A stretch of 64,000 nt of DNA from a secondary endosymbiont of Ctenarytaina eucalypti (GTDB taxonomy: Bacteria; Pseudomonadota; Gammaproteobacteria; Enterobacterales; Enterobacteriaceae): positions 558,001 through 622,000 of the forward strand of contig NC_018419.1 of NCBI RefSeq assembly GCF_000287335.1. Reading direction: 5' to 3'. Position 1 is the first letter of the stretch; every line of letters begins with the position of its first letter. Positions 1 through 64,000 of the stretch are shown here, in pieces. Made by a program: the position numbers and the translations under genes. The notes under the pieces were generated by a model, which was not told where the DNA came from, did no database searches, and was given only the letters and a program-made list of their open reading frames with translations.

Positions 1-1610
1 CTTCGGTACGGAGCCAAGTAACAATCTTATCAGCAGCGTAGCCTTGAGAAAGATGCTTCTCTATCTACACCAAAAACCCTTCACTTTTACTATAGTGAGA
101 AAGGATGCCTGAAAAAGCGCAGGGGGGGGAGCGAAAGCGCACTAGGGACAGCAGGTAGAATATAAACCTTGCATTCACTATAACAAAACCAACTCTACTG
201 AGATAGAGCAGTAGAGCTAAAAATAGATTTTACTCAAACGTGATCATAGTGATAGCATAGTCATACATCATTCGACCAATGCATCATCCATGGTTTATAA
301 TTTTAAAATCTGTAGTAAATGAAATATCCAGATACTGTTCATGCATAAATGTTTATAGACAATACGTTTGATCTCTGTTCTACCGATGCTGATAAGACCT
401 ACCTTCATGCTATTACATTTTATCGGTCAGTCGATTAATTCATCCGATAGCATAAAACATGTTTATTCAAACATTCTGCCCAGCAAGCGTTGCTTTCAAC
501 AACGTGTTGTCATCTTTATTAAGTACATCAGATCAAGAGAGAGGCACTATGCAGCAGTTTAGAATTAGTAACTAGTCTCTTTATAAACAGATCCTTAAGT
601 AGAACGAAAGCTCTAAAAGTATTAGCGGATAATGCTGTTAGTGCTACCCCTTTGGCAGAGAAAGAAATGTAATCATCTGTTCAGATTTATCCCACACCTT
701 TGGATAGTCATATCATGCGTGCCCAAAGGCTGACGATTTGATAAAGCAAAGCTAGCGGGAAATCTAATAGGCGGCGCCTAACGGCTCTATCGACACACAT
801 GACGGAGAGAATGCGTTGCTTAGAAATTAAATATGATTGATGATCTCGCCTTAATAAGTTAGCTTTTGAGGTCCGAAGCGAGCGCAATACTTAGAAAAAG
901 ACACCGGGATATTATCAATGTTTATTAGCTATAAAATAGGCATGTTTTCATTCAAAACGTTTTTTAGTCGGGGCGCTATCTGGAGTCTAGATGAGTCTCT
1001 AATGTATCACAAGGCATGGTAATCACTAACGATTACATTAGTTTAGAAACCCTCCTAACATTATCTGTATCACATAATAATGCCACTGACAGGAAATTCG
1101 TCATATAGTCTAATCCCCCCGCAAAGTTCTAGGTCACTAAGGTTGTTATGTTAACTATTAGCGTTGTTATAGAAACCACGTATGGACATAAATGCAATAA
1201 GCTGCATTAAAGATTGCAGAAAATATCGAGTTTATGAATCCAGCTATAACCTATCCTAACTGTAAGGCATCAGATTAGTTTCAAATACCCCTATTCGCGC
1301 TATCTTCACTCGGCTCACGACTTCTATGCTTCTCTCCTTGGCAGAAAGCGTTATTTCCCCTTTCTCATCGCGAGTAAGCACGATAGCGAACAAAAAGCAT
1401 CCTTAACAATTGAACGCTTAGGATATAGGTACTGATATACTAACTGCTTAAATTATCATTAGGATTACAAACATCAGGGCTCATTTTATTTTAAAAAGAC
1501 TTTTGTAGTTTTAATGCTACTAAGAGGCTACGAGTGGCTAGGGTCAACAAAAACCGTAGAAGCATCCGGAACCCTAAGGTCCCCCGCAGAGCTAAGGGGA
1601 AGACAAAAAA
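1..1610. other. Eroded intergenic region at the left edge
   Basis: No supportable gene. The region is AT-rich with stops in all frames and contains a run of eight G at 122-129. A short minus-strand open stretch at about 1-68 reads IEKHLSQGYAADKIVTWLRT and could be the end of a decayed gene running off the left edge. Another 41-codon minus-strand stretch at 1268-1390 looks protein-like, but I could not assign either one. Confidence 0.6.
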
Positions 1611-3608
1611 TTATTTCAGCAGTAGACGTGCTATTCTCAGCACGTTTTCGACGGTAAAGCCGAAAAACTTGAACAATTCTTCTGCCGGCGCTGATGCTCC
1701 AAAGGTGGTCATGCCAATAATTTTCCCCTTCAGACCAACGTATTTGTACCAGTAATCTGTAATACCAGCCTCAATGGCGATACGAGCCGTCACTTCTTTC
1801 GGCAATACCGACTCTCGATATGCCCCGTCCTGTGCATCAAAAACATCGGTGGAGGGCAGTGATACCACTCGCACCTTGCGATCTTCATTCCTTAACTGTT
1901 GATATGCTTCCACTGCCAACTCCACTTCCGAACCAGTGGCAATAAGGATCAATTCTGGTTGCCCGGCGCAATCTTTAAGTACATAGCCGCCGCGGGCAAT
2001 ATCCGCCAGTTGCTGCGCTGTACGATCTTGCTGCGCTAAATTTTGGCGCGATAGAATTAGCGCTGTCGGACCGTTTCGGTTCTCAATAGCTTTCTTCCAG
2101 GCTACCGCAGTTTCTACTTGGTCGCAAGAACGCCAGTTGCTCATATTAGGCGTCATTCGCAAACTAGCTAACTGCTCTACCGGCTGATGGGTTGGGCCGT
2201 CTTCACCCACACCAATAGAGTCATGCGTATATACCATAATGTGGCGGGACTTCATTAACGCTGCCATGCGAACAGCATTTCTGGCATATTCGACAAACAT
2301 CAAGAAGGTAGACGTATAGGGGAGAAAGCCACCGTGCTGGGCAATACCGTTACCAATAGCCGTCATGCCAAATTCGCGTACGCCATAATGAATATAATTA
2401 CCTGCGTAATCATCGGCGATAGAAGTAGCTTGTGACCACATTGTCAAAGTACTTCGCGCCAGATCCGCCGACCCTCCAACTAATTCTGGGAGCAGAGGAC
2501 AAAAAACTTCCAGCACATTCCGCGAAGCTTGACGGCTAGCTATCTTCGACGGATGAGCCTGAAGTTGCTCGATGACTTTCTGTGCCTCCACTTGCCAATG
2601 TGCTGGCAGTTCGCCATTCATGCGACGTTTGAACTCAGATCCTAACTTGGGGAAGGCTTTTTCATAGGTGAGGAATTTTTTATTCCAGGTTGATTCTTTC
2701 TTATTACCCGCCTCTTTTGCGTCCCAAGCCTGGTAGATTTCCGAAGGGATGACGAATGGAGGCTCATGCCAGCCGAGCGCTTTACGAGTAGCGGCAATTT
2801 CTTTATCTCCCAAAGGGGCACCATGAGCGCCGTGCGTGCCAGCTTTAGTCGGTGCTCCGCATGCGATAACTGTTTTACATATCAATAAAGACGGCCGATC
2901 AGTAACGGCACGGGCCTTATCGATGGCTACCTTGACGTCATTACTGTCATGGCCATCGACATTTCGTACGACGTGCCAGCCATAGGCTTCAAAACGAGAG
3001 GCGGTGTCATCATTAAACCAACCTTGAACATCGCCGTCGATAGAGATACCGTTATCATCGTAAAACGCGATTAGTTTTCCCAGTTTCATAATAGTGCCGG
3101 CTAACGAGCAGACTTCATGGGAAATGCCTTCCATCATGCAGCCGTCACCGAGGAACACATAGGTATAGTGATTGACAATGTCATAGCCAGGGCGGTTAAA
3201 CTGCGCTGCTAGCATGCGCTCGGCTATCGCCAGACCAACAGCGTTAGCAATGCCTTGGCCTAGTGGTCCGGTTGTGGTTTCTACGCCACTGGTGTGGCCA
3301 TATTCCGGATGTCCTGGCGTTCTAGAATACAACTGACGAAAGTTTTTTAATTCTTCTATCGGCAGGTCGTAACCGGTTAGGTGTAAAAGACTGTAAAGCA
3401 GCATCGAACCATGACCGTTAGAAAGGATAAAACGGTCACGATCGGCCCAGTTTGGGTTTAACGGATTATGGCTCATGTAATCGCGCCACAGGACTTCGGC
3501 GATATCCGCCATCCCCATTGGTGCACCAGGATGCCCGGAATTAGCTTTTTGTACAGCATCCATATTTAACACACGAATAGCGTTAGCAAGGGATTTTCTT
3601 GATGTCAT
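1611..3608 (-). CDS. tkt: Transketolase
   Basis: Thiamine-diphosphate enzyme of the non-oxidative pentose phosphate pathway. It moves two-carbon ketol units between sugar phosphates in the cytosol. The 665-residue product matches enterobacterial TktA/TktB along its whole length. The N-terminal [12 protein letters not shown] block, the ThDP/Mg motif GDGCMMEG (about residue 154) with the later FYDDNG, and the catalytic-Glu region GVREFGM are all present. The start is the ATG at 3608 because GGAG lies at normal spacing before it; an ATG four codons earlier overlaps that ribosome binding site. It lies 15 bp downstream of tal on the same strand, the arrangement of E. coli talA-tktB, so the pair is probably one operon. 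The sequence does not decide between tktA and tktB. Together with tal and rpiA it supplies ribose and erythrose phosphates. Confidence 0.97.
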
Positions 3609-3623
3609 TAGATGCTCCAAAGG

Positions 3624-4574
3624 TTAGAATTTTGCTGCCAAAAGATCGTTAAGGCGTTCTTGGTCAAACGCAAACTGCCGAATACCTTCGGCTAGTTTCT
3701 CCACGGCCATCGCATCTTCGTTATGTTGCCATCTGAATTCCTCTTCAGATAGCCCTACCGGATCATCACTACGTTCGGCAGAAGGTGATAGTTTACGCTG
3801 AACAGAACCCTGCTGTGTATGCAGCTCTTTCAGGAGAGCGGGGGAGATGGTTAGGAGATCACATCCAGCTAGCGCTAGAATCTGTTCAACTTTGCGAAAA
3901 CTAGCACCCATGATAACGGTCTTATAGGAGTGGTGTTTATAGTAAGTGTAGATTCTTCGCACCGACAATACGCCCGGATCCTTGTCGACTACGTACGGAT
4001 CTAGCGGTGCACGCTGGTGATGCCAGTCATAAATTCGACCGACAAACGGCGAAATAAGATATACGCCTGCTTCGGCACAGGCGCGTGCTTGTGCGAAGGA
4101 GAAAAGTAGCGTTAGATTACAATGAATGCCTTCTTTTTCAAGCTCTTCTGCAGCCTTAATCCCTTCCCAAGTGGCAGCAAGCTTAATGAGAATACGAGAT
4201 TTATTAATACCCTGTTCTTGATAAAGGGAAACTAGTTTACGGGCCTGTACGATACACATCCTACGATCAAAAGAAAAGCGCGCATCTACTTCAGTAGAGA
4301 CACGCCCCGGCACACTTTTTAGAATTTCCACACCAATATTAACTGCTAATTTGTCGATGGCGTTAAGAATCTGAGTTGCTTGGGTACCCCCTTCTTTTCG
4401 AGCATAAACCAGAGCATCTTCCAAGAGCGCTTGATAAATCTTGAGTCTGGCCGCTTTCAGGATTAAAGACGGGTTCGTGGTGGCATCTTGTGGTTTATAA
4501 TGACGGATTGACTCTATGTCTCCGCTGTCGGCCACGACAGTACTAAATTTTTTCAGACCCTCTAACTGGTTCAT
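3624..4574 (-). CDS. tal: Transaldolase
   Basis: Cytosolic transaldolase of the non-oxidative pentose phosphate pathway. It transfers a dihydroxyacetone unit from sedoheptulose 7-phosphate to glyceraldehyde 3-phosphate. At 316 residues it equals E. coli TalA in length. The N-terminal [11 protein letters not shown] and [10 protein letters not shown] blocks are present, as is the Schiff-base lysine (Lys131) in [13 protein letters not shown]. The chosen start is the ATG at 4574, preceded by GGAGTAGAGAT; the upstream in-frame ATG at 4610 would add 12 residues with no counterpart in the family. The gene is followed after 15 bp by tkt. Its linkage to tkt suggests the talA paralogue, but this is inferred from position. 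Confidence 0.96.
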
Positions 4575-4787
4575 ATCTCTACTCCATTCATTCAATACTA
4601 CCAAGCGCATAAGTCGCGGTTAGTGTGAAGATAACGGTGAATCAATTAAAACGTAGAATGAATATGCTGACTCTGATTGTGCTCATGTCTATAATCGGTG
4701 GCCGCAAAGAAGACGGCGCCTAAATTGCTAATGCTGTCAGGTAAGGTTAATAATCTATTGTATTCTAAAAAATATTTATTAATTTTA

Positions 4788-5222
4788 TTACAATAATTTA
4801 TCTAATTGATTCGCAAATTTCTGGCGTTCGCGATGCCCAAGCTTCGGAGGACCGCCTGTCTGGATACCGCTGCCGCGCAAGGTATCCATAAAATCCCGTA
4901 AGATCAGCTTTCCTCGAATCGTAGACCGCTGATAAAGCTCGCCGTATGGATTAAGCGCTAACGCGCCCTTTGCCAGTACTGCGGCCGCTAGCGGAATGTC
5001 AGCCGTAATAACCAGATCACCTGCGGCAACACGCTGAACTATTTCATCGTCCGCTACATCGAAACCAGCAGCCACTAGCAATGTTCGTATAAAACGTGAC
5101 GGAGGTACCTGAAGTAATTTATTTGCTACTAGAGTGACCTTGATTGCATGTCGACCCGCGACACGAAATAAAATCTCTTTAATTACCAAGGGACAGGCAT
5201 CTGCATCTACCCAGATTTCCAT
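4788..5222 (-). CDS. yaiI: UPF0178 (DUF188) family protein YaiI
   Basis: A 144-residue member of the YaiI/DUF188 family (E. coli YaiI is about 150 residues). Conserved blocks are WVDADACP at the N-terminus, [31 protein letters not shown], and [17 protein letters not shown] near the end. The fold is thought to be related to PIN-like nucleases, but no biochemical role is established. The start at 5222 aligns with E. coli and has AGGAG upstream. That ribosome binding site lies inside the last codons of the broken hemF, whose stop is only 5 bases before this ATG. The gene therefore formed a hemF-yaiI pair and now depends on a dead gene for its leader. It is one of few genes of unknown role retained here. 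Confidence 0.92.
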
Positions 5223-5227
5223 AGCAG

Positions 5228-6062
5228 TCACTCCTGAAACCAGTCGCAAGCCGATAAAAAGACGCCATATGACGCAGCCGCGGGACTTTTTTCGCCCGCT
5301 CGTAATGATGCTCCCATCACACTAAGGTCGGCATTGAAAGCCAGATCAAATCGGCGAAGTGGCCTGATTGCAGACAAAATAACATTCCTTTTCCCCAGAT
5401 TAAATCACACTCGACATATCGTCCGCGACGATCAAACGGGAACTGTCGTTCACGTTCGCCCCAGACATGAGACTTCCGTAGTTCGATGATCGGAAAATAA
5501 GAGGCTAGATAGCCTAGGTCAAAGTCGAACGTATTCAGATCATCAAAAATAGCCCACTAATACCACGTGTCTCATTGCGGTATCTAAGAAAGAATAGTCA
5601 TATCGCTTCAGCGTTCATAGAGGAGGTAGATGTCGCTTTCAAATGACTGAAAAATCGATTGCGCTGTTCAATGCCAGCGAGCGGCTTCTTTTTGAAGGCC
5701 GTAAAATAGCGTTCAGTCAAAACTCCTGCTAAGCCACCACATAGGTTTGACGTTCCCGGTTTTGCGGTGATAAAAGCGCACATTAGCGTGGCTGGCGGGT
5801 AGACAGGGATTCTCTGGGGATTTATACCAAGCGAAACGCCGGTGCCTTGATACGATCGGTTAAGCCAGTTCCGGTCGAAAAAACGTTACGGATAACGGCA
5901 ATATTTGGCTATGTACTCGAGAGCAATTCACACCTGCCTGTTCGAAAACTCGCCATTGGCGCAGCACGCGCTTCCTTCTAACGCCATATCCTCGGTGTGG
6001 CGTTATAGCTCCTTGCGGAAAACGTTGTGCAAATCGTTTCTTGCAGCTCTTTGATATAATTA
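5228..6062 (-). pseudogene. hemF: hemF remnant (oxygen-dependent coproporphyrinogen III oxidase)
   Basis: Decayed copy of HemF, the oxygen-dependent oxidase that converts coproporphyrinogen III to protoporphyrinogen IX. In order on the minus strand, and in shifting frames, I read: [14 protein letters not shown] (N-terminus), [40 protein letters not shown], and a C-terminus [19 protein letters not shown] before a TGA at 5228-5230. These line up in order with E. coli HemF over nearly its full length of about 300 residues. Several frameshifts and stops make it nonfunctional. Its tail carries the ribosome binding site of yaiI. hemC and hemD elsewhere in the window are intact, so protoporphyrin synthesis would need HemN or another source. 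Confidence 0.9.
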
Positions 6063-8720
6063 ATTATATGTTCAATGCTCGATTCTCTTATCGCTACATT
6101 CCTCTACAGTAAACCATGAACATGAGTGTCTTGAATGATGAGGAACGATACTGCTCTGTGATGCATTTCTAGTAAAGTCTAATTATCATCTTAAGCATTC
6201 TGTTTTCTCATGAGACTTAACGTCATCCAGGTGCGCCTCAATGTGCATTGATTTATTAAATTGATAGAATAAAACGTTTTCGATTGTTTCTAGGGTAATC
6301 TTATTCCTTTCGCGTAATGGTAATTTGTCACAATACTAACGAGATGCTCAAAATATTAAGAAGGCATTATCGATACAAATGCCCCTTACGTCAAGAGGCG
6401 CTTTACTTGAGGTAAAGGTTACTTTTCATGAAAGTGAGCAAAAATGTCGAGAAAAAAGCAAAAGCATTAGACATTTCTTAATATTCTTCAATTCACCTCA
6501 GCCTGGTTGTATCACATAACATGTTTAGGGCGTTCGCTCCTCTTATAGATATTATTAGCCTTAGCCTATGTGGACTATCTGCGATCTTTGCTAGTTAGGT
6601 CATCTTGCCCAGCGCTGTGACCATCGCTATTACCCCACCTACCTGTGGATTATAGTCATACGGACTCAGATCAGCCGCTATTACTTTTTCAATCACAGAA
6701 TATGACCATTTAAGCCCATGAGCGCTAGTGATAATCAGTCGTCTTTTTTAGCTCTCATTGCTATCCTAGATGAGACGCTAAGTGTTAACTTTGTGGTTAT
6801 TCTCATCGTATCTGAATGGCGAATATTGCGCACTCTACCACCGCTGGATAAGCCATGTTAATTTATTACTAGATAGAGTATCATACCACTAACGTCTATT
6901 TTCAGCATGTCACGATATCCTGTTACCAAAGGTGTCCAACCTTGCCCAAAACCGTAAGATTAGTGCTGTCAATAACGAAAGTAGCAATGACAACGGGTAT
7001 TGATGTTTTTTATAACAATACTAATAATCACCGCTAGTTTTTTTTGATCAAAAAATCCTGCTGTCAACTTAAAAAAATTTACAGAAGCTTAACAAGCGAG
7101 CCCGCAACTTTCTCTTACGTTCTCAACTGAACACGAAGTACGCGCTTTATCTTCAGGGTCATGCTGATGGCCCCGATCTACGTAAAACAGTAGTCATCTA
7201 TGCCGTCCAAGACCAGCCTTTTCTTTGCGTACAGGTAAAAGATGACTCATTGTGATCTATCACTGTCAGCGCCACTCCCCGATTGAGAGCCTGATGGTAA
7301 ATAAATCAGTGAATGTTTTTAAACTTTTTTTCTATGGAAGGAAAAATTTTAAAATAACTGTAAGATTCTTAGCTACTGCTTACCTGAAATTTATATATTT
7401 AAAAAAGTGATGCGTCATCAGACAACATGATGAGCTAGCTCTCGTGTGATCTTATTTGTGCATAAGCGAAACAGCCATACAGAGTGTCTTGTTGCTTTAA
7501 ATCAAAGCGTGTGGGTGTACCGCTACAAAAATCACGACTACAAGGTATCAGCGAGCTATGCTATACGTCGCCTTCTTTCAAATACATTTGAAATAGATTA
7601 GCCCAGCATAAAGAAGGTTAATACACAATACTTATGCCGCCTCCCTAAATATCTCAAGGTATTCATCGCACTACTGACAATAGTGTGGCGCATATCTGAT
7701 GAGGCGAGTCTATAGAAAAATAGAGCTAAAACTTTTTCATCAAAAGCTTACGCATATAGCATTAAACGTTGTATGTTCAATCAACATAAGATCGAACGCT
7801 ATGTTTTTTGCTAAAACAAAAAAACAATAACATCAATCTTTGCTATAGTATATTCTTGATATGGTTGTTCATCACTTATCAAGACAGCTCGTTTTCGGCC
7901 TAACTTATCGTGCAGCAGTATCACTGATACACGGCCTCTGCCGAATTTGCTAAAGCAGATAAAAGACTTGGCACTTAGGGATAATGCAACTGCAAGACTT
8001 TACTCTTTATGAGACTCTGTTTCGTTAGAAACGAAAACCGCCACTCTGGAAGAATGTGCAATATCATTTAAATCATACTATAAGCGTCATGATAAAGCTG
8101 AAAATCAGAATGTAAGCAATTTTTTGGCACACAGCTCAAGATAAATGATAAACATGTGCTACCAATATTTATAGAAACACAGTATCATTTCCTTTTATGC
8201 AACACCGTGCATCTGAAAAAACGTATGCTGTCGCCCTTGCACAAGCAAGGCAGACACTGCCTGTCTGCACTAGCCTGTACGGACTATCTACTAGGTTAAA
8301 ATCCTAGGATATAAAAATCTAATCCCATGTAACTTTAATCCAAAAGTAAGTAAGACGATAGTAATAGTCACAGCATTACGCTAGAGAACACTTTTACGAT
8401 AATGACAGTGTTCAAGATACGGAACAGTATCCAGATTGCGTAATCGCTAGATCTATCTGCCTCGTACAGGGCCTCTACTCGTGCATACGCTGCCACGAAT
8501 TACCGTAGCCTTCAGGTGATCTAGGGTCAATGGAGGGAGGCACCCTATCGATATTCTATAAGCTTTCCTGTTTAGGTCTACAGCAGGCGCGCTGTATCCC
8601 CCTCACTGTAGAGCCTAGGATCGCTGATCGAACGATAGCTAAGAAGCACTATCCGCTTATCGCAAAAGGTTTTTATGATAAATACCCATTAAGTTCTTTT
8701 ATCATCTCCTGAGGTTTGGT
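6063..8720. other. Eroded intergenic region between hemF remnant and tsaB
   Basis: No intact gene. A protein-like open stretch on the plus strand at about 7085-7255 contains YALYLQGHADGPDLRKTVV and ends in TGA; it looks like the 3' end of a decayed gene that I cannot name. Two small adjacent hairpins lie at 8235-8250 and 8251-8267. The last 200 bases before tsaB are GC-richer but show no recognisable coding remains. Confidence 0.55.
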
Positions 8721-9398
8721 ATGTCTACCCGAATTTTAGCTATTGATACTGCAACCGAAGCCTGTTCTGCCGCGCTCATGCTTGACGATGCAGTATTTCT
8801 GGAGCGTTTCGCTGTTACACCCCGCACACACACGCAGAGTATTTTACCTATGATAGACAGTCTGTTAGCTGAGGCCGGTATTACGCTTGATAGTCTTAAT
8901 GCGCTGGCGTTCAGCCGCGGCCCCGGTAGCTTTACTGGCATGAGAATTGGCATAGGGATTGCGCAAGGCTTAGCAATGGGGGTCGATCTACCGATTATTA
9001 GCGTCTCCACGTTGGCAGCGTTGGCCGAAGGCGCCTTGCGTCAAACCGGAGCTTCAAAGGTGCTGACCGCGATAGATGCGCGCATGGGGGAAGTATACTG
9101 GGCCGCCTATCAGCTTAAAGAAGGGGTCTGGCTAGGAGAAGATTGTGAAGTAGTGTCAGCGCCCGCAGCACTCACTGCGCTTCATGCGGATCTGACTGGT
9201 TCCTGGGCCACCGCCGGAACTGGGTGGGAGGCATATCCCTCGCTACTAGATCATGAAGGTCTAGAACTCATTTCAGGGGAAACCCTGATGCCCAGTGCGC
9301 GGGATATGTTGCCAATAGCGCTGCATCAATATCGCCACGGCAACACACAACGGGTTGAGATGGCCAAACTTACCTACTTGCGCAATAAAGTATTATAG
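8721..9398 (+). CDS. tsaB: tRNA threonylcarbamoyladenosine biosynthesis protein TsaB
   Basis: TsaB (YeaZ) is the non-catalytic partner of TsaD. With TsaC and TsaE it makes the t6A37 modification of ANN-decoding tRNAs, an essential step in most bacteria. The 225-residue product begins with ILAIDTATEACSAAL and carries the family blocks HTQSILPM, RGPGSFTGMRIGIGIAQGLA and AIDARMGEVYWA. It is a few residues shorter at the C-terminus than E. coli YeaZ (231). The start has GAGG about ten bases upstream. The gene stands alone: the enterobacterial neighbours (yoaA, yeaY, fadD) have gone. The tRNA-Thr in this window is a type of tRNA that TsaB's complex modifies. Confidence 0.96.
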   Translation: MSTRILAIDTATEACSAALMLDDAVFLERFAVTPRTHTQSILPMIDSLLAEAGITLDSLNALAFSRGPGSFTGMRIGIGIAQGLAMGVDLPIISVSTLAALAEGALRQTGASKVLTAIDARMGEVYWAAYQLKEGVWLGEDCEVVSAPAALTALHADLTGSWATAGTGWEAYPSLLDHEGLELISGETLMPSARDMLPIALHQYRHGNTQRVEMAKLTYLRNKVL

Positions 9399-12227
9399 CA
9401 TAGATTAGCCAGTAGGTAGCGGGTCAAATGCATACGTTTATTCGTGCGACAAGCAATAGGATCAACTATTAGGCTACACTCTAATTGTAACGACGAATGT
9501 TAACAGTCCTACTATTCCCTATAATATATCTTGTTGAAAATATCCAACTGCACATCATTTCTCGATTTACTCACTACATTCATTGCCACAATTTTTCTCT
9601 ACTATCACCAAAAAAGTTGCGTGACTACCCAGTAGTTCACTAATAAGAAAACTATAAGCGATATTATGCTCTGCAACAATCGATGCACAATCGCACCATG
9701 ACGGGATGGTGCGATAAAAAGAGACGCTTTTTTTTAAAAATCATACCGAATGACCTGCCGACTCATATGAGTCCCATAACCATAGCTCCAGTTAACTATA
9801 TGCGTCTTTTCCCTTGCGATCAAGGAATCGCAGATCTTCGTGGGACCGAGTGTTAAAATGACGGCTCTATTGCTAAGAAACTCAAGCTATTTTTCTTCTC
9901 GAGACTCTAATAAAGACAGTAGATTTCGGAATCAAAATATCAACACCATATGATACTGTCAATGTTACTTTTTTTATAAAACTGACCTAAAAGAGTTAGG
10001 TAAATTTGTATAAAATTTTAGTAGAATGGTATTTGTAGCTCTAACGTAAAACGTCTACCGCATCTACCAATAGCTAGAGACATACATCACAGCATTGTGT
10101 GTAACGATTGCTCGTATAACACAGTTCTACTGATTTATCGCGTCGATCGGATCAAACAACTCTAACTTACCATAACATTCGCGAAGCATCTGACGCAGAT
10201 GATTGCGATACGTATGAGTGTTATGATCCTCTGTTACAATAGGCGCTAAAGTCTCTTATTCGACGGTATCGGGCTAGCGGAATTAACTAAGCCAGCACGA
10301 TGAGTATCTACGTAACCGGATTGAAACTCAAGATCACGGCTGACATGATATAGTGACGCCATGAAGAGATAGCAACTTACTGCGGGCGCCTCACACACTA
10401 AAACAGCCACGTGACAGCTTTAACTTACTGCTAGTAGAGCATTTTTTAGTCACAAGCGCTCATTTTTTAAATACAGACGTTGAGAAGCTTTTTAAGAAAT
10501 AGATTGTATCCGATGGGTACAGAAAGCTCCGCAATCCCTAGAAGAGCAAAGAATGTAGCGATAACTCTTGATAACTTTCTTTCTAAGATGAAAGCATTTT
10601 TCTATTAAAAATCATCGACTACGTCATTTCCAAGTGTTTAACTAGTCGCACTACACATCGCGATTAATTAGAACCTTCAGTTGACTTATGCTAGAGTTGT
10701 CAAGACTACAGGCCGCCGCGGCACACTAGGCTAGCTCAGAACAGCTTCTCAGGATGCATGAGTGCATCACAGTATACATATGATACATACGACTATCTAC
10801 GCATCAGAAAAAAGCAACAACTATGATGCCCATGATAGAATAAATAATCTAATCTTAGCATTTAACTACGGTGTATGCCGTTTTTTTTAGAAACTTCTAT
10901 CAAAAACTTTTACTTATTGTCCTAGCGCTTCAGGAGATCCCACCGGCGCAAGAATGTAATAGCCTTTTCGCAGCACACCCAATGCCAAAACAAGCCATGC
11001 TGAGTCCCTAATACGGTTTGAGAACGGCCTTAGACTTCATCAATCGTTATCCTAAAATCGGCTGAGAGAAGCAAGTGCCTAGCAAGGGCTCGGTGTTAAA
11101 TAAAAAGAGTTTCGTAACAGCGTTATATGGGAAAGTGGATACTGAAAAAAATACCACGATCCTGATTATGACAACATGCTCCTCCGAGATAGAGAGAAAA
11201 AGAACCCCTCTTTCGGTAGAAAACACTCTAGAGTAAATGCTTTACGCACCGATTTCACATACTAACGATGACAACTTATTCATTTCCTATTTTCCAAAAT
11301 CCTTACAGTAACTTATCGTTTTTGGGACAGTGCCTAGCTGAGGCCTAAAGTGCTACAAGCCTAGAAAATAACGCCACCAGGCAAGAAACAAGTTCACGAC
11401 AACAGTATTGAATGGATTCGACTGGCAGGAGAGCAAAATAAAAAGCTTGATGGTGTTGTTACCAATATCTTTAGTATATTATTAATTCTACGAACCACGG
11501 ATTGCTCTTCAGTACTATTCTACCGCCGAGAGATGATAGAAGGGTATCGGTTAAGTACATGTGGGGTTCTCTAGGTCTTATAGCAGGGATGCTAGGGAAG
11601 CTCAGAGCTACACTCAAGGCTTGCAGGTACCGCCCCGCGTCCTTCTACATTGCAAGAATAGGGTTTTTGCCGAGCTTATGGTGCCGCGCCCGCGTTATCT
11701 AGACTGGGCAGAGCTATTACGTAACTCAATCGCTAGTGGAGATAAGTTTAGCGGGGTTGATACGCTCGCTCCATGAATTATTTTGACCCTGATCTAGGAC
11801 AAGGTATGCGCTACGGAAATTTTCACTGCAATAGCACGCAGAAATCGTGAGCTTATAATCGTCTGAGTATCGTTAGACGAAATTAGCATAGTAGGAGTAT
11901 TATTCCTCAGGACTACATTCTGAGTGACGCAGAAAACCAAGGTTGATGTTTTTTTGCAACTCAAGATGCAGAGTCAGTGCTGAAATATCGTGTCGCGATA
12001 AAAGAAAAGCAGAAAATTATATATTTAGCTACAGAATCTAGTTAAATATCAAATACTTAAGTAATGCTAAAGATATCAAAAAATTTTACTTTCCCCCGTA
12101 TACTTTTGCTAATGCAGCTATAAAATGTAGACATATCGTTAAAGCTCCGTGCGAGCGCAAAGCCCGCAGGGGGCGCTTAGATGCTATAGGTCAGTCAAAG
12201 TACTCACTGTTGCCGTAATAACCTGGC
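9399..12227. other. Eroded intergenic region between tsaB and cspC
   Basis: About 2.8 kb without a gene. A perfect 9-bp stem at 9691-9714 (loop of six) lies 290 bases after tsaB. A GC-richer patch at about 11500-11780 has two overlapping open frames (one contains RVLLHCKNRVFAELMVPRPR) and may be the last trace of a gene, but it matches no family I recognise. In other enterics this interval holds genes such as pabB, sdaA, manXYZ and rlmA; none can be read here. Confidence 0.5.
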
Positions 12228-12437
12228 TTATAGGGCAGTCACATTGACTGCTGAAGGCCCTTTTTGGCCATCTTGGATTTCAAATTCGACGCTCTGGCCT
12301 TCGGTTAGAGTTTTAAAGCCGTTACCCTGAATAGCGGAAAAGTGAACAAATACATCTTTGCTGCCATCGGCCGGAGTGATAAAACCAAAACCTTTAGATT
12401 CGTTGAACCACTTCACTTGACCTTTGATCTTTGCCAT
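12228..12437 (-). CDS. cspC: Cold-shock-like protein CspC
   Basis: A 69-residue single-domain cold-shock protein that binds single-stranded RNA and DNA and acts as an RNA chaperone and antiterminator. It differs from E. coli CspC at only a few positions. RNP1 (KGFGFI, residues 15-20) and RNP2 (VFVHF, residues 29-33) are intact. [10 protein letters not shown] and AVNVTAL fit CspC better than CspE. The start is the ATG at 12437 with AAGGA upstream; the frame stays open further upstream only because it crosses the yobF tail. In E. coli yobF and cspC form one transcript; here yobF is broken but its end, directly upstream, is kept. Confidence 0.97.
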
Positions 12438-12460
12438 CTTGCATATTTCCTTTGGAGTGT

Positions 12461-12598
12461 TTAAATCGTTTTTTTGGCGATACAGAGACAAACGCGAGTC
12501 GTTACTGCTTAAAGCAATCAGAGAAAAATAGGGCTAGAGAAGCGATATACAGCTACATCATCTACATGAAAAACTTCTTTACTAAAAATCCTACTCAT
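12461..12598 (-). pseudogene. yobF: yobF remnant
   Basis: Small gene upstream of cspC, too short for normal ORF calling. Read from the ATG at 12598 the frame gives MSRIFSKEVFHVDDVAVYRF, then SSPIFL, a TGA, two residues, a TAA, and then [15 protein letters not shown] before a final TAA at 12461. E. coli YobF (47 residues) has the same start pattern (IFSKEV, YRFS) and ends in AKKTI. The length (45 codons) and both ends are kept, but two in-frame stops break the middle. YobF is a small stress-induced protein of unclear role. The intact end sits in the cspC leader. Confidence 0.8.
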
Positions 12599-13582
12599 AA
12601 ACAAAACTGCACCTCATTTACTAATATTGGGTTATCACATACCACGTAAATAATGGCAAGCCATTTTTAATCAGGGCCGGGCGTATCCTGAAAAATTAAG
12701 ACACTGCGTGACTCCCCGCGCATCAATTGATGCGCGATCACCACCCTGTTAAACTAAATGATAACTCTGTTCTTTTAATTTTATCGCACAAATTTTGTTT
12801 TTTTACAAGCATCTTGCAACCTGTTACATCTGACTATAAAGAAAAACCATTTTTTACTTCAAAATATTCAGGGGCTTCATCACTCACCGCTCTGCTCAAG
12901 CAGACCCTGCATAGTAGGCAGAATTTTTTCATCAGATGTATGACCAGTTCAGCAGAAGCATCTTAACTAAGATAACTCCATCAAAGCCTCAAGTAGTGCA
13001 TCATGCAGAAAGTCGTTAAGGTAACGGCGTGCCATGGTTGAGTAAATACGTTCCATGTGTGAAAAATATTCACGCCATCTAACTATTGACATACAACAGA
13101 TATAGAACTCATCTAATTGGGATACATTATTATTAAATCCTTACCTATTAATTTTTTAGGATTAATTTCTGCCCCTCATTGAACGGAGTGTATATGTTAA
13201 TAAACTGGCCTGTTTATTAAACATCAATATTTTATGCTGATAAGCACAACAAAAAGTTACTTAAAGAGAGGTATTATCTCAAAAACAGCTCATGTAGCCA
13301 AGGTCAAAAAAAACTAGTCGGGGGATTGATAATCAAGAAGTGATCATCTTCACTTAGGGAAAATACAGCAATCTTGAGGCGGGGATCTATAGGTGTGAAA
13401 ATGCGCAAAAGAGAAGACGTGGCAATTAAATAAGAAACACTAGATTCTATCCTCTCTTGTGACCTCCCGAAAAAGTAATATTCTGCAATGCTCAGCACTT
13501 TCACGCATATCTATTGACTATTTCTCTTTTTTTGTATACTCTAATGAAATTAGATTTAATAAAGTACACTTTTGCATCCCAT
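12599..13582. other. Intergenic region between yobF remnant and tRNA-Thr
   Basis: No gene recognised. A perfect 20-bp palindrome (CGCGCATCAA and its complement) lies at 12717-12736, upstream of the cspC-yobF unit. A 66-codon minus-strand frame at 13304-13504 resembles nothing I know. The right end holds the likely tRNA promoter. Confidence 0.5.
13514..13540 (+). promoter_or_regulatory. Candidate sigma-70 promoter of tRNA-Thr
   Basis: TTGACT (13514-13519) and TATACT (13535-13540) with a 15-base spacer lie about 43 bases before the mature tRNA 5' end. The spacer is one to two bases shorter than ideal. The position fits an independently transcribed thrW. Confidence 0.5.
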
Positions 13583-13658
13583 GCCGATATAGCTCAGTTG
13601 GTAGAGCAGCGCATTCGTAATGCGAAGGTCTTAGGTTCGACTCCTATTATCGGCACCA
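13583..13658 (+). tRNA. thrW: tRNA-Thr (anticodon CGU)
   Basis: A 76-nt gene including an encoded CCA. The acceptor stem GCCGATA/TATCGGC, D-arm GCTC-AGTTGGTA-GAGC, anticodon loop TTCGTAA (anticodon CGT, reads ACG) and T-loop TTCGACT are all clear. The sequence is nearly identical to E. coli thrW. One difference stands out: base 49 is T where E. coli has G, so the first T-stem pair becomes a T-T mismatch (positions 49 and 65). The rest of the fold is intact, so it is probably functional. It is the only tRNA gene I can find in the window. Confidence 0.97.
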
Positions 13659-16065
13659 TTTAAACAGCAGCGGGTTCCGCATGTCTGTTTTTTCTTTTGA
13701 TTATCTAGAAAAAGTTGAGAAAGCGCCACTAATGATCGCATCAATTTTGCTCTATGTAGTTAAATCACACATTACAAAATGTATACGTAATCTCAACATG
13801 TTAATGCTAAATATACCCCCTATATTATTCTTTCCGAAAAGAATACAGGCCAAAAAAATAAAAATCTTTAATACGTTTTAAATAACCCCTACTAATTATC
13901 GGTATCGCAAATAAAGCTCTGTTGAATACAGCGCGTTTTTACCGTCAATTCAGTAAATACATGGACCTCTTTAGGATACTATCCTAAACGTTAGACGTAA
14001 TGAGCAACATTACACCCGAGAAGTGTAAAATACACTATTAAAACCTCATATCAAAATAGTCTTATTTTTTATTATTCAACAAAAAATTCTTTATGCGTGT
14101 TGAGGTGTGTGGGCAACAAAATTAACGCCACTACATTTTTATTCTGATCTGACATAGACCACACACATAGCATTAATAACTATGCCTTGTAAATATGATA
14201 TTAGACACTAGACACGCTAAAGCCCAGATACTAGTAAACTTTTTTGGCATCGTGCCGTGATGGCACGTGAATGCATAAGTTACATACATGACGTGCTCAA
14301 CAACATATGCAAAGCAGCATCAAAAAAACACCGACGGACGCTTTTATTTTGAGAGTAAAGATAATTAGTAGGGAGAGCGTCTTGATTTTGACTCTATTGC
14401 TATATAAGTTCTGTCTTTCTTATTCTCCTCTTCATTATTTTTAGCTTTTTCTCAAATAATCATGCTCTCAATCACCGATGCATCAGTTCTCACCTCGATC
14501 TCCTTGAGCCAAGGATAGTAAGGGCCTGAAATTCTTTAGCAAAAAAATATAGAAAGTCAAAGAGAGAAGAATGTTTAACAATGAAAAGTAGGGTGTACGC
14601 ACCATCTAGTGATAGTAGATAGCAAGAAACGGGGTGATGTCTCTTTGTGCTAACTTATAAAATAGTACTGCCATTGAGACAGGAGCTTGCCCGGATTTAA
14701 TAAAGTCAGGGGGGCGAAAAATTCGACAAAGGCGCCTAACGCTACAAGTAGCGTTAGTGAATGCATGCGACCATTTGATGAATGATTATAAGAGCTCGCG
14801 TTAAGCGACGCGAAGGCATTTAGAGTAGTTGACGACGTCATCCGCTAACGCTCTTTCGTTCTTGTTATTGCCTCAGCTACCCGCGCAGCCATAGTCAATC
14901 AGACTCAGATTGATCACCCAGCAGTACCCTAAATCAAAATAATACTTACTTTTTCATCGAGTCAGTTCCTATGAAGAGCCTGCGCTTTTCCACCGTCATC
15001 ATTACTACTAATCTGATCCTGATTATTAATCGTAGCATAACTCTTATAGTTATAGTAGTAACTAGCAATATTTCGCACAGCGTGAAAATTCACCTTGCTG
15101 TCTTCAAGAAAACATGATTCTAGTTAAATACAATTTAACACCGCTAACTGACGCTGCCTAAATTTTTTTCACGGGATTGCTTTATCAAATTCGCCAAAGC
15201 TGCTATATCAATAGCAGTACTTTTAATACATTAAACATAGATCATGTTATGTTTCTCGCTTTCCACTACAAGATTTCGGATTACGTCCCACCCTTCACAT
15301 ACCGACATCATAAAGCCAGATTGACCCATGCTTTCTTGCTAAACGCCTGATAGTCTAGGCGCATCTTAGGGGGCTACTTCATCAACTCAAACGTTGAGTT
15401 AACGCACTCTCTTCGCATCCTGAGCATAAAGTCAAACAACCCCCCCCTTATCATCAGCAGTATATTAAAGCTACTCTTTGATTACACATGATCGCTCTAC
15501 TATTTAAGAAAAGTTTTCTCTCTCCATACGCAATAGCTGCCTGATCTATTGACCCCATCAAAAAGCTGGCCTCTTGATGGGTATGCTATAAAAAATACTA
15601 ATGCGTAATTGAAGATTTTGCTTTACCATAAAGACCGTGTGTGAAAATGCATACTATGGAGCTTAGGGAATGATTGCCCCATATTTTGATTTTTCAACAC
15701 AAGCGATATGTGTGACTATGACAATCTTCTTTCAGTTCGCAAATCAAGACCCGCATCTTATCAGATTAGGGTGCATTATCGTAGTTTACTTTAGCATGAT
15801 ATGGCGATCAGAAAGCGCTAAAAAAGCTAAGGCACTTAATTAAATTACACGGTGAGAATGAGAAAAACCGAACATCGTTCGTAGTGCATAACACTAACGC
15901 TGCTAGTAACTGACTACTTATCAACTCTCGTGTATGCACCAAAGCTTATATAGACTATGATGTATTTAAAATGATTCCGCTACCTCTAATATAAGATAGA
16001 AAATTATTTTGTTCTGCTAACGACACGTAAAAAGTATAGTGCGGTTAGCTCAGAAAATCACTGTC
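13659..16065. other. Eroded intergenic region between tRNA-Thr and mtn
   Basis: About 2.4 kb without a recognisable gene. A slightly GC-richer patch at 14640-14870 contains a 63-codon minus-strand frame but no identifiable domain. A run of eight C lies at 15440-15447. Confidence 0.55.
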
Positions 16066-16770
16066 CTATTGACGCTGCCTAGATATCGCTTGTACCATTT
16101 GTTCTACTAAACGGGAAGAACGTTGCGACGCAGCGGTAAGAAAAGTTTTAAAGCTTAAATGAGATAGGTGATCGGCGAAATCAGAAATGACGCGCACTGC
16201 GATGAATGGCACGGAAAAATGGTGACACACGTGGGCGATAGCGGTCGCTTCCATTTCTACCGCAATCGCCTGAGGAAACGCCTGACAGATGCGGGATAAA
16301 CCTACAGCACCGTTGATAAAAGCATCACCAGTAACCATTAAACCGTATACGGCATGCATACCAAGGCGACCAATTATCTCCTCCGTTAGCTTCACTAGTG
16401 ATGGAGGAACGTTAAATGACACTGGACACTGCGCCATCTGACCTAGCTCATAGCCGAAAGCTGTAAGATCTACATCGTGATAACGCAGTTCATGAGGTAT
16501 CACAATATCACCAACTGTTAGCAACGGAGCTAGACTACCGGCGGCGCCTGTGTTAATGACCAGCTCTGGCTCGAAACGATTCAGCAATAGCGTCGTCCCT
16601 AACGCGGCGGCAACCTTACCGATCCCAGATTTGACTAGAGCTATCTCAATACCGTGTAACTGGCCGATATAAATTTTATACCCCGCCTGCTGCTCAATCT
16701 TAGGTTTCTTTAAGCAATTTTTCAACTGCGTGATTTCCTCTTCCATGGCACCGATAATGCAAATTTTCAT
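16066..16770 (-). CDS. mtn: 5'-methylthioadenosine/S-adenosylhomocysteine nucleosidase
   Basis: MTAN (Pfs) hydrolyses S-adenosylhomocysteine and methylthioadenosine to adenine plus the thioribose product, removing inhibitory by-products of SAM-dependent reactions. The 234-residue protein aligns end to end with E. coli Mtn (232). The start [12 protein letters not shown] includes the catalytic Glu12. SGDAFING-type residues appear as TGDAFING, followed by the substrate-binding [13 protein letters not shown] and the catalytic-Asp block [13 protein letters not shown]. The gene stands alone; btuF and other usual neighbours are absent. Functionally it pairs with metK, 1.3 kb away and divergent. Confidence 0.97.
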
Positions 16771-18099
16771 AAAATGCGTTCCTGTTATAACTATTCACCA
16801 ATCCTAGATCGCTGAAGTACAATGACAGCACGTTCTTTCATCAACTGACATGTGTAACGGGTTTATTTCCTGAAAGATTTTTATACGATGAGGAAAGTAT
16901 ACGGCATGTTTAACGCGGCAATACGGTGCAACACTGTAAGTATTACACTCGCCACACTAATATCTATTGTATTTAGGCAGCATGAAATGAATCGCAATAG
17001 TGTTTTAATTGAAAATATAGCCGTTTCAGCAAGAAAAATGCCAGTGATAAACTACTATCTTTTCCAGTTAGTCTTTTTCCGATCAAAAGACCGATAGTCA
17101 ACTACGAGGTTACATGCATAGTGATGCTATTATTTTAGATTAAAAAATATTGCATACCCTTGCTATAGAAGAATAAAAAAGCTATATATGCTACCCCACT
17201 CAAGAATCAGGGCACTACCTTGTCTCGTCAACACCGACGAGACAAGGTAGTGCCCTGATTCTTGAGTGGTTTTATCCTGTATTCCAGGTGCGTCAATTCT
17301 AGTACTCTCCCATACATCAGGCACAGATCATTAATTTTATGTATTGCTGCCTCCCGTACAAGAACGGAACTAACCCCCTTCAACCTGCGTGTATTCATAC
17401 TCTGTTAACACACTTACTATGATTCTTCACTAAAAAAATTTTAGACTACCTCTATCATAGAATCAAGGAGCACTTCCGCCAAAAACTGACATTTTTGTGC
17501 TGATATGAACTGTCTGTGATGATTTAATGTAAAAATAACATTTAAGATATCTACAAGACCGCTGTATAAGTTTCTATATCGCATACATGCAGCACCGTGA
17601 TGCTGAAGAAAAGAGCTAAGCATCTGTTTCATTATCAAAAGTATGCTGATGTCAGCATCTAAGTAAAAATAATCGGCACTGCCGCTGAAAGGAGGTGCTC
17701 TCTCCATGCAGCACTAATAAATAAAAGATAACTGATCTATCGATACTGTTAGTAAACTTCACCGCTAAAAAGATTAGTTATTCGATAGGCCGGTGAATAA
17801 TTGTAACCTTTCACTTGACTATAGAGAGCATGTGTTAAAATACACGCAGCATTTTTGCACTGATAATCAGCTAACATGTCAGTGTATTCAAAAAAATTAT
17901 CGGCATTCAATAAAAAGACCTTATGAAAACAGGCATCTATACGTCAAGGCGTTGATGGACATTACTTTTTGCTTCTTTAAGACCACTTCATCAGAAAAGA
18001 TGATGAAGTCTAGCGTTACCATCTGAAAATCGGGCATTATAAATAGCTTTTTCCAAGGAGCGCCCAGTCATTTCCAAACCGAATCAAAGGTAAAAATTA
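16771..18099. other. Intergenic region between mtn and metK
   Basis: No gene recognised. It contains the long perfect hairpin at 17196-17269 (listed separately) and a 9-bp stem at 17985-18009, about 90 bases before metK, which could lie in the metK leader. speA, the usual divergent neighbour of metK, is not readable. Confidence 0.6.
17196..17269. repeat. Perfect 34-bp inverted repeat (hairpin)
   Basis: Left arm 17196-17229, loop AACACC at 17230-17235, right arm 17236-17269. All 34 pairs match. The arms are about half G+C and stand out in AT-rich surroundings. TTTTA follows the right arm. The arms resemble no gene I recognise. The element could be a terminator, a structured RNA or a palindromic repeat. 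It is far longer than the other hairpins I noted. Confidence 0.95.
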
Positions 18100-19254
18100 A
18101 TGGCTAAAAATTTATTTACATCCGAATCTGTTTCAGAGGGGCATCCTGATAAAATTGCTGACCAGATTTCCGACGCCGTTCTCGATGCTATTCTGGCCCA
18201 AGATCCTAAAGCACGTGTCGCCTGTGAAACCTATGTTAAAACGGGAATGGTCCTTGTAGGTGGCGAGATCACCACCAGCGCCTGGGTAGATATTGAAGAA
18301 TTAACGCGTAGTACTATCCGTGAAATCGGTTACATTCATTCGGATATGGGGTTTGACGCTAACTCTTGCGCAGTTCTGAACGCTATTGGTAAACAGTCTT
18401 CTGATATTAAGCAGGGTGTGGATCGCAGCGATCCGCTGGAACAGGGCGCGGGTGACCAAGGGCTAATGTTTGGTTACGCGACTAATGAAACTGATGTGCT
18501 GATGCCGGCGCCAATCACCTATGCGCACCGTTTAGTAGCGCGCCAAGCTGAGGTTCGCAAAAGTAGAGCCTTAAGCTGGCTACGGCCAGACGCTAAAAGT
18601 CAGGTTACTTTTGCCTACGAACAGGGTAAAGTGGTAGGCATTAAGGCTGTAGTGTTGTCTACGCAGCACGCAGAAGAGATATCCCCTCTGCAGCTGGAGG
18701 AGGCTGTGATGGAAGAGATTATTAAGCCGGTTTTACCTACGGCATGGCTCTTCCCTCAGACAAAATATTTTATCAATCCAACCGGGCGTTTCGTAATCGG
18801 CGGCCCTATGGGTGACTGCGGACTAACTGGACGTAAAATTATTGTCGATACCTACGGGGGAATGGCTCGTCATGGTGGGGGGGCTTTTTCCGGCAAGGAT
18901 CCGTCTAAGGTCGACCGTTCAGCAGCATATGCCGCCCGCTATGTGGCAAAAAACATCGTCAGCGCAGGTCTGGCGGAACGCTGTGAACTGCAGCTCTCGT
19001 ATGCTATCGGGGTGGCGGATCCGACATCTATTGCACTAGAAACCTTCGGAACCGAAAAGATCCCCGTGAAGCACTTGACGGCCATAGTACGCGAAGTCTT
19101 CGATCTCCGACCGTATAGCCTCATCAGCATGTTAGATCTTTTGCGGCCAATCTACCTCAGAACGGCTTCCTACGGCCATTTTGGGCGAGAAGATTTTCCA
19201 TGGGAAAAGATCGATAAAGCCGCATTACTTCGTGACGCTTCAGGCCTAAAATAA
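18100..19254 (+). CDS. metK: S-adenosylmethionine synthetase
   Basis: MetK makes S-adenosylmethionine from methionine and ATP, the methyl donor for the cell; it is essential. At 384 residues it has the same length as E. coli MetK. The ATP-binding GHPDK (residues 14-18), [12 protein letters not shown] in the middle, and the glycine-rich phosphate loop [17 protein letters not shown] are present. The last contains seven consecutive G in the DNA without a frameshift. The start at 18100 is preceded by AAGG. No MetJ box of the AGACGTCT type is visible upstream, so methionine repression may be lost. Neighbours on both sides have decayed. Confidence 0.98.
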
Positions 19255-21208
19255 TACACTACAGGCATAAAACCGTATACCGAAATGGTATTTGCTTTGT
19301 TTCTTCTGGAAGTGACTCACCAGTATGCCGACTGCTAATCGCATATGCATTCAACAGAGGTGCGTTACTGCATAGTCTCTGACTGATTATAAAATGACAT
19401 TCGCAATACTACACTAGTATCTATGGTGTTCATTTTAAAGACTGATTGCTTATTTCCGCTTAGAGAGAAAAGATGTAACCTGAAATTCTTTAAAATCTTA
19501 TGTGATAGTTCTATTAAAACCACTCTCACAGGATTACCTCAGATTGTCATCTAGTTTTACAGAAAAAACCGTATCTTAACTTCCATTGTGTGACAGCGCA
19601 TTATCGTAATAGTCTATGGCGGTATTACCAATCTCAATCAGAAGTACGCTATCCCACGGGTGCTTTAAAAATATTTTTTTTGAATCAGTGAAAATATTAT
19701 TATGTGAGACCGCTAGCATGGCCTTATCATTGTTCATTCAAGCGGTCTTTGGGACACCTCAATGTCATGCAGTTAAGCTGCTGTAGTCATTAATATCGCT
19801 TCTTCATATTGTGCATCATAGTCAAGCTGACTCAGATAATTACCCCAGACGTCTTTAACTAAAACTTCTGTGTGTATTTCAGCCCATCACTTTTATTGTG
19901 AGCACTGACAGGATTGCAAGTCTCATCATCGTTGATCAGATCATAATTTTCAAGTTTAGAGTTTTTCTTATCAGTAGAATAGGGTCGGGGACATTATCCC
20001 GTTCCGTGAGATCGTTCGATATCATTTTTTCTATAACTTTTAGATAAGCGTGGTATTAGCCACATATATTCATATTAACGCATACTCTCTATGAAAAACG
20101 TTCATAGCACTTCTTCCCCCCCAATGAAAAAACCTCAAGTATAGTCCTTGTCTGACATTCTAGATCAAGGCTTCAGCAATGAATGCATAGACAAGGGAAG
20201 TGAATCTTAGATGACGGATACGATGAGTCTTCTACACAAAAGTGTTATCAGAATAATATTGCTGATGGAACAGTTTTTGAACGAAGAGTGAAAGCTTACA
20301 AGGTCGTCATCGACGTGATTTTTAAACTGCTTGCACTACACTCAAGACGCCTGAATAATACTGTTCTTAGCAACTAAGAACAAAGAGTGCATATCAAGAT
20401 CAAAGTGTCAACATGGGTTGAGATTACCCCAAATTGAGTCATGCACAAGCGTTATCCTTAAGGCTATTTGCTGTAGGGGAAGAGACAGTCCGAAAGGAAG
20501 GTGTCGAAAAAAGAGTAGACGTTCGGTCTATCTGGGATGTAGATGCACCAAAAAATAAAATTATCGGAGTACGCTGTATCTAGACGGCCTTAAAACTCAT
20601 TCATTGCCTCTTTTGGGTTTCACCAAACAAATTTCCCTCAGCAAACAATCTAGAAAGCGCTGGCTAGCTTCGCCTTAATATCGCTTATGATACATATACG
20701 TGTAATGGAACTCGAGTAAGGAAGAAAATAACACCACTGCATCCTGATCTTTAGGATGCAGTGGTGGCGCGTGCCCATACCATAAGCGTAATCCTACATT
20801 TAAAAATAAGCATCTGCATGGCAGTCATTGCACCTTCGAAGAGATCATAGGTTATCGCTCATTGCAAAAACTATTGTCAGGTTTAAACAACTTCTGGACG
20901 CTCATCTAAGGCCGCGTCACGAGAATCAACAGTTAGGAGAAATATGATGGAAATGATCAAGATGCTTCAATGAATGAAGCCTGTCAGGAAGACGTCTATC
21001 ATTCGCTTTGAGTTACAATAACCTAAGAGGTTAATGCGCTACACTTTTTTTCAACATAATTAACGGTCACTTACTTGATACGCCTTCCCGTTTGAAATAA
21101 CCAATAAACGTTTTATTTAACGTAAAATATACTATAATCATACCATCACTTACACGACTCTAACTTACATTTTAAAGAGCTGATTCAGCTCAATATGGAG
21201 AAAGTATT
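19255..21208. other. Eroded intergenic region between metK and sodA
   Basis: Nearly 2 kb without a recognisable gene. It holds a run of eight C at 20116-20123 and a perfect 14-bp hairpin at 20732-20766 (listed separately). Confidence 0.6.
20732..20766. repeat. Perfect 14-bp hairpin
   Basis: Arms at 20732-20745 and 20753-20766 (CACCACTGCATCCT and its complement), with a 7-base loop GATCTTT. No U-tract follows, so it is not a typical intrinsic terminator. It is too long to be expected by chance in a window of this size. Confidence 0.8.
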
Positions 21209-21826
21209 ATGGGATTTATGCTACCTTCCCTGCCTTATAACTATGATGCTCTGGAGCCATATTTTGACAAAGAAACTATGAAAATCCATCATACTAGACA
21301 CCATCAGGCTTATGTCAATAACGCTGCCTGTGCCCTAGAAAGCCTACTAGACTTTGCTCATTTTCCGGTTGACGTCCTGATTCAAAAACTAGACCAACTC
21401 CCGGAAGACAAACGGACTGTACTACGTAACAATGCCGGTGGTCATGCCAACCACAGTTTATTCTGGAAAGGGTTGAAGCAAGGCACTACTTTGGAGGGCG
21501 AATTAAAGAGTGCTATTGCGTATGATTTTGGCAGCGTTGAAGCATTTAAAGAGACATTTGAGAAAGCTGCTGCATCTCGGTTTGGATCCGGTTGGGCCTG
21601 GCTTGTGAAGAAAGACGAACATTTAGCCGTTGTAACCACAGCTAACCAGGATAACCCGCTTATGGGGGAAGTGATTACCGGCGCCTCAGGTTATCCTATT
21701 TTTGGCCTAGACATTTGGGAGCATGCTTATTACTTGAAATATCAGAATCGCCGCCTGGACTATATCAAGTCATTCTGGAACATAGTGAACTGGGATGAAG
21801 CCTCTTCGCGTTTTTGTAACTCTTGA
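21209..21826 (+). CDS. sodA: Superoxide dismutase [Mn]
   Basis: Dismutes superoxide to peroxide and oxygen in the cytosol. The 205-residue protein aligns along its whole length with E. coli SodA (206). The metal ligands are visible: His27 in KIHHTRHH, the second His in [10 protein letters not shown] (about residue 82), and the Asp/His pair in [16 protein letters not shown] (about 168/172). The pattern around [18 protein letters not shown] fits the Mn-type better than SodB. GGAGA lies before the ATG. A TATAAT at 21133-21138 could be a -10 box, but I cannot place a convincing -35 or SoxS/Fur site. Surrounding genes are gone. Confidence 0.96.
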
Positions 21827-22529
21827 TGCCTTTCCTCTGCGCGGCTGAGGCTCAGAATGAGGCCATATTACATCTTCGGTCCTCATAAGCGAAGGGCCTG
21901 CGCGCGGGGGACTCCAAGGGTCTTCCCTAGGATCTCTTCTTGAAGCATTTAGTGCTTGATATATTCCCATCAAAGATCAGACATGACAACCAGGGAGGAT
22001 GTCCCTGGTTAAATTAGGAGACCTGCTATTATGATATAATAACTTGAATCATTTAATTAATTGATTGATTAAACACTTCTTGACTGAGGTAACTATGTTT
22101 ATTTTAAACCGCACGGCATTTTGAATACACTATCATACATTATCAGTTGTATTCCTTGAGCATGATTGTGTCGATTTGCAATCAATATCTCGCATGGCTA
22201 GTAGAGTAGGCAACACCGATAAAAGCATTTTAAGAATGAATCCTGTATTTTCGGCACTGTTAGCGAAAAATTCTAGCAGCTTACTTTTAATGTGCAATTA
22301 CTCAGTATAGATAAGGACGCTGAACCAGTTGAAAGATTGAGCAAACGGAGTTTTGTAACGATCTTCATGAAATACTATATCCTTAAATCTACAAGATTGA
22401 AAAGCTAATACAAAAATAATGCTTATGATGGTTTATCATGAATTATCTTACAGTAAAATCAAAAATTATGTCTCAGCCTTTGAGGGGATAACGGTATCCC
22501 GAAAAATATCATTTTCTTATCAAACATCG
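21827..22529. other. Intergenic region between sodA and pyrD (convergent)
   Basis: The first 150 bases after sodA are GC-richer but show no recognisable gene. A 9-bp stem with a 5-base loop at 21988-22010 and a 6-bp stem at 22485-22500 may be worn terminators for the two convergent genes. Nothing else is seen. Confidence 0.5.
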
Positions 22530-23540
22530 CTAAATGTCAATGACAATATCCTTGATCAAGCGGGGGCCATGAAAAATCAATCCTGAATAAATTTGAATCA
22601 GCGCAGCGCCGGCTGCTATTTTTTCCCTAGCCGCGATTAGCGAATCGATCCCTCCGACCGCAATAATCAGTACTTTACCTTTTAACTCAGCTGACAATTT
22701 CCGGACAATTTCCGTACTACGTAGTTGCAGCGGTCGACCGCTCAACCCACCAGTCTTTGTGCTGTGATCCAAACCATGGACCAGCGCTCGACTTGTAGTT
22801 GCGTTAGTCGCGATGACCCCGTCGATATTATGACGCACTAAACTATCCGAAACCTGAATCAGTTCGGACTCGCTCATGTCAGGAGCGATTTTGACCACCA
22901 CTGGTACATATTTCTGATAAGTCGCTTGCAGCGCTGCCTGCTGATTTTTTATACCCAGCAATAGATCATCTAGTATATCACCAAATTGAAGGGTGCGAAG
23001 TCCTGGTGTATTAGGGGATGAAATATTCACAGCGATATATCCAGCGTAGGGATAGACCTTCTCCATGCAGAGAAGGTAGTCATCTTTGCTCTTTTCCATA
23101 GGAGTATCTTTATTTTTACCAATATTGATACCTAGAACCCCACCGAAATGTGATTTCTTGATGTTTTCAATTAAGTTGTCTACTCCGTGGTTATTAAACC
23201 CCATGCTATTTATCAGACCTTGCGCTTGCGCCAGATGAAACAAACGAGGCTTTGCATTACCCTCTTGCGCACGAGGCGTGACCGTGCCAACTTCAATAAA
23301 ACCAAAACCCATTGCACCAAGTGCATCAATGCAATCACCGTTTTTATCTAATCCCGCAGCTAACCCAAGGGGGTTTTTAAAAGCAATCCCCATGCAGTTG
23401 ACGGTTTTTGTCGGCACTGATTGGCGCACTAACCATTCCATAGGGGTGCCGGTAATACGCTTTAGCTGCCGAATAGTGAATTCATGGGCTCGTTCCGGAT
23501 CAAGCCGGAATAGTGCCTGCTTGATAAGCGGGTATATCAT
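22530..23540 (-). CDS. pyrD: Dihydroorotate dehydrogenase (quinone), class 2
   Basis: PyrD oxidises dihydroorotate to orotate in de novo UMP synthesis, passing electrons to the quinone pool at the inner membrane. At 336 residues it equals E. coli PyrD. The N-terminal membrane-associated helix region (residues 1-40) is kept. [22 protein letters not shown] and [12 protein letters not shown] bind FMN and substrate. The catalytic serine lies in [11 protein letters not shown] (about residue 175). VGGIDS near the end binds FMN phosphate. ATG at 23540. The gene stands alone. Its retention fits pyrimidine self-sufficiency. Confidence 0.98.
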
Positions 23541-25504
23541 GCGGTCTCCTGATTCTCGATTAGAATTGCAACACTATTATTAATCATTCATAGCAAAAAG
23601 GGAATGTATTATATCTCTAACAAGAGGTAATACGTGATTTGCTTTAATTATCATTATAAATGAAATGACGGCTGAAAAATCTATCTATCTCTCTTGCTCT
23701 GGTGCACTAACAACACCGTCTTGTGTGTGATCGTAACCCAGATGTCATGGCAGTAACAGATAGTCATATACAGTTTTTTTTGAGTAATGTGAGATGCTGC
23801 TATGCAGTTTTATTAGAAAATATTTGTTATCTAGATGTGCTGTGTTTTTTTGATACAATACTTTTTACTGATTTATTGTAAATAAAGTTTTTATAATCTT
23901 TTCGCGCAGCCGAGAGCGGTTATTCAAAATAGTTGCTCATAATGAATTAATGATTTGCTATTCTAAAAATAGACTATAGTAAAGCTTAATGTGATATAAC
24001 ATTTTTGTTAGTAACACATAAGGCCTGCGATCTCGAATTTCTTAAGCATCTAATTTCAAATGTGATTTTTTACTTTGTTTTTAAAAAATCATACCTCTAG
24101 TTGCGTTATGAATATGACGAGCCAGTTGTTTAGTGCGTGATCATTGATATGGCACTTAATGGCCTGAGGTGCTAGCATTCTCTCTAATGCATGTAGGTTT
24201 TTCGGAGGTCTTTGCTAGAATTCATTGATGGTACTCTTGGGCTTATTAAGATTACACTATAAATCTCCCGATTTTGTTCTTTTCTCAGACGACGAAAAGG
24301 AGGGGTTGAAAACATAATAAGCATCCGCGCGTAGTGAAATTACTCATTAAATCATGAGATCACTCATAGCATCGGATTTAAATTTATTAATAATCGGGCA
24401 TAAAATTTTGGTAACCGGATATTGAAAAGTACAGAGTAGAACGTAAACGCTATCTAGCAGTAGATGGTCTGGTACATTAAACGCTCCCTGTATCGGCTCA
24501 GAAAAAAGCAGCACCATTGCATACACACACTCTGCCGGAGTTAACAATATGAATCCGCAGCCCCCTGAAACATCAGGGATGCCATTGACTAATAGTATTG
24601 ACAATACATTTTACTGTCATAAAGATTAGCTGAAAAGACAATAGAATTAATTATCACTCAGCTGCCGGGTGCGCAATATTCACCACATACATAACGATAT
24701 GTGCATCCATTTTCTTGAAAATCAAGATTGGATCAGCAGTCATGATGTTTGGGATAAGAGATTAGATTATCGCCGGAACTTATTAGCTGAAACAACTAAT
24801 GCCCAGTTGATAATATGCTCACAGCATCATCTGAATCTGAGTCACTATTATACCTTAGGGGGAGGTGCTGATCACACTAGTCAAAGTGCTTAACCGCATT
24901 TACTGATGAGAGAAAATGCCGAAAACCATGCGATGCGGACGGAAAAATATTGCCCTACAATCAGACTATGCGTCACATCGTTTGGTTTATACAAGAAACT
25001 AACGACATGACTTAAAATGGTCACCGTTTATCTACGACTAGAAAAACATACTGATGCCTATAAATCAATATCGCTACTACCACGAAGCTTGCGCTGCATA
25101 TCATGTTTTAGGATCTTCTCACCAAAAGGTTCTATTCATATGCCTTGCTCTATAGATGTGTAGCATCATAGGTATGCTGTGAATCTTTGGTAGCAGCAAA
25201 TAGAGCGTTTTCTAGTGTCAACTAGCCGCATGCCGGGCCGTCAATCCTGGCTTTACTGCTGACTCACAGGCTATTAGTGAGTAAACTTTGGTTTTTATCA
25301 AACGCACTTTCTAGTTTTTAACTATCATTTCTCATGCATCAAAGCTGTTTGACGTGCCAGCCATCTATCCATTGCTTACCTGATACCCATTGTGTTTTGC
25401 CGTCAATGGTGTTTCATAACGAGTACGCATGCCCGGTTGCTATTACATTTTTGCAACGAGATAATTATTATCTACCGCACGCCTGCTAGGATGCCTGCGA
25501 CACG
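23541..25504. other. Eroded intergenic region between pyrD and ygfZ
   Basis: About 2 kb without a recognisable gene. Frames of 70-85 codons at 24347-24604 (minus) and 24669-24893 (plus) show no family resemblance and are probably chance. Confidence 0.55.
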
Positions 25505-26491
25505 TCACTCCCTAATAACGTACGGTAACGGCTGCACGGCTAAGACACTACCGATGTCTTCACGCACACGTAATAAGCTGTCGAGCGCTAAATCTTTCTT
25601 CAGTACCGCCTGCACCCAGATACTTCTTTCGCCCAACTGACAGGCCGCCAGTACCGTACCAGTCCGCCGCCAATGATCCCTCATTTTGATCTCTAAATCC
25701 TCCCCTGCGGAGGGAAGGTGACTAGCTCTACCTGCTAGCCAGTAGAGAGCACGTTTATTGGCGCCGCGATATTTGGCGCGGGCCACTATTTCTTGCCCCG
25801 AATAGCAGCCTTTGCTAAAGCTGATACCATCTAACGCCTGCGCATTAACTGCTTGCGGAATAAACTGCGTGCTATTGGCGATGTCTATAACTGGATAGCC
25901 CGCTTCAATATCTAACGCTAGCCATTGCCGGCCGTCATCAAACTGGGCTTGACCTGCTAACTTGTGTTGCAGTGTGGCATGCATCTTAGGAGTGGTGACA
26001 AGTAAAAAGCGCGGGGCGGGTAAACTAAAAAAGAGCACCGTAGCATTTTGGTTGTGAGCTACGGGATGCGATGCGTCGGGAACTGTCGTGAAAAGTCTTC
26101 TAAGCACAATGGAGGCCTGAAAGCCCGCTAGGCCCAGCAAGACCTCCTCGTCATCGGTTGATATGGTGGTTTTGGAGAAAACCGCATACTTTTTCAATGC
26201 CGCAAGCTGGTGCTCGCACACGCTACGCCGTTCAATAAACGCCATGCCTGTCCAGTGATGAAAAATACACACATAGCTAAACATTTTACCCTTGGCATCG
26301 CAATGGGCCGCAAAGCTAAAGCGATCAGCGCCTAACGATGCCACATCACAAGTTAGCTGGCCCTGCAAGTATTTTATAGCATCTAAACCATTAATTTTGA
26401 TCAACACCCAATCACGTAGTGACATTAGTGTCAGCGGTAAATTCCTGGACGGCACTGGAAAATGCCGAGGGCATTGGACTTGAGATGACAT
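25505..26491 (-). CDS. ygfZ: tRNA-modifying/folate-dependent iron-sulfur protein YgfZ
   Basis: YgfZ is a folate-binding protein related to the glycine-cleavage T-protein. It supports assembly or repair of certain Fe-S enzymes, including the tRNA methylthiolase MiaB. The 328-residue product aligns throughout with E. coli YgfZ (326). [10 protein letters not shown] and [10 protein letters not shown] lie in the N-terminal part. The diagnostic motif [21 protein letters not shown], with the functional cysteine, lies near residue 230. [10 protein letters not shown] and [10 protein letters not shown] follow in the C-terminal domain. ATG at 26491. The usual divergent partner sdhE is not found. Retention alongside tsaB and tusBCD points to continued tRNA modification. 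Confidence 0.95.
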
Positions 26492-28870
26492 GAAATACTC
26501 TCATTAATGATTTGAAAACAGGCTATTGGCAGAAAATCTAAGGGGCCTTGCAAGCAGCTCTTACTTCCGGTTTTTTTGGCGTATCGGTTATTAACGCAGC
26601 TAAAATCATACGGTAAGTCTTGCGCTCTATCGTTGAATTAAAATGCTCACTTTAGCTAGTGAGCGATAGTGATAAGGCGCTGTATTAATCTAGATGTGAC
26701 TCATCCCGCTCTTGTTCTAGTGTGCATCCAAGAGGTTACGATAATAATATACTAAGTAATATCAAATACTTAAACTCATAAGGATCAAAAACTTTTTCTT
26801 ATTTTTCACTAGAGAAACCTTTTAGTAAGGTGTAAAGTGAGCGTCATCAACCAACAGCCTTCCAGATTTTTTGATACATTCACCGTATCGATTCCGGGAG
26901 AGTTCGTGCATACAGACTAGCTGCGAAAAAAAGTAACTAGGAGTATAATGTTGGTATTATAATAAGTTTAAAAATTGAGTCAACCACACTACTTATTAGT
27001 GGGCTTAGCTAATAAAATAAATACCCCGCGTCATCATTAGTACCGTGGTGATCTCCTGAGATGAGTAAATAACCAGTCACCAACACTGTCTAAAATCAGA
27101 CTTTCTATCTATGAAGCAATGACTGCTGCTTTATTTATTTATGTTGTTACAACACTGGGCTTTTTAAGATCCTAGTTATACTCAGGATAGTTAGTAACTA
27201 TAAACTTTTTACTTTGCTATCAGCCTACCTATAAAATTTATTTAGAGGAGGTAACCCTCTGATTTACTAAATTTTTTATTTTTTTGAAAAGCAAATTCTT
27301 CATAAGCCCTGACCACATCATTTTCTGTCTCAGCGATCAAAAATTCAGAAAAGTAAAAGCATAAAAACTTTTTATTCAAGAATGTTAGGATATGCTTAAA
27401 TAGGTTGCGTAGTAGTCAAGGCCCCTAGACACCTTACGGGATATACATAACTGACAGATTTCTTGAGAAAATAACATTTCTTAGAGCATCGATCTGATTT
27501 TTCTATATTCACTACACGCATGATCTCTATCGTAAAGTAAAAATTTACAGTCACTAACTGCTTTATTTACAACGAGGCGCTAAAGTAGTTGGGTTTTATT
27601 ATACACCTATAAATTACTTAGTAAGTCACTTCTGAAGCAACAGAGAAAACATTTCTTAGACAAAGCCCCCTTGGGTTATAACGCTACTTAGATAAGGCCA
27701 TCCTTACTTGCTAACCCCCCCCCGATGATGAACAAGTGTTTTCCCTTTTCAGGAGGCTTGCTAGGGCATCATCGGCACGATTTTTTAAAAATCTGGAGCT
27801 ACCGATAAGATACACGGAGAATTCTTTGCTGATTCTTCGAGCACTGAAACAGTTAATAACGGCATAAAATGTCAAAAGATGCTATTGTAGTGATGTGGTA
27901 TTAAGGGATCAATCACGCTTGTCGCTTATATGCCGAAGCAGTAGGGTTAGGAGTTTTAGCAAGTGCATGATGCTATAAACATAACCATACGCTTGATAAC
28001 GTAACAGATGCATCCGCATGATACGACAATACCACCTCAAAAGACAGCGGGATGTGGCTAAGATTGCCAAGCCTGGACACAAAAAATCATTTCCAGCACA
28101 AGTGCTTAACGGGGCTTCGCTGTCAGAAAGCTAGAACACCGCTCGCCTAAACGTAACATTAGGTCTGCTAGTGACTAGCTAGTAGCAATTCTGGTTTTTA
28201 AAAAATAGTTTGATTCTCAACTGACCTCTTACAAGATAAGAGGTAAACCGGAGGCCGTAATCACCCCCTCCCCCAATGAAATATCATAGATAAATAGCAT
28301 CATTCATCATTTAGATTTGCTAATATCGGCATATGAAGCATATGCATAAGTGCGTCAATGAATGATTGTCAACTATAGTTTTACCATATAGGTTATAGTT
28401 TGACATGCATGCAGTGATAATCAGCAGATGCATTAATCAAATTGCTATTTTTTAAAAAACCCTATCAGGTTATGCCGGATGTTTCATGATCTCATTCCTG
28501 AGCAACACCTAAATGCCATCTAATATCCTTTTACTGGATGTACAAGATTGCATATAAAGCAGGCCCCTCTGCACGCCAGCGCGGTATGTTTAGACAGTAA
28601 GAGATTAAAGGTTCTTCCGTATATAAAGAGCGTCTCAAGACTTTTTTACGTCGATGCACAAAATAGTACTGCAGCTTGTTGCACTGCGGTGCACATGAAA
28701 GCTGAAAATCAAGACTGATTGGCGCTCACTATTATCGTGTCGTTTTTCACAGTTCAAGCATAGATTGCAACCTGATCCGGAACCTATCTCATGTCCTATT
28801 ACTTTCTGAATGGATGTTGAGCAACCCTTTCCGACACGACGAGGCTCCGCACTTACTTAAAAACCTTAGC
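26492..28870. other. Eroded intergenic region between ygfZ and srmB remnant
   Basis: About 2.4 kb without a recognisable gene. It holds a run of nine C at 27715-27723 and small stems at 26645-26664 and 28225-28243. Nothing else can be supported. Confidence 0.55.
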
Positions 28871-30220
28871 TTACGTCTTATTCAAGCTAGATATGTCGCG
28901 TGCCGCGTTTGGCACTCGCCGTTTCCCAATATTTTTTTCGCGTGAACGTGCTTTATTTTTATCTTTTTCCCGGGGAGTCTGTTTTCCCTTTGCTTTACGC
29001 TTCTCCAGAACTTTTTTCGATGGCTTTCCTGTTATTTTTTCTGATAGTTCACGGGTAGTTGGTCGCAATACAGCAATCGTACGCGCTCTTAACAATTTAT
29101 TAAGAAAACAACTAATTTCACAGGTAATAGCAGATAATCATGCGCTTCCACGAGAGAAATAGCGCAGCCTTTCCTTCCAGCGCGGGCCGTTCTGCCCATC
29201 CGATGCAGATGAGCCTCTGGCGTCGAGGGAAGATCAAAATGAATTACATGACTAATATCGTCGATATCTAGTTTACGATCTGCGATATCTGTCGGGCTAC
29301 CATCACGTTGTATCGGCCACTGGCTATGCCCCCCGTTTGATAGCCTCATTAAGCTCTTAAGCTGAGCAAGTTTCCCTTCCAGATAGCCGTAGGAAATACC
29401 AGCATCGCGTAGCCAGGTTACCAACTCATGCAGCCGTTCACGCTTGCGAACGAAAACGATACTTTTATTGATTTCAGGTTTCTTGAGAAGGTAGAAAACT
29501 AGCGCGGTTTTATGCGATGGGTTGTCAGCCCGACAGAGTACCATTGTTTAATGCTCATCCGTTCGCAGTGTAACGGAGTGACATCGATTTCCACTGGACC
29601 ATCTAGAAGACGTTCGGAAAAATTCTTAACCGTATTACCTATTAAGGCGGCAGAAAATAATAGCGCTTTTTTGCAACATCGAGAGGCTGTAATGATCTTC
29701 TCGACGTCTTGAGCGAAACCTGTACTCAACATAAGATCTGCTTCGTCCAGAATGAGCGTTTCTGCTTATCGACAGTCAAAATTTTTCCGTGATGTCTTGA
29801 ATCAACCAGCCGGGGTTGTAGCCACCACTACATCCTGATTTTTACTGAAAACGTTCATATGATTCATATAGGCGACGCCGCCGGTGATAGTATCAATAAT
29901 CTAGGTTAGTGCGAATGGCCAACTTCTTAGCCTGCTCTTCAACCTGTATTGCCAATTCTCGGGTTGGAGTAACGATCATCACGCGCGGAGGACCAAATAT
30001 TTTTTTTGTCAATCAATAAGATGCTGCAATATCGGCAGTAGATAAGCTGCAGCTTTTCCGGTGCCAGTTAGAGCGCTGGACCCAATACCTTTGGACCTTT
30101 TATAATAGCCGGAATAGCTATAATAGCTTGTATAGCGGTAGGGCAATTGAAGCCTTTCTCTCTCAAGGCGGTCAGTAGGTTTTCGTGTAGATCGAGCTCA
30201 GAAAATTGCATTATAGTCAT
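28871..30220 (-). pseudogene. srmB: srmB pseudogene (DEAD-box RNA helicase)
   Basis: Nearly full-length but broken SrmB, an ATP-dependent RNA helicase for early 50S ribosome assembly. From the ATG at 30220 I read, across several frames: MTIMQFSELDLHENLLTALR, GTGKAAAYLLPILQH, VTPTRELAIQ, NQDVVVATT, ETLILDEADLML, SIVFVRKRERLHELVTWLRD, HRMGRTARAGRKG and KITGKPSKKVLEKRKAK. Total length is 450 codons against 444 in E. coli. Frameshifts and stops occur at several sites, including after a run of eight T at about 29998-30006. The Walker A motif has lost its threonine (GKA for GKT) and motif V is degraded (SPTDIADRKLD). It cannot encode a helicase, though the 3' part remains open for 151 codons. Confidence 0.95.
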
Positions 30221-31691
30221 GAGGTATCTCTGGTAAGACGCGAATTATAGAGGGATCCAGCGCAACCGTAAACTATTTACCCGCCTATGTCATTTCGAAT
30301 AGAACTTTCTATCACATATTGCAAATATATGAGCACATTGCCAAATCGATCACTGCATTCCACTTACTTCAGCTTATTTCGGTTCCTATCTTTCTGGGTA
30401 TGGATCTTTTTTATCTGTAGGGAGTCGTTGAATAAAAACATTATATATCATCAACTCACAACTCAATAAATATTTTTTATTATGTTAAGATACATGCATG
30501 CAGTTAGACCTAATGAGACAATCGTGCACCCAAGATCAAGAATCTTATCTAATAAAATTATAATAGCAGAACAGCATGCCTCTTGATCTTGCAACAAAAC
30601 CTAATATTTAGTTTGAATAGCCCTTCCTTGATCAAGTAGACAGCACATTTTAAAAAATCAAGATCTCCCATAACAATGATTTAACATTTCTCTTTAGAAG
30701 TTTACTAAGAACAGGGGGGCGTTAATCCCGCATTAGACATCAATCCCGCGTAACCTTCGTAGCGAAAAAAGTTTATTTTAATCAACTTATGAAACAGTAC
30801 TGCGCCTGATGCTCAACTTTGAGTGACGCACCGCGCCTAAGGTAGCAAGATGATGAGCTTTAGTTATAAGTCCTGTAAGCGCATCCCTAACAAATAGAAA
30901 AAAATACTGTGCAAGTGAAATATTTTAGTGGGGATGTTTATCTTCTCTGACTGTTCTGTATTTTTATGCAGTCTCATTTCATGCTGACATATTGCAGAGC
31001 TATATCCGTTATCTTCATGCAAAGCATAAAAGCTAACTTTTATCGTCGAACTTTTTGCATGGCACTCTATTGCAACATCGATAGAGCGGATATTGCTGGT
31101 GCTCGATGCGTTACATCTGGCATCCTGCGTAATTATCCTTCGTATCCAAAAACCCTAAAAATTAATGAGATTTTGGCCTAATCAGCGCCACTGGCAACTC
31201 TTACGAGTATTTTAACGAGTCTATAAAATTATGACCCTTTAGTCTGTTAGAGAACATCAGTCTCAAATTAGATAAAAAATCATGCAATGCAACAAAGATT
31301 GAGTCTACGTATTAGTTTTTTTCATGAGGATCCCGCCTAAAAACTGGATACCTCGGAGGCTGACGTAAAGACTTTAGAGATTATGGTACCGCCAAACAGC
31401 ACTGCGTAAATCAAAAAAACTGATCTTTCCCTCTGAAGACCCTCTAACGTGCAATCATCAAGCTATCATTAACAAATAAAACGTTTATTTTCACGATCAT
31501 GACACCGATCTTGAAAGCATGGGGCGCACTATGGTGCGAGTGCGATGAATGTTCATAGACTGCTGCTTTCCTGAGAAGAACAAGGCATCGAAAGGATAAA
31601 GAAGTTCTGAAAAGCGACGGTCCGTAGCTTTGAGTATTAGCGAAAATTGAAAAGTGCGATAGCGACATATTTCGCTAGACTATCCGATAGA
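30221..31691. other. Eroded intergenic region between srmB remnant and tuf
   Basis: About 1.5 kb without a recognisable gene. An 11-base inverted repeat (30531-30541 with 30581-30591) is seen. Frames of 70-75 codons here show no family resemblance. Confidence 0.55.
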
Positions 31692-31730
31692 AAAACATAA
31701 AAGGAAGACTAAAGCTTCCCTTTTATGTTT
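31692..31730 (-). terminator. Intrinsic terminator of tuf / str operon
   Basis: On the minus strand, about 36 bases after the tuf stop, an AACATAAAAGGGAAG arm pairs with CTTCC-TTTTATGTT across a 7-base loop (CTTTAGT region), with one bulged base. The hairpin is followed by TTTTT. It sits where the str operon should end. Confidence 0.8.
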
Positions 31731-31766
31731 CTTGATTAACGACGGCATTGACTTTGTGATATATTT

Positions 31767-33002
<1,236 letters not shown>

Positions 33003-33028
33003 TTAATTGTAACCCGTTTAAAACGTTC

Positions 33029-35134
33029 TTATTTAGCTCTTCGGGTTTCGATAATGGCCTGAGCAACGTTATTCGGTGCTTCATTATACTTCAGGAACTC
33101 CATAGAGTACGAAGCACGCCCTTGAGTCTGTGAACGCAGATCAGTCGCGTAACCGAACATTTGAGACAAAGGGACCTGCGCACGCACGGTTTTACCGGTC
33201 GTGGTGCCTTCCATGCCGTCAATCATACCGCGACGACGGTTTAAGTCGCCAATCACATCACCCATGTATTCTTCGGGCGTTTCAACTTCTACTTTCATGA
33301 TAGGCTCCAGTAGCACTGGTTGTGCCTTTAGAAAACCTTCCTTAAACGCTATGGAGCCGGCGATCTTAAAAGCCATCTCCGAAGAGTCGACTTCATGGTA
33401 AGAACCATCGAAGACAGCTACCCGCACGTCTACAATCGGGTAGCCGGCTAAGACACCACTTTTTAGCTGTTCCTGAACGCCTTTATCCACTGCCGGAAGG
33501 TATTCTTTAGGAACTGCACCTCCGACGATTTCGTTTAAGAACTCGTAAGATTTACCACCAGGCTCCATCGGTTCAAGACGGAGCCATACGTGACCAAACT
33601 GACCGCGACCACCTGACTGGCGAATAAATTTACCTTCTTGTTCTACAGTAGAGCGAATCGTTTCGCGGTAGGCCACCTGCGGCTTACCGACATTGGCTGC
33701 CACTTTGAACTCGCGCCGCATACGATCGACTAGGATTTCAAGGTGCAACTCGCCCATACCGGCGATAATAGTCTGACCAGAGTCTTCATCAGTCCAAACA
33801 CGAAAAGAAGGGTCTTCCTGTGCCAAACGCCCTAGAGCCAGACTCATTTTTTCCTGGTCGGCTTTAGTTTTTGGTTCCAGTGCGACCGAAATAACTGGTT
33901 CCGGAAATTTTATACGTTCAAGAATGATGGGAGCAGACGGATTACATAGAGTATCCCCCGTGGTTACATCTTTTAAACCGATAGCTGCAGCAATATCGCC
34001 AGCGCGCACTTCCTTGATTTCTTCACGTTTATTTGCATGCATCTGTACGATGCGACCGAAACGTTCTCTCTTGTCCTTGACCGAGTTCAGCACCGTGTCA
34101 CCGGAGTTAACTACACCAGAATAGACGCGGAAGAAGATCAGATTTCCGACAAATGGGTCTGTGGCGATTTTGAATGCTAGCGCTGAGAACGGCTCATCAT
34201 CCCTAGCATGGCGTTCAGCGTAATTTTCGTTGTTATCAAGTACAACCTTGATAGAAGCAACATCAGATGGCGATGGTAGGTACTCGATGACAGCATCTAG
34301 CATCGCCTGAACCCCTTTGTTCTTAAACGCAGAACCACAGGTAACTAGAATAATTTCGTTATTCAAAACGCGCCGGCGTAGACCATTTTTGATATCACCT
34401 TCAGTCAGCTCTTCACCACTCAAGTATTTATTCATCAGCTCTTCAGACGCTTCAGCTGCAGCTTCAACCATATGCTGGTGCCACTTATCAGCCAGCTCGA
34501 TCAAATTAGTAGGGATCTCTTCATAAGTAAAACTGACGCCCTGATCTGCTTCGCTCCAGTTGATCGCTTTTTTCTTCACCAGATCAACGATCCCTGTAAA
34601 TTTTTCTTCGGAGCCGATAGCCAGTTGGATTGGAACTGGATTACCAGCCAGACGGCTTTTCAGTTGCTCAACCACGCGCAGGTAGTTAGCGCCCATACGG
34701 TCCATTTTATTAACGAATGCGATACGTGGCACTTTGTATTTATTTGCTTGGCGCCATACGGTTTCAGACTGCGGCTGCACGCCACCTACCGCACAGTAAA
34801 CCATTACAGCACCATCAAGTACACGCATAGAGCGCTCTACTTCGATCGTGAAATCAACATGTCCTGGGGTGTCAATAATGTTAATCCGGTGCGAATCAAA
34901 CTGTTTAGCCATCCCGGACCAGAAACAGGTGGTCGCGGCAGACGTAATGGTGATGCCACGTTCCTGTTCCTGTGCCATCCAGTCCATAGTAGCTGCGCCA
35001 TGATGGACTTCACCAATCTTGTGGTTGACGCCAGTATAAAATAGAATACGTTCAGTGGTGGTTGTTTTACCCGCATCGATGTGTGCACTGATACCAATGT
35101 TACGGTAGCATGCGATGGGTGTTATACGAGCCAT
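33029..35134 (-). CDS. fusA: Elongation factor G
   Basis: EF-G drives ribosomal translocation and, with RRF, ribosome recycling. The 701-residue product (E. coli 704) carries the GTPase motifs AHIDAGKT (17-24), DTPGH (about 88-92) and NKMD (about 142-145), and all five domains. The first two thirds follow E. coli closely. From about residue 470 onward, and especially in domain IV, the protein follows a different pattern ([36 protein letters not shown]) where E. coli has GHVVIDMYPLEPG and a FGSYHDVDSSELAFKLAA pattern. This may be normal in its lineage. It is the third gene of the str operon, between rpsG (94 bp) and tuf (77 bp). Confidence 0.98.
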
Positions 35135-35228
35135 TTCAATCCTCGATTACTGGGGTGTTCATTTAGAACCAACCTGGCGCTCACAGCTAATGAGTGTCTG
35201 CCGCATTAGCATGACTACTTAGGCAAGA

Positions 35229-35699
35229 TTACCAGCGGTAGTGGGCGAATGCTTTGTTGGCATCTGCCATACGATGAACCTCTTCACGTTTCTTCACGGC
35301 AGAACCTTTGTTGTCTGCAGCATCGAAAAATTCATTTGCTAAGCGCACAGCCATAGATTTATCACTTCGTTTACGAGCGGCCTCAACTATCCACCTCATT
35401 GCCAGCGCATTGCGGCGAACCGGCCTAACTTCTACTGGCACCTGATAAGTAGAACCACCAACACGGCGCCCTTTAACCTCTACAATCGGGCGAACATTGT
35501 CCAGGGCAATTTCAAAAGCTTCTAAATGGCTCTTTCCTGAACGCTGAGCTAGGGTCTCAAGAGCAGTATAGGCGATTGCTTCTGCGGTAGATTTCTTACC
35601 GTCTACCATTAGTATGTTAACAAATTTAGCTAGAAGTTCGGATCCGAACTTCGGATCCGGCAGGATTTTACGTTGACTAATAACGCGACGACGCGGCAT
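35229..35699 (-). CDS. rpsG: 30S ribosomal protein S7
   Basis: S7 nucleates assembly of the 30S head and binds the 3' domain of 16S rRNA near the exit site; in E. coli it also represses the str operon. The 156-residue protein begins [20 protein letters not shown] and has the conserved [42 protein letters not shown] and [19 protein letters not shown] blocks. It lies between rpsL (95 bp) and fusA (94 bp). Whether the S7 autoregulatory RNA site between rpsL and rpsG is kept was not established. Confidence 0.99.
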
Positions 35700-35794
35700 G
35701 GAAAGACTCCGTTTCTAATTCAGAATAATTCAAAAACTCTATGAGTTCTTTGACGATATTAATAAAGTTTCTTTCCTTACTAAACGGAACAACA

Positions 35795-36169
<375 letters not shown>

Positions 36170-36304
36170 TTAATAATGCTCCTGAATTTTACTGCGTAAC
36201 CATGTAACGCATGCCCCTCGTGATGCCAATGGTAAAAGTACGAGGAACGAGAATTTTATGACTGACCGGCTGCAAGTGTCAACAAATATACAAATTACTT
36301 TAAC

Positions 36305-36598
36305 TTACCAGGCCATCTGCTGCGACTGCTTTTCAGTCAGACTCACAAAATCGTTATAACTGATAATACCGATATTCGGCGAAAAATGCATTGTCAACCC
36401 TCTGGCAACAATATCGTTTTCAAGTGCATGTAGCGCCAGAGGCGATGAAATCAGGGCGCCTTCGGCTGGTGAACCACGCAGTCCGGCGATCACGCCATCG
36501 GACAGCAGGAGCAGATCATCTCCGGGCCACGCTATACGTAGCAGCGATAGCAGATCACATGCATAGGGAGAATGGCTCAGGGTATACAGCACGGACAT
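36305..36598 (-). CDS. tusB: Sulfurtransferase complex subunit TusB
   Basis: TusB is part of the TusBCD hexamer, which relays sulfur from TusA to TusE and MnmA for 2-thiolation of U34 in tRNA-Lys, -Glu and -Gln. The 97-residue product has the DDLLLLSDGV block and the ending SQQMAW, like the 95-residue E. coli protein (ending SQMAW). The start ATG at 36598 lies 12 bases after the tusC stop. Together with tusC and tusD it forms the first half of the extended str transcript, as in E. coli. Confidence 0.95.
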   Translation of the reverse strand: MSVLYTLSHSPYACDLLSLLRIAWPGDDLLLLSDGVIAGLRGSPAEGALISSPLALHALENDIVARGLTMHFSPNIGIISYNDFVSLTEKQSQQMAW

Positions 36599-36610
36599 CT
36601 CTCTCTAGAG

Positions 36611-36970
36611 TTAAAACGTCAATAGAGTATCGTAGGGTGCCAGATGCTGTCGCCACTGAGCTGCCGATACCGGCTCGGCAGCGAGCACCCAACTAGATCC
36701 GACATCTAAGCCGCGCTCTTCCACCGAATCAGCGCAGAGATAGACTCTATCGATATCATAGATGGACAGAAGACTAAAGGTAGCGATGAAGTCACGCGCT
36801 AGAATTTGCTCTGGCTGCTGCTGCGGCAATAGTAGAAAGACTCCATCGGAGATAAAAAATACGCCGATATTTTCAGCAAGAGCCGAGGTTGCTAAGAGTG
36901 CGTCAAGTCCTTCCCGTCCAGCAGCATCGCCGTGTGGCCCATGCGTGAAAATGAAAGCAATGTGATTCAT
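36611..36970 (-). CDS. tusC: Sulfurtransferase complex subunit TusC
   Basis: TusC is the DsrF-like structural subunit of the TusBCD sulfur relay for tRNA wobble-uridine thiolation. The product is 119 residues, the same as E. coli. The N-terminus [20 protein letters not shown] and the central [17 protein letters not shown] match the family. The gene starts 6 bases after the tusD stop and ends 12 bases before tusB, so the three are clearly co-transcribed. Confidence 0.95.
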
Positions 36971-36976
36971 AGGACC

Positions 36977-37369
36977 TTAAAACTGAATAAAGCGATCACA
37001 ACCGAGCACCGCCTGCGCTAACGTTCCCAGGCCGCTGAGCTCAAAACCTGGTTGAAGATTGTCACTCCCACATTTCAAAAGCGACGCCTGTAAAGCATCA
37101 GTAACGCCGCGCCGCAAAGCTGCAGCCGCACAAACATGCAGGCCCACCCGATACCGATGCGCTAAATCGCACCATGCACGCACTAGATCCATCTCATCGC
37201 TGGCGGGGGCGGTAAGACGATTGGCGTTAGTAACGCCTTCTTGATAAAAAAACACAGTATTGAGGCAGTGACCGCAGGCTAGCAGCGCTAGGGCGAACTG
37301 TAGTGCACTACTAGCGCGCTGATTTCCAAAAGGCGGGCCGGTGACCATGAGGCAGTAATCTAGACTCAC
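36977..37369 (-). CDS. tusD: Sulfurtransferase complex subunit TusD
   Basis: TusD carries the active-site cysteine of the TusBCD relay that passes persulfide sulfur toward MnmA. The cysteine is visible in [12 protein letters not shown] (E. coli [12 protein letters not shown]). Other landmarks are [32 protein letters not shown] and GLGTLAQA. I place the start at the GTG at 37369, giving 130 residues (E. coli 128) with AGGA about nine bases upstream. The frame stays open to a GTG at 37417, but that extension encodes the tail of the decayed yheO and is not tusD. tusC follows after 6 bases. Confidence 0.92.
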
Positions 37370-37375
37370 TAATCT

Positions 37376-37626
37376 TATCCTAATCAAAGAAAAAATATAA
37401 ACAAATTGTAGATACACGGTGTATTTAGAAACATTCAGCCTATCAGCAACCGGATTAATAGATCCTGGATCTCAAAACACTCTTGCTCATAAATAGCAAG
37501 CACGATCTGCTGATGTTTGATGTTGTTAGAGACGCTACCATCAACGTTGAGCTTTTTAAAAACATACTTCGGCTCTCTAAGCCACCAGGGCGTTCGCGGA
37601 TGATAAAAACAACACACACTCGTCAT
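37376..37626 (-). pseudogene. yheO: yheO remnant (3' end)
   Basis: YheO is a PAS/HTH-type DNA-binding protein encoded directly upstream of tusD in E. coli. Here only its C-terminal quarter can be read: VSNNIKHQQIVLAIYEQECF matches E. coli VSNNAKNRQIVLNLYEKGIF. After IQDLLIRL the frame shifts by one base to [14 protein letters not shown], matching DRLNISKHTVYLYI. A stop follows in the first frame at 37435. The N-terminal and PAS region is not recognisable upstream. The surviving end lies directly over the tusD leader. Confidence 0.85.
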
Positions 37627-40071
37627 ATCCGGCGCTGCTAGAGGGAAAGTGCTTGCTTAATCTAAGAAAACAGCGAATAAAGATTGGGATCCATCTACAG
37701 GAACCCGTCAGTCTCTTCTTGCGTCTAGCGATAGACATGGTGAGCTATTGTATCAAGATCTTAATTACAGCATGAGTCAAATAAGTGCAATAACTCTACA
37801 TGTCATCACTCCCCATATCATCCATCAGGCATTGCCTAAAATTTAGAATCAGTTCCCGCACTGACGTCCGGTGTCTTCGTCATTAGAGACACGAAAGGCA
37901 GAATATCTTCGTTGCTCTTTAAGGAAAGAATCATAAGCTCGTTATATCTTTCAATGAGCAGCCTAAAGGCATCTAAAATAACCTTATGAGAAACTGTTGC
38001 ACTTCATGATCTACTTCGCTGAAAAAATACGCGTTTAGTAAATACAGCTTAACAGTCTTAGAATGTAGAAGAGATATAGGCATCTAGAAATACCTGCCAA
38101 CGACTATTAATCTACAGCTATCGTATCAAAAGCTTTGATTTATAGTGCTTTTATTTAGTCTAGCAACTTCAGTAAACGCTGTCCTTGTATTTAAGAGCTG
38201 TGATTATTAGTCAAGGATGCTATCCGTCTTCACCATCGCCATAGGTAAAAGAAGCTGTGGTGGGCCAGGTAAAAAGACTATACTGTGAGGTGATCTGAGC
38301 GCCCCATGATTTACGAGAGGCCTATTTAAGATAATGAAAGAACGATTTTGGCTGAAAGACAGAAGATGGGTTGATCTTTAGTGTCTCAACGGCTTTCTTG
38401 AAAAGTGCATATTAGGCAATTGCTGCTTCAGGCTTACTACATATATTATAATTAATAATGTTTATGACATCGCTAATGATGTGGATTAATGCATGGAAAA
38501 TGAAAACCCGCTCTCAGGCAGGGGATTACTCTAACGGAGTAAATAGACGCATCAGCTATATTCTACTGCTCACTGGATAAAAGAAACCGCTTTTCAAAAG
38601 AGCTAAAGATGGTTTTTACTCAGAATCGCTGTTATCCATCAAAGTGGTCATATAAGCGTTATAAGCTCTTTAGTGAGAATGAAAAGAGGATATAATTTTT
38701 CGCGCTTGGGACTGGATAGGATCGCATTGACTGCATATGTAAAATAATTGAAGGTGGAGCTAAAATTTGCGTACTATGATTTGAGAAGTCAAACCTACGA
38801 TGACAGTTTGCTGAATAAGAATGTGAAAACATGCAATGCAATTCCGGAGTAATACCTGATGACACTTAGCTGTATACGTTACAGTTCCAGAAGACAGGAC
38901 ACCCCGGTAGCATGGGCTCAACAAATTCATTATTCAGGTGTAAGATGCATATGACAGTAGATAGGCAGACATATGCAATCATTTATATAGATTTATCGCA
39001 CATATGAACTGCTAAACAATGCATGTGCTTTTCTGAGTTTAATAAAACAACTCCTCACCGGTAGATCCGGAAGGCGTCAGCTAATGATGCTTGCAATACA
39101 CATATATGTTATGATGCTTCCTTCAGGGAGAAATAAAGCGGCGCGCCCCATCACGGCAGTGCATAGCATATCTTCCATCTTTTTACTATGAGCACACCTA
39201 CACGATAAAATAGTAGCAGCTGAGAACAGCATGCATGATGCTTAGATAAAAGCCGTTAATTATTGCACCAGCCCTCATGCTTTGCAGAAAACCCTGTTCG
39301 GAGTCAATACACGTTCGAATGATCATCTGATTTTAGGTGATTTAGATGTGCCCGGAGGCGAGGCGTTGGTAATAACCAAAAAACGCGCCTGGATTACAGC
39401 ATAAAGTATGCTGCACGCTGTTCCCGGCGTATATAGAAATATTTTGCTAACTTGCAAAAAAACGGGCGCATCTGCAACTCCTTCCTAAGGGCTCAATAAC
39501 ATACTTGTACGTTTAAGCAATACACTAGCGCACTGCATTAAAAACAGACAATGTCTTCCTTAAAAAACAACATCTAATAGCACATAATATTGCGATTCAG
39601 ACTCGCCTTGCACTCAAGATGAATCCTCTTAATGCCTGCACAGTATTGCACGGTCATAAACGTTCTTTAGATCACTCATGGAGACTACTAAATCCCATGC
39701 ATCAACAGCAATGCATGACAGACCACGGGGCACTCATTCGGCTCATTCAGCAACTAGAAATAGTCTATAAGCGCTTTTCTTGCAACATTGGTTCTTGTCT
39801 CTATGACTTTCTGATTTACCTAAAAATATCGTAAGACTCATCTCTAGCACTAACGATTTCCCAAGCAACCTGCTGGCAAAAGAGTGCAGGCAATATCTTT
39901 CAAAAAATAGAGACGTGATTATGCAAAATTATGATTTTTATGTATCCTTAAAAACTTTGCTGCATACCACTAACGCAGGGAATGTTTTCTCTGCCGTCAA
40001 TAAGAAAAGATTTTACCAAAAGAGAGAATCAGTTAAACTTCACACTTCTAGCCACGATCATAGAGTCTATG
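37627..40071. other. Eroded intergenic region between yheO remnant and ung
   Basis: About 2.4 kb without a gene. fkpA, slyX and slyD, found near yheO in other enterics, are not readable. A GC-richer patch at 39350-39430 shares a loose 35-base similarity with 50993-51030. The frame remains open upstream of ung from 39982 but is not conserved there. Confidence 0.55.
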
Positions 40072-40755
40072 ATGACAAAAATACTCACCTGGAGTCATAC
40101 TCTCGAGAAAGAAAAAAACCTGCCTTACTTTCAGGAAACGCTGGCTTTTGTCGCCAGGGAACGCGCAAAGGGCATTATTGTCTATCCACCGAAAAAGGAT
40201 GTATTTAATGCTTTACGTTTCACGGAGTTGAATGCGGTAAAAGTAGTAATCCTCGGCCAAGATCCGTATCACGGCCCCAATCAGGCCCATGGCCTCGCTT
40301 TTTCCGTAAAACCACACGTCCCCGTACCGCCTTCATTGCTCAATATCTATAAAGAACTTGCTAGGAGCATCCCCGGCTTTTCCATGCCTAAACATGGCTG
40401 TCTACAGAGCTGGACGGAACAAGGCGTCATGTTGCTCAATACCGTGCTGACCGTGGAAGCAGGAAAGGCCCATTCCCATGCCCATCTAGGTTGGGAAACT
40501 TTTACGGATCAGGTCATTCAAATACTGAATACATACCGTGAGGGAATCGTGTTTTTACTGTGGGGTTCTCGTGCTCAGGCAAAAAAAAAGATCATTGACC
40601 CTAAACGGCACTATGTGCTTAAAGCAGCGCATCCTTCTCCTCTTTCTGCACCGCGCGGCTTCTTTGGCTGTGATCATTTTTCCCGAACTAATCTCCTGCT
40701 ACAACACCAAGACCAAAAGCCTATCGATTGGATGCCAGCGCTAATAGTCATTTAA
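40072..40755 (+). CDS. ung: Uracil-DNA glycosylase
   Basis: Ung excises uracil from DNA, which arises by cytosine deamination or dUTP incorporation. The product is 227 residues from the ATG at 40072, where MTKILTW aligns with E. coli MANELTW. The frame is open 90 bases further upstream, but that part has no counterpart. The catalytic Asp64 in [30 protein letters not shown] and the catalytic His in [17 protein letters not shown] are all present. The ribosome binding site is weak. It is the only DNA-repair gene in the window. Confidence 0.97.
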
Positions 40756-41014
40756 CGGTGGCTGAATCCTTCTCTGCGCATCTAATTAGTAAAAAAAGAT
40801 AGTGTTCTTGTGGTCCTCAGGGCCCAAAGAAACACATAACCGGGTCGCGTCAACGACAAGATAAAAAAGTAAGGTAGGTAACACATTATGGGCGTCTTTA
40901 CAAGACATAGCGCGAGAATGTGATAATATAACGTATGATTATGAATCTCCTGATCGTTAAGTTACACTATTTCATCTGGCTTTTCTCTCTCATATCTCTT
41001 TGAAAGCAGCACTA

Positions 41015-41602
41015 TCAGCTTTTTGCTTTTGATACCACAACCATCGCGGGTCGGATCAGGCGGCCATGAAGCGTATAGCCTTTTTGCATCACCCTCATCA
41101 CTTGATTGGGCTCGTATTCGTCAGACTCCATCAGGGTCATTGCTTGATGTATGTCGGGACTAAACGGGACGCGCGTATCGCCCACCACATCAAGACCGAA
41201 CTTACTTAAGGTATCCAGAAATGCTTTCAGTGTCAGTTCAATTCCTTCAATAGTTGCCGCTAACTCGCTATTGTTTTTGTCCAACATAACTAGCGCGCGC
41301 TCCAAGTTATCGATCACCGGTAATAGTTCCACAGAAAAACGTTCGAGCGCAAACTTATGGGCTTTCTCAACATCCTGCTCACTTCGGCGGCGCACGTTTT
41401 CTATTTCCGCTTTAGCGCGTAGCACGTTATCGCGCTCGCGCTGTTGCGTTTGGGAAAGAGCGGCTTCTAGTTCCAAAATACGCTCGTCTCTCGGGTCTAA
41501 GATAGAAGGCGTTTCTAGTATCGCTTCCGCTTTCTGCTCTTGCTCTAGATCAGTCTCTTGTGAGACTTGTTCGTCAAGGGTGTTCTCTTCTTTACTACTC
41601 AT
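41015..41602 (-). CDS. grpE: Nucleotide exchange factor GrpE
   Basis: GrpE releases ADP from DnaK in the DnaK-DnaJ-GrpE chaperone cycle and acts as a thermosensor. The 195-residue protein (E. coli 197) has an acidic, poorly conserved N-terminus, a long coiled-coil segment around [20 protein letters not shown], and a conserved C-terminal beta domain ([32 protein letters not shown]). It is divergent from nadK, as in other enterics. A good sigma-32 promoter lies upstream. Confidence 0.97.
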
Positions 41603-41647
41603 AATGAGCGTTCTCCGCGGTTCAGTATTATTCTCCCTAGTCCGATT

Positions 41648-41676
41648 ATTATGGGGATGAATAGTAGGGATTCAAT
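41648..41676 (-). promoter_or_regulatory. Sigma-32 (heat-shock) promoter of grpE
   Basis: On the minus strand a -35 element ATTGAAT (41670-41676), a 13-base spacer and a -10 element CCCCATAAT (41648-41656) match the sigma-32 consensus (CTTGAAA, CCCCAT-T). They lie 46 bases before the grpE ATG and closely resemble the promoter at the same place in E. coli. Heat-shock control of grpE is therefore likely kept. Confidence 0.8.
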
Positions 41677-41726
41677 AGATGACGCATAATGAAGCTTGTA
41701 AAAATACGTCAGGGCGAAACAATCAA

Positions 41727-42611
41727 ATGACTACCCCCTTTCACACTATCGGCATCATCGGACATCCGCGTCACTTGAATGGACTCGCCATTCATGAAAT
41801 TCTTTACCACTGGCTGAAAGAGAAACTATATCAAGTAATTATAGAAAATCAGATCGCCCACGATCTGATGTTGAATCAGGCTATAAAAGGTAGTGTGGCC
41901 GATATTGGCCAGAAAGCCGATCTAGCGATCGTGGTAGGTGGTGATGGTAACATGCTGAGCGCAGCGCGCATATTAGCGGATTATGATATCAAAGTTATTG
42001 GCATCAACCGGGGAGCTCTTGGTTTTTTAACCGACCTAGATCCCGACTCAGCGCTTATGCAATTATCCGACGTACTAGCGGGGCACTTTCGTACGGAAAA
42101 ACGCTTCTTGCTCGAAGTGCAGGCCTACCGAGACAATGTCTGCGGGCGGCTAAGCCGCGCCATTAACGAGGTGGTCTTGCATCCTGACAAAGTGGCGCAT
42201 ATGATTAAGTTCGAAGTGTATATTGATGACGCTTTTGCGTTTTCTCAACGTTCTGATGGCCTGATCATCGCCACACCAACCGGATCTACGGCGTATTCCC
42301 TCTCTGCGGGTGGACCAATACTAACGCCGCCAGTGGATGCGATCGCGCTAGTACCAATGTTCCCGCATAGCCTCTCCTCACGTCCGTTAGTTATTCACGG
42401 CAGTAGTACTATACGCTTAAAGTTTTCTCAACGAACCCCGGCTCTCAAAATTAGCTGTGATAGTCAGATAGCTTTGCCTATACAGGAGGGTGAAGAGATT
42501 TTTATCCGCCGAAGTGAGCACTATCTCGATTTAATTCATCCAAAAGATTATAATTATTTCAATACTTTAAGCAGAAAGCTTGGCTGGTCGAAAAATTATT
42601 TGAAATTTTAA
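41727..42611 (+). CDS. nadK: NAD kinase
   Basis: NadK phosphorylates NAD to NADP and is the only known route to NADP in enterics. From the ATG at 41727 the protein has 294 residues (E. coli 292); [16 protein letters not shown] aligns with E. coli MNNHFKCIGIVGHPRH. An upstream ATG at 41679 is not supported. The catalytic GGDGNML (Asp73), [21 protein letters not shown] and [22 protein letters not shown] blocks are intact. It ends [11 protein letters not shown]. It is divergent from grpE. recN and bamE, the usual neighbours, are not readable downstream. Confidence 0.97.
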
Positions 42612-44360
42612 CTAGAAAGCTTCACGTGATTTTTTGAAGCAAGTAGAGCTCATTGTCTATGGTCGCTAGTCAGGCTATTATTAGTGCTGCGGACACTGTG
42701 TCCCCTTTTCTACCCGAGTACTACGGCTCAGTGCCGTGACTGTTGCCGTCGCCTCGACTTCCTGTGAATTATATGGTGACTCAATAGTACCTCAGACTCA
42801 GAGGAGCGACCCAAAAATATTTGGAACGGAAACCGAATTTTCTACGCTAGTAAAGAGGCATGTGATCGCCTACTATCTTTTCCTAAAGATCATGAGCGCG
42901 GCTCAGATACCGCACTGCAGTCATGTGATGGTGCTCGGATAGCAGGGAATGGCACTAAATATTGCATACCCCACCACGGCACACTCGGTAGCGATATTCC
43001 TTCCTAAATAAGAGATCATAACAATAACGTGTTTCATGAACATAGTCAGTCGACGACTCTCTTATTTTCGGATTTCTTGGTTTTATAAAAACCGATCGAA
43101 TGCGGATAAAATAAATGACAAGCCCACTGCAGCAATAGCACTATGATGCCAGAAATCTGCAAAGAAAATTTTATGCATAGCGCACGCAACCGCTAGATAT
43201 CAGCTTAGGTTATGTCCCGTTTTTTAGACACCCTTTAGCGGAATTATTGTGCTCCTACACAAAACATTATCAGCCCGTTATTAGTAATGAATAAATCAGT
43301 TATTTCAGAATATGTTATTATGTGCATACTAAGCGATATTGTCTTTTTTTTGATTCCTAATCCTAGCATAATCTGGGCGTCTTAGTGGTCACTTAATTAA
43401 GTGTAAAAATCGAGTCAACAGAGGTATTTCTACAAACTCGTACGAAAGGTCGAAAACTTTTCGTATCATTAATAATATGTTGATGCAATAGCTGAGATGT
43501 ATAGTAGTTGGGCACGTTATCTCCCAAAAGTATCCTCTTTCGATGCAGGGATGCTTAACTCATGCATCTAGTTTGTCAAAGTCGAGCGCAGCTCTAGGGT
43601 CTGGTTCTACGTAGACCCGCCAGTAACGTTAAATGTTTTCTTTCTCATCAGCGATAAATTTACAGCGATATCTCTAAGCAGCCCATCCGCTGCTGATCTA
43701 AAGTCTTTGTTTATTCAACACCGTATCTATATATGAGGTGATTTGCAAGCCCTATAGATCTAAAACTCCCCTTGTTCGGTTTCAAACACTTCTGAGTGTT
43801 ATCTCTAAGTCTATGTGACGATAGTGCGCGCCGGTAGGCTAGTTGATAGTCCTGCGCATACCGCTTGAAAGCACTTCTACTAAAGAATGCCGCGCATGAT
43901 CCGCTTTACGAAACAACACCTACGGCTGGCTCTGCAGACCTTGCGCGCTCTATTTTATTCAATCAATCCTTCTGGCAGAAGGTAAGTGCTTTCTGCTGAG
44001 CAAGCCACATATAGTCACTTATATAGTATCGATGACTTTACATCTGTCGCACCTGGGTGCGCGTATCAACACTTTCTTTTCGTTTATGTACACTTAACAA
44101 CATAAGAAGCAAGCGCTAGAATATAGTCATTACTTTTTTAGTAACGATCGTATCTACGTTAGTAGTTATCTTTTCTGGGTGCTCCTGCGTTGCTTCCCGT
44201 CGGGGAAGGGCATCTCCTTATTGGAGCTGGGTTGCACAAAGCTCTGCTCTAATGATCGGCAATCTGCATGCATGTAGATCATCGGCCTTTTGTTTAACCT
44301 ATCCGTCGGGATCGAAGGAATCACGTACATCTGTTATCTTTAGATATATCATTAATAAAT
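42612..44360. other. Eroded intergenic region between nadK and hemD
   Basis: About 1.7 kb without a supportable gene. A 68-codon plus-strand frame at 42736-42942 sits where bamE or recN could have been, but its similarity to BamE is too slight to call. hemX and hemY, which follow hemD in E. coli, are not found. Confidence 0.55.
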
Positions 44361-45101
44361 TTAGAGCAATACACGCATCAATGCATCGTTGTCTGCTGCA
44401 TTCGCCACTACTATGTCTGTCCATCCCAATTGATGAGCAAGTATGGCTAAACGTTTGCTCACTACTATCAGACGGCATTGCGTCAGCCAGGCTCGACAAT
44501 AATATGTCGGCATTAAAGTATAAAATTGTTGTAACATTTCACCACTGGTTATCACCAGTGTATCTATGCCCAGCATTCGAATACGCCGCCCCTGCTCTTC
44601 GCCATCATAATGTATTGGACTTCGACGATAGCATTCGCAATAGGTAGTCTGCACGCCGCGCTGACGCAAAGTCTGTTCGAGTACCTCCCGACCACCATTA
44701 CCACGTAGGATTAGCGCGCGCTTACCATTGATGCGCTCTAGCGCGGGCAGTCGAAGCAAATCCTCGCTGGTTTCTCCCTTATCGGGGTAGCTAACCCGCA
44801 ATCCAATGAGTGTATACAGCCGTAAGCTAGTACTGCGCCCTACGGCATAATACTGCAATTCGTCGGGCCAACTGACGCCCTTCTGTGTTAGCCAGGGGTG
44901 GGCGTAGTTGATTGCATGCTGTGAGACGATAAAGAGTAAATCGCCGGAAGATAAATCAGCGAGCCGTTGCGGAAGATGCGGTAAATCATACCCTGGGGTA
45001 AAGTTGATAAGCGGCAGGTGCCACGCGGTTTTTCCTCGAGCGTGAAGCTTCCGCACCAGCTGTTCACCTGCAGGTGCTGGTCGGGTGACTAAAATGCTCA
45101 T
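44361..45101 (-). CDS. hemD: Uroporphyrinogen-III synthase
   Basis: HemD closes hydroxymethylbilane to uroporphyrinogen III, inverting ring D, in tetrapyrrole synthesis. The 246-residue protein equals E. coli HemD in length. [15 protein letters not shown], the central [36 protein letters not shown] and the ending [11 protein letters not shown] are well conserved. Its ATG overlaps the hemC stop (ATGA), so the two are translationally coupled. Confidence 0.97.
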
Positions 45102-46039
45102 TGCGGCTCTTGAGCATGATACACTTGAGCCAAAATGGTCCGGGCGCCGCGATCCAGCAGCTCCTCGGCCAGGCGTAGGCCAAGCTGCTCTGCCTGCTCT
45201 ATCGGCACGCGCCCTTCAGTACGGATGACGATACTACCGTCCGGCGACCCCACTAGAGCACGAAGCCATACTTCATCGCCATCTAGCACAGCATAACTGC
45301 CTAGAGGCACCTGGCACCCGCCCTGTAAACGGCCGTTCATTGCGCGTTCAGCGCCCACGCACAAGGCAGTGTCCCTATGATGAAGCGGAGCCAGTAGTGC
45401 TAACGTGTTGATGTTATCCAGCCGACATTCGATGCCAAGCGCCCCTTGGCCGATCGCCGGCAGGAAATCGGCCGGATCGATAGCCTGACGAATGCGATCC
45501 CCCAGACCTAGGCGCTCTAAGCCAGCGACCGCTAAAATAACCGCATCAAAATCGCCTCGATCGAGTTTCGCTAACCGAGTGCCAATATTGCCTCGCAGAT
45601 CGCGTAGCTGAAGATCAGGACGGCGAGCGCGAAGCTGACACTGCCTGCGCAAACTTGAAGTACCGATAATCGCGCCAGACGGCAGCGCATCAAGACTAGG
45701 ATAGCGTGGGCTAACAAAGGCGTCGCGGGGATTACCGCGCTCGCACAGTACACAAACTCCAAGGCCATCAGGAAAAGATATGGTGAGATCCTTCATCGAA
45801 TGCACGGCAATATCAGCGCGCTGTTCCATCAGCGCCCATTCCAATTCCTTCATAAATAATCCCTTGCCGCCGATCGTTGCCAGCGGGGTGTCTAGGATCG
45901 TGTCGCCGCGGGTGACTAGAGGCACCAAGGGAACTTGCAAATGAGGGTGATGTCGCAGCAATGCATCTCGCACGTACGCCGCCTGACAAAGAGCTAGGGG
46001 GCTCTGACGGGTGGCAATTCTGATGAGATTGTCTTGCAT
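45098..46039 (-). CDS. hemC: Porphobilinogen deaminase (hydroxymethylbilane synthase)
   Basis: HemC polymerises four porphobilinogen units into hydroxymethylbilane. At 313 residues it matches E. coli in length. [30 protein letters not shown] and [12 protein letters not shown] are present. The cysteine carrying the dipyrromethane cofactor lies in GGCQVPLGS (about residue 242). The ATG at 46039 aligns with the family start; a TTG four codons upstream is not needed. It is divergent from cyaA with a 290-base gap and overlaps hemD by four bases. In this gene I counted eight CTAG sites, far more than is usual in an enteric. Confidence 0.98.
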
Positions 46040-46329
46040 AGTCAGTACCAATGTGGCTATTCACAAATAATCATAACACCAATAGTACAAACTATCATTT
46101 TTCAAGGCGATTGAGCAAACTTGAAAGGAAAAAAGGAATAACAATCTACTCTTAAGGAAAGTATTATGCTCTATGAGATGTTTCTTAACTTTCCTTTACG
46201 GTCCATCAATGAGATGTTAAATTTAGCACATTTTCAGCATGCGCCGGTCTATAAAGCCGCCACTTCAGTACGCCGTCTCGGGTAAGAAATAAGTTTCTCT
46301 AACAGACCGGGGTAATCAAAACAGACGTC

Positions 46330-47526
46330 TTGCGCTTCTACATCCAGACCTTGCAACAGAGACTAGATGCGATTAACCAACTGCGGGTGGATCGCGCGTT
46401 GGCGGCCATGGGGCCGGACTTTCAAAAAGTGTACAGTCTACTGTCAATTTTACTACATTTTCATCACTCAATGCTTCCGGGCTACCTGGACGGTAATGTG
46501 CCCCACGGAATCTGTTTTTATTCTCCCGCAGCAACTCATAGCGCCTTGCTTGACAATATCAGTCGCCAGGCTGGAACAGTGATAGCACCCCCGGATAGTA
46601 GCGAACGGCCGATCACGGGCGTTTATTCTATGGGCAGCACCTCTTCTATAGGACAGAATGCAAATTCTGATCTTGACATCTGGGTATGCCACCAGTCCTG
46701 GTTGGATAAAGCAGAACGTGCTCAATTGCAGCGCAAGTGTGATTTACTAGAGCAGTGGGCAATACGCCAGGGCGTAGACGTCAACTTATTCTTGATAGAT
46801 GAAAACCGTTTTCGCCATAAAAAAAGCGGGAGTGGGGGCGATGAGGACTGTAGCGCTACCCAGCACATCCTTCTTCTGGATGAATTCTATCGAACTGCCG
46901 TTCGGATGGGCGGTAAGCGTATTTTATGGAACATGGTGCCGGGCGCCGAAGAGACTCATTACGACGAATATGTTTTATCGCTGTACTCCCGCGGCGCACT
47001 AACACCAAACGAGTGGCTCGATTTGGGCGGACTCGGCCCCTTATCAGTGGAAGAGTATTTCGGTGCCAGCCTTTGGCAATTATATAAAAGCATTGACTCA
47101 CCTTACAAGGCAGTAATGAAAACACTGCTTCTAGAGGCCTACTCCTGGGAGTCTCCCCATACTGAACTGCTGGCGATGAAGAGTAAACAGCGTCTACATG
47201 ACGGAGAAATTGTTTCTTTCGGACTCGATCCCTACTGCATGATGTTAGAACGGCTAACATATTACCTAACCCAAATAAACGACATGCGGCGTCTAGATAT
47301 GGTGCGACGCTGCTTTTATCTGAAAGTGTGCGAAAAATTATCGAAGGATCCAACAGGCGCTCCCTGGCGCCGTGAAATCTTGACACAGTTAGTTACTAGT
47401 TGGGGTTGGGGTGAGGCACGACTGAAAATGCTAGATGATCGTGTGAATTGGAAGATAGGCCAAGTGCGTGAGGTGCATAATGAGCTGCTAGACGCTATGA
47501 TGCAGAGTTACCGAAATCTGATCTAA
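46330..47526 (+). CDS. cyaA: Adenylate cyclase, catalytic N-terminal half only
   Basis: Class I adenylate cyclase, converting ATP to cAMP. The open frame starts with TTG at 46330, the same unusual start as E. coli cyaA, and runs 398 codons. E. coli CyaA has about 848. The nucleotidyltransferase motif [18 protein letters not shown], with Asp114 and Asp116, is intact. The frame ends in TAA right after [11 protein letters not shown], where E. coli continues RFARRNN. The kept part follows E. coli closely without gaps. In E. coli, catalysis lies in the N-terminal half and the C-terminal half mediates glucose-linked control. The gene could still make an unregulated enzyme, or be in early decay. It is divergent from hemC as usual. 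Confidence 0.85.
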
Positions 47527-48460
47527 TGCACACCCACACAACCACTTCAGCATGAGCGCAAGCCCGGAAGGATATAGGTGTGCTAACCTGCAAGCTATGC
47601 GAAAGCCTGTGAAGCGACGACAGGCAAAGTGAAGTTACTTCACAATCCATAGAGCTGATTAAATCTGTCGGAACCGTACTTGACGTAAACACACCCCTAT
47701 CAGGGGGTCGATTCAATTCCTCTAGACGCTATTGATCTAACCTATCCCCGTCGATGGACAGGATCAATCACCATGAGCCGCTAAAACATAATCGCTATCG
47801 CAATCAATTATTAGCCTTGGCCTGGCGTAACGAGTTGTTAACCTGATCGCCAGATGTATCTTCAGAAAAGCAATGCCTACGATAACACCATACTGAATGC
47901 AATGATCTCTTATGTTACCCACTACTTTCTATGACGCATGTCGATACCGACACCAGATAAACTCTATAGCCCCTCCGCAATCTGTCATGTAGCGATTATT
48001 ATCAATCCAGCGCGCGCTCTAATAGTAGCATTTTATAACTAAGTTATGCATATCGATTGTCGTAATCTGGACGTTTTCGCTTCAATCAGCATCGGTATCA
48101 TTTGGAGAGTATCGATCTATTCTATCGCAACACTTGGCATAAAGTGCACATTTCGCATTTCCCCGGTAAGCAGGTAGCGTTGTCGGAAGGGGATGAATAG
48201 ACATGCGCAGTAAAACACATCAGGACGCCCCTCGAAATCAGGCAGAGATCTTCTGTTATAGTGAGCATTTACGCCGGCCTATTCCCAGCCCGGATTCAGA
48301 TATTGGTTTGCAGATATATCGAGCCACCTCCCTTTTAATCAAAAGGATAATTTATAATGCAATCGCGTAATGTAACGGGACAGAACCGCTGACTTTTTAT
48401 CTCCTGAGTGTTGGTGTACAGCAAATAAAAAGCTTCGTAGCGTTATGCAGGATGATCGCT
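47527..48460 (+). pseudogene. cyaA: Decayed C-terminal half of cyaA
   Basis: Downstream of the cyaA stop the former regulatory half can still be traced in shifting frames with many stops: RKDIGVLTCKL (E. coli PQDIGVLTRKL), EPLKHNRYRNQLLALAWRNE ([20 protein letters not shown] region), ESIDLFYRNTWHKV (GSVDLLYRNSWNEV), HQDAPRNQAEIFCYSEHLR (HQDAAPPDSVEVFCYSQHLR) and SVGVQQIKSF (NVSVQKLENA region). The order is that of E. coli CyaA. The end is approximate; the extreme C-terminus is not readable. Confidence 0.88.
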
Positions 48461-48753
48461 AACAATACGCTGCATAGACACTCGTCATGCGGATCGTGGT
48501 CAAGAAAATCACTTCTTCACCTTTCTTTGAAAGAATCGCATTTTTAGAAAGCATGTTCTAAATGCTACTCTCTGGATACTAATTTGTTGTATAAAGTATG
48601 AGGAGCATGACTTCTTTCATATAGGTGTTAGAAAAAACAATGATCGTTGTTGGTGCCCGGCGTTCTTATAGGGGATAACGTCATAATTCTACATTATAGA
48701 GAACACACGCATCACAAGACCGACGGTATATTATTGGCTGCTTTAACACACTC

Positions 48754-50205
48754 TCACTCTCGCCAAAAAGTTGGCGTAAACAAGAGCAATAAAGTAAATA
48801 CCTCGAGACGCCCGAACAGCATTGTCAGAATAAGAATCCACTTGGCCATTGTATTCATGGGGGTAAAATTATCAGCTACGACCCCTAAACCGAGACCAAG
48901 GTTGTTAAGCGTTGCCGCTACCGCTGAAAACGCAGAAAAATTATCGACGCTGGTGGCAATTACTGCGAGCATACTAAGAAAAAACACCAGCACATAAGCA
49001 GAAAAAAACCCCCACACCGCATCCAGCATCCGCTCTGGCAGCGCCTGGTGCCCTAATTTAATAATGTAAACGGCGTTAGGATGTACTAAACGCTTAAGTT
49101 CTCGCGAGCCTTGTAAGTATAGTAGTAGGATGCGCACCACTTTTAATCCGCCGCCGGCAGAACCAGCGCAGCCACCTATAAATGCTGAAAAAAGAAGTAA
49201 TATCGGCAAAAACAGGGGCCAATGGGCAATACTGTCGGTAGTAAATCCAGCTGTAGTCGCTATCGATACTACCTGAAAGAACGCCTGGTTCAGCGTTTGC
49301 ATGCTCGAATCGTATACATTGTAGCGCCATAGAATCAAAATGCAGACCGCCACCAGCGTTAAATGTACCGCAATAAACATGCGAAATTCAGTATCTCTCC
49401 AGTAGACTTGTAACGTGTGGCTGCTCAGAGCGGCGAAATGTAAACCGTAGTTGCAACCCGATATCAGTAAAAAGACAGCGACAATTGTATTGATAAGCGG
49501 GCTACAATAATAACCGATGCTCGCATCATGGGTGGAAAAGCCGCCAATCGCAATCGTAGAAAAGCTGTGGCCTATCGCGTCGAAGGCTGGCATACCAGCC
49601 ACCCACAGCGCTAACGCGCAAGCAATCGTCAACGCAAGATAGAGAAGCCATAGGGTCTTAGCAGTTTCTGCAATACGCGGACGTATTCTATTCTCTTTTA
49701 GAGGGCTTGGCATTTCCGCACGATAGAGCTGCATGCCGCCAACGCCAAGCATTGGTAAAATTGCCACGGCCAAAACAATAATCCCCATGCCCCCAAACCA
49801 CTGCAGCATTTGCCGGTAAAATAAAATTGCGTGGGGTAAGGTGTCTAGCTCAACCAGTACGGTAGCGCCTGTAGTAGTTAGCCCTGAAAATGATTCAAAA
49901 AAAGCATTAGTCACCGATACATTGGGATGTGCGGAAAACAAAAACGGTAAAGCGCCTACGCTACCTAAGACGGTCCAAAATAAGACCACAATGAAAAATC
50001 CTTCTCTAGATTTTAATTTGCTTTTCTGGCAACGGTTAGGTAGCCACAATACGAGCCCAATAGTCTGCGCGAAAAAAAATGTCTTTGCGAATGCGCTGCC
50101 AGCACCGTCCCGATAGATTAAGGCTACCAAACCAGGAATAATCATGGTCACGGAAAATAAAATGACAAGAAGACCCACTATGCGGGTTATGGTGCGAAAA
50201 TGCAT
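48754..50205 (-). CDS. trkH: Trk potassium uptake protein TrkH
   Basis: TrkH is the membrane pore of the Trk low-affinity K+ uptake system, working with the regulator TrkA. The 483-residue protein equals E. coli TrkH and has about ten membrane segments with four pore loops. GLTTTGATVL, TIAIGGFSTHDASIGYY and TTAGFTTDSIAHWP are filter regions one to three. In the fourth, E. coli NNLGPGLG is NNLGLGLG here. GGCAGSAGGGLKVVRILLL and the final VFTLLLLFTPTFWRE are kept. hemG and yigZ, its usual neighbours, are gone. The unbroken length argues for function. Confidence 0.96.
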   Translation of the reverse strand: MHFRTITRIVGLLVILFSVTMIIPGLVALIYRDGAGSAFAKTFFFAQTIGLVLWLPNRCQKSKLKSREGFFIVVLFWTVLGSVGALPFLFSAHPNVSVTNAFFESFSGLTTTGATVLVELDTLPHAILFYRQMLQWFGGMGIIVLAVAILPMLGVGGMQLYRAEMPSPLKENRIRPRIAETAKTLWLLYLALTIACALALWVAGMPAFDAIGHSFSTIAIGGFSTHDASIGYYCSPLINTIVAVFLLISGCNYGLHFAALSSHTLQVYWRDTEFRMFIAVHLTLVAVCILILWRYNVYDSSMQTLNQAFFQVVSIATTAGFTTDSIAHWPLFLPILLLFSAFIGGCAGSAGGGLKVVRILLLYLQGSRELKRLVHPNAVYIIKLGHQALPERMLDAVWGFFSAYVLVFFLSMLAVIATSVDNFSAFSAVAATLNNLGLGLGVVADNFTPMNTMAKWILILTMLFGRLEVFTLLLLFTPTFWRE

Positions 50206-52965
50206 ATCTGCACTATCCTTAATGCCTTGTTGAATAAAGTAGAGTATTTGACTCGTTATCCTCTAGCAAGACGATTGTTAGGCGCTATGAGAAGTATTCA
50301 GCAGCGTCTAATAGACTAATACTCCGATTAAGCGCTGTGGCCATTACGGTCATATTACCTACCTGGGAGCAGATCATAGATGCATAGATACAGATGAGAC
50401 TACCCGCTAGTTTTCCTCAACAGCACCGGTTTTTTCACCTAGTGAACACCATTAATTAATTACTGTATTTTTTCAGATATGATGACTATCTCTGAGATCC
50501 TCTTTTGCAATCCTGGGGATAACCTAAGGGACTTAGGCTAATCAATATCTCATATAGCATCGCAACAGGATAAGCAGCATTATTTTTCCTGGCAGGGATT
50601 TTTGAATAAAAACAACGCAGTGCATTGCACAACACATGTGCCAAGTAATGCGGTATTCTGAAAATATGATGCTATGCGTTAACTATTCCTTCATCAAAAA
50701 AACCTTCCTTTGAACAACGCAGCCTATTACGTTTCGCTTCGAATACTGTGCATATCGCCAAGGCGCTGATTTTGAAACTAGGTCTTGCTATTCACTGAGA
50801 GATTTATAGTACTTAGTTGACGCGATTTTTAAACTTAAGGAGGCGCAGCTAAAATTTCAGAAGTATACTTTCGCTCACTAAGGGAGAAAGGACTGTTGAT
50901 ATGAGAATAAACATCTCAATACTAGGGAACGTTACTCATTGAGTGATATATAGGAATCAGACTGACAGTTTTTAATGAAGGTACATAGAAGGTCCGGCGG
51001 CGTGGTAATAGACAAAAAAGAGCAGGATGTACTGCACATCTGGGAATGCACATCGCAATACAAGCAATTATTTGTTCCGCATTGATCACAAAGCTAGCAG
51101 CACTAATGTACAGGCTTGTTCAGGTTTCATGCAGTACAACCCCGTATCATTCGGGAATCATAATTTGACAGCACTGGCGATAGATATTACTGTCATCCTT
51201 ATGTATTTTAAAATAAAACACTCCCGCGTATTTCATCTCGGTAGGTTGGGAGTATTGACTAGGTCATGCTATCCGCATTATCATGCGATTAATAATCAGC
51301 CTCTGAGCGACAAGTCATGATGCCTAGAACAGCTAGTAGCTTATTACAGAGACGCACTAGATAAAACTACTGCACTCCCACCAAATCACAAAAAATCTGC
51401 GCCTTCATCATGAACCTAGATAACTATGATGAGCACGTAAATAAGGCATTAGCATTAATCAAAATGATAAAAAAATACGATATTAGGCTTTCCTAGACAC
51501 GGCCTGAAGCGCATACTCAACTCTCTTTTGATGAGTCACTCATCAAAAATATTCTTCTTGTTTCAAAAAACACATTACTGAATACGGCACCGTTTGTTGC
51601 AAGATTAATCATGATTGAGTAAAAATCTGATTGAGTTTCTTTCTAGAAAAATATAGCGCTGCTGTTGTTTCAAGTATGGCTTAGAAATATAGCCTGGAAT
51701 TCCTGATATCATGAGAGCCATCACGCCCAATTCTCCCTCGCTTCATTGCTAACGAGTAAAAAATCTTTACACTTATTACAGTATCTTATTAGAAATCCTA
51801 GTGCATCATCACTCAATCGTCAGAGATGACGCCGTGATTCATAATCGACGCTCGTAGAGCAAGAAGCGGGCCATACACTAACTTTTTATATTAAAGACAA
51901 GATGTCAATCCCAGTACATTGTTTTAATAAACTCCAGTCTTAAGTCCTCGATCTTCTATGGGAAAACATAGCCCTCGACGTCAGTTAGAATAGCAATGCT
52001 CATTAGCAAGAACCTGATGTGAGCTTAGATTCTTATCTAATGACTATTTCCCCTGCAATGCAATAGATGCCCTTGATTATCACCTCAGGCAGCAGTGTGG
52101 TATTAGGCATCAGCGCGTACTATAGCCAAGAAGGATGCTTGTCTCGCGCCCTTGACACATAAAACAGTTTAGTCGTTACCGCTAAACGCAGCTAACGACA
52201 TACCTGGAAAAAAGATTAGCATGCTGTAATCATCTTAACATTGCGATTATCTACTGTAAATGTACCATTTGATCAAGACTAGGGTAGCACGTTATTGCGC
52301 GACAAGAGGGTAACAGGCTAGTATACAAAACCTATTAATTAGACACCCTCTCTGGTTATATAAAAACTAGGGATAGGCTCATATCGCAGCTGATTAAGAG
52401 AGTAGCAATCAGAAGATTGCAGGAGCTGATGATTCCTACACCGCATAAAAAAGAATAGGCGCTGGTGAGAATGTCTTTTTTTCCGGTGTAAGACTTTTCG
52501 ATATGGCCGGGTAGCGCCGGTTGCTGCAACTGGCGAGACTCATAAACACTCTGCGCTTTTTCATCAATTTTGATTTTACACTAAGGCATCTCATTGCTAT
52601 AAAAACACATACATGTCGCTTTGACGCCCTCACTAACATTTTAGTCTAGGGCTCCCTAGAATAAAAAGCGTACTGTATTGTGCTATGAGTTAGTCATTAT
52701 ATCCCACCATCCAATCGGGTGAGATTTATGTCAAAATCTGTCAGTGCCATCTGAGTGCGATAGCGTTTGAGTCACTTTTATTTACAGAATCGAAAGGCTC
52801 TTTATGCCTGCCTAGGCCCAGTCCGATGACTAAATAGAGATGCTATTCCATAAAAAAGCACCCCCTCAAGAAAGCGCTATCAATACATAGCACTCTACTG
52901 AAAAGGGCATATCCTTCACCAAGGAACCACCATCAGCAGATCGTCGGTGGCAAGAGAAATCTGAC
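50206..52965. other. Eroded intergenic region between trkH and the LPS genes
   Basis: About 2.8 kb without a supportable gene. It holds an 11-bp inverted repeat at 51526-51548 (ATGAGT, one base, ACTCAT, flanked by TTTTG/CAAAA). A minus-strand stretch near 52440-52580 contains ALPGHIEKSYTGKKDILTSA and may be a trace of another gene, not identified. Confidence 0.5.
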
Positions 52966-54093
52966 ATGAAAACCATACGCCTTGCGATAGTACGGCAAAA
53001 ATACCGTCCTGACGGTGGCGCGGAGCGCTTTATCTCCCGCGCGCTGGAAGCGCTTGATCCAAAAGTACTGGCGCTGCACATCATCACGCGCCAGTGGCCA
53101 GGCACATCATGGCCTGCCTGTCATCTGCATATATGCAACCCGCGAGGTAACAGCCGTATCGCCCGTGAACGGGGGTTTTCCGATGCTGCCAGGCGGTACT
53201 GGCAGCAGCATCATTTTGATCTAGTACAAAGCCATGAGCGCATCTCCGGATGTGATGTGTTTCGTGCTGGAGATGGGGCCCACCGGGCATGGCTAGAACA
53301 TCGCGAGCGGATCGTCCCCATCCATAAGCGCTGGTTGACTCACATTAGCCCCTATCACCGATCTGTCCTGTCTGCGGAGCGCGAAATGTTTTATTCTTCG
53401 CAACTCAAGAAAATTATTTGTAACTCGACTATGGTACGAGACGACATCATGTGCTATTACGGCGTAAAGGAGCATAAATGCGCCTTGATTTACAATGCCA
53501 TCGATCCAACGCAGTTCGCTCCCGGAAACGGTGCACAGCGTCAGGTGGCTCGTGAAGCCTTATCGATTCCCGAAAAGGCACGGGCCCTAATTTTCGTCGG
53601 ATCAGGTTTTGCTCGCAAAGGATTACGTCAGGCTCTCTGCGCAATTGTTAAGACCGATCTCTACCTGATTGTCGTCGGACAAGACAAACACCAGTGGCGC
53701 TATCAAGCTCTGGCGAAAAGCTTGGGTTGCCTATCGCACGTGCGTTTCATTGGCGTCTGTCAGGACGTAATACCCTATTACCACGCCGCTGATGCGCTAA
53801 TCTTGCCAACGCTGTACGACCCGTTTCCCAATGCGATTCTTGAAGCCATGTCCTGCGGCCTACCGGTTATTACCAGCCACCACTGCGGCGGTGCAGAATT
53901 TATCAAGCAAGGCCGGGAGGGCTTCATATGCGATGCGCTAGATATCCATAGTCTCAGGACGTTTGTTGCAGAAATTCCGCGCTGGGAACAGGATCTTGCT
54001 ATGAGCGTAGCCGCGCGCCAACGCGTCAGCAGATGCACGCCGGAGAATCTTTCACGTCAGCTGATGGGCCTGTATCGGCAACTGCTATCATAG
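52966..54093 (+). CDS. GT4-family glycosyltransferase, probably LPS core
   Basis: A 375-residue GT-B glycosyltransferase of the GT4 (RfaG-like) family. The N-terminal domain starts with LAIVRQKYRPDGGAERFI (the acceptor-side GG loop). The C-terminal nucleotide-sugar domain has IFVGSGFARKGL, VVGQDKHQWRYQALAKSLG and the EX7E-type region DPFPNAILEAMSCGLPVI, with Asp in place of the first Glu. Its size equals E. coli WaaG (374), and VGSDFGRKG and FVVGQDK are shared with WaaG. It lies 190 bases upstream of waaA in the same direction, so it probably adds a sugar to the inner or outer LPS core. The exact donor and acceptor cannot be read from the sequence. Confidence 0.85.
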   Translation: MKTIRLAIVRQKYRPDGGAERFISRALEALDPKVLALHIITRQWPGTSWPACHLHICNPRGNSRIARERGFSDAARRYWQQHHFDLVQSHERISGCDVFRAGDGAHRAWLEHRERIVPIHKRWLTHISPYHRSVLSAEREMFYSSQLKKIICNSTMVRDDIMCYYGVKEHKCALIYNAIDPTQFAPGNGAQRQVAREALSIPEKARALIFVGSGFARKGLRQALCAIVKTDLYLIVVGQDKHQWRYQALAKSLGCLSHVRFIGVCQDVIPYYHAADALILPTLYDPFPNAILEAMSCGLPVITSHHCGGAEFIKQGREGFICDALDIHSLRTFVAEIPRWEQDLAMSVAARQRVSRCTPENLSRQLMGLYRQLLS

Positions 54094-54284
54094 ACTTACC
54101 GTAGGTATATGGTGACTCCCGCACCACGATCAACGTTATCGCTCATCAAATAAACCCTCCCTTGCTAATAGCGGCGGGATGCTGACTGCTCTGCTAGCAT
54201 GCTCCTAATGTTAAAAAATAAATATTTTTTGGTGAAACACTCACTCAGCACATGGGTCGCTGTGCCTTACAATAGTTAATTATA

Positions 54285-55553
54285 ATGTTCTACAACATCA
54301 TCATATATTTAATCCAGCCACTCGTATGGATACTGTTATTATGGCGCAGTAGAAAAGCGCCGGCCTACCGCCGCCGCTGGTCAGAACGTTACGGATTTTG
54401 CCAGGGAAAAGTGCAACCCGGAGGGATCATGTTGCATTCGGTCTCGGTGGGAGAGACGCTGGCAGCCATACCACTTGTGCGTGCCTTACGGCACCGCTAT
54501 CCGCCCTTGCCTATTACCGTCACAACGATGACACCTACTGGCTCCGAACGAGTACGGTGGGCATTTGGCAATGACGTCCATCACGTCTACCTGCCCTATG
54601 ATCTACCTGGAGCGATGAGCCGTTTCCTGGATCGGGTTAACCCTAAGCTAGTTATTATTATGGAAACTGAGCTCTGGCCAAACTTGATCAAGGCACTACA
54701 CCGCCGCGGAATTCCGCTAGTAGTTGCTAACGCTAGACTCTCGGCCCACTCCGCCGCCAGCTATAAAAGGTTTAGTGGCTTTGTGTCCGATATCATGCGC
54801 CGTATTACCCTTATCGCAGCACAAAACGAGGAGGATGATGCGCGCTTTCTTGAGCTCGGGCTGACAAAGAATCAACTTGAGATCACTGGCAGCTTAAAAT
54901 TCGATATTTCAGTAACTCCTGAGTTGGCGATGCAAGCCTGCGCCCTTCGCCGCCAGTGGGCAGAATGTCGACCAGTCTGGATCGCATCCAGCACACATGA
55001 AGGAGAGGAGACGCTGTTATTGCAAGCTCATCGCCAACTACTAACACGCTTTCCTGATCTGTTGCTTATCTTAGTTCCGCGCCACCCGGAGCGTTTTCGA
55101 GTCGCACGGGAGATGACAATGAAGGCAAGGTTCAATTATATCATGCGCAGTAGCGGCGAAGTGCCATCCAGAAGTACTCAGGTAGTGGTGGGTGATACCA
55201 TGGGCGAGCTGATGCTACTCTATGGCATCGCCGACCTGGCATTTGTCGGCGGAAGCCTGGTGGCGCGGGGAGGCCATAATCCCCTGGAAGCTGCGGCGCA
55301 CGCTATCCCGGTGCTGATGGGGCCGCATACTTTAAATTTCCGTAATATTTGTAGCAAACTGCATGAGGCCGGCGGGTTGATTACCGTGACTGACGTTCCA
55401 TCGCTGGTCCGATCCGTCTCCGCTCTATTGAGCAATGAGCATTATCGGCTATATTATGGTCGTCATGCTGTTCATGTTCTCTACCAGAATCAGGGCGCAC
55501 TAGAGCGCCTACTGAATCTACTTGAACCCTATCTACCGAAACGGAGTCTGTGA
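54285..55553 (+). CDS. waaA: 3-deoxy-D-manno-octulosonic acid (Kdo) transferase
   Basis: WaaA (KdtA) adds two Kdo residues to lipid IVA at the inner face of the inner membrane, the first step of LPS core synthesis. The 422-residue protein (E. coli 425) has an N-terminal membrane anchor (residues 1-20), then PGGIMLHSVSVGETLAAIPLVRALR with the catalytic Glu57, ITVTTMTPTGSERV, ETELWPNL, GSLKFDI, LVPRHPERF and FVGGSLVARGGHNPLEAAAH. The stop TGA is followed immediately by the waaE ATG, so the genes are co-translated. The order waaA-waaE-coaD is typical of Serratia, Yersinia and Sodalis-type enterics. Confidence 0.98.
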   Translation: MFYNIIIYLIQPLVWILLLWRSRKAPAYRRRWSERYGFCQGKVQPGGIMLHSVSVGETLAAIPLVRALRHRYPPLPITVTTMTPTGSERVRWAFGNDVHHVYLPYDLPGAMSRFLDRVNPKLVIIMETELWPNLIKALHRRGIPLVVANARLSAHSAASYKRFSGFVSDIMRRITLIAAQNEEDDARFLELGLTKNQLEITGSLKFDISVTPELAMQACALRRQWAECRPVWIASSTHEGEETLLLQAHRQLLTRFPDLLLILVPRHPERFRVAREMTMKARFNYIMRSSGEVPSRSTQVVVGDTMGELMLLYGIADLAFVGGSLVARGGHNPLEAAAHAIPVLMGPHTLNFRNICSKLHEAGGLITVTDVPSLVRSVSALLSNEHYRLYYGRHAVHVLYQNQGALERLLNLLEPYLPKRSL

Positions 55554-56836
<1,283 letters not shown>

Positions 56837-57159
56837 GAAGTGCTTCCCAAAAGAAAGACAGTGATTGACGATCATAAGTCTTGTTAATGTAAAAAAACAG
56901 CCTATTATCAATCGGTTATGGATTGAGAGCTATCTTGCTTTTTACCACGCAGTTATAATATTCAGTGAACTAGAACCGATTGGAGGTATAATCTTTTTGG
57001 CTATTCAGGGCTGCAATGTATCGAATACTAGCGTGCAGTGTCACTAATTGCCGGCCTCTGATACTTTTTGTTCACTCGCAAGCTTCTGGCATCAGCAGTA
57101 TCCGCCAAAAGACTTATACAAAGACTGCCTAGAACTTCTCTGCTGTAGAGTCGCCAAAA
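56837..57159. other. Intergenic region between coaD and rpmG (convergent)
   Basis: 323 bases. mutM, found here in E. coli, is absent and no trace is readable. No clear terminator hairpin is seen. Confidence 0.6.
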
Positions 57160-57327
57160 TTATTTGATTTTAGCTTCTTTGTATATCACGTGCTTCCGTA
57201 AGCACGGATCAAATTTTTTTAATTCCATCTTATCAGGTTGAGTCCGCTTGTTCTTAGTGGTCGTATAAAAATGACCAGTACCAGCAGAAGACACTAGCTT
57301 AATTTTTTCGCGAACACTCTTAGCCAT
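57160..57327 (-). CDS. rpmG: 50S ribosomal protein L33
   Basis: A 55-residue ribosomal protein, too short for many ORF finders. Translation gives [20 protein letters not shown], then [20 protein letters not shown] and [15 protein letters not shown] before TAA; E. coli L33 has the same length and the same ending. The ribosome binding site AGGAG lies just before the ATG. It is 18 bases downstream of rpmB on the same strand, the standard rpmBG operon. It is the Cys-poor, non-zinc form. Confidence 0.97.
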
Positions 57328-57345
57328 GATTTATCTCCTTCGTCT

Positions 57346-57582
57346 TTAATACCTCCCCCCAAAAACACGAGGATCAGTTAAAACCGCTTCAATACCTTTC
57401 TTATCGATTACTCTCATTCCTTTAGCAGATACGCGCAGCGTGACAAAACGCTTTTCGTTCTCAACCCAAAAACGGTGAGAATGTAAATTCGGCAAAAAAC
57501 GGCGCTTTGTCGCATTCATTGCGTGGGAGCGGTTGTTGCCACTTATTGGTCGCTTGCCAGTAACTTGACATACTCGGGACAT
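57346..57582 (-). CDS. rpmB: 50S ribosomal protein L28
   Basis: A 78-residue ribosomal protein, the same length as in E. coli. [35 protein letters not shown] and [13 protein letters not shown] are nearly unchanged; the last ten residues ([10 protein letters not shown]) are more divergent. The start is the ATG at 57582 with GGAG upstream; the open frame further upstream (to 57636) has no family support. It leads the rpmB-rpmG pair. Confidence 0.98.
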
Positions 57583-60143
57583 ATTACTTCTCCAAAATTT
57601 ACATTGGCTTTCACTGATCAAAGGATCAGTAAACAATTTTTTTGGATTTATACCCTACCTCAGGATATCCTTACAGGATAGAATCCTAGCATAAGAGAAA
57701 TCTTTTAAGATCGAGGCTCAAAACGAAACCATAAAATCTCAAAGTAAACATTATACACTTTGATGAGCTAATACTCAAGTACCTAACAGTTAGGGATCAC
57801 AGAGAATCACGTAGACAAATCTTATAAATAACCTTTTATGGTTAACGAAACCGTGTTTCTGGTGCAATACACCTGCGTAATATCTTCTGATCTTAATCAA
57901 GAACCCTCTTAATGATCAATAAAATACCTTACCTCACCTTCTTTACTTGACTTAAAATACTTTTTATTAGCATCAAGCTTTAAGTCGTACATCAATTGTG
58001 TTGATCTAATCTGCTCTACTATAATTAAGCATCGATTATATCAACACTGAGGGTTATCAATCCTGGTTGTAGTGCAGCCAAGCAAGTTAGAGACACTAAG
58101 CATTCGCTATTAAAGGCTCAACTCTAGATCTGTAAACTATCATTAAAGATGCTTCAGCTCTATGTGCACTGTCACTAGCCTTAACCACATATACACACAC
58201 TACTGCAGATATAGCAATGCATGGTGCGTCATACAAGGGACCTGCACATAACTATTTGGTATTATCTTTAAGATAATTCTGATGTATTGCAAAATTAAGA
58301 TAAGGCCATTCGAAGATAGCTTCGCTCTTCACTCTAAAATCGTTATCTATTTTTCAGCAGCTGAAATATAGTCTTATATTCAGCATAAAAATAATCCTCG
58401 ATAACGGTTGTTCACGTATCATGACATCAGAAACTAAGCTTTAGTTCATATTTTTATACAAGGGAGGGGTCTATGTTTACGAAAATAATTTATATCATTA
58501 AGCAAGTGCATTATAGCTTTCCATATTGCTCATGCATAGCCTGCTTATGAGATTTTTTTAGATCCCATTATACATTCATAAACATAAGAATTACTGATAC
58601 TTATTCCTTTCGCAACAACTCTTCTGTGATGGGCATGAGGCGGCCTCCACCCGAAGAAAACAAAAAATTCTGAAACACCTTTATTGAGCATATCCTTAGA
58701 TCATTTACTTGACTCGGATACAACTTCTACTATTGTAATCTCGCAATAATTGCAGACTCAGCAGTTGTTATAACACCACAGCATACCAGTCACCTCAATT
58801 CCTAGCGCAGTAATAAAAAACATACACCTCAAATAACGGCATTAATCTCTGTACCTAGTCAAGAGTACACCGGTGCACGCGTCAGATCTTTAATCCAAAA
58901 TCTTCTATCCACTCCGAAAGCTATGATTGCATCGGTTATTGAGCAGTAGGGGATCGACTAGCATATTTCAAGGCATCGTTACTGTTATGCAGAGCATGAT
59001 GTTGAACCTCGTCGGCTGAAGGGGCAGTGTCTCATAGTCTAGACAAGCTCATGTTGTCGCGCCTCTTTCTGGTATAATCCCGTTCTCTACCTCAATAGAG
59101 AACTATATTTATATTGTGTGGTGAGAACTATCAACCGATAATGCGAAATTTTTCGATGTTGTCTGCATGTAGTCGCATCCAGGCACTCTGCATTAAAGGT
59201 ACTAGTGCGCAAGCAAGCAGTACAGATCATCGTATCTATCGTGCTATCAATTGCTGTCTCGCTACAGCATAGTATGCATTTTTAGATCACCTACTAACGG
59301 CTTTTTTTGCTTCTTCGTTAAACAAAACCGTCAGGTCGCTGCGATGCAGCACAACGTGGGTAATTTCCACCTCATTTTAATCTTTTGATGCTGATACACA
59401 CTCTTTTCTCGCCTTCTGCGAAAAGTATAGTCGGTTTCATCTTAGCACCAGCTTCATAAGTTTACCAATCAAGTCAATGCGTTTCTTTCAGAAGTTGAGT
59501 GATAGGAGATCACTACCCTCTGTACTATCAGAGACGTAGTAGTGGTCTATCTGATTTAAAAAGTGCTCCACTAATCTGTCAAAGACATCTTTTCTGTTTC
59601 TAGGCAGCTATAAATGCCTCAATCATTTATAGCACTAGATCACCGCGGTACTTGGGGGTCTGTCTGTAAATGGCATAGCTAGTAACTTAAAACTTTTTGC
59701 CATAGAAGCATTAGTTGCAACACATGTAGTGAAATGAATAAATCGTTACTTATAATGTTTGCTTCTTCAAAAAATCTTCTCGATCGTCTCAAGCTTGCCT
59801 GCTATTTATCGCTATCCAGGATACCTACCCGATAAGGGGCTTATTAAAGACATAAGTCTTTACTGTTAGTTCCATAAGGGAATTTAACTTCATCGCGTAC
59901 ATTTATGAAATGAAATCTTATAAGAAGATAAACATTCCTGCGATGATCGACACTGTTTACTAAAACTATATAAAAGAGTTGCATGATACTTTAAAATTTA
60001 AAAAAACTTCTTAACGGCTGAACACGGCTAAAGCTTGTTTCCTAACCGTTCTTATCCAAGATTGTCGCAATATTTACGCCATTATGGTCAAGTTTGATTT
60101 ATACTAATGCCAGAACGAGATTGAATACGGGCAGAGCTAGACC
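57583..60143. other. Eroded intergenic region between rpmB and rpiA
   Basis: About 2.5 kb without a recognisable gene. radC and coaBC/dut, upstream of rpmB in E. coli, are not readable. A 10-bp stem with a 7-base loop (CCTCAAT) lies at 59607-59633. Confidence 0.55.
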
Positions 60144-60830
60144 ATGAAGCAAGATGAATTAAAAAAAGCAGTGGGCTGGGCGGCGCTGCAATATGTCCAG
60201 CCTGGCACGATTGTCGGGGTAGGAACCGGCTCTACCACGGCACATTTCATCGAAGCGCTGGGATCAGTTAGGCATAAAATCCAGGGGGCGGTTTCCAGCT
60301 CTGAGGCGTCTTCTGCTAAACTGAAACGCCTAGGCATTCGGATATTCGACCTTAATGATGTCCACTCCCTTGCTATTTATGTGGATGGCGCTGATGAGAT
60401 TAATCATAGCATACAGATGATAAAAGGCGGGTCCGCAGCCCTGACCCGCGAAAAAATTATCGCCGCCGTCGCGCATCAGTTCATCTGTATCGCTGACGGC
60501 AGTAAGCTCGTGGATATACTTGGTACCTTTCCGGTGCCAATCGAGGTAATCCCCATGGCACGCGCCTGGGTCGCGTGCCAATTGACGCTCCTAGGTGGAC
60601 AGGCCCGGTACCGCCAGGGCGTGGTAACGGACAATGGTAATATTATTTTGGATGTGCACAATCTTTCAATCCTGGATCCGGTAGCGCTGGAAGAGAAAAT
60701 CAATAACATCGCAGGGGTTGTTACCGTAGGGTTATTTGCGCGCCGAGGCGCTGACCTAGCGATTATTAGCAGCGAACGAGGCCTTACAGTCCTTCGGGGA
60801 GCCGAGTCTCGACATAGGGCACCTAGCTAG
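60144..60830 (+). CDS. rpiA: Ribose-5-phosphate isomerase A
   Basis: RpiA interconverts ribulose 5-phosphate and ribose 5-phosphate, linking the pentose phosphate pathway to nucleotide synthesis. The product has 228 residues (E. coli 219). [18 protein letters not shown] is identical to E. coli. GVGTGSTT (25-32), VDGADEIN (about 80-87) and [13 protein letters not shown] with the catalytic Glu are intact, as is EVIPMA. The last 20 residues ([18 protein letters not shown]) diverge and extend nine residues past the E. coli end, probably a lost original stop. serA and argP, its usual neighbours, are not found. It works with tkt and tal at the left of the window. Confidence 0.97.
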
Positions 60831-63458
60831 CCGCTGTAGCTAATATTTTTTGAATATACGCATTGTACTCTGTCGGTTTAGAGTACTTATTATTCTCTGC
60901 CACGTTACATTATATACTGAAACGTTATGAAAAAAAGAAAAAATCCTAAAACAGAAATAGTTATTTTATACATGGATGATTAGACAGCATCATTTCTCAT
61001 CAGTCAATATCGCTTATGCAAAAAAAATGCAAATTGTATTCCAATATGAAGCGAGGGGAATCTTGGCGAGTTTCACACATCATGGACCTATGTCCCCTCC
61101 TCCTAGAGTACACATTAGCACCTAAGTAGAACCTAGAGAGGTGCCTAGGAAAGCAGGTTGGTTGTTACTAGAGGTGTAATTACCGGCTATGTTCCGGTAC
61201 AAGAGACTTTTAAGGGTTTATCTGAGCCCTGGGTGCCTATGTGCCATAGGCACATATCAAGTCATAGAAATGCTTCAAGTACCTACTAGAGTTGATACTA
61301 AAAAATATATCGTGCAACGTACTCATTATGCAAAAATATATACGGACAAAAAATAATTATAGATAACGGTGTTCTGCTCATGACTCTATCAAGCAATAAT
61401 CTCAACCTCTTAATTATTAATCAAAAGATTGTTATGGTCTACAAAAAAACTTCTCAGTCTTCTTAGAGATATTCAATATAGTCTTCTGGATGATTACTAC
61501 TGAATGATTAATAGCGATCCGTTAAAATTATAATACATGCTTTCATAACAGCCAGATAGCAAATGAGTTTACCACCCTAAACTTAGCTGAAATGATTAAA
61601 TAACAAGCAGGCTGTTAAGGTAGCTCGGTTACAGCCTGCGTACTCGCAAGTAAGACTCAAGACAGATACTACAGAATAAGCATGACAACATCAGAGTAGT
61701 ATTTGCTCAACTTACTCTTTCTAATACATTAAGCTATGTCCGTACATTGATTACATTCTCTGATAGGTGCAACTAGCATGTAGAGGAGAGATCGAGGTTT
61801 TAATTTTATCGGTGGATGATAACCTCACTCGTGACGTTATCTAAATACACTCGTCTTTTTTATTGACCACTACTACCCGGTCGCTTTAGTCGGTGCCATG
61901 GTGTTAAAAACTTCACGCTTCTATGCTATAGCTTGCTTCCGCATAACTGGCATTCTTTGATTAGTACAGTGCCGTGCTGATATTACATTGTAATACCAGC
62001 ATCTTGCGTTCCTTGTTTCTTTTATATTCTATAATAAAGAGTTTGTCGTGGAGACATGACTCGCGCATACTTGCTCGTTGCAAAATCGTAGAGCCACTCT
62101 AGCCTCTTCTTGTATTGCTTGGTGGCGCTGTAGTCGTTATGGATTTTTATCCTCTAACTTAGAGGCGAAGAGGCACCGTCCCTCACGCTTAAGTGATGTA
62201 TTATGTATTAGGTGCGCAAGGAACGAGCCTTGCCTGTCTTCCTTAAAATTTAGCAGCAACATACAGTGATTTTCTACAGGCAAGATTAAGGGCAGGAAAA
62301 GGAAGATGCTGTAGTATGGGTATTCACACATACCTACACCCGATAGACAGTCTAATTATTAAGGGATATAAATGGCTATTAAAGATGTCTATTGCATCGA
62401 GATGCTCATGTTGATAGAGTTTTGATTCTCTCATTGCGATGAGACCATGACTCTATAAAATGCATGGAAATATTTGGTCAGGATCCGCTGTACTCAGTAA
62501 AATTCTTTCAACACGCGGCCACTATGGCAAAGAAAAAATTTACAATCAGCAAAAATAAATAATCTACTTAAAACACACCCCTGAAGCAGCGCGGTGCTTT
62601 TGCAGCATCAATGGTTTACTCACCCATCTTGCAGCATGGACAGAGCGCGCTTTTCTTAGATAACGTGTCCGGCCGTTTTTTCTGCTGAAATATACCGATT
62701 CCTACGATTACTATCGTAGCAATAATAAACATAAGTGTATAGTATCTCGAAAAGAGCTTTACAGAGTTGCATGGTTTCAATGTTTACAACGATGTACCTA
62801 ATACTACAATACCAAGAGTATATTTTGGCTTACTATACTGCAAAAAGAGCATGAATATTATTTATTAATAACTTTAATACGCCGTGCACCCACTCATGAC
62901 GTTATGGATAACACTGCACTAAAAAATGTTGGCAAAGAAAAAGAACATCACAGCAGTATGCTGTGAACACATGAAGAGCAGGGCTGAGTCTCTATCTGGC
63001 ACTAAATAGCAAGACACATGAATGAACGCGGCATTGATTTATCGCATAGTAAACCCGCTGGACAATCAGGAAAGTAATTAATACGGGCGCCTATTCTCAG
63101 CGTAACTGTAGATAATGAGAGTCTGAAGAAGACAATCGCGTTTTTTATCCTCTACTCTACTTAGAGTATATAGTATTGTCGGTTTATATTCTAATCGTCA
63201 CTAAGTAGTAGATTTTTAATCCGGCCCCTTTTAATTTTTAAAAGCATCCAGAAGGTTTGCAAGAACCTCTTAATGAATATTTTCATATCAATCAGTTCAG
63301 ATAACATCTGACTGATTTTTCGTCTGGAGACATAGAGAAACGGCAAGTAGCTCTCTACTCCTTTCAAAAATGAAAGACCACCGTCTGATGTGAAAGTTTT
63401 TTGTAGCAAGAATCGGCACGCCTTAGCAGAAATTACACTTATGCCGAGACATGCCACA
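60831..63458. other. Eroded intergenic region between rpiA and fabA
   Basis: About 2.6 kb without a supportable gene. A 9-bp stem with a 3-base loop lies at 61233-61253, and another 9-bp stem at 61607-61639. A 94-codon minus-strand frame at 63191-63475 overlaps the end of fabA and resembles no known protein; rmf, the usual neighbour of fabA, is not seen. Confidence 0.55.
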
Positions 63459-63977
63459 TTAGAAGATAGTGGCATCTTTAAACAGACCGACCTTCAAATC
63501 ACTGGCAATATAAATGATCCTTCCATCGCATAGGACTTCTCCATCAGCCATGCCCATTAACAGTTTTCGATTAATGATGCGACGAAAATGGATTCGATAG
63601 GTGACTTGTTTCGCACTTGGTAAAATCTGCCCGGTAAATTTTACCTCACCTACCCCAAGCGCGCGACCTCTTCCTTCACCGGACAGCCATCCTAAATAGA
63701 AACCCACCAACTGCCACATAGCATCCAGACCCAAACAGCCGGGCATTACCGGATCTCCGATAAAATGGCAGCCGAAGAACCACATATCCGGGTGAATATC
63801 TAGCTCTGCTTCCACGAAACCTTTATGGTACTTACCCCCATCTTCGTTCATTTTAACTACCCGATCCATCATCAGCATATTCGGTGCCGGCAATTTTGGC
63901 CCCTCTTTTCCGAACAGTTCGCCGCGGCTAGACGCCAAAAGATCTTCTTTAGTATAGAATGAGCGTTTATTTACCAT
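63459..63977 (-). CDS. fabA: 3-hydroxydecanoyl-ACP dehydratase/isomerase FabA
   Basis: FabA dehydrates 3-hydroxydecanoyl-ACP and isomerises trans-2- to cis-3-decenoyl-ACP, the branch point for unsaturated fatty acids. At 172 residues it equals E. coli. [10 protein letters not shown]-type residues ([18 protein letters not shown]) open the protein. The catalytic His71 lies in [20 protein letters not shown], which also holds Asp85. It ends [18 protein letters not shown] at 63977, close to the right edge, with AGAG upstream. Confidence 0.98.
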
Positions 63978-64000
63978 ATTTCTCTAAACCTTAAATATTG

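Follow-up and report, generated by a model that had tools for sequence, protein, structure and literature searches.

In Escherichia coli, template switching can turn a quasipalindrome into a perfect or more perfect one (PMC7202029), and perfect stems have been proposed to result from a single template-switch event (PMC8794818). In Blochmannia, 20, 10 and 6 large palindromes are described, all but two of them at least partly intergenic, and the authors state that, in the absence of selection, palindromes of this kind would probably be lost by decay (PMC3017870). In the titles and opening lines of abstracts covered by our literature search, which took in few subscription journals, we found neither the class of repeats described below in the present genome nor a template-switch origin of symbiont palindromes.

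The inverted repeat in the mtn-metK spacer

The window, the whole 64,000-nucleotide stretch of DNA analysed here, contains a decayed divergent spacer (16771-18099) between an MTA/SAH nucleosidase gene on the minus strand (16066-16770), for which we use what we take to be the short name, mtn, and metK on the plus strand (18100-19254); both names come from NCBIfam. The focal inverted repeat in this spacer consists of a left arm (17196-17229) and a right arm (17236-17269) of 34 nucleotides each, separated by a loop of six nucleotides (AACACC, 17230-17235). All 34 of the 34 pairs match, so that either arm is precisely the reverse complement of its partner, and the left arm has more C than G, like most of the class to which we assign it. 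In four order-1 Markov simulations, based on the first 464 kb of the sequence sampled from this genome, the longest arms arising by chance were 11-12 bases. The earlier note had described a perfect 34-bp repeat with a 6-base loop that chance could not produce, and the simulated arms, none longer than 12, bear this out. Its observation that the arms are richer in GC than their surroundings also holds, with 18 of 34 arm bases being G or C (53%, counted by eye) versus 36.7% for positions 17001-18000. Positions 17186-17285, taken as RNA, have a predicted folding energy of -69.7 kcal/mol (z -16.9), and none of 200 shuffled sequences folds as well. A second perfect inverted repeat of the class is present in the window, with 14-nt arms (20732-20745 and 20753-20766), a loop of 7 and a position outside open reading frames (ORFs) of at least 100 aa.

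Because speA precedes metK in relatives, and mtn and metK lie more than 1 megabase apart in the relatives G004 and G026, which appear to be Sodalis-like, we interpret the spacer as holding a rearrangement junction. Two of the relatives that appear to be Sodalis-like still align with the final ~210 bp before metK, at 62-63% over 211 bp and with E values of 2e-13 and 1.5e-12. The earlier view that the neighbouring DNA has lost all recognisable sequence thus fails for this part of the spacer, and stands directly around the repeat, where no homology is detectable. Neither arm has significant homology to the speA-metK region of the relatives by blast, global alignment or shuffled Smith-Waterman comparison; the global alignment puts the left arm beside the start of speA, with scores not significant against shuffles. 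A profile built from the speA 5' regions of 18 relatives likewise gave no match to the region of the focal repeat.

A class of perfect inverted repeats

We sampled 40 stretches of 20 kb from the genome, which together with the window make up 864 kb (60% of 1.44 Mb), and searched them for inverted repeats with perfect arms of at least 14 bases and loops of up to 40. The sample contains 38 such repeats. Of these, 27 have arms of at least 16, 17 of at least 18, 12 of at least 20, 7 of at least 25 and 5 of at least 30 bases. The loops of the 27 repeats with arms of at least 16 measure 0-18 nucleotides, and the longest word common to any two of the 38 arms is 8 bases. One of these repeats (L034 13262-13311) is a perfect palindrome with 25-bp arms and a loop of 0, and to its left borders a frame with 136 open codons.

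Seven relatives with a GC content above 0.38 were sampled to a total of 949 kb (G004, 200 kb; G026, 100; G001, 100; G028, 80; G011, 40; G080, 40; and G037, a genome of 759,425 bp, 389). This larger sample contains two repeats with arms of at least 16, one with arms of at least 18 and none with arms of at least 20, a significant difference from the focal genome at all three lengths (27 vs 2, p 2.4e-7; p 3.3e-5; and 12 vs 0, p 1.4e-4, respectively). The pooled test does not include the AT-rich genomes G052, G015, G008 and G046, in which palindromes arise more often by chance, a choice that was made after the counts had been seen. G052 (29% GC, 1,121,596 bp), presumably the genome of the sister symbiont published together with the focal one, has 3, 2 and 1 repeats with arms of at least 16, 18 and 20 in 400 kb; two of the three consist of A+T only or nearly so, and one has 22-bp arms and a loop of 36. 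The corresponding counts are 2, 2 and 0 in 100 kb of G015 (19% GC), where both repeats are A+T-only and 18 bp long, and 4, 1 and 1 in 100 kb of G008 (25% GC), and no arms of at least 16 were found in 40 kb of G046. In G008, a reduced relative of 2,034,350 bp, we observed a 38-bp perfect inverted repeat with an 18-nt loop (L115 11241-11334).

A mismatch-tolerant search (loops up to 20, score of at least 14) returned 38 repeats, of which 34 have no mismatch, two have one and two have two; short arms with a mismatch drop under the score limit, so the excess of mismatch-free repeats is overstated for short arms. For arms of at least 20, the numbers with 0, 1 and 2 mismatches are 11, 2 and 2. Three of the four imperfect repeats (L137, L050 and L136) are loci that the perfect-arm search also returned, there with shorter arms; the mismatches in these three sit close to the loop. 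L049 is the only new locus among the four. Given that a steady birth and decay of repeats predicts classes of nearly equal size, the 34 mismatch-free repeats require a further process: re-perfection, the loss of many repeats to indels, or a recent burst. Such a burst is one possible cause, and another is that one arm repeatedly corrects its partner. The predominance of mismatch-free arms is in keeping with the 'recent origin or active maintenance' proposed earlier for the focal repeat.

The arms also differ in base composition. In the 5' arm, which is the same on both strands, C exceeds G in 22 of the 27 repeats with arms of at least 16, G exceeds C in three and the two are equal in two (p 1.6e-4). 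Taken together, these 27 5' arms contain 176 C and 87 G. The lean towards C is weaker in the shorter repeats of the genome and is still significant at arms of 8 (158 vs 97); it is not significant in the relatives. The density of the class, its near-perfection and its C-rich 5' arms are unusual.

The repeats are depleted in open frames. Only 6 of the 38 fall within ORFs of at least 100 aa, which cover 51% of the bases (p 7e-6), and 5 fall within ORFs of at least 150 aa, which cover 46% (p 1.7e-5). One of the six is in a 115-aa ORF of L044 that is probably not a gene, a match to secG and tRNA-Leu being located to its left.

Copied arms and competing explanations

We consider it probable that the focal repeat is a product of mutation and not an element, one arm having been overwritten by a template switch, and that the same process generated the other perfect repeats of the genome. 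The nascent strand would leave its template during DNA synthesis, copy a short nearby stretch in reverse, either from its own new strand or from the sister strand, and then return, which would leave one arm replaced by an exact reverse-complement copy of its partner. Where a weak palindrome existed beforehand, this would amount to quasipalindrome correction, and the products would be tolerated mainly in spacers and pseudogenes. The class has the features by which template-switch products may be recognised, namely loops of 0-18, perfect arms and no shared word longer than 8, with the search itself having required perfect arms and loops of at most 40.

To determine which arm is ancestral, we aligned repeats to orthologs in tuf, ispH, rnb, ubiD, arnT and rsmJ and in the L125 and L138 regions; the cases in coding genes were drawn from repeats inside open frames and are a biased set. 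An overwritten arm is seen in a tuf pseudogene (L040 7523-7598, plus strand; the EF-Tu identity is taken from the sequence of a relative). Its left arm has a collinear counterpart in the opening tuf codons of two relatives and matches at 24 of 34 positions, a score equalled by 13 of 5000 shuffles in place, by 61 and 43 of 5000 with wider targets and, when all 460 bases serve as target, by 33 of 2000. The right arm matches the relative at 8 of 34 positions (1420 of 5000 shuffles as good) and replaces the codons that follow, with no gap or change in length. Homology resumes to the right of the repeat (0 of 1000 shuffles as good), and the 60 bases to its left are not significantly similar when taken alone (475 of 1000). 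At the corresponding site of the relative, 11 of 34 pairs can form.

Four further genes point in the same direction. The left and right arms match at 16 and 12 of 18 positions in ispH (L134 9112-9152, vs the relative G004), 12 and 7 of 14 in rnb (L043 11713-11748), 12 and 6 of 14 in ubiD (L052 16720-16748), the latter two each compared with one E. coli strain, and 11 and 6 of 17 in arnT (L050 1928-1971, vs one E. coli sequence), where three columns of the left arm are an insertion. In rsmJ (L052 2736-2777), both arms match at 16 of 20 positions and a 13/20 palindrome of the relative has become 20/20, so that both arms have changed towards a perfect palindrome and the direction of copying is not assignable. 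In rsmJ, ispH, rnb and arnT the reading frame runs through the repeat without a stop, and the ubiD repeat is at the extreme end of its frame. In five of the six readable cases, of which arnT is the weakest, the sense strand thus has the ancestral sequence in its 5' arm and the copy in its 3' arm. Short-range template switching, or quasipalindrome correction, leaves this mark, an ancestral arm accompanied by its own reverse complement.

All six readable genes are on the plus strand, although frames of at least 150 codons are equally divided between the strands (197 plus, 194 minus). Polarity relative to the replication strand, as assigned from GC skew, is mixed across the cases. Across the sampled stretches, the skew takes positive values below ~200 kb and above ~985 kb and negative ones in between, except for one stretch at 700 kb, which suggests that the terminus and origin lie near the changes at ~200 kb and ~985 kb. 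Elsewhere, the alignments of the L125 and L138 repeats, in collinear but decayed regions, give no polarity (we take the L125 region to be an argC-argB remnant, named from the translation of a relative), the genes on either side of the repeat at L052 8727-8793 are not adjacent in relatives, and no homologous flanking sequence occurs within about 1.2 kb of either L135 repeat. Because the ancestor of the mtn-metK spacer is unreadable, we infer from the class that the focal repeat (17196-17269) arose by the same kind of template switch; which strand switched and which enzymes took part are inferred as well. The C asymmetry of the 5' arms is left without explanation by the template-switch account, and the confinement of the readable genes to the plus strand does not yet fit it.

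Other origins would leave different traces. An artefact of the library or assembly, in which fold-back molecules or wrong gap filling insert a reverse-complement copy into the consensus, would agree with arms that are almost always perfect (34 of 38), and fold-back artefacts of library preparation are known. We nevertheless regard this as quite unlikely, because the depletion of the repeats in open frames (p about 1e-5) is attributable to selection against hitting genes and would not be given by a consensus artefact. Moreover, a gene interrupted by a repeat should show long open stretches to its left and right, and no noncoding repeat has at least 70 open codons on each flank; this many open codons are found on one side only, at L034, L137 and L048 on the plus strand and at L137 17693 on the minus strand. 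G052, which we presume to have been published alongside, also has only three arms of at least 16 in 400 kb. Judged from sequence, genuine mutation followed by selection would explain this avoidance of open frames better than errors of sequencing would. A mobile-element remnant at the rearrangement junction, whether fused IS terminal inverted repeats or a palindrome resembling a MITE, is very improbable, even though the spacer joins regions more than 1 megabase apart in G004 and G026. The arms are single-copy, matching only themselves in the genome (a single contig of 1,441,139 bases), and the arm search called for earlier returned no match in 98 relatives, the window's own genome being the sole match among the 99 searched. 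Exact-match searches with a 20-base core of the arm found nothing in the genome_contigs or viral_contigs collections, and a 251-base query found no match in plasmids; these collections may omit records very near the window's genome. No target-site duplication is visible by eye and the other repeats of the genome are unrelated to the focal one. We therefore reject a mobile repeat, MITE or IS end, for which there is no second copy in the genome or its relatives; the mobile palindromic repeat suggested earlier is not supported, and the focal repeat is unlikely to be a mobile element on these comparisons. The same 251-base query matched 41 phage records (E 0.2-0.8), all at query bases 15-86 (window 17114-17185), to the left of the repeat and without touching the arms; 39 of them share one 42-base, 81% match in capsid or hypothetical genes of Lactococcus and Streptococcus phages. 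Given these E values and their position outside the arms, we took the phage matches to be due to chance.

A hairpin kept by selection for a function in RNA or DNA, as an intrinsic terminator, an mRNA stabiliser or another cis element of the sort suggested for Blochmannia, would account for the very stable fold, for the near-perfect arms and for the location of 32 of the 38 repeats outside ORFs of at least 100 aa. At the focal locus, the weak U-tract TTTTATCC (17270-17277) directly follows the right arm and could permit terminator action on the plus strand, and a mechanical ORF of 88 aa on the minus strand (17441-17707) is directed at the repeat. There is also a slight excess of T across the class, 8 of 64 flanks of noncoding repeats having at least 5 T in 8 bases versus about 3 expected. 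Against this, mtn and metK diverge from the spacer with no ORF of at least 100 aa between them, and the hairpin is not followed by a U-tract on the minus strand. The usual terminators have arms far shorter than the 30-34 bp seen here. In addition, the arms share no sequence longer than 8 bases, and repeats are found within the tuf pseudogene and in the middle or late parts of ispH, rnb and rsmJ, where termination would be harmful. We therefore judge selection for function to be an unlikely origin, and termination does not explain the class. For the focal repeat, the terminator proposed earlier is a weak candidate, which gains something from TTTTATCC and the T excess and loses from the divergent genes, as no recognised gene reads into the hairpin; a hairpin scan returned it only with its stem cut at 20 pairs, so that the 'tail' given there is still stem. 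For the alternative of a structured RNA, Rfam has no match over the repeat at the gathering score and no relative was found. The only Rfam matches in the window are one tRNA and a cspA thermoregulator RNA, the latter (12197-12623, minus strand) having been kept in an eroding genome.

Proposed template switching here and its counterparts in known systems

Since the hairpins in the pseudogene and in genes arise by copying of an arm, the perfection of a hairpin in eroded DNA does not on its own show that it has a function, and hairpins in shrinking genomes need have none. Under the template-switch reading, the genome provides dozens of candidate events for natural short-range switching, and the process is seen altering clusters of amino acids in retained genes. 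More speculatively, this lineage may have an unusually active template-switch regime that makes and re-perfects hairpins with a fixed polarity (the copied arm 3' on the sense strand, the 5' arms C-rich), perhaps after a loss of repair, that has rewritten amino acids in ispH and rnb, and that could explain symbiont palindromes taken to be selected; we consider this broader proposal possible but rather doubtful. E. coli repair proteins were searched against the 60% genome sample. Exonuclease I, RecJ and RecB matched over nearly their full length, MutS matched only a pseudogene, which tblastn recovers as six pieces in shifting frames (L129 10125-12264, genome about 380,125-382,264), and SbcC, SbcD, XseA, RecA, RecC and RecD had no match in the 60% of the genome sampled. 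The apparently full-length recB is at L137 10130-13648; a neighbouring recD would fall within that stretch and had no match.

The mechanism and the kind of structure are already known, from E. coli, yeast and RNA genes for the former and from the palindromes of Blochmannia for the latter. The quasipalindrome mutations described in E. coli, for which the nascent strand serves as template, resemble the changes in rsmJ and ispH. They are reported from engineered lacZ reporters with an 18-bp quasipalindrome, whereas the arms in the present genome reach 34 bp and are fixed at many loci, and the tuf repeat needed little prior palindrome, with 11 of 34 pairs in the relative (PMC7202029). The account of template-switch RNA hairpins, which draws on rRNA and microRNA genes, has one event giving a perfect stem and discusses a base-pair asymmetry between the sides of the stem. 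The asymmetry given there is of G-C over C-G and U-A over A-U, while here it is the opposite, a C-rich 5' arm corresponding to C-G pairs (PMC8794818). In yeast, template switching is described as homogenising arms inside protein genes with clustered amino-acid changes, as seen here (PMC8604942), and the mitochondria of Nematomorpha are described with perfect repeats inside genes, also as here but reaching 284 bp (PMC6649704). Blochmannia, like the present symbiont, has a reduced insect-symbiont genome with long palindromes. The palindrome search reported for it allowed up to three mismatches, whereas perfect arms were required here, and the pseudogene and coding cases of the present genome, in contrast to the selection invoked for Blochmannia, point to a mutational source (PMC3017870).
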